From positions 1 to 64,000 of the forward strand of contig NZ_JABJVX010000008.1 of NCBI RefSeq assembly GCF_013155465.1: a stretch of DNA of 64,000 nt. Reading direction: 5' to 3'. The position numbers and the translations under genes were made by a program. This stretch comes from Alterinioella nitratireducens (lineage in GTDB: Bacteria; Pseudomonadota; Alphaproteobacteria; Rhodobacterales; Rhodobacteraceae). Below, piece after piece: positions 1 to 64,000 of the stretch. Under the pieces are notes generated by a model that was not told where the DNA came from, searched no databases, and saw only the letters and a list, made by a program, of their open reading frames with translations. Position 1 is the stretch's first letter. Every line of letters begins with the position of its first letter.

Positions 1-78
1 GCGACAATCGCCGCCCTGTAACTGCGGCCGAGCCAAGGCCGAAGAGCAAAGTTACACCATTTCCCGGGACACTATCCG
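1..78. other. Flank left of the IS5 element, possibly the end of another IS
   Basis: IS5 transposase homology stops abruptly near position 79, after GRKKRKT. The remaining 78 bases give no recognisable transposase in any frame. They end in ACACCATTTCCCGGGACACT, which resembles the terminal repeats of IS256/mutator-type elements. I infer that a second element may abut or have truncated the IS5 copy. The window edge prevents a decision. Confidence 0.25.
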
Positions 79-337
79 TCTTGCGTTTCTTCCGGCCTGG
101 GATACAGGCGCGTATCCCCTTGTCTTGCAACGCTTCTCTGAACCAATCAGCGTCATAGCCACGATCTCCGAGTAGCCATTTGACGTTTGGCAGGCCACTG
201 AGCAGCGCACGTGCGCCGATATAATCGCTGACTTGTCCGGCGGTGACAAACAGGTCGATTGGTCGCCCCTGACTGTCACAGATTGCGTGCAGCTTGGTGT
301 TCATGCCGCCTTTGGTACGACCGATCAGGCGACCACG
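79..337 (-). pseudogene. IS5-family transposase OrfB, truncated
   Basis: Read in the -1 frame after the A5G6 run (338-348), this gives GRTKGGMNTKLHAICD, then GRPIDLFVTAGQ and LLGDRGYDADWFREAL: the central DDE region including the second Asp. It continues to IPGRKKRKT and then loses family similarity. The region that normally carries the catalytic Glu (RNRIEIMFGRLKD-like) is absent. The copy is therefore unlikely to encode an active transposase unless the left part lies rearranged outside the window. Confidence 0.75.
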
Positions 338-672
338 CCCCCCTTTTTGGCGGCCATGCTGGTCGCCGTTCGGTGGGCCTTCAGGTATGTCGCGTCGATC
401 ATAACGGTGGTCTTCTCGCCGTGTTCCGCCGCCAGCCCAGCCATCATCCGCGCGAAAATGCCCTTCTCGCTCCAGCGCTTCCAGCGGCTGTAAAGTGTTT
501 TGTGGGGGCCGTATTCCATAGGTGCGTCGCGCCAACGCAACCCATTGCGATTGATAAATATAATCCCACTCAGAACACGCCGGTCATCGACGCGGGGTTT
601 ACCGTGGGACTTTGGGAAGAAGGGTTCAAGACGCGCCATCTGCGCATCGCTCAGCCAGAAAAGATCGCTCAT
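325..672 (-). CDS. IS5-family transposase OrfA
   Basis: The 115-residue product starts MSDLFWLSDAQMARLEPFFP and contains RVLSGIIFINRNGLRWRDAP, the typical N-terminal half of IS427-group transposases. The first catalytic Asp is in the MIDATYLKAHRTA stretch. The frame ends TGA at 325-327, shortly after an A5G6 run. That run allows -1 slippage into the OrfB frame, which reads RGRLIGRTKGGMNTKLHA. The ATG at 672 is preferred because family members begin MSDLFW; a longer frame upstream includes IS terminal sequence. Confidence 0.85.
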   Translation of the reverse strand: MSDLFWLSDAQMARLEPFFPKSHGKPRVDDRRVLSGIIFINRNGLRWRDAPMEYGPHKTLYSRWKRWSEKGIFARMMAGLAAEHGEKTTVMIDATYLKAHRTATSMAAKKGGVVA

Positions 673-738
673 GCCACCGCTCCGTTTTAAGAACCGTGAA
701 TCACGCAGCGCAGCGGAAATCAATGCATCCTGACCCTA

Positions 739-1326
739 GTCTATGCGTTCGAAGCGTTAGGCAGTCCTTTGACAAGGGAAGAATTAGAAGACTATTGTCT
801 CGACGAATTGGGTATGAACGCGAATAGCTTCTATGTATATTTGAGCTATTCTCCATTGGTTGTAAAACTAGCAACTGGTGTTTTTTCTCTAGTTGGTCAG
901 GATGTTGATCCCGGCACCATTGAGCAACTCAAGGAAAAAATTCGTGAAAGCAGGTTCGATGCAACTTCTGGTTGGTCAAAGGCTGGAACACTGTGGTGGC
1001 ATTTTCAGGCAGACCGCCCAACGATCAACGCTGGTTCACATGCAGTCCCTACGTTCGTATTAAATCTGACTTCTGGAGAATGGCGCCTTCAAACTGTCGA
1101 TGGCTTGCAGTTGGGGGGCGTGAGGATTGATAATGGCTTCGCCTCTGGTTTTGCAAAGGCTTTTTCAGCGCTGGGCGTTACCAACAAAGACTTTCTACAG
1201 TTTGATTTCGATATTTCTAAACGACGGGTCTTCATTCGGATTGTTGGTATTGAGCCGGAAGAGTTTTCTTCGTTCGTTGAGAGCGACGAATTTGATGAGG
1301 AAGCCACTATGGACGAGGACAACTGA
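739..1326 (+). pseudogene. 3' remnant of a low-GC gene at the IS5 edge; HTH-like N-terminus
   Basis: The reading frame is open from the IS boundary (VYAFEALGSPLTREELEDYC) to a stop at 1326. An ATG-less start near 769 would be internal to an apparent domain, so the 5' part is probably lost. The first ~60 residues, with GMNANSFYVYLSYSPLVVKL and GVFSLVG, look like a winged-helix unit. The tail is acidic. The DNA is clearly more AT-rich than the surrounding chromosome, indicating foreign origin. I do not recognise the family with certainty. Confidence 0.6.
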
Positions 1327-1405
1327 TTTTTTTGGCAATTCAATGGCAACAATCGTAGCCTTTTATTGCGAACTTTAAGATTCGGCCAAATTTTCGCGAC
1401 GACCT

Positions 1406-1880
1406 CTATTCACGGCCAGCTCCAACCACCCTCAACCGGGGCTTCAACATCTCCCCCACCGCATTTACCCCGGCCCGCAGCGGCGAGTCGATCAGGTGGG
1501 CGTAGCGCTGGGTGGTGCCAATTTGGGTGTGGCCGAGCAGCCGCCCGATCATTTCCAGTGAGGCGCCGCCGGATACCAGCAGCGAAGCGAAGGTGTGGCG
1601 CAGGTCGTGGATGCGGACATCTGGGATCTCGGCCTGCACCCGCATCCGCTCCCAGAACCGTTTGAGATCAACGACCGGCTGGCCCGGGACATCGCCGGGG
1701 AATAGGAACGGGCAGCCCTTCGGCACCGCATCGCCACGCAACCGGATCAACGCGACGGCTTCATGCGAGATCGGCACGCGGTGCTGTTTGAAATAGGCGT
1801 CCTGTTTGGTCCAGATCGCCAGATCGAGATTGAATTAGTCGAAGGTGGTGGTGCGGGCCTCGCCGCAACGGGCACCCCCC
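1406..1880 (-). pseudogene. Tyrosine recombinase (phage-type integrase) C-terminal remnant
   Basis: The product carries the integrase catalytic block: IHDLRHTFASLLVSGGASLE, then GRLLGHTQIGTTQRYAHL with the Tyr nucleophile. Reading further upstream in the same frame gives GARCGEARTTTFD, a TAA (1835-1837), then FNLDLAIWTK. Intact relatives read WDQFDL here, so a Gln codon seems to have become a stop. The N-terminal half is absent because the IS3 element begins at 1884. It lies near the 3' end of tRNA-Ser, a common attachment site, so it is probably the relic integrase of a decayed island. Confidence 0.8.
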
Positions 1881-1883
1881 CTC

Positions 1884-1902
1884 TGTCAGGGATGTTGTCC
1901 GC
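1884..1902 (+). repeat. IS3 left terminal inverted repeat
   Basis: TGTCAGGGATGTTGTCCGC matches the complement of the right end (TGTCAAAGGTGTTGTCCGC) at 16 of 19 positions. Confidence 0.85.
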
Positions 1903-1950
1903 TGCTCTACTTTTCCTCTATTTCTCAGGTGGGCGGGATAGGACGATGAC

Positions 1951-2445
1951 GTGGGATATTCACCGGAACGAAAGACAGCTGTGCTGAAGCGTATGCTGCC
2001 ACCGAACAACATGGCCATTCGGCAGCTGTCGCAGGAGGAAGGAATCTCTGAGGCGACGTTGCACAACTGGCGGGCTGAGGCGCGGCGCAAGGGACAGCTT
2101 CTGCCCGATGCTGACGCGGGTCCCGAGGGCTGGTCTTCGCGCGACAAGTTCGCGGCGGTGTTGGAAACGGCGGCACTGAACGAAACTGATTTGGCCGAAT
2201 TCTGCCGCAAGCGCGGACTCTATCCGGCGCAGATCGCGGCGTGGCGATCGGCTTGCGAGCAGGCAAATGACTGGGACCGTGCGAGCACTGCCCGTCTGGG
2301 TCAGGCGACCAAGGAAGAAAAAAAGCGGATCAAGGGTCTGGAGCGCGAGCTTGCCCGCAAAGACCGCGCATTGGCCGAAACCGCAGCGCTTCTGGTTCTC
2401 AGAAAAAAGGCGTCAGCGATCTGGGGGGACGGAGAGGACGCATGA
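1951..2445 (+). CDS. IS3-family transposase OrfA (two helix-turn-helix units)
   Basis: The 164-residue DNA-binding subunit seems to contain two HTH units. One is near residues 20-45 (AIRQLSQEEGISEATLHNW), the other near residues 65-95 (DLAEFCRKRGLYPAQIAAW). A charged heptad-like segment (EEKKRIKGLERELARKDRAL) follows, suited to a leucine zipper. That is longer than the usual ~100-residue IS3 OrfA. The GTG at 1951 is chosen because AGGA lies 7 bases upstream. The stop overlaps the OrfB start as ATGA. Confidence 0.85.
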   Translation: MGYSPERKTAVLKRMLPPNNMAIRQLSQEEGISEATLHNWRAEARRKGQLLPDADAGPEGWSSRDKFAAVLETAALNETDLAEFCRKRGLYPAQIAAWRSACEQANDWDRASTARLGQATKEEKKRIKGLERELARKDRALAETAALLVLRKKASAIWGDGEDA

Positions 2446-3503
2446 TCAGCACCCCACATCGCCAAACAGCAACGATGCTGATCGAAGATGCCGTTACCGC
2501 CGGCGTGCAGCGCGCCAAGGCCTGTGCCGAGCTGGAAATCAGCGATCGCACTCTGCGGCGCTGGACGAAAGACGGCCAGCTTCACGCCGATCAACGGCCC
2601 CTCGTGCCGCGCCCGGAACCCGCGAACAAGCTGAGCGCTGCCGAACGTGCGGCGGTGCTGTCGCTATGTAATTCAAAGGAATTTAGCAGTCTGCCCCCAA
2701 GCCAGATCGTGCCAAAACTGGCCGATCAGGGGCGGTATCTGGCATCCGAGTCCAGCTTCTACCGCATCCTGCGCGCGGATGGTCAGCAGCATCACCGTGG
2801 CCGAGCCAAGCCCCCAGTCCGGCGCAAACCACCCACCAGCTATCTGGCCAGTGCGCCATGTGAGGTCTGGACCTGGGACATCACGTGGATGCCCGGGCCG
2901 GTGGCAGGCATGTTCTTCTATCTCTATCTGATCGTGGATATCTTCAGCCGCAAGATCGTCGGCTGGGAAGTTCATGAGCGCGAAAGTGCAGACCTGGCGG
3001 CCGTCCTGATCCGGCAGGCAGTGCTGGCCGAGGGATGCTTTATGCAACCGCTCGTTCTGCACGCCGACAATGGTAGCCCCATGAAGGGTGCCACAATGAA
3101 AACGACCATGGAGAAACTTGGCATCACCGCGTCGTACAGCCGCCCGCGCGTCAGCAATGATAATCCCTTCTCGGAGGCTCTGTTCCGAACCTGCAAATAC
3201 CGCCCGGACTGGCCGAGCAAGGGCTTTGCCACAAAAATAGATGCTCAGGCTTGGGTAAAATCCTTCGCCAGTTGGTATAACGGCGAGCATCTGCACAGCG
3301 CCATTCGCTTCGTCACCCCGGGCGCACGCCACGCTGGCCATGACCGCGCAACGCTGGCAAACCGCGCCATGCTCTATGCAAATGCGCGTGCGCAAAACCC
3401 AGAACGCTGGTCAGGCAAAACCCGCAACTGGCAACCCGCCGGACCCGTCTGGCTGAACCCCGAAAACGAAATCAGCGCCCCCGAAATCAGAGACGCCGCA
3501 TGA
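2442..3503 (+). CDS. IS3-family transposase OrfB (DDE catalytic subunit)
   Basis: The 353-residue integrase-core protein has the DDE triad in WTWDITWMPG, LHADNGSPMKG and NPFSEALFRTCKY. The N-terminal part carries an HTH_21-like region. The ATG at 2442 overlaps the OrfA TGA, so it can be translated independently by coupling, without the -1 frameshift many IS3 elements use. No interruption is visible, so the element may be active. Confidence 0.9.
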   Translation: MISTPHRQTATMLIEDAVTAGVQRAKACAELEISDRTLRRWTKDGQLHADQRPLVPRPEPANKLSAAERAAVLSLCNSKEFSSLPPSQIVPKLADQGRYLASESSFYRILRADGQQHHRGRAKPPVRRKPPTSYLASAPCEVWTWDITWMPGPVAGMFFYLYLIVDIFSRKIVGWEVHERESADLAAVLIRQAVLAEGCFMQPLVLHADNGSPMKGATMKTTMEKLGITASYSRPRVSNDNPFSEALFRTCKYRPDWPSKGFATKIDAQAWVKSFASWYNGEHLHSAIRFVTPGARHAGHDRATLANRAMLYANARAQNPERWSGKTRNWQPAGPVWLNPENEISAPEIRDAA

Positions 3504-3508
3504 AATCG

Positions 3509-3527
3509 GCGGACAACACCTTTGACA
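3509..3527 (-). repeat. IS3 right terminal inverted repeat
   Basis: Read on the minus strand it is TGTCAAAGGTGTTGTCCGC, pairing with the left repeat at 1884. It starts 6 bases after the OrfB stop codon. Confidence 0.85.
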
Positions 3528-3863
3528 AACACCGCACCGGTCAGTAAGCGCAGGCGGATGATCCTGGCGGCGCTGGATTCAATGCAGGCACCAAATCGAG
3601 AATTCGATCTTTGTTCCCTCCGCAAAGCGAGTAGAATTTCGAAACGGTCAAAATCTCCGTTCGTGATAGTCGTGGTGAAACAATGGCTTAAGGCTGAACA
3701 CCAAAACTCCGCAGTCATCAGCTTCAGAGAACATTGGCGCGGAGAGAGCCATTTTGAGCCCGACCCCAGTAGGCGCAGTGCACAGCCTGCCGCGCATAAC
3801 CCTTGAATATAACGGAAATTTTCCGCCCTGCGGCGGGCCGGAGAACAGTTGTGCTTGGGCAAG
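3528..3863. other. Intergenic segment between IS3 and tRNA-Ser
   Basis: About 336 bases without a convincing gene. Short frames here give no recognisable protein and weak codon bias. A small CCGCC/GGCGG hairpin occurs near 3823-3836. The likely reading is leftover island or attachment-site DNA beside the tRNA 3' end. Confidence 0.5.
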
Positions 3864-3953
3864 TGGCGGAGGAGGTGGGATTCGAACCCACGGTACGCTC
3901 TCACGCACGCCGGTTTTCAAGACCGGTGCAATCGACCACTCTGCCACTCCTCC
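3864..3953 (-). tRNA. tRNA-Ser, anticodon TGA
   Basis: On the minus strand, acceptor GGAGGAG pairs with CTCCTCC, followed by discriminator G and an encoded CCA (3864-3866). The anticodon stem-loop CCGGTCTTGAAAACCGG carries TGA. A long variable arm and GGTTCGAATCC T-arm complete a 90-nt class II tRNA. Its 3' end faces the IS3 and integrase remnant, the orientation expected if an element had integrated there. Confidence 0.95.
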
Positions 3954-4201
3954 GGCCTCTGCCCCTTACCCGCCCCGGTTCGATTCTGAAAGTGGCCCCG
4001 TCGCCCGCCCCCGGCCGCCCCTGAAACCGCAGGTTGTTGCCGATCTGCGCATGAGGGGTTTGCAGTGGCGCGCCATAGCACGTATCCTTTCGCGCAAAGG
4101 GTCCGGGGGCACGGGCCCTCCAAACGCTATGGCAGGGGCATGGGGCGCGCGGCATCGGGAACAGATGCACGGCCCGTGTCCCGAGCAGGGGAAATCGAGC
4201 A

Positions 4202-5047
4202 ATGAACATTCACGCACTCACATGCCGGACGGGCCGCGTTGCCTGTGTCCTGACCCTGGCCCTGACCCTTGCGGCTTGCGAGGGCGGGCTGCAACTGCCC
4301 TTCGGCGCGGGCGCGGGCGCGGGCAACTCCGACACGCCGACGCGGGCCAGTTCCACCCGGCTGGTCGAACGCGATGTCGAGGCGCCCGAGGTGTTCCAGG
4401 TCACCGATGAGGGGCTCTGGGACGGCCGCCCGTCGCTCGGCGGGGTCTGGGTCGCGAGCCCCGAGGCCAGCGACCCCGAACGCGTCATCATCCGCAACGA
4501 GGAAAACGGCCGTTTCGTCATCGGCGCGCTTTTCCGGCGCGAACGGGAGACCCCCGGCCCGACGTTGCAGGTCTCCTCGGATGCCGCTGACGCGCTCAAC
4601 ATGGTGGCGGGTTCGCCGGTCTCGCTCAACGTCACCGCGCTCAGGCGCGAGGAGGTGGCGGAAACGGACCCCGAGGACGCCCCGTCCGAGGACACCGCCG
4701 CCACCGGCGAGATCGCCACCACCTCGCTGGACGATCCCATCGCCGCCGCAGCCGCCGCGATCGACGCCGCCGAGGCCGATGCCCCCGCCGGCCCCGCGCC
4801 GCAGGCCAGTTCCCTCGACCGTCCCTATATCCAGATCGGCATTTTCAGTGTCGAGGCCAATGCCGACAACACCGCCGACATGATGCGGCAGGCCGGCATG
4901 GTGCCCACGGTGCATGAGCAGACCTCTTCGGGCCGGGATTTCTGGCGCGTCGTGGTCGGCCCCGCCGCCACCGCGTCGGAACGCGCGCAACTGCTGGACT
5001 CCGTGCGCGGCCTCGGCTTTACAGACGCCTATTTCGTCACCAACTGA
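4202..5047 (+). CDS. SPOR-domain lipoprotein
   Basis: The 281-residue protein has a lipoprotein signal ending LTLAAC, giving Cys26. An Ala/Asp/Glu-rich linker (about 150-205) follows. A C-terminal SPOR domain (about 208-281, from YIQIGIFSVEANADNTADMM to GFTDAYFVTN) ends the protein. SPOR domains bind denuded septal peptidoglycan, so a periplasmic, lipid-anchored role at the division site is likely. It precedes a D,D-carboxypeptidase gene by 21 bp, supporting a joint cell-wall role. AGGGGA lies upstream of the ATG. Confidence 0.85.
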   Translation: MNIHALTCRTGRVACVLTLALTLAACEGGLQLPFGAGAGAGNSDTPTRASSTRLVERDVEAPEVFQVTDEGLWDGRPSLGGVWVASPEASDPERVIIRNEENGRFVIGALFRRERETPGPTLQVSSDAADALNMVAGSPVSLNVTALRREEVAETDPEDAPSEDTAATGEIATTSLDDPIAAAAAAIDAAEADAPAGPAPQASSLDRPYIQIGIFSVEANADNTADMMRQAGMVPTVHEQTSSGRDFWRVVVGPAATASERAQLLDSVRGLGFTDAYFVTN

Positions 5048-5068
5048 TCCGCGAAAGACACGCGCCCC

Positions 5069-6238
5069 ATGTTCACACGCCTCAGCCTCGCCCTTACCCT
5101 CTTCCTCGGCCTTCTGGCCGCCCCCCTTCATGCCTTCGAGACCCAGGCCAGCGCCGCCTATGTGATCGACCACAATACCGGCCAGGTGCTGCTGGATGTC
5201 GATGCCGATGTGCCGCTGCCGCCCGCCTCCATGTCCAAGCTGATGACCATCAACATGGTGTTCGAGGCTCTGGAGGATGGCCGCCTGACGCTGGAAACGA
5301 TGCTTCCCGTAAGCCAGGAGGCGATGGATTACGGCGGCTCGACCATGTTCCTTACCACCCGCGACCGGGTCAGCGTCGAGGATCTCCTGCGCGGGGTCAT
5401 CGTGCTTTCGGGCAATGACGCCAGCGCGGTGCTGGCCGAGGCGCTCAGCCCCGATGGCACCGAAGCAGGCTTCGCCGACCTGATGACGCAGCGCGCGCGT
5501 CAGTTGGGGATGATGAATTCCACATTCCGCAATTCCAATGGCTGGCCCGAGCTCGGCCATGTCATGTCGGTGCGCGACCTGGGCATCCTGGCCCAACGGC
5601 TGATCACCGAGTTCCCGCAATATTACCCCTATTTCGCCGAGACCGAATTTGCCTTTGACGGTCGCGCGCCCGATAACCGCTTCAACCGCAACCCCCTGCT
5701 GGCGCTGGGGATCGGGGCCGACGGGCTCAAGACCGGGCATACCGAGGCCGCGGGCTACGGCCTGGTCGGGTCCGCGCAGCAGGGCGACCGCCGGGTGACT
5801 TTCGTGATTGCCGGTCTGCCCAGCGCCGAGGCGCGCGCGCGCGAGGCCGAGCGCATCGTCAACTGGTCGTTCCGCCAGTTCGCCGAGCGTGAGGTCGTGG
5901 CCCCCGGCACCCTTGTCACCGAGGCGGAAGTGTTCCTGGGCAATGCCGCCACCGTGGGCCTCGAAACCGCCGCGGGTGTAACCATGCTGCTGCCCGCCCT
6001 GATCGACGACGGGGTCGAGGCCGAGGCAGTCTTTACCGGCCCGATCCCCGCGCCCATCGCCGAGGGTCAGGAACTGGGCTACCTGGTGATCCGGGTCGAA
6101 GGGTTCGAGGATCGCACCGTGCCGCTCCTGGCCGCGGAAAGCGTCGGCATGGCCGGGTTCATGGACCGCCTGCGCACCGCCGCGGACCAGGTCATGCAGA
6201 TGATCCGCAACGGCACCGACACTCTGGCCGCGGGCTGA
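5069..6238 (+). CDS. dacC: D-alanyl-D-alanine carboxypeptidase (penicillin-binding protein 5/6 family)
   Basis: This peptidase S11 enzyme trims the terminal D-Ala of peptidoglycan pentapeptides in the periplasm. Motifs: nucleophile SMSK at residues 54-57, SGN at 114-116, KTG at 221-223. A signal peptide (LFLGLLAAPLHAFE) opens the protein. A C-terminal PBP5-type domain and a terminal amphipathic segment, typical for membrane attachment, follow. The length of 389 fits the family. It lies between the SPOR lipoprotein and tmk on the same strand. The symbol is by family and could equally be dacA. Confidence 0.9.
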   Translation: MFTRLSLALTLFLGLLAAPLHAFETQASAAYVIDHNTGQVLLDVDADVPLPPASMSKLMTINMVFEALEDGRLTLETMLPVSQEAMDYGGSTMFLTTRDRVSVEDLLRGVIVLSGNDASAVLAEALSPDGTEAGFADLMTQRARQLGMMNSTFRNSNGWPELGHVMSVRDLGILAQRLITEFPQYYPYFAETEFAFDGRAPDNRFNRNPLLALGIGADGLKTGHTEAAGYGLVGSAQQGDRRVTFVIAGLPSAEARAREAERIVNWSFRQFAEREVVAPGTLVTEAEVFLGNAATVGLETAAGVTMLLPALIDDGVEAEAVFTGPIPAPIAEGQELGYLVIRVEGFEDRTVPLLAAESVGMAGFMDRLRTAADQVMQMIRNGTDTLAAG

Positions 6239-6247
6239 GGGCCCCCC

Positions 6248-6859
6248 ATGTTCCTCTCGCTCGAAGGGATCGACGGCTCGGGCAAGAGCACGCAGGCAAC
6301 GCGGCTGGCGGATACCCTGCGCGCGGCCGGGCATGACGTGGTGCAGACCCGCGAACCGGGTGGCGCGCCGGGGGCCGAGGAAATCCGCCGCCTGCTGGTC
6401 GAAGGCGACCCCGAGCGCTGGTCGCCGGAGACGGAAACGCTGCTCTTCAACGCCGCCCGCCGCGACCATCTGGAACGCACGATCCGCCCCGCGCTTGAGG
6501 CAGGCAAGATCGTCATCACCGACCGCTTCGCCGATTCCACCCGCGTCTACCAGGGCGCCACACGCGGCGACCTGCGCGGCTTTGCCGATGCCATCCACAA
6601 GGCCGCCATCGGGGTGGAGCCCGACCTGACCCTGATCCTCGACATGGACCCTGCGGCCGCCCTGACCCGCGGCCTCGCCCGCAGTTCCGGCGAGGACCGG
6701 TTCGAGGAATTCGGCCTGCCCTTCCAGCAAGCCTTGCGCGCGGGCTTCCTCTCCTTGGCCGACGAATTCCCCGCCCGCTGCCACATCATCGACGCGGGCC
6801 GGGACGCCGACGCCATCGCCGCCGACATCCGCGCCCTCGTCCTGGACCGCCTGACATGA
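6248..6859 (+). CDS. tmk: Thymidylate kinase
   Basis: It phosphorylates dTMP to dTDP with ATP for DNA synthesis. The P-loop GIDGSGKST starts at residue 7; the REPGG dTMP-binding motif is near 36-40; TDRFADS is the DR(Y/F) motif; and a lid region near RSSGEDRFEE is present. 203 residues is standard. Its TGA overlaps the holB ATG as ATGA, so the two are translationally coupled, a common alphaproteobacterial arrangement. Confidence 0.97.
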   Translation: MFLSLEGIDGSGKSTQATRLADTLRAAGHDVVQTREPGGAPGAEEIRRLLVEGDPERWSPETETLLFNAARRDHLERTIRPALEAGKIVITDRFADSTRVYQGATRGDLRGFADAIHKAAIGVEPDLTLILDMDPAAALTRGLARSSGEDRFEEFGLPFQQALRAGFLSLADEFPARCHIIDAGRDADAIAADIRALVLDRLT

Positions 6860-7989
6860 GCACGCTTGGTGAGATGGAAGCCGTCCCCGAGGCCGACCGC
6901 GCCCCCGGTGCCCCGCATCCGCGTGAGACGCAGCGCCTGTTCGGGCAGGAGATTGCCGAAACCACCATCCTCGACGCCTTCAATTCGGGCCGGATGCACC
7001 ACGCCTGGCTGCTCACGGGCCCCAAGGGCGTCGGCAAGGCCACGCTGGCCTGGCGCATCGCGCGGTTTCTTCTGGCCACCCCCGAGGATCAGGCCGACGC
7101 GCTCTTTGCCGCCCCGAAACCGGACACCCTCGACATCCCCGCCAACCACCCCGTCGCGCATCACATCCACGCCATGGCCGAGCCGCGCCTCTTTCTTTTG
7201 CGCCGCCCCTGGGACGTGAAGACCGCCAAGCTGAAGACCGTCATCACGGTCGAGGAGGTGCGCAAGCTGCACCCGTTCTTCGGCATGTCCGCCGCTGACG
7301 GGGGCCGCCGCGTGGTCATCGTCGATGCCGCCGACGAGATGAACCCGAGTGCGGCCAATGCGCTCTTGAAAATGCTGGAGGAACCGCCCAAGGGCGCCAC
7401 GCTGCTGCTGGTCTCGCACCAGCCCTCGCGCCTGCTGCCGACGATCCGCTCGCGCTGCCGCACGCTGCCGCTGGCCACGCTCGGGGCCGAGGACATGCGC
7501 GCCGCGCTTGGGCAGGCGGGCATCGACGCGCCGGAAAACGCGGGGCTGGCCGAGCTTGCGGGCGGCTCCGTGGGTGAGGCCGTCGCGCTGATCCAGCAAG
7601 AGGGGCTGACGCTCTATGCCGAGATCCTGAACCTCGCCGCCACCCTGCCCCGGATGGATCGTGGCCTCGCCGCAAAGCTCAGCCAATCCGCGGGCGCGCG
7701 CGGGGCCGATGACCGGTTCACCCTCACCCTCGACCTGATCGACCGCTTCATGGCCCGGCTTGCCCGCACCGGCGCCACCGGATCGCCCCCGCCCGAGATC
7801 CTGCCCGATGAAGCGCAACTGCTGACCCGCCTCGCGCCCGACATGGGCGCAGGCCGCGCCTGGGCCGATCTTGCCGCCGATCTGACGGCACGCGCCCGCG
7901 CCGGCAAGGCGGTCAATCTTGACCCTGCCGCGCTGATCCTTGATATGTGTCTGAGAATTGGCAGCACCGCCGAGCGTCTGCCCCTCTGA
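6856..7989 (+). CDS. holB: DNA polymerase III subunit delta'
   Basis: Clamp-loader subunit of the replicative polymerase. The N-terminal AAA+ module includes a P-loop-like GPKGVGKATLAW (about 56-67), VVIVDAADEMNPSAANALLK as Walker B/sensor region, and SRCRTLPL as the arginine-finger region. The 377-residue length fits alphaproteobacterial delta' subunits, which carry a longer N-terminus than that of E. coli. It overlaps tmk by 4 bases and is followed by tatD, a frequent order. Confidence 0.93.
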   Translation: MSTLGEMEAVPEADRAPGAPHPRETQRLFGQEIAETTILDAFNSGRMHHAWLLTGPKGVGKATLAWRIARFLLATPEDQADALFAAPKPDTLDIPANHPVAHHIHAMAEPRLFLLRRPWDVKTAKLKTVITVEEVRKLHPFFGMSAADGGRRVVIVDAADEMNPSAANALLKMLEEPPKGATLLLVSHQPSRLLPTIRSRCRTLPLATLGAEDMRAALGQAGIDAPENAGLAELAGGSVGEAVALIQQEGLTLYAEILNLAATLPRMDRGLAAKLSQSAGARGADDRFTLTLDLIDRFMARLARTGATGSPPPEILPDEAQLLTRLAPDMGAGRAWADLAADLTARARAGKAVNLDPAALILDMCLRIGSTAERLPL

Positions 7990-8020
7990 CCGGTTCACCC
8001 CGCCACGAAGGACAGCCCCG

Positions 8021-8812
8021 TTGCCCGACCTGCCGCCTATCGTTGACAGCCATTGCCACCTGGATTTCCCCGATTTCGCCGAGGAATTGCCCCAGGTGAT
8101 CGACCGCGCCGTCGCGGCGGGCGTCACCCGAATGGTCACGATCTGCACCAAGCTGAAGAACGCCGGTTCTGTCCGCGCCATCACCGAGGCACACGATCCC
8201 GTCTTCTGGGCCGCAGGCACCCACCCGATGAGTGCGGCCAGCGAGCCGCTGGTCACGGTCGATGACCTCGTAAGCCTTGCCGACCATCCCAAATTCGTCG
8301 GCATCGGCGAAACCGGGCTGGACTATCACTACACCGCCGACAGCAAACCCGTGCAGCAGCAAAGCCTGCGCATCCATATCGAGGCCGCGCGCCAGACCGG
8401 CCTGCCGCTGATCATCCACGCCCGCGACGCCGATGACGATATGGCCCGCATCCTGACCGAAGAACATGGCGCGGGCGCGTTCTCCTGCGTCATGCACTGC
8501 TTTTCCTCCGGTGCGGCGCTCGCCGAAACCGCCCTAGGGCTTGGCTTCTACCTCTCCATGTCCGGCATCACCGCCTTCCCGAAATCGCAGGAGCTGCGCG
8601 ACATCTTCGCCGCCGCACCGCTCGACCGCATCCTTGTCGAAACCGACGCGCCCTACCTCGCGCCGCCGCCGCGCCGGGGCAAGCGGAACGAGCCCGCCTA
8701 TACCGCCTTCACCGCCACCCGCGCGGCGGAGACCTTCGGCGTGGACCCGGCAGAATTCTTCGCGCAGACCACCCGCAATTTCGACCGCCTCTTTTCCAAG
8801 GCCGCCGCGTAA
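8021..8812 (+). CDS. tatD: TatD-family metal-dependent deoxyribonuclease
   Basis: TIM-barrel amidohydrolase-like nuclease. Metal ligands: HCH in VDSHCHLDF near the N-terminus, GETGLDYH, HARDA, HCFS, and the late Asp in VETDAPYLAPPPRRGKRNEP. TatD proteins act in the cytoplasm as 3'-5' exonucleases linked to DNA repair. I chose the TTG at 8021 (giving MPDLPPIVDSHCH) because GAAGGA lies upstream and family members start just before DSHCH. An ATG at 7958 would overlap holB and add 21 unrelated residues. The stop overlaps the next ATG (TAATG). Confidence 0.92.
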   Translation: MPDLPPIVDSHCHLDFPDFAEELPQVIDRAVAAGVTRMVTICTKLKNAGSVRAITEAHDPVFWAAGTHPMSAASEPLVTVDDLVSLADHPKFVGIGETGLDYHYTADSKPVQQQSLRIHIEAARQTGLPLIIHARDADDDMARILTEEHGAGAFSCVMHCFSSGAALAETALGLGFYLSMSGITAFPKSQELRDIFAAAPLDRILVETDAPYLAPPPRRGKRNEPAYTAFTATRAAETFGVDPAEFFAQTTRNFDRLFSKAAA

Positions 8813-9609
8813 TGCCCCGTCTTCGCTTCACAATCCTCGGCTGCGGCTCATCGGGCGGTGTCCCGCGCATCGGCAACCATTGGGGCGCCTGCGACCCGGC
8901 CAACCCCAGGAACACCCGTCGCCGCTGCTCCGTGCTGATCGAACGCATGGGCGAGGATGGCACCACAGCCGTCCTGATCGACACCTCGCCCGACCTGCGC
9001 GCGCAGCTCCTGGATGCCGGTATCGGCGCGCTGCATGGCGTCGTCTACACCCATTCCCATGCCGATCACACCCACGGCCTCGACGATTTGCGCATGATCG
9101 TGATCAATATGCGAAAGCGCCTGCCCGTCTATGCCGATGGCGCAACGCAGAACGACCTGATCTCGCGTTTCGGCTATGCCTTCGTACAGCCCGAGGGGTC
9201 GGATTACCCGCCGATCCTGGACTTGCACGGGATCGGCGGCGACATTGCCATCGACGGCCCCGGCGGCCTCGTTACCTTGACCCCCTTCCGCGTCAAGCAT
9301 GGCAATATCGACAGCCTCGGCTACCGCATCGGCGATGTCGCCTACCTGCCCGATGTCTCCGACCTCTACCCCGAAAGCCGCGCCGCGTTGCAGGGGCTCG
9401 ACCTCTGGATCGTCGATGCGCTGCGCCGCGACCCGCACCCGTCGCATTCGCACCTGGCCAACACGCTGACCTGGATCGCGCAGATCGCCCCGGCCCGCGC
9501 CGTGCTGACCAACATGCACAATGACCTCGATTACGAGACCGTCGCGGCGGAAACCCCCGCCCACGTGACCCCCGCCTATGACGGGATGCGGATCGAGATC
9601 GAGACCTGA
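8812..9609 (+). CDS. MBL-fold metallo-hydrolase (PhnP-like)
   Basis: The beta-lactamase-fold hydrolase has the dinuclear-metal motif THSHADHTHG (residues 81-90) and a later metal Asp in YLPDVSDLY. GCGSSGGVPRIG near the N-terminus and WGACDPANPRNTRRRCS match the PhnP/RNase Z-like subgroup, which includes cyclic phosphodiesterases. It starts on the A of the tatD stop (TAATG), so the pair is coupled. The substrate cannot be read from sequence. Confidence 0.88.
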   Translation: MPRLRFTILGCGSSGGVPRIGNHWGACDPANPRNTRRRCSVLIERMGEDGTTAVLIDTSPDLRAQLLDAGIGALHGVVYTHSHADHTHGLDDLRMIVINMRKRLPVYADGATQNDLISRFGYAFVQPEGSDYPPILDLHGIGGDIAIDGPGGLVTLTPFRVKHGNIDSLGYRIGDVAYLPDVSDLYPESRAALQGLDLWIVDALRRDPHPSHSHLANTLTWIAQIAPARAVLTNMHNDLDYETVAAETPAHVTPAYDGMRIEIET

Positions 9610-9610
9610 G

Positions 9611-10543
9611 ATGCTCGACCTGCTTTTTATCGTGTTGCCGGTCTTCCTTGTCGTCGGGGCGGGATATGTGACCGTCTGGGGCGGCCTTTTCAGCGATGAG
9701 GGCACCGACGCGCTGATGGTCTTCACGCAGAAATTCGCCATTCCCAGCCTGCTTTTCCGCGCCATCTCGACGCTGGATCTGCAACAGAATTTCGAATGGG
9801 CGCTGCTGCTCTCGTTCTATACCGGCTCGCTGATCAGCTTTACCCTCGGCACGCTCGGCGCGCGGCATGTCTTTGGACGACCCTGGACCGATTCCGTCGC
9901 CATCGGCTTTGTCTGCCTCTTCGCCAACTCCGTCCTCCTGGGCCTGCCCGTGATGGAAAGCGCCTTCGGTCCCGGATCGCTTGGACCCAGCTATGCCATC
10001 GTCTCGGTCCATGCCGCGTTTTGCTACTTTGTCGGCATCACGGTGATGGAGACCGTCTCGGCCCGCAGTCGCAGCCCCCTGCGCGTGCTGGTCACGGTCG
10101 CCAGGGCGATGTTCCGCAACTCGCTGATGATCGGTGTGAGCCTGGGCTTTGTCGTCAACCTGACCGGCCTGCCCATGCCCGAGGTCGCGACCGACGCGAT
10201 CGACCTCATGGCACGCTCGGCCCTGCCGGTGGCCCTCTTCGGTCTCGGCGGCGTCCTCTTCCGCTATCGCCCCGAGGGCGACGCCAAGGTCATCGCCTTC
10301 ATCTGCATCCTGTCGCTGATGCTGCACCCCGCCATCGCCTATGGCATGGGCCGCTATGTGATGGAGATCAGCGATGCGCAACTGCGCGGCGCGGTGGTCA
10401 CGGCGGCCATGGCCCCCGGCGTCAATTCCTACATCTTCGCCAACATGTATGGTGTCGCCCGCCGTGTCGCCGCCTCGGCGGTGCTGATCGGCACCGCGCT
10501 GACCGTGCTGACCGCGTCCTTCTGGCTTTACCTGTTGCCCTGA
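9611..10543 (+). CDS. AEC-family transporter (auxin efflux carrier-like)
   Basis: A 310-residue integral membrane protein with about ten hydrophobic segments in the two-half AEC layout; each half ends in a Gly/Pro/Asn-containing stretch (NSVLLGLPVMESAFG; APGVNSYIFANMYGVA). AEC members move organic acids or other small solutes; the substrate here is unknown. It starts one base after the MBL gene stop, so it is probably in the same operon. Confidence 0.85.
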   Translation: MLDLLFIVLPVFLVVGAGYVTVWGGLFSDEGTDALMVFTQKFAIPSLLFRAISTLDLQQNFEWALLLSFYTGSLISFTLGTLGARHVFGRPWTDSVAIGFVCLFANSVLLGLPVMESAFGPGSLGPSYAIVSVHAAFCYFVGITVMETVSARSRSPLRVLVTVARAMFRNSLMIGVSLGFVVNLTGLPMPEVATDAIDLMARSALPVALFGLGGVLFRYRPEGDAKVIAFICILSLMLHPAIAYGMGRYVMEISDAQLRGAVVTAAMAPGVNSYIFANMYGVARRVAASAVLIGTALTVLTASFWLYLLP

Positions 10544-10594
10544 GCGCGCCCTGCCCCTATCTCACCCCCTTCCGCAACGTCTTGCCGGGTTTTC

Positions 10595-11329
10595 ATGATC
10601 GACCGTATCCGCACCGCCCTTCGCACCCGCCGCGCCCGCCAGCGCGCCCGGCGGGCCGAGTGGCGGGCGCGCTTCGGCGCCGATCTGGATGCACCCGGCG
10701 CCCGCCGCGCCGCGCGCCATGACATGAATTTCTGGGATCACGGCTTTGTCCGGCGGCTGTGGAAGAACCGCAGCGAGGTTGCCCCCGGCATCTGGCGCGG
10801 CAATCAGCCGTCGCCCGAGGATGTCGCCGGACTTGCCGGCATGGGCATCCGCACCATCATCAACTTCCGTGGCCGCAATCAATGGGGCAGCTACCTGCTG
10901 GAGGAGGAGGCCTGCGCGCAACACGGCATCACGCTGGTCAACGGGCGGCTCTATTCCAGCTCCGCCCCCACGCCCGAGCAGATCCACGCGGCCCTCGACC
11001 TGATCGAGGCCGCCGAAAAGCCCGTCTTCATCCATTGCAAATCCGGCGCCGACCGTGCCGGGCTGGCCTCGGTCCTCTACCTGCTGTCGCAAGGCGGCGA
11101 TCCGGCCCGGGCGGCGCGGCAGTTGCACTGGACCCGCGCGCATCTTTCCATTTCGCGCACCGGCATCCTCGACGCCTTCCTCGCCGCCTATGCCAAGGCG
11201 CGGGCCGAGACGGGGATCGATTTCCTCGAATGGGTCGACACGGAGTATGATTTCCGGACAGTTGAGTCAGTTTTTTCTGACAAACGTGTCAAGAATCGCC
11301 TGCTGGACTGGATGCTGCGCCGTGAGTGA
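10595..11329 (+). CDS. Tyrosine/dual-specificity phosphatase family protein
   Basis: The 244-residue cytoplasmic protein carries the CX5R phosphatase signature HCKSGADRAG, with Cys148 as nucleophile and Arg154. The upstream GIWRGNQPSPEDVAGLAGMG and TIINFRGRN match the bacterial DSP-like fold. An Arg-rich N-terminus (about 1-40) precedes the domain. It overlaps the ABC exporter start, suggesting co-expression and perhaps a role in envelope or polysaccharide regulation. The substrate is unknown. Confidence 0.88.
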   Translation: MIDRIRTALRTRRARQRARRAEWRARFGADLDAPGARRAARHDMNFWDHGFVRRLWKNRSEVAPGIWRGNQPSPEDVAGLAGMGIRTIINFRGRNQWGSYLLEEEACAQHGITLVNGRLYSSSAPTPEQIHAALDLIEAAEKPVFIHCKSGADRAGLASVLYLLSQGGDPARAARQLHWTRAHLSISRTGILDAFLAAYAKARAETGIDFLEWVDTEYDFRTVESVFSDKRVKNRLLDWMLRRE

Positions 11330-13067
11330 GCCGTCGAAAAACCTGCTGATCCGCCTCTGGCGCGAACATGTCGTGGGGTTCTGGCGCCTGCTGATCGTGG
11401 CCTTCATCCTGATGGTGATCGAAGGCAGCACATTGGGCGCGATCTCCTACCTGATCCAGCCCCTCTTCGACCTTGTTTTCATTGACGGAAACAGCTCTGC
11501 CGTCACCTGGGTCGCGCTGGCGATCTCGGGCATCTTCGTCCTGCGCGCGATCTCGGGCTTTGGCCAGCGCGTGTTGATCGTGACCATCGGGTTGCGGGTG
11601 ACGACGGCCCTGCAAACGAGGCTTCTGGGCCACCTCCTCAGCCTCGATGCGCGGTTCTTCCAGGACAACGCGCCAGGATCTCTTATTGAGCGTGTTCGCG
11701 GGGATACCCAAGCATTGCAAGGGGTTGCAAGCGCCACGCTGATGACGATCGGGCGCGACACGATCTCGGTGATCTCGCTTCTGACGGTGATGCTGATCTC
11801 GGACTGGACCTGGGCGCTGCTGGCGCTGGCGGGCGTTCCGATCCTGATCCTGCCGCTCTCGCTGCTGCAAAAGCTGATCCGCAAGACCACCCGCGCCGCG
11901 CGCGAGGCGGCAGCAAGGCTCTCGACGCAGCTTGACGAGATCTTCCACGGGATTATTTCCATCAAGGTCAACAGGTTGGAAGATCACGAGGCAACCCGCT
12001 TCGACCAGGAGGTCGACCGTTTCCTCGACGCCCAGTTGCGTGCCGAGCGCGGCAAGGCGGCCAATCCGGCCGTGATCGACGTCATCGCCGCCATCGGCTT
12101 CTTCGCCGTCCTGATCTATGGCGGCCAGCAGATCATCGCGGGCGAAAAGACTGTGGGCGAATTCATGTCCTTCTTCACCGCGCTGGCGCTGGTCTTCGAC
12201 CCCCTGCGCCGCCTCTCTGCCGTCTCGGGCCATATCCAGGCCGCGCTGGCCTCGCTGGAGCGGCTCTATTCGGTGCTGGAGGCGCGGCCCACGATCCTGC
12301 CGCCCGCCTCGCCCAAGCGCCTGAAATCCGGTGATATTCGCTTCGATTCCGTCAGTTTTTCCTATGGCGACACGCCCGTGTTGCGCGGCTTTGACCTGAC
12401 CGCCGAGGAAGGCAGGACCACCGCGCTTGTCGGCCCCTCGGGCGCGGGCAAAAGCACCGTGTTCTCGCTGCTGACCCGCCTCATCGACCCCGATCTGGGC
12501 GAGGTCAGCATCGCGGGCACCGCCATCGACGCCGCCGATCTGGAAGAGCTGCGCAATGCCATCGCGCTGGTCGGCCAGGAAACCGCGCTGTTTGACGAGA
12601 CCATCGCGCAGAACATCCGCCTTGGCCGCCTCGACGCCACGGATGCGCAGGTACAGGCCGCCGCCGAGGCCGCACATGTCACGGATTTCGCGGACGGTTT
12701 GCCGCTTGGCCTGAACACACCCGTGGGCCCGCGCGGCGGATCGCTTTCGGGCGGTCAACGCCAGCGCGTCGCCATCGCCCGCGCCATGTTGCGCGATGCG
12801 CCGATCCTGTTGCTGGACGAGCCGACCTCGGCCCTCGACGCGCGCTCCGAGCAACTGGTGAACGAGGCGCTGCGCCGCCTTTCCGCCGGACGCACCACCT
12901 TGGTGATCGCGCATCGCCTGTCCACCATCCGCGCCGCCGATCATATCGTGGTCATGGACCAGGGCGCGGTGATCGAGCAAGGCACCCACGAGGCGCTGAT
13001 GGCGCGCAAGGGCGCCTATGCGCGGCTCAACCAATTGCAGTCCGCGGGCCTCAGCGCACCCCTTTGA
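11322..13067 (+). CDS. ABC exporter, MsbA/LipA-like fused permease-ATPase
   Basis: A half-transporter of 581 residues. Six membrane segments occupy about 18-300. The nucleotide-binding domain has Walker A GPSGAGKST (371-379), signature LSGGQ (475-479), Walker B ILLLDE (495-500) and H-loop IAHRLS. Such exporters flip lipids or export drugs from the inner membrane. The GTG at 11322 (MSEPSKNLL) overlaps the phosphatase stop and is preferred; the open frame further upstream is antisense-free shadow of that gene. The cargo is not predictable, but lipid flipping is likely. Confidence 0.9.
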   Translation: MSEPSKNLLIRLWREHVVGFWRLLIVAFILMVIEGSTLGAISYLIQPLFDLVFIDGNSSAVTWVALAISGIFVLRAISGFGQRVLIVTIGLRVTTALQTRLLGHLLSLDARFFQDNAPGSLIERVRGDTQALQGVASATLMTIGRDTISVISLLTVMLISDWTWALLALAGVPILILPLSLLQKLIRKTTRAAREAAARLSTQLDEIFHGIISIKVNRLEDHEATRFDQEVDRFLDAQLRAERGKAANPAVIDVIAAIGFFAVLIYGGQQIIAGEKTVGEFMSFFTALALVFDPLRRLSAVSGHIQAALASLERLYSVLEARPTILPPASPKRLKSGDIRFDSVSFSYGDTPVLRGFDLTAEEGRTTALVGPSGAGKSTVFSLLTRLIDPDLGEVSIAGTAIDAADLEELRNAIALVGQETALFDETIAQNIRLGRLDATDAQVQAAAEAAHVTDFADGLPLGLNTPVGPRGGSLSGGQRQRVAIARAMLRDAPILLLDEPTSALDARSEQLVNEALRRLSAGRTTLVIAHRLSTIRAADHIVVMDQGAVIEQGTHEALMARKGAYARLNQLQSAGLSAPL

Positions 13068-13275
13068 CGGCCACCTGCGGGGCTTTCCGCCGATATGGGT
13101 TTTCCGTTCCGTTTCAGCCCCTTGCAGACCATTATTCTACAACAACTGCCGCCCCTGCCGGCCCCTGATCACGTTTTTTCCCGAATTGTTGACAGAATCC
13201 CCTCCGATCCCGATGATCGCGCCCATGTGATCGCACCGCACTCACCTCTGCTGATCACCCCTTGGGAGGGACTGA
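13068..13275. other. Intergenic region upstream of the DUF2927 gene
   Basis: TTGACA at 13189-13194 followed after 17 bases by GATGAT is a possible but weak housekeeping promoter for the DUF2927 gene. No conserved RNA or gene is evident. Confidence 0.3.
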
Positions 13276-14220
13276 ATGAAGTTGACATGCAACACGCCCT
13301 GGAAGGGCGCGCTTGCCCATATCGTCGCCACGCTGACCGCCATCGCGGTGGTCGTTGCGCTGCCTGCAGCCGCACAGACGGTTACCCGTTCCACCACATC
13401 CGCCGCCGACCTGGCCGCCACGGCACAAGGCCCCGACCGGTCGCAACTGGGTGTCTATTACCGCCAGCTTGAACAGCGCCTCGTCTCGCAAGGCAACCTG
13501 CGCCAGGATCGCAACGCGGGCGCGCTGGATGCGGCGACGCTCGCGCGCAATTTCATGGCCATCGCGATGCGCACCGAATACGGCTCGGGCATGTCCGGCA
13601 GCGGTTCCGCTGCCCCCCTGCGCCGCTGGGAACAGCCGATCCGCATCGGCGTGCGCTTTGGCGCCTCCGTCCCCGCCGCGCAGCAACGCAGCGATCAAGC
13701 CGCGCTGACCCGCGTGGCGCAGCGCCTGCAACGCGCCAGCGGCCATCCCGTCGGCCTGACCAATGGCGCCGCCAATTTCCATGTCCTGGTGCTCAGCGAT
13801 GCGGAACGCGCCAATGCCGGTCCGGTCCTGCAACAGATGGTCCCCGGCCTCAGCCGCAACGCCACCCGCGCCGTGACGCGCATGGGGCGCAACACCTTCT
13901 GCATGGTCATCGCCATCCCCGCCGCCGACCCGAACCAGGGCATCGCGCGGGCCATCGCCATCGTGCGCGCCGAGCATCCGCCCCTGATGCGTCAATCCTG
14001 CATGGAGGAGGAGCTGGCCCAGGGCATGGGGCTGAGCAATGACAGCCCCGCCGCGCGGCCTTCGATCTTCAATGATGACGAGGAGTTCGGCGTGCTGACG
14101 CGCCATGACGAATTGCTGCTCAGGATGCTCTACGATGACAGCCTGCGCCCCGGCATGAGCCCGGGCAGCGTCAACCAGCATATCGGCCAACTGGCGCAGG
14201 CGGTGCTTGCGCGCGGCTGA
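13276..14220 (+). CDS. DUF2927 domain secreted protein
   Basis: A 314-residue protein with a signal peptide ending LPAAAQT (cut near residue 34). It has the DUF2927 landmarks IRIGVRFG in the middle and SCMEEELAQGMGLSNDS near residue 240, then SIFNDDEEFG and HDELLLRMLYD. The pattern resembles a zincin-like fold in which a conserved Glu-rich helix precedes the motif, but a canonical HExxH is absent. The function is unknown. It stands alone between 208 and 455 bp of noncoding DNA. Confidence 0.8.
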   Translation: MKLTCNTPWKGALAHIVATLTAIAVVVALPAAAQTVTRSTTSAADLAATAQGPDRSQLGVYYRQLEQRLVSQGNLRQDRNAGALDAATLARNFMAIAMRTEYGSGMSGSGSAAPLRRWEQPIRIGVRFGASVPAAQQRSDQAALTRVAQRLQRASGHPVGLTNGAANFHVLVLSDAERANAGPVLQQMVPGLSRNATRAVTRMGRNTFCMVIAIPAADPNQGIARAIAIVRAEHPPLMRQSCMEEELAQGMGLSNDSPAARPSIFNDDEEFGVLTRHDELLLRMLYDDSLRPGMSPGSVNQHIGQLAQAVLARG

Positions 14221-14243
14221 AGCGCGGACAAGGAACGATAAAA

Positions 14244-14290
14244 GACCGGCCCCGACGCGGAAGGCGAACTCAGCCGCGCCGGGACCGGCC
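14244..14290 (+). terminator. Strong hairpin after the DUF2927 gene
   Basis: Nested stems: CCGGCCCCG with CGGGACCGG, and inside it CGCGG with CCGCG. It lies 24 bases past the stop codon. There is no clean T-tract, so it may be a transcript-stabilising or factor-assisted terminator. Confidence 0.45.
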
Positions 14291-14675
14291 TCCACACCAC
14301 ACCCTTGGGGCACCCGACCGGGCAGCAGCCGGGCACGAATGAAGAACGGTTGGTGCGGGCTGGCGCGCGGCGTATCGCGCTGCGCGCCTGTGCTACACAC
14401 TTCTATTTGGGGCTCTTTTCGTGGTTTGCAAACCGGTCCCGGCGCAGAACCGGTTGCGCGCGCCTGCACACAAATGCCCGTGATCGCAAAGTGATGCGCG
14501 CGGGCGGGATTGTGAACCGGCTCACCCGCCGCAAAACACGCGCGATTTTATGCAATCCCCGCCTCACCCCTCGCATTTTAACGCAATCTCGGATTTAATC
14601 GGGTCCAAGCAAGACGGACCCGCCGCTAAAAGACGGGCCATCAGATCAGAGCAGCAATCCGGCCCCGGGGCGACC
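14291..14675. other. Noncoding stretch upstream of the glycosyltransferase
   Basis: About 385 bases with no convincing coding frame. A GGGTCC/GGACCC hairpin occurs near 14600. I see no tRNA or known riboswitch signature; it presumably holds the promoter and leader of the next gene. Confidence 0.4.
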
Positions 14676-17090
14676 ATGGCAAGACACCAATACACGATTC
14701 TGTCGATGATGAAGGATGAGGGCCATTCGCTGGTGGAATGGGTCGCCTATCATTCGCTTCTGGGCTTCGACAATATCTGCGTCTACACCAACAATTGCCA
14801 GGACGGCACCGACGAGATGCTGATCCGGTTGCAGGAAATGGGCTATGTGCAGCATTTCCGCAATGACGTGCCCAAGGGCAAGAAACCGCAGCCCAACGCG
14901 CTGCATCTGGGGATGAAGAACCCGGAAGTGATGGACAGCGACTGGGTGCTGACGATGGACGCGGATGAATTCGTGAACATCAAACTTGGCGACGGCACGG
15001 TGCAGGAGCTGGTCGATGCCATGCCCGACGATACCGAAGGGATCATGATCACCTGGCGCTTCTACGGCTCGAACGAGATCCTCGATTGGCGGCCCGGCCT
15101 GGTCACCGAAAGCTACACCCGCGGCGCGCCCGACAAGTTTCGCAAGGGATGGGGCGTCAAATCCATGGTGCGGCCCTTCCCGAACATGAAATTCGGCATC
15201 CACCGCCCCTCGATCAAGCAGCGCAATTCCAACCCCGAACGGGTGGCGCAGCTTGAGGCGCTGAAATGGGTCAATGGCGGCGGCAAGCCGATGACGTCGA
15301 GCTTCAAGACCGGCGGCTGGCGCTCTACGGGTCCGACGCTGAGCTACGAATTCGTCGAGCTCAATCACTATGCCGTGAAAAGCTACGAGGCGTATCTGCT
15401 GCGCCGGATGCGGGGCAATGTGAACAACAAGGAGGACAAGTATAACGCCTCCTATTTCTCGATCTTCGACCGCAACGAGGTGGAACATGATGGCGCCGCC
15501 CGCCACGCGCCCAAGGTCAAGGCCGAGATGGAGAAGATGCTGGCCGATCCGAAACTGGCCGAATTGCAGGAGGCGGCCCTGGCCTATCACCAGGCCAATG
15601 TCGACCGGTTGCGCGCCACCGGCGAGTATGACGAATGGGTCGATAGCCTGCGCGAGGCGGGCAAGAAGCGTATCGACCAGCTGGATGAGGTTTTGTTCAC
15701 GCAGCACCTGCCGAAAGAGACGCAGGAACTGATCCGCAAGATGCAGGCCGATGGCGTGCCTGACAAGCAGATCGCCAAGATGATCGCCCGCTCCACCGGG
15801 ATCCGCAATGCCGAGAAGCGGCAGGATGCGACCGATGCCGAGGAGTTGGCCAAGATCACCGGCGTCGCGCTGGAGGGCGGTGAAGCGGCGAAGCCCGAGG
15901 AAGAAACACCCGCGCCGGAGGAGGAGGCAAAGGCCCGGACCCCGGCGCTGGAGGATCTGCCCAAGGAGACCCGCAAGAAGCTCGTCACCCTGATCCAGAA
16001 GGCCAAGGACACCGGCAAGACGCTGGATGAAAACGGCAATATCGTCTCGACCGAGGATGACGGGCTGCCGATGCGGCCCAAGCTGGCCCCGCCCTTCGCC
16101 GGCAATGGCCGCAAGGTCGTGGTCACGACAATGAAGAACGAGGGCCCTTACCTGCTGGAATGGATCGCGCATTACCTGAATATCGGCTTCGACGATTTCG
16201 TGATCTTTTCGAATGATTGCACCGATGGCTCCAACCTGGTGCTGAACCGGCTGGATGCGATGGGCGTGATCGAACATTACGACAACCCCATCTCAGGCCG
16301 CCAGGACCCGCAGCGCCGCGCCTATAGCCGCGCCAACAAGATGCCCACGGTCCAGGAGGCCAGTTGGGTTCTGATCGCGGATGCCGATGAATTCCTCAAC
16401 ATCCATGCGGGCGATGGCAGCATCGACGCGCTGATCTCGGCCTGCCCGCCCGAGACCGAAGCGATTTCCGTCAACTGGCGTTTCTTCGGCTCGGCCGGGC
16501 AGAAACACATGGCGCCCGAACCGGTGACCCGCCGCTTCACCCGCGCCTGCAACGTGGTGGAGCCGGAAAACGGGCTGGTCTGGGGCTTCAAGACCCTCTT
16601 CCGCCCCGCCAGTTTCGACTACATGGGCGTGCATCGCCCCAAGTTCGAGAAGAAACGCCCGGTGCTGGACGACCAGGTGCATTGGGTCAATGCCAGCGGC
16701 GCGCCGATGGGGCCGAAATACATGCGCACGGGCTGGCGCTCGAACAAGGATATCGTGTCCTACGAGTTCGCGCAGATGAACCATTACGCGATCAAGAGCC
16801 GTGAGGAATTCTTGCTGAAAAAGCTGCGCGGCACCGCCAATTCCAAGGACGACAGCCGCATCGACCTGGGCTATTGGGAGAAATTCGACCTCAACGCCGA
16901 GGAGGATAATTCGATCCGCTCGGGCGATATCGAGGCGCGGATTGCGCGGCTCTTGGAGGATAGCGACCTGGCCGCGCTGCACCGCGCATCGCTGGATCAT
17001 GCCCTGCGCACGATCGAGATCCAGATGGAGGATGAAGACCTGCGCGCCTTTGTCGAGGCCGAAAAAGTCGAGGACGTGGCGGCGGAATAG
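14676..17090 (+). CDS. Double-domain glycosyltransferase (family 2-like, Glyco_tranf_2_4)
   Basis: 804 residues with two homologous catalytic halves. Half one (about 1-340) has ILSMMKDEGHSLVEWVAYHS, TMDADEF, ITWRFYGS, FGIHRP and MNHYA-like FVELNHYAVKS. Half two (about 478-760) repeats these as VTTMKNEGPYLLEWIAHY, IADADEF, VNWRFFGS, MGVHRP and QMNHYAIKS. The DADEF motifs are the likely metal/sugar-nucleotide binding DxD. The halves are joined by a ~100-residue Glu/Lys/Pro-rich linker. It probably builds a cell-surface or storage glycan; acceptors are unknown. The ATG at 14676 directly precedes domain one; an earlier in-frame start is not supported. Confidence 0.85.
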   Translation: MARHQYTILSMMKDEGHSLVEWVAYHSLLGFDNICVYTNNCQDGTDEMLIRLQEMGYVQHFRNDVPKGKKPQPNALHLGMKNPEVMDSDWVLTMDADEFVNIKLGDGTVQELVDAMPDDTEGIMITWRFYGSNEILDWRPGLVTESYTRGAPDKFRKGWGVKSMVRPFPNMKFGIHRPSIKQRNSNPERVAQLEALKWVNGGGKPMTSSFKTGGWRSTGPTLSYEFVELNHYAVKSYEAYLLRRMRGNVNNKEDKYNASYFSIFDRNEVEHDGAARHAPKVKAEMEKMLADPKLAELQEAALAYHQANVDRLRATGEYDEWVDSLREAGKKRIDQLDEVLFTQHLPKETQELIRKMQADGVPDKQIAKMIARSTGIRNAEKRQDATDAEELAKITGVALEGGEAAKPEEETPAPEEEAKARTPALEDLPKETRKKLVTLIQKAKDTGKTLDENGNIVSTEDDGLPMRPKLAPPFAGNGRKVVVTTMKNEGPYLLEWIAHYLNIGFDDFVIFSNDCTDGSNLVLNRLDAMGVIEHYDNPISGRQDPQRRAYSRANKMPTVQEASWVLIADADEFLNIHAGDGSIDALISACPPETEAISVNWRFFGSAGQKHMAPEPVTRRFTRACNVVEPENGLVWGFKTLFRPASFDYMGVHRPKFEKKRPVLDDQVHWVNASGAPMGPKYMRTGWRSNKDIVSYEFAQMNHYAIKSREEFLLKKLRGTANSKDDSRIDLGYWEKFDLNAEEDNSIRSGDIEARIARLLEDSDLAALHRASLDHALRTIEIQMEDEDLRAFVEAEKVEDVAAE

Positions 17091-17095
17091 CCGGA

Positions 17096-17755
17096 TCAGT
17101 AAGGGATCGCGTGGCCGTCCCAGGTCTCGAAACAGCCGCTGGTCTTGGGCGACAGCACGTCGATGCGCCCGATCAGGCCGGTGGCCGAGGTCTCCGGCGT
17201 CAGGTCAGCGGCCTTGCCGCCCATGTCGGTCTGCACCCAACCGGGGTGGTAGATACCGACGGAGATGCCTTCGGACTTCAACTCAGCAGCAAGGTTCCGG
17301 CCCAGATTGGTCGCCGCCGCCTTCGACGCGCGGTAGATATAGGAGCCGCCCGGCGCGTTCGTGGTGCTGCCCATCTGGCTGCTGATGATGGCGATCTTTG
17401 CCCCGCTCGTGGCGCGCAATTGCGGCAGGAACGCCTGCACGGTCAGAAACACGCCGGTGACGTTGACCGCGAAGCCCTGCGCCCAGAGGTCGGGGGGAAA
17501 GCCGGTCTCAAGCTCATGCAGCTTGTCGAGGTAGACGCCTGCATTGCAGACCAGCAGGTCGAGCGGCTCATCATGGCGCGCAGACAGCGCCTTGATCGCG
17601 CCGGGATCGGTGACATCGACCTCATCCAAGGCAAGATCGGAGTCGGCCACACCGCCACCGGTGCTGGTCGCCACGACATGAGCGCCGCGCGCGGCCAGCC
17701 CTCGGGCCAGTTCCAGGCCGATCCCGCGCGATGCCCCGGTGACCAGCGCCCGCAT
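17096..17755 (-). CDS. Short-chain dehydrogenase/reductase
   Basis: A classical SDR of 219 residues: nucleotide-binding GASRGIG at 7-13, NAG (CNAGVYLDK), catalytic Ser in AIISSQMGS and YRASK as YxxxK. The C-terminal GIYHPGWVQTDMGG is typical of the group that includes C-factor-like proteins. Substrate unknown. The ATG at 17755 is chosen since MRALVTGASRGIG begins the Rossmann fold. It starts 1 base past the DUF1178 stop, so the two are co-transcribed. Confidence 0.88.
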   Translation of the reverse strand: MRALVTGASRGIGLELARGLAARGAHVVATSTGGGVADSDLALDEVDVTDPGAIKALSARHDEPLDLLVCNAGVYLDKLHELETGFPPDLWAQGFAVNVTGVFLTVQAFLPQLRATSGAKIAIISSQMGSTTNAPGGSYIYRASKAAATNLGRNLAAELKSEGISVGIYHPGWVQTDMGGKAADLTPETSATGLIGRIDVLSPKTSGCFETWDGHAIPY

Positions 17756-17756
17756 C

Positions 17757-18203
17757 TCAGTTCCGCCTCGCCTTGGGCATGACCGGCAGGGGGGCCACCG
17801 GCACGCCATCGTCGATCAGGGCCTTGGCCTCCTCGGGCTTGGCCTCGCCATGGATCAGGCGTTCGGGGGCCTCGCCCAGATGGATGCTGCGCGCCTCCTG
17901 CGCGAAATTGCTGCCGACATAGGTGGAATGCGCATCCAGATGCTTGCGGAACGCAGCCAGAGCCGCCTCCATCTGCGTGGCGGGACCGGAGAGCGAGACC
18001 GGAGCCTCAGCCGGTTCCGCCGTCTCCGCCGCGCCGGATTTCTTCTTGACCTGCGGGGCCATCATGGCCTTCTGCACGTCTTCGCCGCCGCAGACCGTGC
18101 AGGACAGCAGGCCGCGCCGCGACAGCGCATCGAACGCGTCGGCAGATTTGAACCAGCTGTCAAAGCTGTGCCCGTCGGAACATTTCAAAGTGTATCGGAT
18201 CAT
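17757..18203 (-). CDS. DUF1178 family protein
   Basis: 148 residues. The N-terminal MIRYTLKCSDGHSFDSWFKS followed by CTVCGG gives a zinc-ribbon-like pattern (Cys8, then CxxC near 35-38). A Lys/Ala-rich linker and a conserved C-terminal block (SNFAQEARSIHLGEAPERLI) follow. This is a conserved alpha/betaproteobacterial family with no established function. It lies directly upstream of the SDR. Confidence 0.88.
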   Translation of the reverse strand: MIRYTLKCSDGHSFDSWFKSADAFDALSRRGLLSCTVCGGEDVQKAMMAPQVKKKSGAAETAEPAEAPVSLSGPATQMEAALAAFRKHLDAHSTYVGSNFAQEARSIHLGEAPERLIHGEAKPEEAKALIDDGVPVAPLPVMPKARRN

Positions 18204-18258
18204 GGTGGCGGCACATTAGCCCCTGGCGGAAGAGAATCAAGTTTTTCGCGCCGGATTG

Positions 18259-18738
18259 TCAGCCCGCGCGACCGGGATCGAAGTTTCGCAGGATTTTCTT
18301 GAGATCGGGTTCACTTATCCGCGATGCGGCCTTGGCCGGCGTGAACCATTTGCGCCTGCGCTGACCCGCCTCGGGGAAATCGTCGGCGAGGTCTTGCACC
18401 TCAAGCGGAAAGATGGCGGCGATGCAGGGGATCGTGCCGCCCTCGGGCAGCGTCTTGGTGTAGGAATAGAACCCCAGGCAGGCTTCGCTGACGACGCCAC
18501 GAATGCCCGCCTCCTCCCACGCTTCCTGCGCGGCGGTGGCGGCGGGGGTGCAGCCATCCATCGGCCAGCCCTTGGGAAGGATCCAGCGGTCGGTGTCGAG
18601 GCTGGTGATCAGCAGCACCTGCAGCTGCCTTTTGCGGCGGCGGTAGGGCAGCGCGGCAAACTGCGTGCGCGGGTCCTGCTTGCGGGCGGCACCCAGGCGC
18701 ATCGGCGCCTGGTGGGAGGTATCGCTGCTCTTGGTCAT
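18259..18738 (-). CDS. Nudix hydrolase
   Basis: A 159-residue Nudix protein with RWILPKGWPMDGCTPAATAA and QEAWEEAGI as the core of the Nudix box (REUXEEXGU form, Gln replacing Arg). The family splits nucleoside diphosphates linked to another moiety; the PKGWPMDG form resembles diadenosine or diphosphoinositol polyphosphate hydrolases. I prefer the ATG at 18738; an in-frame GTG at 18762 adds 8 residues. It is divergent from the deacetylase-family gene. Confidence 0.85.
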   Translation of the reverse strand: MTKSSDTSHQAPMRLGAARKQDPRTQFAALPYRRRKRQLQVLLITSLDTDRWILPKGWPMDGCTPAATAAQEAWEEAGIRGVVSEACLGFYSYTKTLPEGGTIPCIAAIFPLEVQDLADDFPEAGQRRRKWFTPAKAASRISEPDLKKILRNFDPGRAG

Positions 18739-18851
18739 GCTCGCCTGTTCGCGCCATTTCACTTCTGCTGCGGTCTAGAATATATGCTTTCCTGCCCGCA
18801 TTCAAACGCAACACCTTGTGGTTGCATGGGAAACTGGACGACACCGAGGAC

Positions 18852-19982
18852 ATGGACCGCACGATGCCCCTGCCCCGCCCGCTTTTCCTGGGGTCCGAGA
18901 TCTATCGCGGCTCCAGCTACGGGCTGACGCATCCGCTGCGCGTGCCGCGCGTCTCGACCGTGATGGACCTGACCCGTGCCCTTGGCTGGTTGTCGCCCGC
19001 GCAATATCGCGCCTCGCCGCGCGCCAAACCCGGCGCGCTGGAGATCTGGCACACGCCCGCGTACCTCGCCGCGCTGCAACAGGCCGAGGCAACGCAAACC
19101 GTCACGCCCGAGATACGCGACCGGCACGGGATCGGCACCATGTCGAACCCGATCTACGCGGAGATGTTCCGCCGTCCCGCCACCGCCGCCGGGGCGTCCC
19201 TGCTGGCGGGCGAGCTTCTGGCGGCGGGCGGGATCATCCACCATCCCGGCGGCGGCACCCATCACGGGATGCCCGACCGCGCGGGCGGGTTCTGCTACCT
19301 CAACGATCCGGTGCTGGCGATGCTGGCCCTGCGCCGGGCGGGCGCGCGGCGCATCGTCTATGTCGATATCGACGCGCATCACATGGACGGAGTCGAGGTG
19401 GGGTTCGCGGGCGATCCCGACACAAGGCTGATCTCGGTGCATGAGGAGAAACGCTGGCCCTTCACCGGCGCGCTGACGGATACCGGCGGCGGAAATTGCT
19501 TCAACCTGCCGGTGCCGAGGGGGTTCAACGATAGCGAGATGGCGTTGGTGCGCGACGCCCTGATCCTGCCCGCCACCGCCGATTTCGCCCCCGATGCCGT
19601 GGTGCTGCAATGCGGGGCCGACGCGGTGCTGGAGGATCCGCTCTCGCGCCTTGCCCTCTCGAACAACGCGCATTGGGCCGTGGTCCGCGCGCTGATGGAC
19701 CTCGCGCCGCCGCGCCTGCTGGTGCTTGGCGGCGGCGGTTACAACCCGTGGTCGGTCGGGCGGCTCTGGACCGGGGTCTGGGCCACGCTGAACGGGCACG
19801 ACATCCCCGACCGCCTGCCGCCGGGGGCCGAGGCCGTCTTGCGCGCGTTGGTCTGGGAACGGGCAAGCGCGGGCCGCAACCCGCCCGAACATTGGTTCAC
19901 AACCCTGCGCGACGCCCCGCGCGACGGCCCGATCCACGAGGCGGTCCGCGACCGGCTGGCGGTGCTCCGCGCCCGTCTATGA
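18852..19982 (+). CDS. Histone deacetylase family protein (acetoin-utilisation/APAH type)
   Basis: A zinc-dependent deacetylase fold: IHHPGGGTHHGM with the paired active-site His, GFCYLNDPVLA, the metal-binding DIDAHHMDGVE (DxH), and LVLGGGGYNPWS near the end. Bacterial members deacetylate polyamines or small acetylated substrates and perhaps proteins. The active site is intact. The start is uncertain: the ATG at 18852 (MDRTMPLPRPLF) is used, with alternatives TTG 18816 and ATG 18864. It stands alone, followed by converging small secreted-protein genes. Confidence 0.85.
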   Translation: MDRTMPLPRPLFLGSEIYRGSSYGLTHPLRVPRVSTVMDLTRALGWLSPAQYRASPRAKPGALEIWHTPAYLAALQQAEATQTVTPEIRDRHGIGTMSNPIYAEMFRRPATAAGASLLAGELLAAGGIIHHPGGGTHHGMPDRAGGFCYLNDPVLAMLALRRAGARRIVYVDIDAHHMDGVEVGFAGDPDTRLISVHEEKRWPFTGALTDTGGGNCFNLPVPRGFNDSEMALVRDALILPATADFAPDAVVLQCGADAVLEDPLSRLALSNNAHWAVVRALMDLAPPRLLVLGGGGYNPWSVGRLWTGVWATLNGHDIPDRLPPGAEAVLRALVWERASAGRNPPEHWFTTLRDAPRDGPIHEAVRDRLAVLRARL

Positions 19983-20013
19983 CGCCATCAGCTGGGGCGC
20001 GGGCGTGTTCCCC

Positions 20014-20364
20014 TCAGACGAAGGTGAACTGGATCAGGAACTGCTGATAGCCCGCGTAATCGGTATGGACATAGACAAAGAGCCGTCCGGATTGCGTGTA
20101 GAACTGCACATTGGTGAACTGGCCGCTGGTGTCCGATGTGGTGAGGAAGACCGGCCCTTCGAGGATGCGCACCTGCGCCTCCTGCCCCGGTCGCACATCG
20201 AGGTAATAGCAGGTCGACCGCTGCGGATTGGCGTAGCCCTGCACCGAATGTGTATAGGCCCCGTGCGGGAACTGCACCTGTTGGCAATCCTGCTGCGCGG
20301 TGGCGGCGGCGGGAAGGATGAAGAGGCTGGCGATGATCAGCGAGGCGATGGCGAAAATGCGCAT
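20014..20364 (-). CDS. Small secreted protein, CQQVQFPHGAY paralogue A
   Basis: 116 residues with a signal peptide (MRIFAIASLIIASLFILPAAATAQ). The mature part opens DCQQVQFPHGAY and later has CYYLDVRPGQEAQVRI and FLIQFTF; the two Cys could form a disulfide. It is clearly paralogous to the gene just upstream. The beta-rich pattern resembles a pre-peptidase C-terminal (PPC)-like sandwich, but this is inference. AGGAGA lies 9 bases before the ATG at 20364. Function unknown; probably periplasmic. Confidence 0.75.
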   Translation of the reverse strand: MRIFAIASLIIASLFILPAAATAQQDCQQVQFPHGAYTHSVQGYANPQRSTCYYLDVRPGQEAQVRILEGPVFLTTSDTSGQFTNVQFYTQSGRLFVYVHTDYAGYQQFLIQFTFV

Positions 20365-20391
20365 GGAAAGTCTCCTTTTCAAATGGGGTCA

Positions 20392-20418
20392 GGCCCCCAG
20401 TGTCGCATGGCGGGGGCC
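20392..20418 (-). terminator. Hairpin between the two secreted paralogues
   Basis: GGCCCCC pairs with GGGGGCC around a 13-base loop, just after paralogue B on the minus strand. It has no T-tract; it could attenuate or stabilise the transcript. Confidence 0.35.
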
Positions 20419-20441
20419 TTCGGCAAAGAACCTGGATGATC

Positions 20442-20783
20442 CTAGCGGATGTCGAATGCGATCCGGTAGGGCACGCCGCCCTCCACGTTGCTTTCACGCA
20501 TCGTGTAGACGTCGAGGTAATTCGACCCGAGCGAGAAGGTCACATCGCGGTAGCCATCGCCAAGCCCCGGCACGTCGAACACCACGTCATCGCTGTCCAT
20601 CACCCAGATCCGCGCGGTCTGGCCCGCCTGCACATCCAGCACGAAACAATTGCTGGTCGCGTGCCAGGCGGTGTCGGCGACGGTGGTGGAATAGGCCCCG
20701 CTCGGGAACTGGACCTGGGTGCATTCGGCCTGCGCGGCAAGGCCGGAGGCCGCGAAAATGGCGGCGGCGAGAATAAGACGCAT
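20442..20783 (-). CDS. Small secreted protein, CTQVQFPSGAY paralogue B
   Basis: 113 residues with signal peptide MRLILAAAIFAASGLAAQA. The mature protein begins ECTQVQFPSGAY and has CFVLDVQAGQTARIWV, aligning with paralogue A (C-QVQFP-GAY; C-LDV-GQ-A). The second half diverges. Both genes run in the same direction 77 bp apart, so a tandem duplication is likely. No known enzyme motif is visible. Confidence 0.75.
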   Translation of the reverse strand: MRLILAAAIFAASGLAAQAECTQVQFPSGAYSTTVADTAWHATSNCFVLDVQAGQTARIWVMDSDDVVFDVPGLGDGYRDVTFSLGSNYLDVYTMRESNVEGGVPYRIAFDIR

Positions 20784-20853
20784 GTGGATAAGAACTCCTG
20801 ATCAAAATCGGACCCCATGGCGACCCTGCCATGAAAGACCCTGTCAGGAAACG

Positions 20854-20882
20854 AAAAACCCCCGACCGCGATGGGCCGGGGG
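20854..20882 (-). terminator. Rho-independent terminator of pntAB
   Basis: On the minus strand, CCCCCGGCC pairs with GGTCGGGGG (one mismatch) followed by TTTTT. It lies 26 bases after the pntB stop. Confidence 0.8.
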
Positions 20883-20907
20883 CGTCTGTTCGGTATATCG
20901 TGCGGTT

Positions 20908-22353
20908 TCAGTCGACCTTGGGCAGAAGCTCGGTCAGGGAGGCCTTGGCATCGCCATAGAACATGCGCGTGTTCTCCTTGTAGAACAGCGGGTTCTCGAT
21001 CCCGGAATAGCCGGTGCCCTGGCCGCGCTTGGACACGAAGACCTGCTTGGCCTTCCAGCATTCCAGCACCGGCATGCCCGCGATGGGGCTGTTCGGGTCT
21101 TCCTGCGCCGCCGGGTTCACGATGTCGTTCGAGCCGATCACGATGACAACGTCCGTATCGGGGAAGTCGTCGTTGATCTCGTCCATCTCCATCACGATGT
21201 CATAGGGCACCTTCGCCTCGGCCAGCAGCACGTTCATATGCCCCGGCAGGCGCCCCGCGACGGGGTGGATGGCGAAGCGCACGGTCTTGCCCTGCGCGCG
21301 CAGCTTCTTGGTCAGCTCGCTCACCGCCTGCTGCGCCTGCGCCACCGCCATGCCGTAACCGGGGATGATGATGATGCTGTCAGCCTCGTTCAGCGCCGCC
21401 GCGACCCCGTCGGAATCGATGGCGACCTGTTCACCCTCGATCTCCTGCGCGGGGCCGGTCGTATTGCCGAAGCCGCCCAGGATCACGGAAACGAAGCTGC
21501 GGTTCATCGCCTTGCACATGATATAGGACAGGATCGCCCCCGAGGAGCCGACAAGCGCCCCGGTCACGATAAGCAGGTCATTGCCGAGGCTGAAACCGAT
21601 CGCCGCCGCCGCCCACCCGGAATAGGAGTTGAGCATCGAGACCACCACCGGCATATCCGCGCCGCCGATCCCCATGATCAGGTGATAGCCGATGAAGAAG
21701 GCGAAAAGCGACATGAGGACAAGCGCCCAACCGCCCCCCGTCTGCATGTAGATGATCAGCAGGATGACCGAGATCGCCGCCGCGCCCGCGTTCAGCATGT
21801 GACCGCCCGGCAGCTTCTCCGCCTTGGAGCTCACCTTGCCCGCCAGTTTGCCGAAGGCGATGACCGACCCGGTGAAGGTGATGGCACCGATGAAGACGCC
21901 CAGGAAGACCTCGACCTTGAGGATCGCCAGCTCCACCGGCGTCTTGTGCGCCACCGTGGCGGCAAAACCGAACAGCGCGTCCAGCCCCTCGGTATCGGCA
22001 GCCTCGCGCAGGCGGTTGATCTTGTTCATGATCAGCTCGGCGTTGAAGCCGATGAAGACGGCGGCCAGGCCGACGAAACTGTGCAGCGCCGCGACCAGTT
22101 GCGGCATTTCCGTCATTTGCACACGTGCGGCGACATAGTAGCCGATGACCGCGCCCACGACGACGCAGACCAGGATCAGGAACCAGTTGGCGATGCCGGG
22201 ACCGAAGACCGTGGCCACCACCGCCAGCGCCATACCCGCGATGCCATACCAGACCGCGCGTTTCGCGCTTTCCTGGCCCGAGAGACCGCCAAGCGAGAGG
22301 ATGAAGAGGATTGCCGCCGAAATATAGGCGGCCGAGACGAGACCGATGCTCAT
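20908..22353 (-). CDS. pntB: NAD(P) transhydrogenase subunit beta
   Basis: The membrane and NADP(H)-binding subunit of the proton-translocating transhydrogenase, which makes NADPH from NADH using the proton gradient. 481 residues: about nine N-terminal membrane helices, then the dIII domain with [14 protein letters not shown] ([10 protein letters not shown] fingerprint), [21 protein letters not shown] and [16 protein letters not shown]. It ends a two-gene operon behind pntA, 16 bp downstream. Confidence 0.97.
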
Positions 22354-22369
22354 GGGTTCAATCTCCCGT

Positions 22370-23944
22370 TCAGGATTTCTGGAACATGGCGAGCATCCGC
22401 CGTGTCACGAGGAAGCCACCGACAATGTTGATCGTGGCAATGAGGATGGACACGGAGGCCAGGATCACCACCAGCCAATGGCCCGATCCGATCTGCAACA
22501 GCGCGCCCAGGATGATGATACCGGAAATCGCGTTGGTCACGGCCATCAGCGGCGTGTGCAGCGAATGCGCCACGCCCCAGATCACCTGGAAGCCCACGAA
22601 ACAGGCCAGCGCGAAGACGATGAAATGGCTCATGAAGCTTTCGGGCGCGTAGACACCCACCAGCAGCACTGCCAGCGTGCCGCCCGCAAGCAGGCCGATC
22701 TGGTTTTTGGTCTGCTTCTGGAACGCGGTCAACTCGGCGGCGCGTTTCTCCTCCGCCGTCAGCTCGCGCTTCTTCTCGGCCTGCGGGCGCGCGGCGATGG
22801 CCTGCACCTTGGGCGGCGGCGGCGGGAAGGTGATCTCGCCGCGATGCGTCACGGTCGCCCCCCGGATCACGTCATCCTCCATGTCATGATTGATCTGGCC
22901 GTCCTTCTCGGGCGTCAGGTCGGTCATCATGTGGCGGATATTGGTGGCGTAAAGCGTCGAGGCCTGCGCCGCCATCCGGCTGGGGAAGTCGGTGTAGCCG
23001 ATGATGGTGACGCCGTTGTCGGTGACGATCTTCTCGTCCTTGACGGTCAGCTTGCAGTTGCCGCCCTTCTCGGCGGCGAGGTCGACTATGACGGAACCCG
23101 GCTTCATCGCCGCGACCATATCCTCGGTCCAGAGCTCGGGCGCCTCGCGGTTCGGGATCAGCGCCGTGGTGATGACGATATCCATCTCGGGGGCCAATTC
23201 GCGGAACTTGGCCAGCTGCGCCTCGCGGAACTCGGGGCTGGACACGCTGGCGTAACCGCCCGTCGCCGCGCCATCTGCCGTCTTTTCCTCGAAATCGAGA
23301 TAGACGAACTCGGCCCCCATCGATTCGACCTGCTCGGCCACTTCGGGGCGCACGTCGAAGGCATAGGTGATCGCGCCCAGGCTGGTCGAGGTGCCGATCG
23401 CGGCAAGCCCCGCCACGCCCGCGCCGACCACCAGAACCTTGGCGGGCGGCACCTTGCCCGCTGCCGTGATCTGACCGGTGAAGAAGCGGCCATAATTGTT
23501 GCCCGCCTCGATCACCGCGCGGTAGCCCGCGATATTGGCCATGGACGACAGCGCGTCCATCTTCTGCGCGCGGCTGATGCGGGGCACCATCTCCATCGCG
23601 ATGACATTGGCGCCCTTGGCCCTGGCGGCCTCCATGCCCTCTTCGTTGCCCGCCGGGTTGAAAAAGGAAATCAACGTCTTGGTGTCATCCAGCCGCTTCA
23701 GCTCGGTGGCAGTGGGCTGGCGCACCTTGACGATGATGTCGGCCTCTTTCCACAGGGCCGCCGCGGTCTTGATCACGCTGACGCCCGCCGCCTCGTAATC
23801 GGCATCGGCAAAGCCCGCACCCGCCCCCGCGCCGGTCTCGATCAGGCAGTCATAGCCCAGTTTCTGCAACTGCGTGGCGCTCTCGGGGGTCATCGCCACC
23901 CGGTTTTCGCCCGCCTCCACTTCCTTCGGTGCACCTATCTTCAC
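22370..23944 (-). CDS. pntA: NAD(P) transhydrogenase subunit alpha
   Basis: 524 residues combining the NAD(H)-binding dI domain ([37 protein letters not shown] as the Rossmann glycine motif) with a C-terminal four-helix membrane part, the single-chain alpha form as in E. coli. Many Rhodobacterales split this into two genes; here it is fused. The GTG at 23944 is chosen because AGGAAGGGGA lies 6 bases upstream and KIGAPKE is the family N-terminus; an ATG 63 bases earlier lacks these. Confidence 0.95.
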
Positions 23945-24241
23945 GGATAATCCCCTTCCTTGGTCCCGCAACGCGGAGTTGCGCGTTGTCTTACACGGGG
24001 TTTTCACCTGTCACAACTGATCCGCGACGGCAGGCAGGCATTTCCGGCGGCACCGCCCGCGTCAATCTGACCCTACGTCACCCGCCACAAGGGGATTTTC
24101 CCCGCAGAACCAATCCCCAACCCGTCGCGGCATACCGTGGCACACGGGTAAATCCCTCATTTCATTGCCGTTTTTTCTTGCGCACCGCGGCTGCGCCCCT
24201 ATGACATGGGGCCAGGACCCCAAGCAGGATCGCGCGCGCCC
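23945..24241. other. Divergent intergenic region between pntA and the DUF3422 gene
   Basis: About 297 bases containing the promoters of two diverging genes. A GCAACGCGGAGTTGC hairpin is present near 23968. No coding frame or RNA gene is recognisable. Confidence 0.4.
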
Positions 24242-25525
24242 ATGCCACCTATCGAAGATCACCCGCTCCGCTATGAGTTGAGCAACGAGCTGCATGCCCG
24301 CCCCTTCCCGACCGTGGGGGCCGAGGCCGAGGCCATCTGGCTGGCCATCAAGCGCCCCAACGACGCCGCCGCCCGCGACCGCGAGGCCGACCGGCAGCAC
24401 CTGCTGGCGCTGCTGGACCGCCACGGCGCGCAGCATCCGCAGCCCGGCGCCACGCATTATTCCGGCAAGATCGGCCGCCATGACCTGAAATGGGAGAGCC
24501 ATACCGAGTTCGTGACCTACACGATCCTCAGCGCGGGCCTGGGCGAACGCCCCTTCGATCCCGCCATCTGGGCCGCCCTGCCCGAGGACTGGCTGGCCGC
24601 CGCCCCCGGCCAGCGCATCACCTCGGCGCAGGTCCGCATCCTCAGGCGGCCGGGAAACGACGCCACAATCACGCAAGCCTTGCGCGACTGGTTCGAACCC
24701 GAGAGCCTCGCCGCCAGCGCCGTTCTCGATGACAGCGCCGTCATCGCCAGCGATTTCCGCATCGACGCAGGCGGCCATATGCGGTTCGCGATCTTCGCGG
24801 GCGCAGAGACCGGTCCGGCCCGGATCGGGCGCATCCTGCAACGGCTCTGCGAGGTCGAGACCTACAAGGCCATGGCCATGCTCGGCCTGCCCCGCGCCCG
24901 CGACCTGAACGCGGCGATGGCCCGGATCGACGGCGGGCTCTCGGCCCTGCTCGACGAGATGAGCCAGGAGACCGCCGCGCCCGAGGCCGCGCTGGAACAG
25001 CTTCTGACGCTCGCCACCGATCTGGAAACCCTGATGTCGCGCGCCGCCTTCCGCTTCGGGGCCACCGGCGCCTATGAGGCCATCGTCAACCAGCGCGTCC
25101 AGGTGCTGCGCGAGAACCGGTTCAGCGGACACCAGACCTTCGCCGAATTCATGATGCGACGCTTCGATCCTGCCATGCGCACGGTAAAAAGCACCGAACG
25201 GCAGTTGCGCTCGATGACCGACCGGGCGCAGCGCGCCAGCGACCTCCTCCGCACCAAGGTCGAGGTCGGGCGCTCGGCCCAGAACCAGGAGGTTCTGGCC
25301 AGCATGGACCGCCGCGCGGCGCTGCAACTGCGCTTGCAGGAAACCGTCGAGGGCCTCTCGGTCGTCGCGATCAGCTATTACGGCGTCAACCTGCTTTCCT
25401 ACCTGCTGGCCCCGCTGGCCTATCGGGCCGGCATCGAGAAACCCACCCTGACCGCCCTTCTGGTGCTGCCGGTCATCGCCGCCGTCTGGCTGCTGACCCG
25501 CCGCATTCGCAAGGCCATGCACTAA
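24242..25525 (+). CDS. DUF3422 family membrane protein
   Basis: 427 residues. The N-terminal HPLRYELSNELHARPFP is the family hallmark. The central region is long and mostly helical, with ETYKAMAMLGLPRAR and coiled-coil character (about 250-370). Two membrane helices lie near the C-terminus (VVAISYYGVNLLSYLLAPLA; LTALLVLPVIAAVWLLTRR). Function is unestablished; the layout resembles CorA-like or tethered cytoplasmic proteins. The ATG at 24242 is chosen; 12 extra residues are possible upstream. Confidence 0.85.
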   Translation: MPPIEDHPLRYELSNELHARPFPTVGAEAEAIWLAIKRPNDAAARDREADRQHLLALLDRHGAQHPQPGATHYSGKIGRHDLKWESHTEFVTYTILSAGLGERPFDPAIWAALPEDWLAAAPGQRITSAQVRILRRPGNDATITQALRDWFEPESLAASAVLDDSAVIASDFRIDAGGHMRFAIFAGAETGPARIGRILQRLCEVETYKAMAMLGLPRARDLNAAMARIDGGLSALLDEMSQETAAPEAALEQLLTLATDLETLMSRAAFRFGATGAYEAIVNQRVQVLRENRFSGHQTFAEFMMRRFDPAMRTVKSTERQLRSMTDRAQRASDLLRTKVEVGRSAQNQEVLASMDRRAALQLRLQETVEGLSVVAISYYGVNLLSYLLAPLAYRAGIEKPTLTALLVLPVIAAVWLLTRRIRKAMH

Positions 25526-25560
25526 TGTAACCCTTTCATTTTGCTGAAAATACCTCGGGG

Positions 25561-25620
25561 TCCGGGGCAGAGCCCCGGAAACGCGGCGGCGGAGCCGCCG
25601 CCGCCGGTCGGATTGCCGAC
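25561..25620. repeat. Cluster of GC hairpins between converging genes
   Basis: Three consecutive stem-loops: TCCGGGGC aga GCCCCGGA (25561-25579), GGCGGCGG ag CCGCCGCC (25585-25602), GTCGG attg CCGAC (25607-25620). They sit between the convergent DUF3422 and scpA genes. The block resembles intergenic REP-like repeats common in Rhodobacteraceae and probably works as a bidirectional terminator or mRNA 3' end. Confidence 0.65.
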
Positions 25621-25637
25621 AGGCAATTCGAAACCAG

Positions 25638-27770
25638 TCACCCGCCCCGCGTCGCGCGCACCAGCGCCAGAATATCCTTCGCCGCTTCGGGGATATTGGT
25701 CCCCGGCCCGAAGATCGCCTTGACCCCGGCCTGTTTCAGGAAGGCGTAATCCTGCTGCGGGATGACGCCGCCGCAGATCACGATGATTTCCTCGGCCCCT
25801 TCCGCCTTCAGCGCCGCGATCAGCTTCGGCGCCAGCGTCTTGTGCCCCGCCGCCTGGCTGGAAATCCCGATGATATGCACGTCATTGTCGATGGCATCCT
25901 GCGCCGCCTCCTCGGGCGTCTGGAAGAGCGGCCCGACATCCACGTCAAAGCCTATATCGGCGAAGGCCGTGGCGATCACCTTGGCGCCCCGGTCATGCCC
26001 GTCCTGGCCCATCTTGACGACCAGCATGCGCGGGCGGCGGCCTTCCTCCTCGGCAAAGGCTTCCACATCCGCCTGGATCGCGGCAAAACCCGCATCGCCC
26101 TCATAGGCCGCGCCATAGACCCCGGCCAATGTCTTCACCTCGGCCCGGTGTCGGCCGAATTCCTTTTCCATCGCCATGCTGATCTCTCCTACCGATGCCC
26201 GCGCCCGCGCCGCCTCGACCGCTGCTTCCAACAGATTGCCACCGGCGCGCGCGCGCCGCGTCAGTTCGTCCAGTGCCTGCGAGCAGGCCGCCTCGTCACG
26301 CACCTCCCGCATCTTCTCCAGCCGCGCGATCTGGCTTTCGCGGACCTTGACGTTATCCACGTCCAGAATGTCGATCGGGTCTTCCTTCGCCTTGCGATAC
26401 TTGTTGACGCCGACGATCACCTCCTCGCCCCGGTCGATCATCGCCTGCCGCCGCGCCGCCGATTCCTCGATGCGCAGCTTGGGCATGCCGGAGGCGACGG
26501 CCTTGGTCATGCCGCCCATCTCCTCGACCTCCTCCATCAATTCCCAGGCCTTTTCCGCCAGTTCCGCCGTCAGGCTCTCGACGTAGTAGGAGCCCGCCAG
26601 CGGATCGACCACATTGGTGATCCCGGTCTCCTCCTGCAAGATCAGCTGCGTGTTGCGCGCGATGCGGGCCGAGAAATCCGTGGGCAGGGCAATCGCCTCG
26701 TCCAGCGCGTTGGTGTGCAGCGACTGCGTGCCGCCCAGAACCGCGCTCATCGCCTCGTAGGCGGTGCGGATCACGTTGTTATAGGGGTCCTGCTCCTGCA
26801 AGCTGACGCCGCTGGTCTGGCAATGCGTGCGCAGCATCTTGGAGCGGTCGTTCTTCGCCCCGACCTCGGTCATGATCCGGTGCCACAGCAGGCGCGCGGC
26901 GCGCAGCTTGGCGGCCTCCATGAAGAAATTCATCCCGATGGCGAAGAAGAAGCTCAACCGCCCGGCGAACTTGTCCACATCCATCCCCGCCGCGATGGCC
27001 GCCTTCACGTATTCGCGCCCGTCGGCCAGGGTATAGGCCAGCTCCTGCACCAGGTTCGCGCCGGCCTCCTGCATGTGGTAGCCGGAGATGCTGATCGAGT
27101 TGAAGCGCGGCATCTCGGCGCTGGTATATTCGATAATGTCCGAGATGATCCGCATCGACGGTTCCGGCGGGTAGATATAGGTGTTGCGGACCATGAACTC
27201 CTTGAGGATGTCGTTCTGGATCGTCCCCGAGAGCTGCGCCTTGTCATGCCCCTGCTCCTCGCCCGCGACGATGAAGCTGGCCAAGATCGGGATCACCGCG
27301 CCGTTCATCGTCATGCTGACGCTCACCTGGTCCAGCGGGATGCCGTCAAAGAGGATCTTCATGTCCTCGACGCTGTCAATCGCCACCCCCGCCTTGCCGA
27401 CATCGCCCTCTACCCGCGGATGGTCGCTGTCATAGCCGCGATGGGTCGCCAGATCGAAGGCGACCGAGACGCCCTGCTGCCCGGCGGCCAGGTTGCGGCG
27501 GTAAAAGGCGTTCGATTCCTCCGCCGTCGAAAACCCCGCATATTGCCGGATCGTCCAGGGCCGTCCTGCATACATCGTCGCCTTCGGCCCGCGCGTGAAG
27601 GGGGCAAAGCCCGGCAGGCTGCCCATGTGATCCAGCCCGTCCGTGTCCTCCTCGGTATAGAGCGGCTTGACCGCGATACCTTCCAGCGTGTTCCAGGTCA
27701 GATCGTCCAGGCTGCGCTTGCGCAGCTCGCTTGCCGCCAGATCGGCCCATTTATCGGTCTTCTCACTCAT
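25638..27770 (-). CDS. scpA: Methylmalonyl-CoA mutase
   Basis: Adenosylcobalamin enzyme converting (R)-methylmalonyl-CoA to succinyl-CoA, the last step of propionyl-CoA assimilation. 710 residues in one chain: the TIM-barrel substrate domain ([32 protein letters not shown]) and a C-terminal B12 domain with [10 protein letters not shown] (DxHxxG, the cobalt-ligating His) and [14 protein letters not shown]. The full-length single subunit suits a homodimeric mutase. pccA and pccB, providing its upstream substrate, lie within 7 kb. Confidence 0.97.
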
Positions 27771-27904
27771 CTCGCTGTCCTCTCATTCCATTCCCGGCCC
27801 GCGCACGCCCAATGTCACGTCTGCGTTGGCAGATCCCGTTAAACCCCGCAAAGCCCTTCGCAATTCCGTTTCGCGCGCCTATATCTGGTGCGACTGGAGA
27901 CCCT

Positions 27905-28420
27905 ATGCGCCACACCCTTGCCCTGTTCCTCGCCTTCATCCTCACCGGCCCCGCCCCCGCGCAGGAGACCGCCACCGACGGCGATCCCGCGGTCGAGGTC
28001 GTGCCGCTCAGCCCCGAGGACAACATGGAGCCTGTCGAGGGCGTCACCCCGCCCTCCCTGCCGCCCTTGCAGGTCTTCGACGCCGCCGACACCACGCTGG
28101 AGGAACATCTCTGGGTGTCGCGCCCCATCGTGATCTTCGCCGATACCGACCGCGACCCGCGCTTCAACGAGCAATTGCAACTGCTGCTGGCCCGCCCCGG
28201 TCCGCTGATCGAGCGCGACGTGGTCGTGATCCTCGATGCCGACCCGGATGCCCGCAGCGATGCACGGCAAAGACTGCGCCCGCGCGGCTTTTCCATGGTG
28301 ATCTTGCAACGCGATGGCCGTGTCGCCATCCGCAAGCCGACCCCCTGGGACGTGCGCGCCATCATCCGCATCATCGACAACCTTCCGCTCCGGATCGAGG
28401 AAATGCGCAACACCGAATGA
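27905..28420 (+). CDS. DUF4174 domain secreted protein
   Basis: 171 residues with a signal peptide (LALFLAFILTGPAPAQE). The C-terminal half (about 75-165) has LEEHLWVSRPIVIFADT, DVVVILDADP and FSMVILQRDGRVAIRKPTPW, characteristic of DUF4174, a thioredoxin-like fold without the CxxC pair. Function unknown. It lies divergent to scpA and convergent to pccA. The ATG at 27905 starts the signal peptide; the longer open frame upstream is not supported. Confidence 0.8.
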   Translation: MRHTLALFLAFILTGPAPAQETATDGDPAVEVVPLSPEDNMEPVEGVTPPSLPPLQVFDAADTTLEEHLWVSRPIVIFADTDRDPRFNEQLQLLLARPGPLIERDVVVILDADPDARSDARQRLRPRGFSMVILQRDGRVAIRKPTPWDVRAIIRIIDNLPLRIEEMRNTE

Positions 28421-28519
28421 CGCGCGCCTGCCCGCCGACCCTCCGCGACAAGGCCGGACGCGCGGCCTGCGCAGCGGGTCGGTGGAACCAAACCTGTCGG
28501 GGCCGCGCCCTGCATGGGC

Positions 28520-30565
28520 CTATTCAAACTCCATGATCACGTCATCCACCGCCAGGCTGTCGCCCTCGCCCGCATTGATCCTGGCCACCACACCCTTTCG
28601 CTCGGCGCGCAGGATGTTCTCCATCTTCATCGCCTCGATGGTGCACAGCGCCTGCCCCTCCTGCACCTCCTGGCCGGTCTCGACGGCCAGTTTCACCACC
28701 AGCCCCGGCATCGGGCAGAGCAGCAGCCTGGAGGTGTCGGGCGGCAGTTTCACCGGCATCATCGCCTGCAACTCGGCCTGCCGGGGCGTGCGCACCGCGA
28801 CCTTCATATCCGCCCCGCGATAGCGCAGCCGCGCGCCGCCGCGGATGAACTCGGTCTTCACGATCATGCGCTCGCCGCCGACCTGGCCGCGAAACACGCT
28901 GTCGCCAAGCCTCCAGTCCGATTTCACCTCGAACTCGGTCCCGTCCAGCAGCCGCACCCGCGTGCCGTCGCCGTCATGCTCGATATGAACCGGGATCGCC
29001 TCGCGCCCGATAAAGGCGACCCAGTCGGGCTCCACCCGGCGGCGGTGATTGGCCATCGCGCCCGAGATCTGCGCCGCGCGTTCCTCCTTCAGCATCTTCA
29101 TATGCGCGGCCACCGCTGCCAGTTTCTGCACCGTGGCCTCATCGGGCGTCACGCCCTCGAACCCGTCGGGGAACTGTTCCTCGATGAAAGCGGTCGTCAT
29201 TTCGCCCGCGATAAACACCGGATGGTCCATCACGGCGGCGAGGAAGGGCAGGTTATGCCCGATGCCCTCGACCTCGAAGGCGTCCAGCGCATTGCGCATC
29301 GCCTCGATGGCCTCGGCGCGCGAGGGCGCCCAGGTGCAGAGCTTGGCGATCATCGGGTCGTAATACATGGAGATCTCGCCGCCCTCGAAGACGCCGGTGT
29401 CGTTGCGGATCGCCACGTCGCCCGCAGGCGCGTCGCCCTGCCACTTGCCGGTTTCCTGCAAGGGCCCCGCGGCCTGCTCCATCGGCGGGCGATAGCGCGT
29501 GAGCCGCCCGATGGAAGGCAGAAACCCGCGATAGGGGTCTTCCGCGTAGAGCCGGTTCTCGACGGCCCACCCGGTCAGCTTCACATCCTCCTGGGTCAGG
29601 CTCAGCTTTTCGCCCGCCGCGACCCGGATCATCTGTTCGACCAGATCGACGCCGGTGATCAGCTCGGTCACGGGATGTTCGACCTGCAACCGGGTGTTCA
29701 TCTCGAGGAAGTAGAAATTCCTGTCGCCATCGACGATGAATTCCACCGTGCCCGCGCTGGCGTAATCCACCGCCTGCGCCAGCGCCACCGCCTGCTCGCC
29801 CATCGCCTTGCGCGTTTCCTCGTCCAGAAACGGCGAGGGCGCCTCCTCCACCACCTTCTGGTTGCGGCGCTGGATCGAGCATTCGCGCTCGCCCAGGTAG
29901 ATCCCGTTGCCGTGGCTGTCGCACAGAACCTGGATCTCGATATGGCGCGGCTGGGTGACGAATTTCTCGATGAAGATGCGGTCATCGCCAAAGCTGCTGG
30001 CCGCCTCGTTCTTCGAACTCTGGAACCCCTCGCGCGCCTCATCGTCGTCCGAGGCGATCCGCATCCCCTTGCCGCCGCCGCCCGCGCTGGCCTTGATCAT
30101 CACCGGATAGCCGATCTCGCCCGAGATCTTCACCGCCTCGTCGGCATCCGCGATCAGGCCCATGTAACCCGGCACGGTCGAGACATCGGCCTCCTGCGCG
30201 ATCTTCTTCGAGGTGATCTTGTCCCCCATCGCCTCGATGGCACCCACGGGCGGGCCGATGAAGGCAACGCCCTCGGCCTCCAGCGCCTCGGCAAACTTGG
30301 CGTTTTCCGACAGGAAGCCGTAGCCCGGATGCACCGCCTCGGCCCCGGTCGCGCGGATCGCCTCCATCACCTTGTCGATGACGATATAGGACTGGTTCGC
30401 GGGCGCGGGGCCAATATGGACCGCCTCATCCGCCATCCTGACATGCAGCGCATGGCGGTCGGCATCGGAATAGATCGCGACTGTCCGGATACCCATTTTC
30501 CGGGCGGTCTTGATGACGCGGCAGGCGATCTCGCCCCGATTGGCGATCAGGATCTTCTTGAACAT
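28520..30565 (-). CDS. pccA: Propionyl-CoA carboxylase subunit alpha (biotin-containing)
   Basis: 681 residues. The biotin carboxylase part (IANRGEIACRVIKTARKMG; KASAGGGGKGMR ATP-grasp loop; EMNTRLQVEHPVTE) is followed by the BT linker and the biotin carboxyl carrier domain ending CTIEAMKMENILRAE, with the biotinylated Lys in AMKM. It carboxylates biotin, which PccB uses to make methylmalonyl-CoA. The ATG at 30565 (MFKKILIANRGE) is the family start. Confidence 0.96.
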   Translation of the reverse strand: MFKKILIANRGEIACRVIKTARKMGIRTVAIYSDADRHALHVRMADEAVHIGPAPANQSYIVIDKVMEAIRATGAEAVHPGYGFLSENAKFAEALEAEGVAFIGPPVGAIEAMGDKITSKKIAQEADVSTVPGYMGLIADADEAVKISGEIGYPVMIKASAGGGGKGMRIASDDDEAREGFQSSKNEAASSFGDDRIFIEKFVTQPRHIEIQVLCDSHGNGIYLGERECSIQRRNQKVVEEAPSPFLDEETRKAMGEQAVALAQAVDYASAGTVEFIVDGDRNFYFLEMNTRLQVEHPVTELITGVDLVEQMIRVAAGEKLSLTQEDVKLTGWAVENRLYAEDPYRGFLPSIGRLTRYRPPMEQAAGPLQETGKWQGDAPAGDVAIRNDTGVFEGGEISMYYDPMIAKLCTWAPSRAEAIEAMRNALDAFEVEGIGHNLPFLAAVMDHPVFIAGEMTTAFIEEQFPDGFEGVTPDEATVQKLAAVAAHMKMLKEERAAQISGAMANHRRRVEPDWVAFIGREAIPVHIEHDGDGTRVRLLDGTEFEVKSDWRLGDSVFRGQVGGERMIVKTEFIRGGARLRYRGADMKVAVRTPRQAELQAMMPVKLPPDTSRLLLCPMPGLVVKLAVETGQEVQEGQALCTIEAMKMENILRAERKGVVARINAGEGDSLAVDDVIMEFE

Positions 30566-30599
30566 CTTACGTCCCTCTTGACTTGTGCGTTGCGGCAAC

Positions 30600-30636
30600 A
30601 AAAAAGACCGCGGGCGCGAATTGCGCCTGCGGTCCT
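30600..30636 (-). terminator. Rho-independent terminator after the small lipoprotein gene
   Basis: On the minus strand, GACCGCAGGCGC pairs with GCGCCCGCGGTC (one mismatch) around a short AATT loop, followed by TTTTTT. It separates the 30695 gene from pccA, implying pccA has its own promoter. Confidence 0.85.
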
Positions 30637-30694
30637 TGCAGTTCGATCATGGTGGCCTGCCGCCCTCAGGGGGCGCGGGGCCGGAAAGGCAGGG

Positions 30695-30898
30695 TCAGCA
30701 GCGGCCCGGGTTGGACTGGCAGTAGGCGGCGTTGCCGACAGCACCGACCGCGGCACCGCCCGCGACATTGCCGCCAGTGACGGCAGCGACACCGCCCCCT
30801 GCCAGCGCGCCCCCGGCGAGCTGTTCACCCAAAGTTTCGCCGCAGGCCGCCACGGCCGTGAGGGCGGTTGCGACCAGTATCCATTTCTTCCTAAACAT
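30695..30898 (-). CDS. Small glycine-zipper lipoprotein
   Basis: 67 residues: a lipoprotein signal with lipobox VAAC (Cys19), then a Gly/Ala-rich hydrophobic stretch (LAGGALAGGGVAAVTGG) ending in CQSNPGRC. It resembles glycine-zipper outer-membrane lipoproteins. A similar 68-residue gene lies 94 bp upstream, so these are likely duplicates. Function unknown. Confidence 0.7.
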   Translation of the reverse strand: MFRKKWILVATALTAVAACGETLGEQLAGGALAGGGVAAVTGGNVAGGAAVGAVGNAAYCQSNPGRC

Positions 30899-30991
30899 GG
30901 CGTCTTACCTTTCCTGTCATTTCCAACTGGAAGGAAAACACGCCAGCGTCGGTCTTGTTCCGCGATCGGCCCGGATTGGTCGGCGTCCCGC

Positions 30992-31198
30992 CTATCGGCA
31001 GAGGCGCGTGACCTCGTCGCAGACCGCGCCCGCCAAGCCGCCGACCACGACGCCCGTGGCAATACTGCCACCCACGGCCGCCGCACCGACACCGCCGACA
31101 GCCGCCCCGACCGCGGCGCGGTCCAGATCGTTGCGCAGGCAGCCGGACAGGCCCGCCACGATAAGAACGCCAAGCGCCAATATCTTGAATCTCTGCAT
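30992..31198 (-). CDS. Small glycine-zipper lipoprotein (paralogue)
   Basis: 68 residues with lipobox LSGC (Cys20), RNDLDRAAVGAAVGGVG, then a Gly/Val-rich segment (GGSIATGVVVGGLAGAVC) and a C-terminal CDEVTRLCR. The composition and paired C-terminal Cys match the downstream neighbour. It is preceded by a terminator hairpin, so it begins a separate transcription unit. Confidence 0.7.
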   Translation of the reverse strand: MQRFKILALGVLIVAGLSGCLRNDLDRAAVGAAVGGVGAAAVGGSIATGVVVGGLAGAVCDEVTRLCR

Positions 31199-31250
31199 GT
31201 TTCTCGAACCTCATCGCGGTTGTTATCATGATGACGGGAACCCGACTCGT

Positions 31251-31290
31251 AAAAAGACGGCCCGCCGTCAATGCCGACGGGCCGTTTTAA
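31251..31290 (-). terminator. Bidirectional-looking terminator hairpin
   Basis: ACGGCCCG pairs with CGGGCCGT, flanked by AAAAA on the left (31251-31255) and TTTTAA on the right. On the minus strand it would end transcription coming from the 31452-31823 gene. Confidence 0.75.
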
Positions 31291-31451
31291 AGGGGAAGGG
31301 TAACACGTCACATTACCACCGGCCCGAATGAAGCTGGGGACAAGGGCCGGCAGGGGGACGTTGGCACGGGCGACGCGCGGGCAGAAGCCGGATTCGACGC
31401 GCCACCGCCCTTGGGCGCAATCCTGCGCAAACGCGCCGGGCATAGGCAGGT

Positions 31452-31823
31452 TCATGCCGACCCTCCCCAGATGCCCTTGCCGCTGAAAACGTCGGGAAAG
31501 GCCGCCCGCGCGCGCGCCACATCCAGTTGCAGCATCGCGTCATAGTCGCAGGGGTCGAACGGGTCATCCAGCGCGATCACCTCGCGCCCCAACAGCCAGC
31601 TCAGCCGCCCCGCATCCAGGTTGCCGCGCGCGAAAGGCTCCTCGCCGAAGCACATCCACAGCGCCTCGACAAAGCCCGCGTCGGCGCGCCGGTCGGCGGG
31701 GCGCCGGTCGGCATGACGCTCGCGCGGCTTCAGGGGCGTGGCCCCGTCCTTGTTCTCACGTCGGATGGTGAACTGGAAATCGGTGCCGGGCAGGCGCGAG
31801 GGGAAACCGCGATGCTTGATCAT
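31452..31823 (-). CDS. Conserved-looking hypothetical protein between pccA and pccB
   Basis: 123 residues, hydrophilic. The middle reads VEALWMCFGEEPFARGNLDAGRLSWLLGREVIALDDPFDPCDYDAMLQLDVARARAAF in overlapping pieces, suggesting a folded helical protein. No motif is recognised. Codon bias agrees with a real gene. Its stop forms ATGA with a further ATG at 31455, but the frame opened there runs through a terminator and is rejected. Cytoplasmic; function unknown. Confidence 0.55.
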   Translation of the reverse strand: MIKHRGFPSRLPGTDFQFTIRRENKDGATPLKPRERHADRRPADRRADAGFVEALWMCFGEEPFARGNLDAGRLSWLLGREVIALDDPFDPCDYDAMLQLDVARARAAFPDVFSGKGIWGGSA

Positions 31824-31858
31824 GCGCCCACCCCCCGGCAGGGATGGCGATGGAAAAC

Positions 31859-31884
31859 CCGGACGGGCGTCAGGGCCCGTCCGG
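31859..31884 (-). terminator. Rho-independent terminator of the 47-residue lipoprotein gene
   Basis: Perfect 10-bp stem CCGGACGGGC / GCCCGTCCGG with a 6-base loop. On the minus strand it is followed by GTTTTCC. It lies 11 bases past the lipoprotein stop. Confidence 0.85.
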
Positions 31885-31895
31885 CAAAGGCGTCA

Positions 31896-32039
31896 TCAGG
31901 AGTACTTGTTGTACACAGGCTCGGCCACGATGGGCGCGGGCTCAATGATGATGATCTCTTCCGGTTCAGGTGCCGATGCGCAGGCGGACACGCCGACGAC
32001 AAGCCCCAGAGCCAGAAGGGCTTTGATGCGATATGACAT
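31896..32039 (-). CDS. 47-residue lipoprotein
   Basis: A very short gene: MSYRIKALLALGLVVGVSAC, then an acidic/Pro-rich mature peptide of about 28 residues (ASAPEPEEIIIIEPAPIVAE, PVYNKYS). The lipobox VSAC gives Cys20. AGGAGAG lies 6 bases before the ATG, and a strong terminator follows the stop, so it is a complete monocistronic unit. It resembles entericidin-size lipoproteins but is not similar in sequence. Role unknown. Confidence 0.7.
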   Translation of the reverse strand: MSYRIKALLALGLVVGVSACASAPEPEEIIIIEPAPIVAEPVYNKYS

Positions 32040-32241
32040 CCTGCTCTCCTGTTTGTTAGGGTCCGGCCAGCCCGAAGGCCGGGCAGGAACCCAGGTTTGG
32101 CCAATGCGATCTGGCCAGGGCCGATACTACCCGGAACAGGGGCGGCATTGCAGCGCGATTGTGGCGCGATTGTGTTCTGTGCCTTCGCTGCATCAGAAAG
32201 ATATCCACAGCAACGTCGTCTCGCAACATGTTGTGCGTGCA

Positions 32242-32700
32242 TCAGAAATCCTCCCAGATGCAGGTGCCGTTTTCAAACCGGTATCCGGCGAAAACCTGGG
32301 TCACGCCGGGGGCGGGCTGGCCGCGTTCCACCGGCTCGCTCATGATCTGCACGGTGATCTGATCGGGGGTCGGGTCGGCCTCCAGCGCCGCTGGCACGCC
32401 CCATTCGGCACAGAGCGCATCGGTATCCGCCGCCCGCGCCTCGGCGCTGACCTGCTGCGCGGCAAGGTCCGGAGCCAGGACGCGCAGGATCAGCCAGGTC
32501 TCGCCCGAGGCGCTCTGCGGCTCGATCACGGTGCCCTGAAGTTCGGCCTCCAGCCCCGAGGGCAGGGTAAGCCCCTCGTCCCGGCACCCGGCAAGCGCAA
32601 GGAGACTTGCCAGAACGGCAACCATGGGCCGGGGTTTGACCCCGCCATCCCGACGCGACGCCCGCCGCCCGGCCTTATGCCCCACCGCGCGCCGCATCAT
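32242..32700 (-). CDS. Lipoprotein translationally coupled to pccB
   Basis: The mature part follows lipobox LALAGC and has about 115 residues with QITVQIMSEPVERGQPAPG and a C-terminal Cys (ENGTCIWEDF) that may pair with DALCAEWG. The ATG at 32700 overlaps the pccB stop as TGATG, giving an Arg-rich, long n-region. An internal ATG at 32625 (MVAVLASLLALAGC) would give a conventional signal. Function unknown; probably in the pccB operon. Confidence 0.65.
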   Translation of the reverse strand: MMRRAVGHKAGRRASRRDGGVKPRPMVAVLASLLALAGCRDEGLTLPSGLEAELQGTVIEPQSASGETWLILRVLAPDLAAQQVSAEARAADTDALCAEWGVPAALEADPTPDQITVQIMSEPVERGQPAPGVTQVFAGYRFENGTCIWEDF

Positions 32701-34232
32701 CACAGAGGAATATTGTCGTGCTTCTTCCACGGGTTCTGCAGCTTCTTGCCGCGCAGCGAGGCGAAGGCCCGGCAGACCCGCTTGCGCGTCGAATGCGGCA
32801 TAATCACCTCGTCGATGAAGCCCCTCTCCGCCGCCACGAAGGGGTTGGCGAAGCGATCCTCGTAATCGCGGGTATGGGCGGCCAGCTTCTCGGCATCGCC
32901 CGCGTCGGAACGGTGGATGATCTCGGAGGCCCCCTTGGCCCCCATCACCGCGATCTCCGCCGTGGGCCAGGCATAGTTCAGGTCGCCGCGCAGATGCTTG
33001 GAGGCCATCACGTCATAGGCCCCGCCATAGGCCTTGCGGGTGATCACCGTGACCTTGGGCACCGTCGCCTCGCCATAGGCAAAAAGCAGTTTCGCGCCGT
33101 GCTTGATCACCCCGCCATATTCCTGGGCCGTCCCCGGCAGGAAGCCCGGCACATCAACCAGCGTCAGGATCGGGATCTCGAAGGCATCGCAGAACCGGAC
33201 AAACCGCGCCGCCTTGCGGCTGCTGTCTATATCCAGGCATCCCGCCAGCACCATGGGCTGGTTCGCCACCACGCCCACGGTGGTGCCTTCCAGCCGGATG
33301 AACCCGGTCAAGATGTTCTTGGCGAACTCCTCCTGGATCTCGTAGAAATCGCCCTCGTCGGCGAGCTTCACGATCAATTCCTTCATGTCATAGGGCGCGT
33401 TGGCATTGTCGGGGATCAGCGTGTCCAGGCTGTCCTCGATCCGGTCCGGGTCGTCGAAGAAGGGGCGCACCGGCGGTTTCTCGCGGTTGGAGAGCGGCAG
33501 GAAATCGACCAGCCGCCGCACCTCCGACATCGCCTCCACGTCATCCTCGAACGCGCCATCGGCGACCGAAGATTTGCGGGTATGGGTGCTGGCCCCGCCC
33601 AGTTCCTCCGCCGTGACCTGTTCATTCGTGACGGTCTTCACCACATCCGGGCCGGTCACGAACATGTAGGACGAATCCTTCACCATGAAGATGAAATCGG
33701 TCATCGCAGGGCTGTAGACCGCGCCGCCCGCGCATGGCCCCATGATGACGGAGATCTGCGGCACCACGCCCGACGCCATGATGTTGCGCTGGAACACTTC
33801 CGCGTACCCGGCCAGCGAGGCCACGCCTTCCTGGATGCGCGCCCCGCCCGAATCGTTGATGCCGATGACGGGTGCGCCGTTCTGCATCGCCATATCCATG
33901 ACCTTGCAGATCTTCTCGGCATGGGTCTCCGAGAGGGAACCGCCGAAGACGGTGAAATCCTGGGAGAACACGTAGACCATGCGCCCGTTCACGGTGCCCC
34001 AGCCCGTCACCACGCCATCGCCGCGCGGCTTCGAGGCCTGCATCCCGAAATCGGTGCAGCGATGCGTCTTGAACATGTCGAACTCTTCGAAACTGCCCTC
34101 GTCCAGCAGCAGGTCGATACGTTCGCGCGCGGTCAGCTTACCCTTGGAATGCTGCGCCGCGATGCGCTTTTCGCCGCCGCCTGCGCGGGCCTCCTCGCGG
34201 CGGGCCTCCAATTCGTCCAGAATATCCTTCAT
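32700..34232 (-). CDS. pccB: Propionyl-CoA carboxylase subunit beta
   Basis: The carboxyltransferase subunit moves CO2 from biotin on PccA to propionyl-CoA. 510 residues with two crotonase-like halves: [19 protein letters not shown] and [20 protein letters not shown] are the conserved acyl-CoA/biotin pocket segments. The ATG at 34232 ([15 protein letters not shown]) matches family starts. The upstream region carries several TTTGCAAA-type boxes, likely PccR operators. Confidence 0.96.
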
Positions 34233-34317
34233 CACGCTCCCCTTCCCCTGCAACGCATGGCAATTCTGGCCGCAACCTACAGAGGCCGGAGGCGCGTTCC
34301 CAGAGGAAAACGGAATA

Positions 34318-34381
34318 TTTGCAAATTGCACCGCTTCGCTGAGTTCGCAATTGCAAATCCGCAAATGATCTGGCTGCAAAT
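34318..34381. promoter_or_regulatory. Cluster of TTTGCAAA-type boxes (putative PccR sites) between pccB and the MFS gene
   Basis: TTTGCAAATTGCA at 34318-34330, TTGCAAA at 34351-34357, GCAAAT at 34361-34366 and TGCAAAT at 34375-34381. The palindrome TTTGCAAA matches what has been described for short-chain acyl-CoA regulators such as PccR of Rhodobacter sphaeroides. The cluster lies between divergent pccB and MFS starts, so it could control both. Confidence 0.7.
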
Positions 34382-34454
34382 GTGGAGGCCGGCCCGCCCC
34401 TTTGTGCAAGGGTGCACATGGACATTCCATTGCTTGTCAAATTAAGTAAGCGCC

Positions 34455-35672
34455 ATGTCCTCGCTTCCGCGTGGCCGTTACCTTGACCGGGCCACACCTC
34501 CGCATATCTCGACCCTGATCGCGCTGACCGGCATCGGCGCGCTGTCGATGAACGTGTTCCTGCCCTCCCTGCCCGCGATGGCCGAATATTTCAACGCCGA
34601 TTACGCGCTGATGCAGTTGTCGGTCTCGCTCTACCTGGCGGTGAACGCGGTGTTGCAGCTTTTCATCGGGCCGATCTCGGACCGGTTCGGCCGCCGCCCC
34701 GTGCTGCTGATCAGCCTCGCCCTCTTCAGCCTCGCCACGCTTGGCTGCATCCTCGCGCCCACGGCGGTCAGTTTCCTGGTCTTCCGCATGGGCCAGGCGG
34801 TGATCGTCTCGGGGCTGGTGCTTGGGCGCGCCGTGGTGCGCGACATGGTTCCGCAGGCCGAGGCCGCCTCGATGATCGGCTATGTCACCATGGGCATGGC
34901 CGTCGTGCCGATGATCGGCCCGGCCTTCGGCGGCGTGCTGGACCAGGCTTTCGGCTGGCAGGCGAATTTCATCCTCCTGCTGATGGCGGGTCTTGCGGTT
35001 CTGGTGCTGACCTGGGCCGATCTGGGCGAGACCGCGCGCAGCACCACGGCCAGCTTCCGCGACCAGGTCCGCGAATACCCCGAGCTCTTCGCCTCGCGCC
35101 GCTTCTGGGGCTACTGCCTGTCGGCCACTTTCGCCTCGGGCGCGTTCTTTGCCTTCATCGGCGGCGCGCCCTTCGTGGGCACCGATGTCTTCGGGCTCAA
35201 CTCGGTGCAGGTGGGCTTCGCCGTCGGCGCGCCCGCCCTGGGCTATTTCACCGGCAATTTCATCTCGGGCCGCTACTCGGTGCGCAAGGGCGTCAACTGG
35301 ATGATCACCGTGGGCGCTATGATCTCGACCCTCGGCATGATCATCCCCTTCGTGCTGGCGCTGGCGGGGATCAGCACGGCGCTCAGCTTCTTCGGCTCGG
35401 TCACGCTGGTGGGCCTGGGCAACGGGATGCTGATGCCCAACGCCAATGCCGGGATGCTGTCGGTGCGCCCGCACCTGGCGGGCTCGGCCAGCGGCATCGG
35501 CGGCGCGATCATGATCTTCGGCGGCGCGTGCCTCTCGGCCTATGCGGGCTGGCTCCTGGGGCCGGGCTCCTCCGCCATGCCGCTGATCGTGATCATGCTG
35601 ATCTCGTCGGCGCTGGCCCTCGTGGCGATCCTCTACACCATGTATCGCGAACGGCAGGTCGCGCCCGCGTAA
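34455..35672 (+). CDS. MFS transporter, Bcr/CflA drug-resistance type
   Basis: 405 residues with about twelve membrane segments. The loop 2-3 motif GPISDRFGRRPVLL is the MFS signature. GALSMNVFLPSLPAMAEYF and GRAVVRDMVP match the Bcr/CflA subfamily, proton-driven exporters of drugs or small metabolites. It lies between pccB and pccR and shares the PccR-box region, so export of short-chain acids or related metabolites is a testable idea; classical drug efflux is the default. Confidence 0.88.
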   Translation: MSSLPRGRYLDRATPPHISTLIALTGIGALSMNVFLPSLPAMAEYFNADYALMQLSVSLYLAVNAVLQLFIGPISDRFGRRPVLLISLALFSLATLGCILAPTAVSFLVFRMGQAVIVSGLVLGRAVVRDMVPQAEAASMIGYVTMGMAVVPMIGPAFGGVLDQAFGWQANFILLLMAGLAVLVLTWADLGETARSTTASFRDQVREYPELFASRRFWGYCLSATFASGAFFAFIGGAPFVGTDVFGLNSVQVGFAVGAPALGYFTGNFISGRYSVRKGVNWMITVGAMISTLGMIIPFVLALAGISTALSFFGSVTLVGLGNGMLMPNANAGMLSVRPHLAGSASGIGGAIMIFGGACLSAYAGWLLGPGSSAMPLIVIMLISSALALVAILYTMYRERQVAPA

Positions 35673-35688
35673 CCCCTTGCAGCGCCGC

Positions 35689-35716
35689 TTTGCAAATCCC
35701 ATGGTGACTTTGCAAC
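35689..35716 (+). promoter_or_regulatory. TTTGCAAA box pair upstream of pccR
   Basis: Perfect TTTGCAAA at 35689-35696 and near-match TTTGCAAC at 35709-35716, ending 14 bases before the pccR ATG. The position overlapping the likely promoter or leader fits autoregulation. Confidence 0.7.
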
Positions 35717-35730
35717 GATGAGGCGATGTG

Positions 35731-37128
35731 ATGGCCGTTCAGAAACTCTATGCCGGGGCCAAGCTGCGCGAATTGCGCGGGCGGCTCGGGCTGACGCAAA
35801 AGGACTTCGCCGCCAAGCTCGGCGTCTCGCTCCCCTATCTCAACCAGATGGAGAACAACAATCGTCCGGTCTCCTCCGGCGTGATGCTTGGCCTCGTGCA
35901 GGAGTTTGGCTTCGACGTGGCCGAGCTTGGCTCGGGCGATACCGAACGGCTGGTCTCGGACATGCGCGAGGCGCTGGCCGATCCGGTCTTCGCCGATGCC
36001 ACGCCGCCCCTGCCCGACCTGCGGCTGGTCGGCTCCAACGCGCCCGCCTTTGCCCGCGCCTTCCTGGAACTGCACTCGGCCTACCGCCAGACCCATGAGA
36101 GGCTGGCCTCGCTCGACGAGGCTCTGGGGCGCGAAGGCGGCCCCGTCGCGGCAAGCCCCTGGGAGGAGGTGCGCGATTTCTTCCACTATTGCGACAATTA
36201 CATCGACGCGGTCGATCGCGCCGCCGAACGCTTCGCCGCGGCCGCCGATGGCAACCTCGATGCCCATATCCGCCGCACATTGACCGGGCGCGGGCTGACC
36301 ATCCGCCATGCCGAGGGCGACGGCATCCGCCATTATGACCGCGACCGCAAGGAATTGACGCTCTCGCCCCGCACTGCCCCGGAGACGCAGCGCTTCCAGC
36401 TGCTGCATCAACTGGCGCTGCTGGATCAGGATCGCCTGCTTGAGGCGACGCTCGACCTCGCCCGGTTCCAGTCCGGCACCGCCCGCGACATCGCCAAGAT
36501 CGGCATGGCCAATTATTTCGCGGGCGCGGTACAGATGCCCTATACCCGCTTTGCCGAGGCCGCCGCGCGCAGCCGCCATGACCTCGAACGCCTCGCCATC
36601 CTCTTCGGCGCCTCGATCGAGCAGGTCGCCCATCGCCTCTCGACCCTGCAACGCCCCGGCGCCAAGGGTATCCCGTTCTTCTTCGTGCGCGTCGACCAGG
36701 CCGGCACGATCACCAAGCGCCATTCCGCGACGCGGCTGCAATTCGCCCGCTTCGGCGGCGCCTGCCCGCTGTGGAACGTGCACCGCGCCTTCGAGACACC
36801 GGGCCGCTTCCTGCGCCAGCTTGCCGAAACGCCGGACGGCGTGCGCTACCTGTGCCTCGCGCGTGACGTGTCGAAACCGGGCGGATCGTTCCACGCGCCC
36901 ATTCGCCGCTACGCCATCGGCCTGGGCTGCGAGGTGCGCCATGCCGAGGCGATGGTCTATGCCGACGGCATGGACCTGGCCAGCGCGGATGCCTATGAGC
37001 CCATCGGCATCTCCTGCCGCATCTGCGAGAGGGTGGGCTGCCACCAACGCTCGGTCCCGCCACTGGAGCGGCACCTGCGCGTCGATCACGACCGGCGCGG
37101 GACATTGCCCTACGAGGTCGGAGCCTGA
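35731..37128 (+). CDS. pccR: Short-chain fatty acyl-CoA regulator (XRE/IrrE-type), PccR
   Basis: 465 residues. An N-terminal Cro/CI helix-turn-helix (about 8-62: KLRELRGRLGLTQKDFAAKL, LPYLNQMENNNRPVS), a middle IrrE-like region and a C-terminal DUF2083-type domain with ISCRICERVGCHQRS (CxxCx4C). This is the layout of ScfR regulators such as PccR and RamB, which sense short-chain acyl-CoA and activate assimilation genes. Location beside pccB supports PccR. A GTG lies one codon upstream of the chosen ATG. Confidence 0.88.
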   Translation: MAVQKLYAGAKLRELRGRLGLTQKDFAAKLGVSLPYLNQMENNNRPVSSGVMLGLVQEFGFDVAELGSGDTERLVSDMREALADPVFADATPPLPDLRLVGSNAPAFARAFLELHSAYRQTHERLASLDEALGREGGPVAASPWEEVRDFFHYCDNYIDAVDRAAERFAAAADGNLDAHIRRTLTGRGLTIRHAEGDGIRHYDRDRKELTLSPRTAPETQRFQLLHQLALLDQDRLLEATLDLARFQSGTARDIAKIGMANYFAGAVQMPYTRFAEAAARSRHDLERLAILFGASIEQVAHRLSTLQRPGAKGIPFFFVRVDQAGTITKRHSATRLQFARFGGACPLWNVHRAFETPGRFLRQLAETPDGVRYLCLARDVSKPGGSFHAPIRRYAIGLGCEVRHAEAMVYADGMDLASADAYEPIGISCRICERVGCHQRSVPPLERHLRVDHDRRGTLPYEVGA

Positions 37129-37170
37129 CGGGAGGCTGCGCTGGGTCGACCCCGCGCATCCCCGCCCGTC

Positions 37171-37410
37171 TCAGGCTTTCGCCAGCAGGCCCGCGATCTC
37201 GTCCTTCAACCGCATCCGCGTCTTGCGCATCTCGACCTCGGCCAGTTCCTCGCAAGGCTCAATGCCGGTCTCGGCGCGATGCACGGCGCGGTTCACCGCG
37301 TGATACTCCTCGACCAGCCGGGCGAAATGCGCGTTCTCCTCCTTCAGCGCGTGGATGCGCTCCACGTCATCGGGGAAATCCTCGGCCAGTTCATGGGGGG
37401 TGTGCGACAT
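37171..37410 (-). CDS. YdcH family protein (DUF465)
   Basis: 79 residues, helical and strongly charged: MSHTPHELAEDFPDDVERIH followed by LKEENAHFARLVEEYHAVNR. DUF465 proteins are short antiparallel helical hairpins of unknown function, common in proteobacteria. The ATG at 37410 is chosen as the family start; the longer frame upstream is unlikely. Confidence 0.85.
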   Translation of the reverse strand: MSHTPHELAEDFPDDVERIHALKEENAHFARLVEEYHAVNRAVHRAETGIEPCEELAEVEMRKTRMRLKDEIAGLLAKA

Positions 37411-37500
37411 CTGCGACCATCTCCTTGGTTCTGTAGTGTTTCGCTCAGGAAATAGACCCATCCGCCGCCGCCCGCCTTGATCAAGGTCAAACCGCGTGTT

Positions 37501-38418
37501 TCAAAGCTTGGTCTGCGACACGGCGGGCGTCATCTGGCGGCGGCGCAACAGCGCCTCGCGCATGGTGATATAGCTGATCGCCGCGATGATCAGCCCGCCG
37601 CCCAGGATCACGTAAAGATCCGCAGGCTCATCGAACAGGATCGCCCCCACCAGCGTCGCCCAGATCAGTTGCACGAAGGTCACCGGCTGCGTCACCGCAA
37701 GGGGCGCGGCGGCAAAGGCCAGCGTCATCGTGTAATGGCCCAGTGTCGCAAAGACCGCGACCAGGAACAGCCAGCCAAGCTGCGCCCATGTCGGCTCGAC
37801 CCAGACCGCCCAGGCGAAGGGCGCCAGCCCGATGGTGACGGTCAGCGACAGCATCCCCACGACGACCGTGGGCGCGACCTCGTCGGCCATGATCTTGGCA
37901 ATCAGGTAGCCGCCCGCGAAACTGGCCGCCGTGAACAGCATCGCGATATGGCCGGGGCCGACCTCGCGGAGACCGGGGCGAAGGATGACCAGCGCGCCCG
38001 CGAAGGCCACCAGGATCGCCAGGATGCGCCGGATCGCCAGCCTCTCGCCCAACAAGACGGCGGCCAGCAGGGTGACATAGATCGGGTTGAGGAAGTTCAT
38101 CGCCGTGACCTCGGCGACGGGGATCTGCGTCATCGCGTAGAACCACAAGATCACCCCGAAGGTATGGAACGCGCCGCGCAGGCCGAACAGCGTCAGCGCC
38201 CGCCGGCTCAGCCGTGCCTTGAAGACCGGCAGGAACATCGGCAGCACCAGAACCAGACCCATCGCATAGCGCAGGAAGGCCGATTGCGCGGGCGGGATGC
38301 CGTCGCCCACCAGTTTGACCAACGCCGTGACCGCCACGAAGGAGGCCCCCGTCACCAGCATCCAGAACACCCCCCATAGGGGGCGCGAAACTCTGGCAGT
38401 GGCGGCGATGTCGGACAT
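37501..38418 (-). CDS. DMT-superfamily (EamA) transporter
   Basis: 305 residues with ten hydrophobic segments in two EamA repeats. MNFLNPIYVTLLAAVLLGERLAIRR at the end of repeat one and VQLIWATLVGAILFDEPAD at the end of repeat two are the typical LxxGE/DEP boundaries. Substrates of this group are metabolites or amines; none can be assigned. The ATG at 38418 (MSDIAATARVSRPLWG) gives a normal cytoplasmic N-terminus. Confidence 0.88.
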   Translation of the reverse strand: MSDIAATARVSRPLWGVFWMLVTGASFVAVTALVKLVGDGIPPAQSAFLRYAMGLVLVLPMFLPVFKARLSRRALTLFGLRGAFHTFGVILWFYAMTQIPVAEVTAMNFLNPIYVTLLAAVLLGERLAIRRILAILVAFAGALVILRPGLREVGPGHIAMLFTAASFAGGYLIAKIMADEVAPTVVVGMLSLTVTIGLAPFAWAVWVEPTWAQLGWLFLVAVFATLGHYTMTLAFAAAPLAVTQPVTFVQLIWATLVGAILFDEPADLYVILGGGLIIAAISYITMREALLRRRQMTPAVSQTKL

Positions 38419-38466
38419 GGGCGCAAAGAACCGCATTCGCGCGCGGGCCACAAGCCGATATGCCTG

Positions 38467-39069
38467 TTACCCGGCCAGCAGTTTGGCCGCGATGGCCCAC
38501 ATCACCAGCCCGATCACCACATCCAGCCCCTGCCAGGCGCGGGGCCGCGCGAAGATCGGCGCCAAGGCCCGCGCGCCATAGCCGAGGCTGAAGAAGAAGA
38601 CGAAACTGGCCATGATCGCGCCCACCCCGAACCAGACCCGGTTTGGCCCGTATTGCGTGGCGATGGTGCCGATCAGGACGACCGTGTCCAGGTAGACATG
38701 CGGGTTCGCCCATGTCAGCGCCAGGCAGGTCAGGACCGCCGCGCGCAAGCTGCCGGTGCCGGTCCCGGCAACCGCCAGCGCCTCGCCACCCCGCCAGGCA
38801 GACCGGAACGCGCGGGCCCCGTAAAGGATCAGGAAGGCCGCGCCTCCGTAGCGAAGCGCGGGCACGGCCCAGGGCAGAAGCTCGGCGATCACGGCAAAGC
38901 TGCTGACGCCCAGCGCGATCAGGATCGCATCCGAAACGGCACAGGTCAGCACCACCGGCAACACGTGCGAACGGCGCAAGCCTTGCCGCAGGACAAAGGC
39001 GTTCTGCGCCCCGATGGCCAGGATCAGGCTGAAGCCGAGGTAGAACCCGGCGGATGCGGCGGACAACAT
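38467..39069 (-). CDS. argO: LysE/ArgO family amino-acid exporter
   Basis: 200 residues with about six membrane helices. It has LGFSLILAIGAQNAFVLRQG, the LysE/ArgO signature (AxGPQNxFVLRQG form), and LTWANPHVYLDTVVL. The family exports Arg or Lys to prevent toxic build-up. It diverges from a LysR regulator of ArgP/LysG type across 88 bp, the classical arrangement. AAGGAG lies upstream of the ATG. Confidence 0.9.
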   Translation of the reverse strand: MLSAASAGFYLGFSLILAIGAQNAFVLRQGLRRSHVLPVVLTCAVSDAILIALGVSSFAVIAELLPWAVPALRYGGAAFLILYGARAFRSAWRGGEALAVAGTGTGSLRAAVLTCLALTWANPHVYLDTVVLIGTIATQYGPNRVWFGVGAIMASFVFFFSLGYGARALAPIFARPRAWQGLDVVIGLVMWAIAAKLLAG

Positions 39070-39114
39070 GGGGCAACTCCTTCTCGACCGGGCCGGGGGT
39101 ATCGCGGTTTGACA

Positions 39115-39159
39115 ATAAGATCGACTTAAATCTTGTTTCCTTGCATAAGTGAATCTTAT
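39115..39159. promoter_or_regulatory. Putative ArgP/LysG operator between argO and its regulator
   Basis: The AT-rich intergenic patch holds ATAAGAT (39115-39121) and its inverted copy AATCTTAT (39152-39159), with an extra AATCTT at about 39128. Such spaced dyads suit LysR-type tetramers controlling divergent genes. Confidence 0.5.
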
Positions 39160-40051
39160 GCAGCTCGATTACGACGCCCTCGCCGCGCTGGCGGCCATCC
39201 TCAGGACCGGCTCCTTCGACGGGGCCGCGGCCGAGCTTGGCCTGACCCAACCCGCAATATCCCTGCGCATCAAGACGCTGGAGGACCGCGTCGGCGCCAT
39301 CCTGATCCGGCGCGGGCGGCCCTGCACCGCCACGCCCACCGGCGCGCGGCTCAACCGCCATGCCGAGGAGGTGGGCCTGCTGGAAAAGACCCTGACCGCC
39401 GATCTGGGCGGGTTGCTGCCCGACCGCGACAGGCCGCTGCGCCTTGCCATCAATGCCGACAGCCTTGCGACATGGGTGCTGCCCGCGCTGGCCGAGGTCG
39501 AGGGCTTCCGCTACGACATCACCGTCGACGACCAGGACCACAGCGCCGATTGGCTCAGACGCGGCGAGGTCTCGGCGGCCATCACCGCCCATGCCGCGCC
39601 CATTCCGGGCTGCGATTGCACTGCGTTGGGCGCGCTCTCCTATGCCGCGACCTGCGCGCCCGGCTTTGCCGCCCGGTGGTTCGCCCAGGGCGTCACGCCC
39701 GAGGCCCTGAACCACGCGCCCTGCCTCGCCTTCGACCGCAAGGACCGGTTGCAACATGCCTGGGTCGCCTCGGCGCTCGGTCTCCGCGTCGCCCTGCCGC
39801 TGCATTACCTGCCGACCGCGCAAGGATTTGTCGAGGCCGCCATGATGGGTCTTGGATGGGGCATGAACCCGGTCGCGATCGCGGCCCCAATGCTGGCCGA
39901 TGGCCGGCTTGTCGAACTGATCCCGGACCACCGGATCTCGACGCCGCTCTACTGGCAGGTCTCGCGCCAGACCGCCGCCGCGCTCGACCCGCTGACGAAG
40001 GGCTTGCGGCGCGCGGCGCGCAAGATCCTGGAGGAACCGGGCGTGACTTGA
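39158..40051 (+). CDS. LysR-family regulator, ArgP/LysG type
   Basis: 297 residues. An N-terminal winged HTH (LDYDALAALAAILRTGSFDG; LGLTQPAISLRIKTLEDRVG) and a substrate-binding domain. ArgP/LysG proteins sense Arg or Lys and activate the exporter gene, here argO, transcribed divergently. The ATG at 39158 yields MQLDYDALAALAAI, the family start; a GTG 9 bases upstream is possible. The C-terminal LYWQVSR motif is typical of this subgroup. Confidence 0.88.
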   Translation: MQLDYDALAALAAILRTGSFDGAAAELGLTQPAISLRIKTLEDRVGAILIRRGRPCTATPTGARLNRHAEEVGLLEKTLTADLGGLLPDRDRPLRLAINADSLATWVLPALAEVEGFRYDITVDDQDHSADWLRRGEVSAAITAHAAPIPGCDCTALGALSYAATCAPGFAARWFAQGVTPEALNHAPCLAFDRKDRLQHAWVASALGLRVALPLHYLPTAQGFVEAAMMGLGWGMNPVAIAAPMLADGRLVELIPDHRISTPLYWQVSRQTAAALDPLTKGLRRAARKILEEPGVT

Positions 40052-40145
40052 GACAAATTGCCGATTTGCCTGCGCATCGAGGCCAAGTTATCGCCACGTT
40101 TATCGGTTACGCCCTGTCCAGCCAATAAAAACGGGCAGGACCAGG

Positions 40146-41144
40146 ATGGACAGTTTCAACGCCTTCTTCGCGGCCATGGCGCGCGCGCCTTTCGACCCCC
40201 ACCTGCGCTTTGCGCTGTTCTACCTGGCCGCGACGATCCTCCTGGCCTATGTCATCTGGCTTGCGCGGGGTCGGCCCAGGACCTTCCTCACCTGGCTGGT
40301 GCCGCGCGCGGTCTATACGCATCGCTCGAACCTCGTCGATCTCAAGCTGTTCCTGGCCAATTACGCGCTCGGCACCATCGGGGTCTTCGGCGCGCTGGTC
40401 TTCACCCCGCTCATCGCCTACCAGACCCTGACCGCCATCGCGGGCGCGTCCGGCTCTGCGTTCACCCTGCCGCCCGTCACCCCCACCCGCGCGCTGATCA
40501 CCACGCTGATCGTCGTCACGGTCAACGATTTCTGCAAATACTGGACCCACCGCATCCATCATGAATGGAGCACGCTCTGGCCCTTCCACGCCGTCCACCA
40601 TTCGGCGGATGTGCTGACGCCGGTAACCGTGGCCCGCGTTCACCCGGTCGAGACCGTGCTGCGCAACATCTTCTCCTCGGTGGTCGTGGGCGTCGCGCAG
40701 GGCGCGCTGCTCTATGGCCTGATCGGGCGCATCGACCTTGTCGCCATCGGCGGCGCGAATGTGATCTATGTCCTGTTCAACACCGCAGGCTCGAACCTGC
40801 GCCATTCCCATATCTGGCTCAGCTATGGCCGGGTGATCGAGCATATCCTGATTTCGCCCGCGCAGCACCAGATCCACCATTCCGCCGCCGCCAGGCATTT
40901 CAACAAGAATTACGGCTCGATCTTCGCCTTCTGGGATTGGGCCTTCGGCACGCTCTACATCCCCGACAGCTACGAGGAACTGACCTTCGGCGTCGCCGAC
41001 AAGGCGGGGGCCAAGCTGGAGCAGCCGCACCCCAGTTTCACCGCCGCGATAATGGTGCCCTTTGCGCAGTCGTGGCTGGCACTGAAGGCCAAGCTGCCCA
41101 CCCGCACCCAGCCGCCCGGCACCGACCCCGCGACCGATCCATGA
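40146..41144 (+). CDS. Sterol desaturase / fatty-acid hydroxylase family protein
   Basis: 332 residues, membrane-embedded di-iron enzyme. His clusters: HRIHH (about 139-143), HAVHH (151-155), and later SNLRHSH and HQIHH. Such enzymes hydroxylate or desaturate lipid substrates at the membrane. Its TGA overlaps the acyltransferase ATG (ATGA), so the two are coupled, hinting at a shared lipid or polysaccharide modification. The substrate is unknown. Confidence 0.88.
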   Translation: MDSFNAFFAAMARAPFDPHLRFALFYLAATILLAYVIWLARGRPRTFLTWLVPRAVYTHRSNLVDLKLFLANYALGTIGVFGALVFTPLIAYQTLTAIAGASGSAFTLPPVTPTRALITTLIVVTVNDFCKYWTHRIHHEWSTLWPFHAVHHSADVLTPVTVARVHPVETVLRNIFSSVVVGVAQGALLYGLIGRIDLVAIGGANVIYVLFNTAGSNLRHSHIWLSYGRVIEHILISPAQHQIHHSAAARHFNKNYGSIFAFWDWAFGTLYIPDSYEELTFGVADKAGAKLEQPHPSFTAAIMVPFAQSWLALKAKLPTRTQPPGTDPATDP

Positions 41145-42211
41145 GCCGCGGTTTCTCCCTCTGGCTCGACGCGATCCGGGCGCTGGCGGCCCTGGCCGTC
41201 CTTTTCGGCCATCTCGCGCATGTCCGCTTTACCGGTGGCGATTACATCTGGCTGCGCGAGATCAACATCGCCTCGGATGCGGTGGTGGTGTTCTTCGTCA
41301 TCTCCGGCCTCGTCATCGCCTATGCGGCGGGGCGCGACGGCGACCTGGCGACCTACAGCTTCAACCGCATGACGCGCATATTCTCCGTCATCGTTCCGGC
41401 CCTGATCCTGACGTTGGCCTTCGACGCCATCGGCACGCGCGTAGCGATCGAGGCCTACCCGACCGGCTATTACCAGGCCCTGCCCCTGCGTGATTTCCTG
41501 ATCCGCGGCCTGACCCTCACCCCGCAATGGAGCGGTTTCGGAGACATCCTGCGCCTCGGCACCAACGGCCCGCTCTGGTCGCTGAGCTACGAGGTTGCCT
41601 ATTACATCCTCTTCGGCGCGGCCCTGTTCCTGCGCGGCGCGCTCAGGGTGGTGATGATCGCCCTGGTGGTGCTGCTGGCGGGGCTGAACATCCTGTTGCT
41701 GCTGCCCGCCTGGGCGCTCGGCGTCTGGGTCTGGCGGCAGATCTCGCGCGGCCCCTCCCTGCACCCCGCCCTGGCCTGGGGCCTCGCGCTCGGCACGCCC
41801 GCCCTGATCGTGGCGGCGAAAGCCTCCGGACTGGCCGACGCGCTGCCCCGGTTTCCCCAATTCGGCTACTCGGACGAGGTCATCTGGAACACCGCGCTCG
41901 CCGGCCTCGTGGCGCTGCACCTCATCGGCGCGGCGGCGCTGCTGTCAGACCTGCGACAGAGCTTCACGGGCCGTCCCGCACGCCTCATCCGCTGGATCGC
42001 GGGCGCCAGCTTCTCGCTCTATGTCATGCACTACCCGGTGCTGCATCTTCTGGATGCCACCCTGCCCGAGACCCTGCCTGCCTATAACCTCTGGCTCCTC
42101 GGCCTGACCCTGGCCGCCTGTTTCGGTTTCGCCCAGGTCTTCGAACGCCCGCTGAAATTCTATCGCCAGTGGCTGACCCAGGCGGTGGCGCGCCGCGTCG
42201 ACGCGGCGTAA
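41141..42211 (+). CDS. Acyltransferase 3 family (OafA-like) membrane protein
   Basis: 356 residues with about ten membrane helices. The N-terminal LWLDAIRALAALAVLFGHLAH carries the family R and H residues, and SDAVVVFFVISGLVIAY is the second hallmark. It transfers acyl groups (often acetyl) to glycans or lipids on the cell surface. It is translationally coupled to the hydroxylase upstream. The last codons (RRVDAA) fall within the first palindrome of the repeat cluster. Confidence 0.88.
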   Translation: MSRGFSLWLDAIRALAALAVLFGHLAHVRFTGGDYIWLREINIASDAVVVFFVISGLVIAYAAGRDGDLATYSFNRMTRIFSVIVPALILTLAFDAIGTRVAIEAYPTGYYQALPLRDFLIRGLTLTPQWSGFGDILRLGTNGPLWSLSYEVAYYILFGAALFLRGALRVVMIALVVLLAGLNILLLLPAWALGVWVWRQISRGPSLHPALAWGLALGTPALIVAAKASGLADALPRFPQFGYSDEVIWNTALAGLVALHLIGAAALLSDLRQSFTGRPARLIRWIAGASFSLYVMHYPVLHLLDATLPETLPAYNLWLLGLTLAACFGFAQVFERPLKFYRQWLTQAVARRVDAA

Positions 42212-42280
42212 ACCACGCTCCGTCGATGGAGCGTCATCCGCGTTTTCGAAAACGCGGGCCAAGCCGCGTCGACGCGGCTT
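42191..42280. repeat. Cluster of four TCGA-centred palindromes
   Basis: CGCCGCGTCGACGCGGCG (42191-42208), ACGCTCC-gtcgat-GGAGCGT (42215-42234), CCGCGTTTTCGAAAACGCGG (42238-42257) and AAGCCGCGTCGACGCGGCTT (42261-42280). Three are perfect 18-20-base dyads, all centred on TCGA. They lie between two convergent genes. They look like REP/BIME-type repeats; the first is inside the preceding gene's 3' end. Confidence 0.75.
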
Positions 42281-42354
42281 CCGCCCCGGTCCTGGGGCAT
42301 CGTGCGTATGTACAGGGGGTGCATCGGGGGGTGTACGGGGGGCACCCCCCCGAT

Positions 42355-43104
42355 TCAGGCGTTTTCCAGCTCCGCCATCACCGCGTCGGAGATCTCGAAA
42401 TTCGCGGTGACGCGCTGGATGTCGTCATCGTCTTCCAGCACCTCGATCAGCTTCATCAGCTTCTGCGCGCCGTCGAAATCCAGCTCGGTCGTGGTGGTCG
42501 GCGCCCAGACCAGCTTGGCGGTCTCCGACTCACCAAGGGTCGCCTCCAGCGCGGTCGAAACCTCGTTCAGATCGGTATCGGCGCAGGTGATGACATGGCC
42601 ATCTTCGCTCGATTCCACGTTCTCCGCGCCGGCCTCGATCGCGGCCTCCATCACCGCGTCCTCATCGCCCGCATCCGGGCCATAAACGATCTCGCCCTTG
42701 CGCTCGAACATGAAGCCGACCGAGCCGGTCTCGCCCAGATTTCCGCCATGTTTTGAAAAGGTTGAGCGCACGGTCGAGGCGGTCCGGTTGCGGTTGTCGG
42801 TCATCGCCTCGACGATCACGGCAACGCCGCCGGGGCCGTAGCCCTCATAGCGGATTTCCTCGAAATCCTCACCGCCCGCGGCCTGCGATTTGTCGATCGC
42901 GCGCTGGATCACGTCCTTGGGCACGGATTGCGACTTGGCCTCTTTCACGGCCAGGCGCAGGCGCGGGTTCTTGTCGGGGTCCGGGTCGCCCATCTTGGCG
43001 GCCACGGTGATCTCCTTGGCCAGCTTTGAAAACAGCTTGGAACGCAGCTTGTCCTGACGTCCCTTGCGATGCTGGATATTCGCCCATTTGGAATGGCCCG
43101 CCAT
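42355..43104 (-). CDS. yebC: YebC/TACO1-family protein
   Basis: 249 residues. [18 protein letters not shown] is the invariant YebC N-terminus; [10 protein letters not shown] and [20 protein letters not shown] are further hallmarks. Family members are reported as transcription regulators and as factors relieving ribosome stalling at proline-rich stretches. The start at 43104 is fixed by the conserved N-terminus. Confidence 0.96.
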
Positions 43105-43281
43105 GGTGCCTCGTCTCCCGGTCAATCTGGTCGTGGTTTGGTGCTGTCTACTGCATCCCCCACGCGGCGCGCAAGATGGCGCTTGAGACGCCGCACAAAG
43201 CCGCATCTGTGCCGTTTTCGGATTACCAGACTGGCCGCGACTCAGGCTAGGCTGGCCGCGAACCCAAGGGAGGGACCGGCC

Positions 43282-44025
43282 ATGATGATCTACCCCACGA
43301 TCGAGTTGCAGAACGGGCGCTGCGTCAGCCTGCATCGCGGGCGGCTGGAGGAACCTCAGATCTGGCATGTCGATCCGGTCGCCAAGGCCCACAGCTTTGC
43401 CGAGGACGGGGCCGAATGGATGCACCTGACCGAGCTTGACTGGGTCGCGGGCGGCATGGGTAGCGACGATCTGGTCAAGACTATCCTGCGCAATTCCGGC
43501 ATCCCGGTGCAGCTTGGCGGCGGCTTTCGCAGCCTCGATCAGATCGCCAAATGGATCGACCTCGGCGCGGGCCGGATCGTCGTCGGATCCTTCGCGGTGC
43601 ACAGCCCCGACCTGGTCAAGGCCGCAGCCAAGCGGTTTCCCGACCAGATCGTGCTGACCGTCGATGTGTTCCAGGGCGGGCTGATGAGCGATGGCTGGCG
43701 TTCGACCGCCGCGATCCGGCCCGAGGATTTCATCGCCGCCTTCCGCGAGGATCCGCTGGCCGCCGTCATCATCACCGATATCGACGCCGACATCGCCGAT
43801 AGCGACGGCTCGCTCGGGCTGGTCAGCCACCTGGCCGAAAGCGCGCGCGCGCCGGTCATCGCGCGCGGCCTGTCCTGGAGCCTCGACGACATCGCGCGGC
43901 TGAAATACGTGCCGCATATCTCGGGCGCGATCATCGGTCGGGCGCTGTTCGACAAGTCGATCGACCTGTGCGACGCGCTGGCCGTCGCCAATGCCCGCCC
44001 CGGCCCGACCGCGCAATTCATCTGA
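43282..44025 (+). CDS. HisA-like TIM-barrel protein (ProFAR isomerase paralogue)
   Basis: 247 residues with HisA/HisF fold: [38 protein letters not shown] and IIGRALF phosphate loops. In HisA the first catalytic Asp lies in an ALDLIDG-like motif; here that position is Glu8 (TIELQNG). A TDID segment occupies the second Asp region. No other histidine genes are nearby. So it may be a diverged paralogue with another substrate rather than the main HisA. AAGGGAGGG precedes the ATG. Confidence 0.8.
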
Positions 44026-44066
44026 CCCCCCGTGACGGCATTGGAATCGCACGCTAAGACTGTGCG

Positions 44067-45842
44067 ATGAGCAATGACCAGATCCTCCTCTTCACGCTTT
44101 TCGGGGCCGTCTTCGGACTGCTTCTGTGGGGCCGGTTCCGCTATGACCTGGTGGCGTTCAGCGCGCTGATGGCGGGCGTCGTCCTGGGCGTCGTGCCGGT
44201 CGATGACGCGTTTTCGGGCTTCGGCCACCCGGCCACGCTGGTGGTGGCGCTGGTGCTGATCGTGTCGGCGGGGCTGGTGCGCTCGGGCGCGGTGTTCCTG
44301 ATCACCCGCACGCTGGTCGACAGCACCCGCAGACTCGGCGGCCATATCGCGATCATGGGCAGCGTCGGTGGAATCCTGTCGGCCTTCATGAACAATGTCG
44401 CGGCGCTGGCGCTGCTCATGCCCGTCGATATCGCCACCGCGCGCAAGGCGGGGCGGTCACCGGGGCTCAGCCTGATGCCGCTGTCCTTCGCGACCATCCT
44501 GGGCGGCATGGCCACGCTGATCGGCACACCCCCCAACATCATCATCGCCTCGTTCCGCAACGACGCCCTGGGCGAGCCGTTCTCGATGTTCGATTTCGCC
44601 CCGGTGGGCGGCACGGCGGCCATCGCGGGGCTGGCCTTTGTGGCACTGATCGGCTGGCGCCTGATCCCGAAACGCGATTCCGGCGTCGGGGGCGATCCGC
44701 TGAGCGATCTGTCGCCCTATATCTCGGAGCTGACCCTGCCCGAGGAGAACAGCCTTGTCGGCAAGCGGTTGCAGGACATGATGGAGATCGCCGAGAAATC
44801 CGATGTCGCCATCATGGGGCTGATCCGCGACGGCAAGCGGCGCTTCGGCACCGGGCGCAACCTGGAGCTGCGCGCGGGCGATGTGCTGGTGATGGAAGCC
44901 GCACCCGACGCGCTGGACGAGTTTCGCGCCGCCGCCAAGCTGGATTTCATGCCCGAGGGCCACGCCATCGGCGAGGTGGTCGGCGAAGGCGTGCGCCTGA
45001 CCGAGGTGCTGATCCCGCCCGACAGCCGCCTGGCGGGACGCAGCGCGCAGGCAATCGGCCTCTCGTGGCGCAAGCGCACCGTCCTGATGGGGATCGCACG
45101 GCGCGGCAAACATGTCCGCAAGCGCCTGCGCCAGGCGGTGATCGAACCGGGCGACATCCTGCTTCTGCTGACCCCCACCGATACGACCGAGGACGTGATC
45201 GACTGGATCGGCGGGCTGGCCCTGGCCGACCGGGGCCTTGCGGTGACGCAGGACAGCAAGACCTGGCTGGCCATCGGCTTTTTCGGCGCGGCGGTGCTGG
45301 CGGCCTCGGTCGGGCTGCTCTACCTGCCGATCGCGCTTGGCCTCGTGGTGATCGGCTATGTGCTGGCCAGAATCCTGCCGCTGACCGAGGTCTACACCCA
45401 TATCGAATGGCCCGTGGTGGTGTTGCTCGGCTCGATGATCCCGCTTGGCGCGGCGCTGGAGAGCTCGGGCGGGACCGAACTGATCGCGGGTGCCTTGGTG
45501 GGGCTGACGCAAGGCTTGCCGGCCTGGGCCGTGTTGACGGTGCTGATGGTGGTGACGATGACGCTGTCGGACGTTCTGAACAACACCGCGACGACGATCG
45601 TGGCGGCGCCCGTTGGCATCCAGATGGCAGCCGCGCTGGACAAGAACCCCGACCCGTTCCTGATGGCGGTGGCGGTGGCGGCCTCGGCGGCGTTCCTCAC
45701 CCCGATCGGGCACAAGAACAACACGCTGGTGCTTGGCCCAGGCGGCTACAGTTTCGGGGATTACTGGCGCATGGGGCTGCCGCTTGAGGTCATCGTGGTC
45801 GCCGTCTCGGTCCCCGCGATCCTGGTGTTCTGGCCGCTCTGA
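44067..45842 (+). CDS. SLC13-family permease with two RCK_C (TrkA_C) domains
   Basis: 591 residues. Membrane block 1 (about 1-195) includes [14 protein letters not shown] and [13 protein letters not shown], the SLC13/DASS signature. Two TrkA_C regulatory domains follow (about 215-390, with [15 protein letters not shown]). Membrane block 2 (about 400-591) holds [17 protein letters not shown] and [18 protein letters not shown]. Transports anions such as dicarboxylates or sulfate. It resembles the second permease at 46305 in layout but not closely in sequence. Confidence 0.88.
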
Positions 45843-45856
45843 TCAGCGGTCGGGCG

Positions 45857-45900
45857 GCGGCCCGTCAACGGGCCGCATCCGCGCTCGGTCGACCGAGCGC
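45857..45900. repeat. Palindromic repeat, copy 1
   Basis: Stem-loop GCGGCCCG-tcaa-CGGGCCGC (45857-45876), four spacer bases, then perfect palindrome GCGCTCGGTCGACCGAGCGC (45881-45900). The same two-unit structure recurs at 48179. Confidence 0.85.
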
Positions 45901-45915
45901 AGGCCCGCGCAGCCT

Positions 45916-46284
45916 TCAGTTGTCGATCCGCTCGGGCGTGACATAGCGCCAGGTACGCCCCGAGCCGTCGCTGATCGTGACATCCGCCGCGGGCACCAGC
46001 GCCGATTGCAGGCCAAGCGCGGTCAGCACCTCGCTGAACACCATCCGCACCGGGTTGGTGCCCGGCTGGATCGCAACGTTATAATCATAGCGCGCGCTGC
46101 AATCCGTGAACCGGCCGGACCACCCCCCGGCTTCCCCCGCGGGCCGCGGGCCGATGCAGCGCTCTCCGTTCGACATGCGCACCGTCAGGTGGGTCTGGGA
46201 CAGCGTGACATCCGCCGGGCGGGGTGCGCCGAAACTGGTGCAGGCGCCAAGCGCCAGGGCGGGGATCAGGGCAAAAACGCGCAT
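45916..46284 (-). CDS. Small lipoprotein, unknown function
   Basis: 122 residues with lipobox LGAC (Cys15). The mature part has a Cys pair (GERCIGPRP and FTDCSARYDY) and ends WRYVTPERIDN. It looks like a beta-rich periplasmic protein. No family recognised. It sits between the two SLC13 permease genes and is co-directional with the downstream-oriented second one. Confidence 0.7.
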   Translation of the reverse strand: MRVFALIPALALGACTSFGAPRPADVTLSQTHLTVRMSNGERCIGPRPAGEAGGWSGRFTDCSARYDYNVAIQPGTNPVRMVFSEVLTALGLQSALVPAADVTISDGSGRTWRYVTPERIDN

Positions 46285-46304
46285 ATCGTGGTCCTTTCAA
46301 CGGG

Positions 46305-48083
46305 TCACAACGGCCAGATCAGGGGGATGACGAGGCTCGACACCACCCCCAGGCTCAGATTGAGGGGTATACCGATTTTCATGAAATCCGTGAAGCGGTA
46401 ACCGCCGGGGCCATAGACCAGCATGTTGGTCTGATAGCCGATGGGTGTCGCGAAACTGGCCGAGGCGGCGATCATCACCGCGATGACCAGCGGGCGGGGG
46501 TCGACGCCGATGGCGGTGCCAAGGCCGATGGCCACGGGCGTCACGACCACGGCAACGGCGTTGTTCGAGACCAGTTCCGTCAACACCGAGGTGATCAGGT
46601 AGATGGCCCAGATCAGGAAGAACGGGTGCAGCCCGGTGAGACCCGGCGCCAGCGTATCGACGATCAGCGCCACCGCGCCGGTGGCCTCCAGCGCCGCGCC
46701 GATGGCAAGCATCGAGAAGATCAGCGCCAGAAGCCGCCCGTCGATGAAGGAGAACGCCTCCTCCGCGTCGATGCAGCGGGTCAGGAGGACGACGGCCACC
46801 GCCAGCACGGCGGCCAGGAAGATCGGCGCGATGCCGAGGGCCGCCAGCGCCACGATCCCGGCCATGGCGACGAAGGCGACCGGTGCCCGCCCCCGGCGAT
46901 AGGCGCGTTCGGTGGGCTGGCTGACATCGACCAGGTTCATTTCGCTGGCGAGGCGGCGGATATCGGCGGGATCGCCCTCGATCAGCAGGGTGTCGCCGAC
47001 CCGCACGACAAGCTGGTCCAGCTGCCGCCCGATATTCTGGTTCCGGCGATGCACGGCCAGCGGATAGACCCCGTAGCGCCGACGCAGGCGCAACGAGCCG
47101 AGCGAGCGGCCCACCATGCGGCATTCCGGCGTGATCAGCACCTCGACGGTGGTGGTCTCGACCGAGGAGAGCTTGTCCACCGTGCGCAGATCCTTGCTGG
47201 CCTGAAGGCCGAGCACCTCCGCCATGTCGGTGCGCAAAACGACGCGGTCGCCCGCCTGCAACTCCACCTCGGCCATGTTGCGGCGCAGGGACGCATCGCC
47301 GCGCAGCACGTCAATGAGGCGCATCCCGTCGCGGCGAAAGAGGTCCACCTCGTTCACATTCTGGCCGATGAAAGCGCTGTCCTCGGGCACCGCCACCTCG
47401 GTAAAGAACTTCATCCGCTTGCGCCCCGACAGCATGTCGGCCATCGAGTCGCGCTCGGGCAGCAGTTTCGGCCCGAGCAGCGCCATGTAGGCCATGCCCC
47501 AGATCACCACCACGATGCCCATCGGCGTGACCTCGAAAATCGTGAACGGGGCCAGGCCGTTGGCGCGCGCCACACCATCCACCAGCAGGTTGGTCGAGGT
47601 GCCAATGAGGGTCAGCGTGCCGCCCATGATCGCGCCATAGCTGAGCGGGATCAGCAGTTTCGATGCGGGCCGCCCGAGCGAGCGGGCAATCTGCACGAAG
47701 ACCGGGATCATCACCACGACCACCGGCGTGTTGGAGACGAAGGCCGAGGCGACGACGACAAAGGCCAGAAGCCCCGCCAGCGCCCGCTTGGGCCGGGTCT
47801 GCGCCTGCGCCTCGGCATGGTTGGAAAACCACGACAGCGCGCCGGTGCGCACCAGCGCGCCCATCACGATGAACATCGCGGCGATGGTCCAGGGGGCGGG
47901 GTTGGACAGCACGGACAGCGCGTCCTGGTAGGGCAAGAGGCCGAGCGCCAGCAGCACGGCGGCACCTGCGATGGCCACGACCTCGGCGGGGTAGGTCTCA
48001 CGCACGAACATCACGAACATCGCCGCGACGACGCCAAGGGTCAGGATCGACTGCATCGCAGGCGAGAGCATCTCGGCAATCAT
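46305..48083 (-). CDS. SLC13-family permease with two RCK_C domains (second copy)
   Basis: 592 residues: membrane block with FVSNTPVVVVMIPVFVQIA and LIGTSTNLLVDGVA, two TrkA_C domains (about 205-375), and a second block with LVSNNAVAVVVTPVAIG and ATPIGYQTNMLVYGPGGY. The TSTN/YQTN motifs are of the SLC13 anion-transporter type, often sulfate or dicarboxylate. The ATG at 48083 may be followed by a better start at residue 5 or 10. Confidence 0.88.
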   Translation of the reverse strand: MIAEMLSPAMQSILTLGVVAAMFVMFVRETYPAEVVAIAGAAVLLALGLLPYQDALSVLSNPAPWTIAAMFIVMGALVRTGALSWFSNHAEAQAQTRPKRALAGLLAFVVVASAFVSNTPVVVVMIPVFVQIARSLGRPASKLLIPLSYGAIMGGTLTLIGTSTNLLVDGVARANGLAPFTIFEVTPMGIVVVIWGMAYMALLGPKLLPERDSMADMLSGRKRMKFFTEVAVPEDSAFIGQNVNEVDLFRRDGMRLIDVLRGDASLRRNMAEVELQAGDRVVLRTDMAEVLGLQASKDLRTVDKLSSVETTTVEVLITPECRMVGRSLGSLRLRRRYGVYPLAVHRRNQNIGRQLDQLVVRVGDTLLIEGDPADIRRLASEMNLVDVSQPTERAYRRGRAPVAFVAMAGIVALAALGIAPIFLAAVLAVAVVLLTRCIDAEEAFSFIDGRLLALIFSMLAIGAALEATGAVALIVDTLAPGLTGLHPFFLIWAIYLITSVLTELVSNNAVAVVVTPVAIGLGTAIGVDPRPLVIAVMIAASASFATPIGYQTNMLVYGPGGYRFTDFMKIGIPLNLSLGVVSSLVIPLIWPL

Positions 48084-48178
48084 GACTGTGTTCGGCCCCC
48101 TCGGGTTGCGCGCCCCATCATTGGCCGGTCAGTGCCGCCACCGCAAGGCCCTGTTTCGGGGGGCGGATGATCCGGGCG

Positions 48179-48222
48179 GCGGCCCGTCGCCGGGCCGCTT
48201 TTGCGCTCGGTCGACCGAGCGC
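48179..48222. repeat. Palindromic repeat, copy 2
   Basis: GCGGCCCG-tcgc-CGGGCCGC (48179-48198), spacer TTTT, then GCGCTCGGTCGACCGAGCGC (48203-48222), identical to the second unit of copy 1 at 45881. Both copies lie next to SLC13 permease genes. Confidence 0.85.
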
Positions 48223-48233
48223 GGCGCCACGCG

Positions 48234-49058
48234 TCACGCCACCGGATCGGGGCCGGATTGGCCAAGCCGCCCGCCAACGCGCACCGGGTCGATGCGCAGC
48301 GCCTTGCCGGTCCTGTCATCGGTTTCGACATAGACGCCGGACAGTGTCGCGGGGCCCCGCGCGGGCGTAAAGCGGTTCTTCTGCATCCCCGTGATGAAGC
48401 GGCGCAGGGGCTCATCCTTCTCCATCCCGATGACAGAATCGTAATCGCCGCACATCCCCGCATCGCTCAGATACGCTGTGCCGCCCGGCAGGATCATCGC
48501 ATCGGCGGTCGGCACATGGGTATGGGTGCCGACGACCAATGACGCGCGGCCATCGCAGAAATGCCCCACGGCCATTTTCTCGGATGTCGCCTCGCAATGG
48601 ATGTCGACGATGCTGGCCGCCGCCGATGCGCCGAGCGGATGGGTGCGCAGCACGGTTTCCAGCGCCGAGAACGGATCCGAAAAGGGCCGCTTCATGAACA
48701 CCTGCCCAAGCGCCTGCGCCACCAGAACCTTGCGCCCGCCTGGGGCCTCAAAAAGGCGCGCGCCGCTGCCCGGCGCCGTCTTGGCATAGTTCAGCGGCCG
48801 CAGGATGCGCGGCTCCTTCTCGATAAATTGCAGCATGTCGCGCTGATCGAAGGCATGATCGCCAAGCGTCAGGCAATCGGCCCCGGCCTTCAGCAGCAAT
48901 TCCGCGTGCGCCGTGGTCAGCCCGTGCCCGGAGGAGGCATTCTCGCCGTTCACCACGACGAAATCCAGCCGCCAGTCCTTGCGCAGCTTCGGCAGTGTCT
49001 CACAAACGGCGGTGCGGCCCGCGCGGCCCATCACGTCGCCAAGAAAAAGAAGTCTCAT
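48234..49058 (-). CDS. YmdB-family metallophosphoesterase
   Basis: 274 residues of the TIGR00282/YmdB family. Metal ligands: FLGDVMGRAGR at the N-terminus, VVNGENASSGHG, TLGDHAFDQ and THTHVPTAD. Bacillus YmdB is a cyclic-nucleotide phosphodiesterase affecting biofilm and motility; the substrate here is not fixed by sequence. Its ATG overlaps the cyclo-ligase stop (ATGA), so they form a coupled pair. Confidence 0.92.
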   Translation of the reverse strand: MRLLFLGDVMGRAGRTAVCETLPKLRKDWRLDFVVVNGENASSGHGLTTAHAELLLKAGADCLTLGDHAFDQRDMLQFIEKEPRILRPLNYAKTAPGSGARLFEAPGGRKVLVAQALGQVFMKRPFSDPFSALETVLRTHPLGASAAASIVDIHCEATSEKMAVGHFCDGRASLVVGTHTHVPTADAMILPGGTAYLSDAGMCGDYDSVIGMEKDEPLRRFITGMQKNRFTPARGPATLSGVYVETDDRTGKALRIDPVRVGGRLGQSGPDPVA

Positions 49059-49684
49059 ATCCCCGGCTTAGGGGGTCTGGACGGGTCCGGCAAGGGCCGG
49101 ATCACGCGCGATTCCGTGACCACGCCGTCCAGCAGCTGGTCGGTCTCCTCCACCACCAGCCCGGTCAGCTCCTGCGCGTCATAGGCAAATCCGATCGCCC
49201 GCGTCGGGCGCGTCGCCCTCAGCCCCTCCAGCGTGCGGTCATAGAACCCGCCGCCATAGCCGATCCGGTTGCACCCGGAGTCGAAGCCGACCAGAGGCAC
49301 GATCAGGATATCGGGCTCCAGCCAATCGCCCGTCTCGGGCACCAGCGCGCCGAACGGGCCATCCACCATCGCGCCATCCGGTCGCCATTCGCGGAACCTG
49401 AGCGGCAGGGCCCGCCCCGCGATCACCGGCACGCAAATCCGGTTGTGGTCCGCCAGCGCCGCCATCACCGGCAGCGGGTCGATCTCGGTGCGCATCGGCA
49501 TGTAGCCTGCGATGATCTGGTCCCGGACCGGGCCGATTTCCTCCAGCAGGGCGGCCTGCGCGGGCCCGTCCAGCCCGGTGCCAAAGGCCACTTCGCGGGC
49601 AGCGAAGGCGGCCTCGCGCAGGGCGGTTTTCTTCCGGGTCATCTCCATGGCGGCGACCTTCTCCTCTTGCGGCGGGAATGCCAA
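49055..49684 (-). CDS. 5-formyltetrahydrofolate cyclo-ligase
   Basis: It converts 5-formyl-THF to 5,10-methenyl-THF with ATP, returning the storage form to the folate pool. 209 residues with the family motif RIGYGGGFYDRTL near residue 140, plus PDILIVPLVGFD. The start may be M1 (49684) or the ATG at 49648 (MEMTRKKTALREA is typical). It is the first gene of the pair with YmdB. Confidence 0.9.
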   Translation of the reverse strand: MAFPPQEEKVAAMEMTRKKTALREAAFAAREVAFGTGLDGPAQAALLEEIGPVRDQIIAGYMPMRTEIDPLPVMAALADHNRICVPVIAGRALPLRFREWRPDGAMVDGPFGALVPETGDWLEPDILIVPLVGFDSGCNRIGYGGGFYDRTLEGLRATRPTRAIGFAYDAQELTGLVVEETDQLLDGVVTESRVIRPLPDPSRPPKPGI

Positions 49685-49729
49685 GGGGGTTTGCTGAACG
49701 CGACCTTAGCAACGCCCGGAGCCGCCGCC

Positions 49730-50347
49730 ATGCTGACATTCGACCACCTCGCGATATCCTGCGACCCGCTGAAGTCGGGCGTGGCGCATGTCGAAGAGGC
49801 CCTGGGCGTCCGCCTGTCGCCCGAGGGCAAGCACCCCCACATGGGCACGCATAACCGTCTGCTGTCGCTCGGTGGGGGCGAATATCTCGAGGTCATCGCC
49901 ATCGACCCCGACGCCCCCGGCCCCGATCAGCCGCGCTGGTTCGACCTGGACCGGTTCGAAGGCCCCCCGCGCGTGACCAACTGGATCTGCCGCTGCGACG
50001 ATTTGCAGGCCGCCATGGCGCTGGCCCCGGACGGCATCGGCAAGGTCTGGGATCTTGAGCGCGCAGAGTTTCGCTGGCGCATGACCATCCCCGAGGATGG
50101 GTGTCTGCCCTTCGACGGCTGTTTTCCCGCGCTCATCGAATGGCAGGGCGCGGCGCACCCGGCCAAGCGGCTGCCCGATGCGGGCGTGCGCCTCAAGGAG
50201 ATGGTCCTCTACCACCCCGAGGCCGACGCGCTGAGGGCCGCGCTTGCCCCGCTGATCAGTGACGACCGGATTGCCGTGCGGCAAGGCGACCAGCCCGAGA
50301 TACGGGCGCTGTTCTCCACCCGGTCGGACGATGTCGACCTGTGGTAA
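49730..50347 (+). CDS. VOC-fold protein (glyoxalase-like domain)
   Basis: 205 residues starting MLTFDHLAISCDPLKSGVAH, with GTHNRLLSLGGGEYLEVIAI. This matches the Glyoxalase_3-like VOC family, in which a dimer of beta-alpha-beta units makes a metal site with His and Glu residues. The substrate is unknown. It overlaps the GNAT gene by 7 bases, suggesting a functional pair. Confidence 0.85.
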   Translation: MLTFDHLAISCDPLKSGVAHVEEALGVRLSPEGKHPHMGTHNRLLSLGGGEYLEVIAIDPDAPGPDQPRWFDLDRFEGPPRVTNWICRCDDLQAAMALAPDGIGKVWDLERAEFRWRMTIPEDGCLPFDGCFPALIEWQGAAHPAKRLPDAGVRLKEMVLYHPEADALRAALAPLISDDRIAVRQGDQPEIRALFSTRSDDVDLW

Positions 50348-50811
50348 GCGCCGCCACGCCCGATGACGCCGGGGGCATCGCGGCGCTCTGGAACGTGGTG
50401 ATCCGGGACACCGCGTCCACCTTCACGACCGTCGAGAAAACCGCGGCGGATGTGGCCGGGGCAATCGCCCGCCAGCCCTTTTTCGTGGCACGATCCGGCG
50501 GGCGGGTGACCGGCTTTGCCACCGCGTTCCAGTTTCGGAGCGGGCCGGGTTATGTCCACACGCTGGAACACTCGATCCATGTCGCGGACGACGCGAAGGG
50601 GCGCGGGCTTGGCCGGGCGTTGCTGACGCGGCTGGAGGATCACGCCCGCACTGCTGGCACACATTCCCTCATTGCCGCGATCTCCGGCGAAAACGCGGAT
50701 GGCATCGCCTTTCACGCGACTCTTGGATACACGCGGATTGCCCGCCTGCCCCAGGTCGGCTGGAAATTCGGGCGCTGGCACGATCTTGTGCTGATGCAGA
50801 AATTCCTCTGA
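50341..50811 (+). CDS. GNAT N-acetyltransferase (phosphinothricin acetyltransferase-like)
   Basis: 156 residues of GNAT fold: VADDAKGRGLGRALLTRLED is the acetyl-CoA P-loop motif, and the C-terminal QVGWKFGRWHDLVLMQ is typical of the PAT/methionine sulfoximine acetyltransferase subgroup. These acetylate small amines or toxic amino-acid analogues. The GTG at 50341 overlaps the preceding gene's stop. Confidence 0.88.
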   Translation: MVSAATPDDAGGIAALWNVVIRDTASTFTTVEKTAADVAGAIARQPFFVARSGGRVTGFATAFQFRSGPGYVHTLEHSIHVADDAKGRGLGRALLTRLEDHARTAGTHSLIAAISGENADGIAFHATLGYTRIARLPQVGWKFGRWHDLVLMQKFL

Positions 50812-50843
50812 CATTTCCGGTCGCAAGCGTTAGACAGGCCCCC

Positions 50844-51527
50844 ATGTCACTTTGGACCCGGATCACCGAAGCGCTTTCTGCCCTTGCCTCCGGCGAGGGG
50901 CTCGGAGCGATGTTCGACAAGCTGCGCAAGCCGCCCGAACTGACCGTGGGGTTCGCCATTGCCGTCATTGCACTCGGGGCCAAGATGGCCAAGGCCGACG
51001 GGCGCGTTACCCGCAACGAGGTCACCGCCTTTCGTGAGGTCTTTGCCATCCCGCAGGCCGATGAGAAATCGGCGGCCCGCGTCTTCAACCTGGCGCGCGA
51101 GGATGTGGCGGGGTTCGAGGATTACGCGCGCAAGATCGCCGCCATGTTCCACAGCGACAGCGCGGTCCTGTCCGACCTGATGGATGGTCTTTTCCACATC
51201 GCCGTGGCCGATGGCACCTATCACCCGAACGAGGATCTGTTCCTGGCCCGCGTGGCCGAGATCTTCGGCATGACCAAGCGCGAGTTCGCCGCCCTGCGCG
51301 CGCGCAACGTGCCCGATGCGCGCCCCGATCCCTATACCGTCCTCGGCGTCGACAGCAGCATGTCGCTGGAAGATATCCGCAAGGTCTGGCGCGGCCTCGT
51401 GCGGGACACCCATCCCGACCGGATGATGGCACGCGGCGTGCCGGAGGAGGCGATCAAGCTGGCGCAATCCCGCCTCATTGCCATCAACAACGCCTGGGAA
51501 GAGATCCAGACACATCACGGGGGGTAG
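50844..51527 (+). CDS. DjlA-like co-chaperone (TerB + J domain)
   Basis: 227 residues: a TerB-like helical domain (about 30-150, with AKADGRVTRNEVTAFREVF and AVADGTYHPNEDLF) and a C-terminal J domain (about 166-227) with DTHPDRM, the HPD loop that stimulates Hsp70 ATPase. Unlike E. coli DjlA there is no N-terminal membrane helix, so it is probably cytosolic. Confidence 0.9.
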   Translation: MSLWTRITEALSALASGEGLGAMFDKLRKPPELTVGFAIAVIALGAKMAKADGRVTRNEVTAFREVFAIPQADEKSAARVFNLAREDVAGFEDYARKIAAMFHSDSAVLSDLMDGLFHIAVADGTYHPNEDLFLARVAEIFGMTKREFAALRARNVPDARPDPYTVLGVDSSMSLEDIRKVWRGLVRDTHPDRMMARGVPEEAIKLAQSRLIAINNAWEEIQTHHGG

Positions 51528-51534
51528 AACCGCG

Positions 51535-52569
51535 ATGCGCATCGCCACCTATAACGTGGAATGGTTCGCCAATCTCTTCGATGATGCGGGCGCGCTTCTG
51601 GACGATGGCGGCTGGTCCGGGCGGCAGGATGTCACGCGCGAGGACCAGATCGCGGCGCTGGCCCAGGTCTTCCGCGCCATCGACGCCGACGCGGTGATGG
51701 TGATCGAGGCGCCGGACAGTTCGCGCCACCGCGACGGGGCGCTTGCCTTGGCCAATTTCGCGGCGCTGGCGGGTATCCGGGCGCGCGAGGTGCTGATCGG
51801 CTATCCAAATGACACGCAGCAGGAGATCATGCTGCTCTACGATCCCGACGTGATGTCGGCGCGCCATGATCCCGTCGGGTTCGAGACCGGCAAGAAGGGC
51901 TCACGCAACCCGCCGCGCTTCGACAGCACCTTCCGCATCGACCTGGATATCGACGCGACCGAAGACCTGATCACCTTTTCCAAGCCGCCGCTGGAGGCCG
52001 CGATCGAGACCGCGCAGGGCCGTTTCCGCATGATCGGGGCCCATGTGAAATCGAAAGCGCCGCATGGCGCGCGCAACCGCGATGACATGATGCGCCTGGC
52101 CATCGCCAACCGGCGCAAGCAACTGGCGCAATGTATCTGGCTGCGGGCCCGCGTGACGCATCACCTTGAGGAAGGCGACCCGCTGATCCTGGCGGGCGAC
52201 CTGAATGACGGGCCGGGGCTGGATGAATTCGAGGAGCTGTTCGGCCGCTCGGGGGTGGAGGTGATCCTCGGCTCCGACCTGCCCGACGAGATGCAGCTCT
52301 ACGACCCCCATGCCGCGCGCGCCCTGCAAAGCCGGATCGCCGCCCAACCGGCCACGGCGCGGTTCTACCTGCGCGACGAAAACCGCTACCTCTCGGCGCT
52401 GTTGGATTACCTCATGGTCTGCCCGCTCATGCGCCCGCGTGCATCAGACTGGCGCATCTGGCACCCGTTCGACGACCCCGCCTGCTGGCGCGACGATACG
52501 CTTTGCAAGGCACTGCTGACCGCATCGGACCATTTCCCGGTCACGGTTCAGCTTGCAGCGCAGGATTGA
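51535..52569 (+). CDS. Endonuclease/exonuclease/phosphatase family protein
   Basis: 344 residues with the EEP fold: MRIATYNVEWFANLF at the start (metal-binding Asn), VMVIEAPDSS (catalytic Glu), LILAGDLNDGPG (GDxND) and SDHFPV (SDH) at the end. All the phosphodiesterase residues appear present. It could act on DNA, a phospholipid or inositol phosphate; sequence alone does not decide. It starts 7 bases after the DjlA-like gene. Confidence 0.88.
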   Translation: MRIATYNVEWFANLFDDAGALLDDGGWSGRQDVTREDQIAALAQVFRAIDADAVMVIEAPDSSRHRDGALALANFAALAGIRAREVLIGYPNDTQQEIMLLYDPDVMSARHDPVGFETGKKGSRNPPRFDSTFRIDLDIDATEDLITFSKPPLEAAIETAQGRFRMIGAHVKSKAPHGARNRDDMMRLAIANRRKQLAQCIWLRARVTHHLEEGDPLILAGDLNDGPGLDEFEELFGRSGVEVILGSDLPDEMQLYDPHAARALQSRIAAQPATARFYLRDENRYLSALLDYLMVCPLMRPRASDWRIWHPFDDPACWRDDTLCKALLTASDHFPVTVQLAAQD

Positions 52570-52601
52570 AACGCGGCCTCTGCCCGCCCATATTCAGAGC
52601 C

Positions 52602-52946
52602 ATGAAACAGATCCTGCCCGCCGCCCTTTGCCTGACCCTCGCCCTGCCCGCCACCGCGCAGGAGACGGAGGAGCCGGGTATCCGTGACGGCTTCGGCCTG
52701 CTGTCCGAGGGCTCGCGCCTTATCCTTGAGGGTCTGGTGGATGAGATGCGCCCCGTCTTCGAGGAACAGATGCTGCCGCTGTTGCAGGATCTGAGCGGCA
52801 TGATCGACGATCTTTCGGCCTATCACGCGCCCGAGATGCTGCCCAATGGCGATATCCTGATCCGCCGCCGCACCGACCCCGAGGATGCCCCCGAGGATGC
52901 CCCCGAGGCCGGGGAAGAGCCGACGACCGAGCCTGTCGACCTCTGA
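52602..52946 (+). CDS. Small secreted acidic protein
   Basis: 114 residues with a signal peptide (ALCLTLALPATAQ). The core is a helical segment (LLSEGSRLILEGLVDEMRPV); the C-terminus is acidic with DPEDAPEDAPEAGEEP. Relatives have been labelled AAA ATPase in databases, but there is no P-loop, so such a label is unsupported. Role unknown. Confidence 0.7.
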   Translation: MKQILPAALCLTLALPATAQETEEPGIRDGFGLLSEGSRLILEGLVDEMRPVFEEQMLPLLQDLSGMIDDLSAYHAPEMLPNGDILIRRRTDPEDAPEDAPEAGEEPTTEPVDL

Positions 52947-52951
52947 CAGAT

Positions 52952-53320
52952 CTACATCTGGTCGCCGTCATCGACCGGGATACGGCGATCCGATTGCCGG
53001 GCGATTTCCTCGCGCACCTGTTGGGCGCAGTCCTGCACCCGGAAACAGTCCACCGGAACCCCGCGCACGTTGATCTCATCGTAATAGATCGTCCGGCGTT
53101 GGCCGTAATACTGGCTGTCGCTGTCATCGTCGGTGAAGGTCCGTTCGACCCGCGTCACCAGATAGGTCTGACCATCGACGGTAATGGCCGCGCCCTCGCT
53201 GCGCTCCACGACATCGCCCATGGCCTCGTTGAGGAGATTCGTCCGGTTCGTGGCGACGATACCGGAATCGCAGGCGCTCAGGCCCATGGTCACCACCAGG
53301 GCGGCAAGGAATTTCTGCAC
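52952..53320 (-). CDS. Lipoprotein, unknown function
   Basis: 122 residues from GTG 53320 (MQKFLAALVVTMGLSACDSG), lipobox LSAC, with AGGGGGAAAA upstream. The mature portion carries ITVDGQTYLVTRVERTFTDD and a Cys pair (VDCFRVQDC). A similar small lipoprotein lies 52 bp upstream. Convergent with the preceding gene. Confidence 0.7.
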   Translation of the reverse strand: MQKFLAALVVTMGLSACDSGIVATNRTNLLNEAMGDVVERSEGAAITVDGQTYLVTRVERTFTDDDSDSQYYGQRRTIYYDEINVRGVPVDCFRVQDCAQQVREEIARQSDRRIPVDDGDQM

Positions 53321-53372
53321 GGGTTTTCCCCCTTCATTCTGCACGAGGGAGGGCCGATCGCCCCGCGCGGCA

Positions 53373-53687
53373 TCAATAATCGTCGTCGCCCTCATTCGTA
53401 TTGGCAAGGCCGCGTTCCAGGGCATCCTGGCAGCTTTCGCCATCACAGGCGACCCGCCGCATCCCGATGATGACATAGCGCCGGGTCTCGATCCGCCCAC
53501 CGCTATATTCGAACGTGATGTCCTGCACCTCGTAGGCGCGTCCCTGATACCGGATGATCTCCACCAGGTCGCGGTTCGCCACGGTGCTGTACTGCCTTAC
53601 CGGAAAGGCGGAATCGCCCGAAAATTCGCATCCCGCCACGCCGCCGACCGCAAGCACGATAGAAACGGCCAATATCGGTCTGTTCAT
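53373..53687 (-). CDS. Lipoprotein, unknown function
   Basis: 104 residues with lipobox VAGC (Cys20). The mature part has LVEIIRYQGRAYEVQDITFE and CDGESCQDAL (two Cys), and ends DDDY. Its overall design, a beta-rich body with a C-terminal Cys pair, resembles the downstream 52952 lipoprotein. Function unknown. Confidence 0.7.
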   Translation of the reverse strand: MNRPILAVSIVLAVGGVAGCEFSGDSAFPVRQYSTVANRDLVEIIRYQGRAYEVQDITFEYSGGRIETRRYVIIGMRRVACDGESCQDALERGLANTNEGDDDY

Positions 53688-53855
53688 GATCTCTCCCCTT
53701 CATTCCATTGCGAAAAATCTGCGCGAAAGGGCCTCATGCACACAGGTTACGGCAGAAATTCCACTATTGCACGAAAAACGGAACCGCCGCCCCCCATTGC
53801 CAAAGCCCCTGCCCGCCCGCATATCTCTGCCAAACCCATTCGAAACGAGGTCTTG

Positions 53856-55691
53856 ATGATGTTCACGTTCACCACCCGCCAGCCCGCTCCGCTTTCCGAT
53901 GCCCATGCCGATACCGGGGGCAAGGACCTGGGCGACCTGCCGGAATGGGACCTGAGCGACCTCTACCCCTCGCCCGACGCGCCCGAGATCGCCCGCGACC
54001 GCGACTGGCTGATGACGGAATGCGAAAATTTCGCGACGGATTACGAAGGCAAGCTGGCCGATCTGCGCGCCGATGACATGCTGGCCTGCGTGCAGCGCTA
54101 CGAGAAGATCGACATGATCGCGGGGCGGCTGATGTCCTTCGCGGGGCTGCGTTATTACCAGCACACCACCGACCCCGCGCGCACCAAGTTCATGTCCGAC
54201 ATGCAGGAGGCGATCACCACTGCCACCACGCCGCTGGTCTTCTTCAGCCTCGAGTTCAACCGCATCGAGGACAAAGCCTACGAGGCGCTCATGGCCGCCA
54301 ATGCCGACCTCGCCCGCTACCGCCCGGTGCTGGACCGGATGCGCGCGATGAAGCCCTACCAGCTGTCGGATGAGTTGGAGAAGTTCCTGCACGACCAATC
54401 CACCGTGGGATCTGCCGCGTGGAACAAGCTGTTCGACGAGACCATCGCGGGGCTGAGTTTCGACGTGGATGGCGAGAAACTGGGCATCGAGGCCACGCTG
54501 AACCTGCTGACCGAACAGGACCGCGCCAAGCGCGAGGCTGGTGCCCGCGCGCTGGCCGAGACCTTCCAGGCGCGGGTCAGCCTCTTCGCGCGCGTCCACA
54601 ACACGATCACCAAGGAAAAGGAGATCGAGGACCGCTGGCGCAAGCTGCCCACCCCGCAAGCAGGCCGCCACCTGGCCAACCACGTGGAGCCCGAGGTCGT
54701 CGAGGCCCTGCGCGATGCCGTCGTCGCCGCCTATCCGCGCCTGTCGCACCGCTACTACGCGCTGAAAGCCAAGTGGCTCGGGCTGGAGACGATGCAGGTC
54801 TGGGACCGCAACGCCCCGCTGCCGATGGAGGACACCGCGCTGGTCAACTGGAGCCAGGCGCGCAGCACGGTGATGGAGGCCTATTCCGCCTTCGACCCCC
54901 GCATGGCCGACCTGGCGGAACCCTTCTTCGACAAGGGCTGGATCGACGCCGCCGTCAAGGAAGGCAAGGCCCCCGGTGCCTTCGCGCACCCCACCGTCGC
55001 CGACGCGCATCCCTATGTGATGCTGAACTACCTCGGCAAACCGCGCGACGTGATGACGCTGGCGCATGAGCTTGGCCACGGCGTGCATCAGCGGCTGGCT
55101 GCGGGACAGGGCGAGCTTCTCTCCTCCACGCCTCTGACGCTTGCCGAAACCGCTTCTGTCTTCGGCGAGATGCTGACATTCCGCAAGCTGCTGGACGCCG
55201 CCGAAACCCCCGAACAGCGCAAGGTGCTGCTGGCGGGCAAGGTCGAGGACATGATCAACACGGTCGTGCGCCAGATCGCGTTCTACGATTTCGAGTGCAA
55301 ACTGCATGCGGCGCGTGCGACAGGCGAACTGACCCCCGACGACATCAACGCGCTGTGGATGAGCGTGCAGGCCGAAAGCCTCGGGCCCGTCTTCGACTTC
55401 ATGGACGGGTATGAAACCTTCTGGGCCTATATCCCGCATTTCGTCCATTCCCCCTTCTACGTCTATGCCTACGCTTTCGGCGACGGGCTGGTGAACGCGC
55501 TCTATGCCGTCTACGCGGAAGGGGCGGAGGGTTTCGAAGAGAAGTATTTCGAGATGCTGAAAGCCGGCGGGTCCAAGCACCACAAGGAGCTTCTGGCCCC
55601 CTTTGGCCTCGATGCCAGCGACCCCGCCTTCTGGGACAAGGGCCTGTCGATGATCGAAAGCCTGATCGACGAGCTTGAGGCGATGGAGTGA
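53856..55691 (+). CDS. pepF: Oligoendopeptidase F (M3 family metallopeptidase)
   Basis: About 611 residues. The zinc motif HELGHGVHQ (HExxH) lies in TLAHELGHGVHQR, and LAETASVFGEM supplies the third ligand Glu. It hydrolyses cytosolic peptides of about 7-17 residues in characterised members. Tandem ATGs (53856, 53859) follow GAGG. The TGA overlaps a GTG of the next gene. Confidence 0.93.
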   Translation: MMFTFTTRQPAPLSDAHADTGGKDLGDLPEWDLSDLYPSPDAPEIARDRDWLMTECENFATDYEGKLADLRADDMLACVQRYEKIDMIAGRLMSFAGLRYYQHTTDPARTKFMSDMQEAITTATTPLVFFSLEFNRIEDKAYEALMAANADLARYRPVLDRMRAMKPYQLSDELEKFLHDQSTVGSAAWNKLFDETIAGLSFDVDGEKLGIEATLNLLTEQDRAKREAGARALAETFQARVSLFARVHNTITKEKEIEDRWRKLPTPQAGRHLANHVEPEVVEALRDAVVAAYPRLSHRYYALKAKWLGLETMQVWDRNAPLPMEDTALVNWSQARSTVMEAYSAFDPRMADLAEPFFDKGWIDAAVKEGKAPGAFAHPTVADAHPYVMLNYLGKPRDVMTLAHELGHGVHQRLAAGQGELLSSTPLTLAETASVFGEMLTFRKLLDAAETPEQRKVLLAGKVEDMINTVVRQIAFYDFECKLHAARATGELTPDDINALWMSVQAESLGPVFDFMDGYETFWAYIPHFVHSPFYVYAYAFGDGLVNALYAVYAEGAEGFEEKYFEMLKAGGSKHHKELLAPFGLDASDPAFWDKGLSMIESLIDELEAME

Positions 55692-56135
55692 TCAAGGGAG
55701 CGCTGGCGGCGCTGCTGCTGGCACCCCCCGCCGGCGCGCAGTCCCTGACCGGCACCTGGTCCTGTATCGAGGATGAGGGGGCCATCGCGGATGACGATCA
55801 CCTACGCGGCAGGCGCGCGTTTTCGCGCCGCGTCCGACCTGACCCTCGCCAGCCCGCGCTTTGGCGAGAGCGAGATGCGGGGGCAGGTCTTCGGGCAATA
55901 CGCCCTTGAGAAAGCCGGCGGAACCGGGCGGATCGTCGAGACGCCGAGTTCGATCCGGCTGGCGCATCTCAACTGGACGGGGATCCTCGCGGACGATCCA
56001 GCCCTGATCGGGGAACTGGAGGGCGAGGTCATGAGTTCGCTTTGGGGCAGCAGCCTGGTTGTCTGGATCGACCCGGACACCCATTTCCGGCTGGATCCGC
56101 GCCCCATTCGCGGGCAATGCACACGCCTGCGCTGA
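55688..56135 (+). pseudogene. Secreted-protein gene with an apparent frameshift
   Basis: Frame one starts GTG 55688 with a signal peptide (ALAALLLAPPAGAQS), then LTGTWSCIEDEGAIA. Near 55785 sense moves to another frame, reading MTITYAAGARFRAASDLTLA and continuing to RLDPRPIRGQCTRLR (stop at 56135). Together they look like one ~150-residue periplasmic protein with a Cys near each end. Either a frameshift mutation, a sequencing error, or recoding explains this. The start overlaps the pepF stop (GTGA). Confidence 0.65.
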
Positions 56136-56223
56136 CGAAAGCCGCCTGACACCCACCGGAAACGGAGCCGCATTTGACGCCCCCCGCCTCACTCGACACG
56201 CCCGGTTTGACCGGTTGTCCGGC

Positions 56224-56475
56224 ATGACCCGGCCACCGCGCGACTATCTCCGCCTGCAATGGCGCGCCGTCCGGCAGCGCATCCTGCGGGCGCTGGTCTG
56301 GGTGCGCCGTCACGTCCCGCCGGGGCTGCGGCTGCTGCTTGGGCTGGTGTTGATGGCGGGTGGCCTGCTGGCCTTCCTGCCGGTGTTCGGCCTCTGGATG
56401 TTTCCGCTTGGCGTGGCCGTGGCGGCATTGGACGTCAAGCCGCTCATCCGGTGGTTTCGCGCCCGCCGGGACTGA
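56224..56475 (+). CDS. Small membrane protein
   Basis: 83 residues: a basic N-terminus (MTRPPRDYLRLQWRAVRQRI) and two hydrophobic segments (LRLLLGLVLMAGGLLAFLPV; LWMFPLGVAVAALDV) ending in basic RWFRARRD. It resembles PGPGW-type or other small inner-membrane proteins. No function assigned. Confidence 0.65.
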   Translation: MTRPPRDYLRLQWRAVRQRILRALVWVRRHVPPGLRLLLGLVLMAGGLLAFLPVFGLWMFPLGVAVAALDVKPLIRWFRARRD

Positions 56476-56496
56476 TCGGGCGGGCGCAGGCCGGGG

Positions 56497-56985
56497 TTAT
56501 CCCTCGGCGTCACTTGCCGGTTTGGCCTGAAGCAGCCCGTAATTGGCCTCACCCAGGCGGTCATGCAGCTCGATCTGCGTTTCGAGAAAGTCGATGTGAC
56601 CTTCCTCATCCGCGATCAGGTCCTCGAACAGGTCCTTGGAGACGTAATCCTTGACCGCCTCGCAATGGTCGCGCGCCTCGATATAGAGGCTGCGCGCGTC
56701 ATGCTCACCGGCGAGGTCCGCCTCCATGGTTTCCTTGAGGGTCTCGCCGATGCGCAGCGCGTCCAGCTTTTGCAGGTTGGGATGCCCGCCCAGGAAGATG
56801 ATGCGTGTGATCAGCTTGTCGGCATGGTGCATCTCCTCGATGCTTTCGGCGCGGGACTTGTCGGCGATATGGCCGTAGCCCCAATCCTCCTGCAAACGGT
56901 AATGCAGCCAATACTGGCTCACCGCGGTCAACTCGCTGCGCAAGGCGGCATTGAGATATTCGATGACTTTCGCGTCGCCCTTCAT
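56497..56985 (-). CDS. bfr: Bacterioferritin
   Basis: 162 residues of ferritin fold: [20 protein letters not shown] at the N-terminus with Glu18, and EEMHHADKL with Glu51, Met52 (heme ligand) and His54; the C-terminal helix has [14 protein letters not shown] with Glu127 and His130. It stores iron as a 24-mer with heme at dimer interfaces. It overlaps bfd by ATGA, so the two are coupled. Confidence 0.96.
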
Positions 56986-57227
56986 GCCTGGTTCCTTTCC
57001 ATGTCTACTCTGCGAAGGCCCCTCAGATTTGCGGGAACCTCCATACCCGGTGCCTCCAGCATGGCCTGCATGAAGAGCGGAAGGCAACCGCCGCAATCGG
57101 CCTTTTTGCCGAGCGCGCGATAGACCTTGCCGGGCGTGATGATGGTGGCGGGGTCGGCGGCGCGCATCCAGGAGATGGCGGCGTGAATGTCGCGGTCGCG
57201 GATCGAATTGCAGTGGCAGATCATCAT
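56982..57227 (-). CDS. bfd: Bacterioferritin-associated ferredoxin
   Basis: 81 residues from ATG 57227: [18 protein letters not shown] and later [12 protein letters not shown]. The CxC...CxxC spacing holds a [2Fe-2S] cluster of the Bfd type, which reduces bacterioferritin to release iron. It directly precedes bfr. A second ATG one codon later is possible; upstream residues have no support. Confidence 0.93.
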
Positions 57228-57354
57228 GGGCGTAGCGTCCCGGTCAGCGGGCAAAGGAACATCGTTTCGCTGGTGCGCAGCGCTTACCTGATGGATTCTG
57301 TCGGCTTTGTCAATCCCGATCACTTCTGTCAGGCAAAACGCCGCAGCCAGCGGC

Positions 57355-57621
57355 TCACTTCAACTGACTGTCCTTCGATCCGCGCCGGTTGAACCCGGCC
57401 TCTCGGTAGCCGCCATCGCGCTCGGAGGCGCAGTCGATGCAGAGCTTGACGCCGGGAATGGCCTTGCGCCGCGCCTCGGGGATCGGCTCCTCGCATTCGG
57501 CGCAATGGGTCAGGCTTTCGCCCTGGGGTGTCTTGCGCGCCTTCATCCGCGCCAGTTCATCCTGGATCGAGGCGTCGATCTGTTCGCCAACCGCACCGTC
57601 CCTTGCCCATCCTCCGGCCAT
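57355..57621 (-). CDS. DksA/TraR-type C4 zinc-finger protein
   Basis: 88 residues. A helical N-terminus (DELARMKARKTPQ) and a Cys4 zinc finger THCAECEEPIPEARRKAIPG then KLCIDCASE, similar to the YbiI/TraR group. These short proteins may contact RNA polymerase. It lies upstream of bfd in the same direction, 127 bp away. Confidence 0.88.
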   Translation of the reverse strand: MAGGWARDGAVGEQIDASIQDELARMKARKTPQGESLTHCAECEEPIPEARRKAIPGVKLCIDCASERDGGYREAGFNRRGSKDSQLK

Positions 57622-57737
57622 GATGCCTCTCCCTCTTACGTCGCGTCCCCCTAGAACCTAGGATCGCCACCCCGTCTTGCCAAGGCGGGCCTCCCGCGCC
57701 TAGCGTCGGCCCCAATCGCAACGCGGAGGATCGGATC

Positions 57738-58913
57738 ATGCGGCGTTTGGGGAAATGGTTGGGACGGATCATCCTCCTGGTTCTGGTGGCGCTCGGCCTC
57801 TTCCTTGTCTTCGGCCCCGGCTATGTCGAAAACAGCCGCAACGCAGTGGCCGAGCATGATCCCTACCCGGTGTCGGAGGAGGCGGCGGCGCTGCATGGCA
57901 CCCTGACCATCGGCGACTGGCACGCCGACAGCCTCTTGTGGGACCGCGACCTGCTGGAACGCGGCGACCGGGGCCATGTCGACCTGCCGCGCTTGCAGGA
58001 GGGCAATGTCGCCATCCAGGTCTTCACCGCCGTCACGAAAAGCCCCGCCGGCCTGAATTACGACGAGAACGAGCGCGACGCGCGCGACAACATCACCCTG
58101 CTTGCCATGGGCCAGCTCTGGCCGCCACGCACCTGGGACAGCCTGCTGGAACGCGCGCTCTACCAGGCCGAACGGTTGCAGGGGTTCGAGGACGCGTCAG
58201 AGGGTGCGCTGCGCCTCGTGACCACGCGCGGCGGGCTCGACGCCGTTCTGGAGGCGCGCGAGGCGGGCGAGGATGTCACCGCCGCGCTTCTGGGGATCGA
58301 GGGCAGCCATGCGCTGGAAGGCGACCTTGCCAATCTCGATGCGTTGGAGGACGCAGGCTACCGCGTCATCGGGCTGCAACATTTCTTCGACAACGCGGCT
58401 GGCGGGTCGCTGCACGGCATCGGCAACGGGGGCCTGACCGAGTTCGGCGCCGAACTGGTGGCCGAGGTCGCCGCGCGCGGCATGGTTCTGGACCTCGCCC
58501 ATTCCAGCACGCAGGTGGCGCGCGACGTGCTGGCAATCGCCGATATGCCGCTCATTGTCAGCCATACCGGCATCCGCTCGGTCTGCGACACCAACCGCAA
58601 CTTCCCCGATGATCTGATGCGCGAGATCGCCGCTACCGGCGGCGTGATCAGCATCGGCTACTGGGCCGACGTGACCTGCGACGACAGCCCCGATGGCATC
58701 GCCGCCACGATCATGGCCGCGATCGGGGTGGTGGGCGAGGATAACGTCTCGCTCGGGTCGGATTTCGACGGCTCGGTGGCCACCGCCTTCGACACCTCGG
58801 AACTGGCCGCGCTGACCGATGCGCTGCTCCGCGCCGGTGCCAGCGAGACCCAGATCCGCAAGGTGATGGGCGAAAACATGGTCCGCGTGCTGCGCGACCG
58901 GCTTCCTGACTAA
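57738..58913 (+). CDS. Membrane-anchored dipeptidase (peptidase M19)
   Basis: 391 residues with an N-terminal membrane anchor (IILLVLVALGLFLVFGPGYV). Renal-dipeptidase motifs: GDWHADSLLW (HxD), GIEGSHALEGD (bridging Glu), IVSHTGIRS (His), and LGSDFDGSV (Asp). It probably cleaves dipeptides in the periplasm. The stop codon shares bases with the convergent halogenase stop (TAA/TAG over CTAA). Confidence 0.92.
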   Translation: MRRLGKWLGRIILLVLVALGLFLVFGPGYVENSRNAVAEHDPYPVSEEAAALHGTLTIGDWHADSLLWDRDLLERGDRGHVDLPRLQEGNVAIQVFTAVTKSPAGLNYDENERDARDNITLLAMGQLWPPRTWDSLLERALYQAERLQGFEDASEGALRLVTTRGGLDAVLEAREAGEDVTAALLGIEGSHALEGDLANLDALEDAGYRVIGLQHFFDNAAGGSLHGIGNGGLTEFGAELVAEVAARGMVLDLAHSSTQVARDVLAIADMPLIVSHTGIRSVCDTNRNFPDDLMREIAATGGVISIGYWADVTCDDSPDGIAATIMAAIGVVGEDNVSLGSDFDGSVATAFDTSELAALTDALLRAGASETQIRKVMGENMVRVLRDRLPD

Positions 58914-60580
58914 AGCAGGCTGGCGCCGTCCTCATCCAGCGCGGGCGGCGTCGGTTTGCGTGTCATCACCGGCGTGCCGGGCATGGCGACCGTCGGCTGC
59001 GCGGTCACGAAATTCGGGGCCGGGGCGGGCTTTTGCAACTCGCCACGCAACTCCAGCAGCAGCGTGTGGTGATCCGCCATCCTCTGCACCAGGATTTTCG
59101 AGGTCTCGCGCGCTTTGGCGAGGTGGCGCTGCCACAGCTCGGTGCTGAGCGAGAGGGTCTTGGCGAAGGAGGGCGCGGCAAAGCCCGTCTCGTAGACCTT
59201 CTTGCCGAGCAGAACCGCCTGATACGTCCCGGCAGAAAACAGCGAGTCGAATTTCAGGTCATAGGGGCCGGGCAGCGCGTAGCGCCAGACCTCCAGGTTT
59301 TCGGCCAGGCTGTCCGGCACCTCCAGCCCCTCGCGCGCGTCGATCCAGTACTGGCTGTCGGTGCGATTGCCGAGCGCATAGTGCAGGCAGATGAAATCGC
59401 GCACCTCGTCATAGAGGTTGCCAACGAGCTTGTTGTAATGCTTGCGCAGCGGCTCGGCGTAGTCGCTGTCGGGAAAATAGATCGCCAGCCAGCGCACGGC
59501 GGTGTCGATCATGTGGATGGCGGTGGATTCCAGCGGCTCGATGAAGCCGCCGGACAGGCCCACGGCAACCACGTTCTTGACCCAGGCATTCTGATTGCGC
59601 CCGATCCGCATCGGAATGACGCGCGGTTCGACCCCGTTCCAGGTGTCGCCCAGATGGGCCACGAACTCGTCGCGCGCCTCCTCATCGGTGCGATGCGCCG
59701 AGGAATAGACATAGCCGGTGCCGATCCGGTTGAAGAGCGGCACCCGCCAGGACCAGCCCGCGCCAAGCGCATAGGCGCGCGTCATCGAGGGAATCCTGGT
59801 CGGGTCGGGATGCGGAATCTGCACCGCCATGGCGCGGTCATTGGCGAGGTATCTTGAGTAGTCGATGAAGGGCTCCTTCATCACCTGGTTGATGATGACG
59901 CCCTTGAAGCCGGTGCAGTCGACCACAAGCTCCACCTCGTGCCGCCCGGTCTTGTCCAGTTGCAGCGCCGAGACATAGCCGCGTTCGTCCTGTTCGACAT
60001 CCAGCACGTCCTCGCGGATATGCTGCACGCCGCGTTCGACGCAGATATCGCGCACCATGTTTGCGAACTTGCCCGCGTCCAGGTGATAGGCATGGCCGAT
60101 CTTCATCGTATAGGGCTTCTCGCCCAGGGGGCGCGGCCCCTTTCCGGCGCGGGCCAGGTCGGTATGGGGGCAGAAGATTTGCGTGAAATCCTGCCCGCCC
60201 GCGCCATGCTGCAGGTAGTAATAGGCATGCTCGATCCCGTCGATCACGCCGGGGCCGGAAAACGGGTTCACGTAATCGACCTGGCGGCCATTCTTGTCCG
60301 TATTCCAGTTGGCAAAGAGGACACCGAGCTTGAAGGAGGCGTTGCAGGTCTTGAAGAATTCCTGCTCCGACAGGCCCGCCGTGCGCAGGGTGCGCGGCAT
60401 TCCGGGCACCGTCGCCTCGCCGACGCCGACGGTGGGGATATTGGGCGACTCGATCAAGGTGATCCTGGCCGCCTTGCCCCCGGTCGCCGCGCGGCTGAGG
60501 TAGCTTTGCAGGATCAGCGCGGTCATCCAGCCCGCCGTGCCGCCCCCCACGATGGTGATGGATTTGATCGGTTCGCCCAT
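58910..60580 (-). CDS. Flavin-dependent halogenase-family protein (Trp halogenase type)
   Basis: 556 residues. FAD motif GGGTAGW (12-18); Lys84 in ASFKLGVLF at the position of the conserved halogenase lysine; GWSWRVPL at 275-282, the WxWxIPL-type motif; and GLSGGFIEPLEST at 341-353 including the active-site Glu. Known relatives halogenate tryptophan, indole or other aromatics using a separate flavin reductase. No biosynthetic cluster is visible, so the substrate and even halogenation are unproven. Start ATG 60580, MGEPIKSITIVGGG. Confidence 0.85.
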   Translation of the reverse strand: MGEPIKSITIVGGGTAGWMTALILQSYLSRAATGGKAARITLIESPNIPTVGVGEATVPGMPRTLRTAGLSEQEFFKTCNASFKLGVLFANWNTDKNGRQVDYVNPFSGPGVIDGIEHAYYYLQHGAGGQDFTQIFCPHTDLARAGKGPRPLGEKPYTMKIGHAYHLDAGKFANMVRDICVERGVQHIREDVLDVEQDERGYVSALQLDKTGRHEVELVVDCTGFKGVIINQVMKEPFIDYSRYLANDRAMAVQIPHPDPTRIPSMTRAYALGAGWSWRVPLFNRIGTGYVYSSAHRTDEEARDEFVAHLGDTWNGVEPRVIPMRIGRNQNAWVKNVVAVGLSGGFIEPLESTAIHMIDTAVRWLAIYFPDSDYAEPLRKHYNKLVGNLYDEVRDFICLHYALGNRTDSQYWIDAREGLEVPDSLAENLEVWRYALPGPYDLKFDSLFSAGTYQAVLLGKKVYETGFAAPSFAKTLSLSTELWQRHLAKARETSKILVQRMADHHTLLLELRGELQKPAPAPNFVTAQPTVAMPGTPVMTRKPTPPALDEDGASLL

Positions 60581-60601
60581 GCTGTCCCCCCGGCTTCGCC
60601 C

Positions 60602-60623
60602 CGCGAGGGTTGCAACCCTCGCG
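60602..60623. promoter_or_regulatory. Perfect 22-base palindrome upstream of the halogenase gene
   Basis: CGCGAGGGTTG and its exact complement form a dyad that ends 21 bases before the halogenase ATG. It could be an operator or a hairpin at the end of the oxidoreductase transcript. There is no T-tract in the minus-strand direction, favouring an operator reading, but this is inference. Confidence 0.45.
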
Positions 60624-60677
60624 TGTTATTGACCCAAGGGCACTCTACGCATGGGCATCACACCTGTCCAATCCCGA

Positions 60678-61646
60678 TCATCCGGCATCGGCGGCAAAGA
60701 CGGCCTCCAGCGCCACTTGCGTCCCCCGCGAGAACTCCAGCGGGACGGGGTAATCCGCGCCCGTGGCCGCCGAGCGCCCGAACGCCTCGACCTGGGTAAC
60801 ATACTGGCGCGCGTGGTGCAGTCGCGTCAGGGTTTCGACCCCGTCCGGCGTGACCACCCGCACGGAAGCCTCGCGATGCGAGACCGGGTTGAAGGGGGCC
60901 TGCATCTCGATATAGCCGCCGCTGCCGTGATAGATCGCCATCTGGCGCCGGGTGGTCCTCATGCTCATGTGGCAGGCGCAGGTCACGTCGCCGAAGCTGG
61001 CCCAGATCCGGGCCGACACATCGACCCCGCCCTGCCAACCGAGCCGCGCCGCCTCGATCACCGGTTCGCGCCCTGTCGCCAGCCGGGCCGAGCCGAGCGT
61101 GTAGACCCCGATATCGCGCGTCACGCCGCCGCCCAGGTCGGGGTCGAGCCGGATGTTTGCGGGATCGTCCAGGCCGAAACTGAAATAGCTCTCGATATGG
61201 CGCAGCGTGCCGATGGTCCCGTCCGCCAGCAGCGACTTCACCAAGTGCCATTGCGGGTGATGCGGGATCATGTAGGCCTCGGCGATCATCAGCCCGGTCT
61301 CGTCGCGCAGCGCGATCAGGCGGTCGATCTCCTCGACCGTCATGGCGATGGGTTTCTCGCACAAGACGTGCTTGCCTGCCCGCACGACCTTCTCGCACCA
61401 TTCCACATGCAGCGCATTGGGCAACGGGATATAGACCGCGTCGATCTCCGGATCGGCCAGCAGCGCGTCATAGCTGTCATGCACCCGCAGCCCCGGCGCC
61501 AGCGCGGCAAAGGGGGCCGCCTTGGCCGCATCGCGCGTCGCTACCGCCGCCAGCACCGCGTTTTCGGCATTGTGGATGGCCGGGCCCATGGTGGTGCGGG
61601 CGAAATCCGCCGCGCCCAGAATGCCCCAACGTGTGATCTCTGTCAT
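60678..61646 (-). CDS. Gfo/Idh/MocA-family oxidoreductase
   Basis: 322 residues. A Rossmann N-terminus (WGILGAADFARTTMGPAI) and the AGKHVLCEKPIAMTVEE motif with the catalytic Lys (EKP). The C-terminal alpha/beta domain includes HMSMRTTRRQ and GGYIEMQAPF. Members oxidise sugars or inositols with NAD(P). The ATG at 61646 (MTEITRWGILG) is chosen. Separated from rpoH upstream by a terminator. Confidence 0.9.
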   Translation of the reverse strand: MTEITRWGILGAADFARTTMGPAIHNAENAVLAAVATRDAAKAAPFAALAPGLRVHDSYDALLADPEIDAVYIPLPNALHVEWCEKVVRAGKHVLCEKPIAMTVEEIDRLIALRDETGLMIAEAYMIPHHPQWHLVKSLLADGTIGTLRHIESYFSFGLDDPANIRLDPDLGGGVTRDIGVYTLGSARLATGREPVIEAARLGWQGGVDVSARIWASFGDVTCACHMSMRTTRRQMAIYHGSGGYIEMQAPFNPVSHREASVRVVTPDGVETLTRLHHARQYVTQVEAFGRSAATGADYPVPLEFSRGTQVALEAVFAADAG

Positions 61647-61689
61647 CTCTGCCCCCTTTTCCGGTTTCTCTTCCCGGCCACCTAACCGC

Positions 61690-61717
61690 AAAAAGGACCC
61701 GCCGAAAAGGCAGGCCC
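61690..61717 (-). terminator. Rho-independent terminator of rpoH
   Basis: On the minus strand, GGGCCTGCC pairs with GGCGGGTCC (9 bp with two G-U pairs) around TTTTC, followed by TTTTT. It begins 25 bases after the rpoH stop. Confidence 0.75.
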
Positions 61718-61741
61718 CTGATTTCCGTCTCGCCGGACCGA

Positions 61742-62638
61742 TCAGGCCGGAACCGTTACACCCTGTTCACGGGCCAGGTCGCGCATCTTCTTTTGCAGCT
61801 TCTCGAACGCGCGCACCTCGATCTGGCGGATACGCTCGCGGCTGACATCGTAGACCCCCGAGAGGTCTTCCAACGTCACCGGCTGATCCATGAGGCGGCG
61901 CTGCGTGAGGATGTCGCGCTCACGCTCGTTCAGCACCTCCATCGCCTGTTTCATCAGGTCCATGCGGTGATCGAACTCGTCCTTCTCGGCGTAGTCATCG
62001 GCGGTGGTGGCGTCTTCGTCTTCCAGCCAGTCCTGCCATTGCGTGGTCGAGCCGTCATCCGAGCCGACCATCGCGTTGAGCGAGGCATCGCCCCCCGACA
62101 GGCGCCGGTTCATCGAGATCACCTCATCCTCGGTCACGCCGAGGTCATTGGCGATCTGCGCCACGTTCTCGGGCCTGAGATCACCATCCTCCAGCGCGCC
62201 GATGCGGGCCTTGGCCTTGCGCAGGTTGAAGAACAGCTTCTTCTGCGCCGAGGTGGTGCCGAGCTTGACCATCGACCAGGACCGCAGGACGTATTCCTGG
62301 ATCGACGCGCGGATCCACCACATCGCGTAGGTGGCGAGGCGAAAGCCCTTCTCGGGATCGAATTTCTTGACCGCCTGCATCAGGCCGACATTGGCCTCGG
62401 AAATCACCTCGGCCTGCGGCAGACCGTAGCCGCGATAGCCCATGGCGATCTTGGCGGCCAGGCGCAGGTGGCTGGTCACAAGCTGGTGCGCGGCGTCGGT
62501 GTCCTCATGGTCCACCCACCGTTTGGCCAGCATGTATTCCTGTTCGGGCTCCAGCATCGGAAATTTGCGGATTTCCTGAAGATACCGGTTGAGGCCCTGT
62601 TCCGGCGACGGGGCCGGAAGATTGGCATAGCTGCTCAT
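61742..62638 (-). CDS. rpoH: RNA polymerase sigma-32 factor
   Basis: 298 residues. Heat-shock sigma factor: region 2 with AMGYRGYGLPQAEVISEANV and FRLATYAMWWIRASIQEYVL, the RpoH box as QKKLFFNLRKAK, and region 4 HTH GVYDVSRERIRQIEVRA. Start ATG 62638 (MSSYANLPAPSPEQGLNR) matches Rhodobacter RpoH proteins and has AGGGA upstream; other in-frame starts at 62647 and TTG 62668 exist. A sigma-32-like promoter lies about 60 bp upstream, implying self-regulation. Confidence 0.96.
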   Translation of the reverse strand: MSSYANLPAPSPEQGLNRYLQEIRKFPMLEPEQEYMLAKRWVDHEDTDAAHQLVTSHLRLAAKIAMGYRGYGLPQAEVISEANVGLMQAVKKFDPEKGFRLATYAMWWIRASIQEYVLRSWSMVKLGTTSAQKKLFFNLRKAKARIGALEDGDLRPENVAQIANDLGVTEDEVISMNRRLSGGDASLNAMVGSDDGSTTQWQDWLEDEDATTADDYAEKDEFDHRMDLMKQAMEVLNERERDILTQRRLMDQPVTLEDLSGVYDVSRERIRQIEVRAFEKLQKKMRDLAREQGVTVPA

Positions 62639-62695
62639 CGCGTTCATTCCCTGTTTCGGCTGACTCAAATGTAAATCTCTTTAACTTTACACCCG

Positions 62696-62724
62696 AGATG
62701 GGCCGGTGGGGGGCCCATTTCAAG
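62696..62724 (-). promoter_or_regulatory. Sigma-32-type promoter of rpoH
   Basis: On the minus strand: CTTGAAA (-35, 62718-62724), 14 bases, then GCCCATCT (-10, 62696-62703). The sigma-32 consensus is CTTGAAA and CCCCATnT with a 13-17 base spacer. It ends about 57 bases from the rpoH start, leaving a short leader. Confidence 0.75.
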
Positions 62725-62814
62725 GGGCGGTTATCAGATCAACCCCAAGATAGGCTTAATGTTCCTTGCACGACAATCCACGTTTCAGTGAATTCACGTG
62801 CAATTGCGCACATG

Positions 62815-63849
62815 TTACGAGGCCGCTTCGCGCAGGCGGTGCAAGAGCTGCGCCATATCCTCGGGCAGCGGGGCCGAAAAACTCAGCCGCGCGCCGCTGA
62901 CGGGGTGAACGAATCCCAGGCTCGCGGCATGCAGCGCCTGGCGGGGGAAGGCGTTGAGGTCGGCGGCCAGCGCCTCGCCCATGCCCTTGGCCGACACCCA
63001 CCGCCGCCCGCCATAGGTCTGATCACCGATCAGCGCGTGCCCGGCATGGGACAGATGCACCCGGATCTGATGCGTGCGGCCCGTCTCCAGCCAGCAATTG
63101 ATCAGCGCGACCGCGCCGAACCCCTCCTCGACCCGCGCCCGTGTCACCGCGTGACGCCCGCCGTTGAACAACACCGCCTGCCGCTGCCGGTCGGTCTTGT
63201 GGCGGGCCAGTTGCGTCGTGATCTTGAGCACGCCCGCCGCCTCGAAACTGACCCCCGGCAGACCGCGCAGGCGCGGGTCCGAGGCGTCCGGCACCCCGTG
63301 GCAGATCGCCAGGTAGTGCCGCGCGACGCTATGCGCCTCGAATTGGGCCGCCAGCCCGTGATGCGCGGTGTCGGATTTCGCCACCACCAGAAGGCCCGAG
63401 GTGTCCTTGTCGATCCGATGCACGATACCGGGGCGCTTTTCGCCGCCGATCCCGGACAGGTTGCCGCCGAAATGATGCAAGAGCGCATTGACCAGCGTGC
63501 CCGAGGGCGTGCCGGGGGCGGGGTGGACGACCATGCCGACGGGCTTGTTGACGACGATCAGGTCGGCGTCCTCGTGCAGGATCTCCAGCGGGATGTCCTC
63601 GGGCCGCGTGTCGACCTCGACCGCTTCCTCGACCGTGATCTCGACCAGATCGCCCTCGGCGGGTTTCGCCCGCGCATCCGTCGCCACCGCGCCGTTCACC
63701 CGCACCGCGCCCTCCGCGAACAGGCGCGCAAGGCGCGAGCGGCTCAGGCTCGCCGCCTCTGGCACATCGCGCGCCAGTGCCTTATCAAGCCGCTTGCCCG
63801 GCTCCGGGCCGATATGGACCGTGATGATCTTTGGCGAAGGGCCTGACAT
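62815..63849 (-). CDS. rluD: 23S rRNA pseudouridine synthase, RluD type
   Basis: 344 residues: an N-terminal S4 RNA-binding domain (about 15-75: GKRLDKALARDV, SRSRLARLFAEGAVRVNG) and the synthase domain with RIDKDTSGLLVVAK, whose Asp is the catalytic residue (HRLDxxTSG). It modifies 23S rRNA uridines in helix 69. The ATG at 63849 overlaps the divergent gene's ATG. Confidence 0.94.
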   Translation of the reverse strand: MSGPSPKIITVHIGPEPGKRLDKALARDVPEAASLSRSRLARLFAEGAVRVNGAVATDARAKPAEGDLVEITVEEAVEVDTRPEDIPLEILHEDADLIVVNKPVGMVVHPAPGTPSGTLVNALLHHFGGNLSGIGGEKRPGIVHRIDKDTSGLLVVAKSDTAHHGLAAQFEAHSVARHYLAICHGVPDASDPRLRGLPGVSFEAAGVLKITTQLARHKTDRQRQAVLFNGGRHAVTRARVEEGFGAVALINCWLETGRTHQIRVHLSHAGHALIGDQTYGGRRWVSAKGMGEALAADLNAFPRQALHAASLGFVHPVSGARLSFSAPLPEDMAQLLHRLREAAS

Positions 63850-64000
63850 GGACGATACTCCGGCGACAGAAGACCGCGACCCGCTGAACCTGCGGGTGCT
63901 GCGCATCCTTGTGACCGTGCTGACGGTGACGATGATTGTGGGGCTGATAACGGTCGTGGCGGTCTTTGTCACCCGGTTCGAAAGCGGCAGCCCGGTCGCC
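63848..64000 (+). CDS. DUF6476 family small membrane protein (partial, window end)
   Basis: The frame opens MDDTPATEDRDPLNLRVLRI, then a membrane helix LVTVLTVTMIVGLITVVAVF, and leaves the window at VTRFESGSPVA. It matches the small Rhodobacterales proteins divergent to rluD. Its ATG shares two bases with the rluD start (CATG), so the promoters must lie in opposite gene bodies. Function unknown. Confidence 0.75.
   Translation, partial: MDDTPATEDRDPLNLRVLRILVTVLTVTMIVGLITVVAVFVTRFESGSPVA

Follow-up and report, generated by a model that had tools for sequence, protein, structure and literature searches.

The window, a stretch of 64,000 nucleotides from Alterinioella nitratireducens, carries at 14676..17090 on its plus strand a gene for a two-domain glycosyltransferase of 804 residues, recognised from its open reading frame, its PF13704 and PF01697 matches, its motifs and a comparison of starts. 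The start at 14676 is backed by 5 of the 11 fused orthologues that share its genomic setting (L035, L037, L041, L042 and L043), backing meaning that the longest open frame begins at the residue equivalent to position 1 of domain A; the remaining six have longer frames upstream, as does the window itself, with an in-frame ATG at 14550. If the start is at 14676, 455 nt separate the gene from the preceding one, which ends at 14220, and downstream it is met by a convergent gene whose end lies 5 nt away. The preceding gene encodes a DUF2927 protein (PF11150; 13276..14220, plus strand), and before it lies a gene for an MsbA-like ABC exporter (11202..13067, plus strand) that scores 515.3 bits, below the NCBIfam MsbA cut-off of 602; each is present at 9 of the 12 places with the window's setting, the window included. 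On the other side, SDR, DUF1178 and Nudix-like genes (all minus strand; the name Nudix is our assumption) and a histone-deacetylase-like gene (plus strand) occupy 17096..19982 and serve as markers of the setting. The DUF2927 gene is a neighbour in the closest relatives only, and a functional tie with the two-domain gene is putative at most. The exporter, too, is treated here as neighbourhood and not as a partner, since it is nearly confined to one setting: the 24 places of the superoxide dismutase/sarcosine oxidase setting described below yielded one weaker MsbA-like match (L072, 42%, opposite strand, more than 4 kb off). Neither a sulfotransferase gene next to the window's gene nor an evident polysaccharide cluster was seen. 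At the gathering score Rfam gave no family between 13000 and 18500, and an upstream RNA or promoter was rejected on this result and because the lone promoter-like site falls inside the gene. Between 14150 and 17250 there are nine terminator-like sites, where shuffles predict 3.1, and every one of them is on the minus strand. Third-position G+C in the codons hardly varies, at 82-88% over A, the linker, B and four neighbouring genes, and thus gives no sign of a recent foreign insert.

The protein is built from two halves of the same kind. Domain A (residues 1-330; 14676..15665, plus strand) and domain B (residues 475-804; 16098..17087, plus strand) are each predicted to adopt a GT-A fold, and the motifs recur in the same order in both: KDEG at 13 and KNEG at 487, DADEF at 95 and 569, WRF at 127 and 601, HRP at 176 and 653, and NHYA at 230 and 702. 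Aligned with each other, the halves share 38.7% identity over 287 residues with a score of 546, far beyond the 300 shuffles of one half (mean 35, maximum 65). The sequence-only reading, which had proposed two full motif sets in one chain with both DADEF motifs intact, is borne out on both points. Two stretches of the protein match PF13704 (139.1 bits, cut-off 27.5), a broad model with matches in 12 of 14 control genomes and above its cut-off in 7, and two stretches match the GT92 family PF01697 (59.1 bits, cut-off 23). NCBIfam gave no match for the whole protein, and an identity as CruG for A alone was discarded at 17.8 bits against a cut-off of 600. The highest 19-residue Kyte-Doolittle mean is 1.03, and this absence of a membrane-like stretch points to a cytosolic enzyme.

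The two domains are joined by a linker of 144 residues (331-474; 15666..16097, plus strand), which comprises a helical block to about residue 385, a low-confidence acidic stretch and a helix at 430-446. Its first 45 or so residues form the helical block, which is kept in relatives, and the linker is the counterpart of the C-terminal tail of A. It had been described as acidic, a label that does not suit it overall (29 acidic against 24 basic residues) and that holds for 386-430 only, with 13 acidic and 5 basic. Several separate A proteins (L050, L052, L055, L059 and L063) carry long C-terminal tails rich in lysine, alanine, proline and threonine; the linkers of the fused forms that we examined are shorter than those tails, and in L014 and L042 they are rich in alanine and proline.

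A full-length model built from 37 aligned rows reached a mean pLDDT of 83.7 and a pTM of 0.51, the individual domains being modelled mostly with confidence and their mutual placement with low confidence; A modelled alone gave a pLDDT of 80.3 and a pTM of 0.86. The best solved match of B was Populus GalS1 (8d3t, 8d3z; Z 18.1, 3.2 A, 224 residues), the next entry other than GalS1 standing at Z 11.3, and that of A was again GalS1 (Z 16.0, 3.3 A, 224 residues), followed by a non-GalS1 entry at Z 11.4. GalS1 thus leads the best other entry by 6.8 (B) and 4.6 (A) Z units among 1000 and 998 chains aligned, respectively; it was absent from the best 50 Foldseek rows for the whole model and emerged on re-alignment. 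Each domain is therefore predicted to have a GT-A fold nearest a GT92 structure, and the second half, for which loss of the catalytic fold was the point to be checked, is predicted to keep it.

Conservation was assessed over 38 rows of A and 36 of B from the paired family; truncated, broken and duplicate members, L012, L019 and the A of L064 among them, were left out. The DxDE motif is present in all 38 A rows and all 36 B rows, and the full DADEF in all of the A rows and in 33 of the B rows, the exceptions being L043, L058 and L060. Sixty positions are fixed at 95% or more to the same residue in A and B, whereas at 19 each domain has a fixed residue of its own. Histidine is fixed in A and B alike at three positions (60/534, 176/653 and 231/703); for GalS1, a histidine has been reported as the catalytic base in the available part of PMC11062476. 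Both halves are under purifying selection: in four close pairs dN/dS was 0.02-0.17 for A, 0.07-0.13 for B and 0.02-0.23 for the linker, the values from L037-L040 being rough, with dS at 0.8-1.1. Sequence, predicted fold, conservation and selection thus all support the presence in one chain of two catalytic domains that are complete and conserved.

When the domains were placed in a tree of 106 rows together with single-domain relatives, A and B formed two separate, old clades, the A clade adjoining single-domain proteins of about 400 residues and proteins of 600-977 residues; some of the deep joins rest on long branches. The halves are therefore not recent copies of each other, and a recent internal duplication as the origin of the protein is rejected on this tree. 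Among these relatives of A, L026-L034 comprise eight proteins of 600-676 residues and one of 977; in the two whose tails we read, L026 and L028, the C-terminal half resembles by eye a divergent methyltransferase, Pfam being blank there in L026.

A and B also occur as separate genes, and the order A-B is maintained across pairs. At 12 of the 18 split junctions, the stop of A and the start of B overlap as ATGA; at the remaining six, B has its nearest start somewhere from 8 nt before the A stop to 4 nt after it. Mapped on a tree built from 35 rows of A joined to B, 16 of them fused and 19 split, the split or fused label needs three changes, against a mean of 11.8 with shuffled labels, none of 500 shuffles being as low as three. 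The root of this tree was set at L020, a fused form that branches first in the A and B clades of the 106-row tree as well. The simplest reading would be that the ancestor was fused, that the genes parted twice and that they joined again once, in L045, with the caveats that L020 and L018 have long branches, L020 has an unusual composition, some forks are weak, and L012 and L064 stand outside the tree.

A search of 295 genomes of the bacterial family, one per genus as listed, gave some match at E 1e-10 in 234. With at most three candidates scored per genome, so that the counts are lower bounds, A and B share one open frame in at least seven genomes (G000, G242, G186, G144, G149, G231 and G252), lie as neighbouring pieces in at least eight (G145, G159, G049, G283, G256, G080, G065 and G229) and are broken in at least one (G123). 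In G084, G011, G234 and G288 no match to the B query exceeded 41% identity. G167 has three B-like pieces (contigs C17, C55 and C57), each no more than about 220 bases from the end of its contig, with no close A; a gene present in several copies may have interrupted the assembly there.

We compared the surroundings at 41 places (the window, L035-L064 and L069-L078), where two main settings are found. At 12 of them (the window, L035-L044 and L047), A-B lies beside DUF1178 and Nudix-like genes, in all 12 as a fused gene, with the deacetylase-like gene in view at most; no sulfotransferase homologue was found within the flanks examined, for the window positions 8-26 kb. Four genomes (L073-L076) have A without a B partner at this same setting, in some cases with further PF13704 genes nearby, and to judge from these sequences A may work alone. 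Another 24 places lie near superoxide dismutase and/or sarcosine oxidase genes, with four fused forms (L045, L069, L070 and L071) and 20 separate ones, among which B is broken in L078 and A in L064; the last of the 41, L077, has B only, close to a contig end. In this second setting a sulfotransferase-like gene follows B at 22 of the 24 places (it is missing in L056 and L071, and in two pieces in L064), so that the earlier statement that the gene stands alone is true of the window, with its upstream gap and convergent neighbour, but not of most relatives elsewhere. Five of the six sulfotransferase-like genes that we scanned pass the PF00685 cut-off (L052, L049, L069, L070 and L072), L046 falling below it, and a third glycosyltransferase gene is present on the opposite strand at 8 of the 24 places. 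Further combinations occur: L049 joins domain B and a sulfotransferase domain in one frame (5680-7755), L045 encodes A-A-B as one protein of 1198 residues, and in L048 and L049 A-A is accompanied by B. The sulfotransferase link suggests a sulfated product in the superoxide dismutase/sarcosine oxidase setting, with no direct carry-over to the window's gene, which has no such neighbour.

What does the protein do? We consider it probable, if well short of assured, that it is a soluble bifunctional enzyme whose two GT92-like domains add two different sugars in sequence to one acceptor. It would be a cytosolic protein with two GT92-like (PF13704) GT-A domains, each probably using DxDE to bind a divalent metal and a nucleotide sugar of its own, in the usual GT-A manner. 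The domains would differ in specificity and would add their sugars successively to one shared acceptor, presumably a glycan that is exported or displayed afterwards. The linker would tether both sites, and in relatives the translation of A and B from touching genes may keep them together. We know of no activity for any bacterial relative found here, and family membership does not determine the sugar. As far as the available parts of PMC6646851 and PMC11062476 go, GT92 enzymes transfer galactose and GALS1 can add arabinopyranose as well, and by this analogy UDP-galactose would be a reasonable first candidate donor.

The earlier proposal had left a choice between a two-site polymerase and the addition of two sugars. 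As a polymerase, A and B would alternate on a growing chain to give a heteropolymer, in the manner of chondroitin polymerase K4CP, heparosan synthase and LARGE1, and Foldseek, given the whole model, indeed fills its first five rows with the two-domain enzymes LARGE1 and K4CP, at 8-9% identity and an rmsd of about 23-24 A, with heparosan synthase 2 in twelfth place; the A-A-B protein and the sulfotransferase-like neighbour would also fit a longer sulfated glycan. However, the two-domain alignments have an rmsd of about 19-27 A, so that these matches show common domain type and order, two GT-A domains in series, and no geometry; the mutual placement of the domains in the model is of low confidence. 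In addition, no exporter common to both settings was found among the genes compared at the 41 places, and relatives with A only exist. Nothing points specifically to a polymerase, whereas the separate old clades and the 19 class-fixed differences give better support to the addition of two sugars; we regard the polymerase as unlikely.

A doubled single activity, in which both domains add the same sugar and so raise the dose or the grip on a repetitive acceptor, would agree with the 60 positions, motif cores included, that are fixed alike in A and B, but these parted long ago, differ at the 19 class-specific residues and are maintained as a pair in constant order, which makes this explanation decidedly unlikely. 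It is also doubtful, and hardly to be expected, that A, B and the sulfotransferase-like gene form a portable module in which a soluble GT92-GT92 polymerase makes a sulfated heteroglycan of two alternating sugars; if this were so, it would be one kind of sulfated polysaccharide synthesis in bacteria that is not tied to a membrane synthase. It is very improbable that one of the domains is a pseudo-enzyme with a structural or regulatory role: the three B rows that deviate from the full DADEF could be read in this way, but DxDE is intact in 74 of 74 rows and both domains are under purifying selection.

Dual-domain glycosyltransferases are already known, and the GT92-GT92 form, which occurs both split and fused, adds a modest new variant to them. 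It shares two GT-A domains per chain with E. coli K4CP (GT2), Pasteurella heparosan synthase 2 and LARGE1 (described in the accessible portion of PMC9746966), but a phmmer search of PDB sequences with the two-domain protein gave no match up to E 10, and whole chains fail to superpose. Its likeness to GALS1, the plant beta-1,4-galactan synthase of GT92, lies in the best solved match of both domains and in the PF01697 score; unlike GALS1, which in the part of PMC11062476 available has one GT92 catalytic domain together with a CBM95 and a stem, it has two catalytic domains, no CBM among its Pfam matches and 10-12% identity. The Rhodobacter capsulatus genes rcc01081 and rcc01932, a lead towards capsules and gene-transfer agents, were considered as possible relatives and rejected, being named as capsule genes with no tie to the PF13704 pair in the excerpts of PMC10218006 and PMC4158056. 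In the literature searched, a set outside which most subscription papers lie, no title among those listed concerned the two-domain protein. The characterised GT92 members named in the available parts of PMC6646851 and PMC11062476 come from plants and a nematode, and we here describe a soluble GT92-like pair in bacteria. The forms met in nature make a series (A by itself, A and B touching, A-B fused, A-A-B fused, and B fused to a sulfotransferase domain), which lets one ask why two enzymes of one pathway join or part. If the sulfotransferase link holds, marine Rhodobacterales would make a sulfated glycan that we did not find described in the literature searched.

Single PF13704 proteins of Rhodobacterales, annotated on plasmids as 'glycosyltransferase family 2 protein', have the same domain, but one each (L002, L003) or one plus a different C-terminal half (L026, L028). 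One hundred plasmid records match, all below 60% identity; the best fifteen of the 100 span about 0.9-1.1 kb, which would correspond to one domain matched by both halves, and they provide no evidence for the tandem form on plasmids. The A. nitratireducens genome itself has seven PF13704 stretches above cut-off, two of them within the two-domain gene. It retains the superoxide dismutase/sarcosine oxidase region, with an ATP-grasp gene (PF14305) there; neither A nor B nor the sulfotransferase gave a match on the contig concerned in the searches. Its best sulfotransferase match (40% identity, above the PF00685 cut-off) is on contig C40. A polysaccharide cluster around the C40 paralogues was looked for and rejected, the translations by eye being those of TCA-cycle genes, which we take from them to be lpd, sucB, sucA, sucD, mdh, sdhA and sdhB. 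Between 60000 and 97000 of C40 (L066 and L067), two PF13704 glycosyltransferase genes are interspersed among this run, together with a PF03567 sulfotransferase-like ORF and the PF00685 homologue of the gene that follows B elsewhere.
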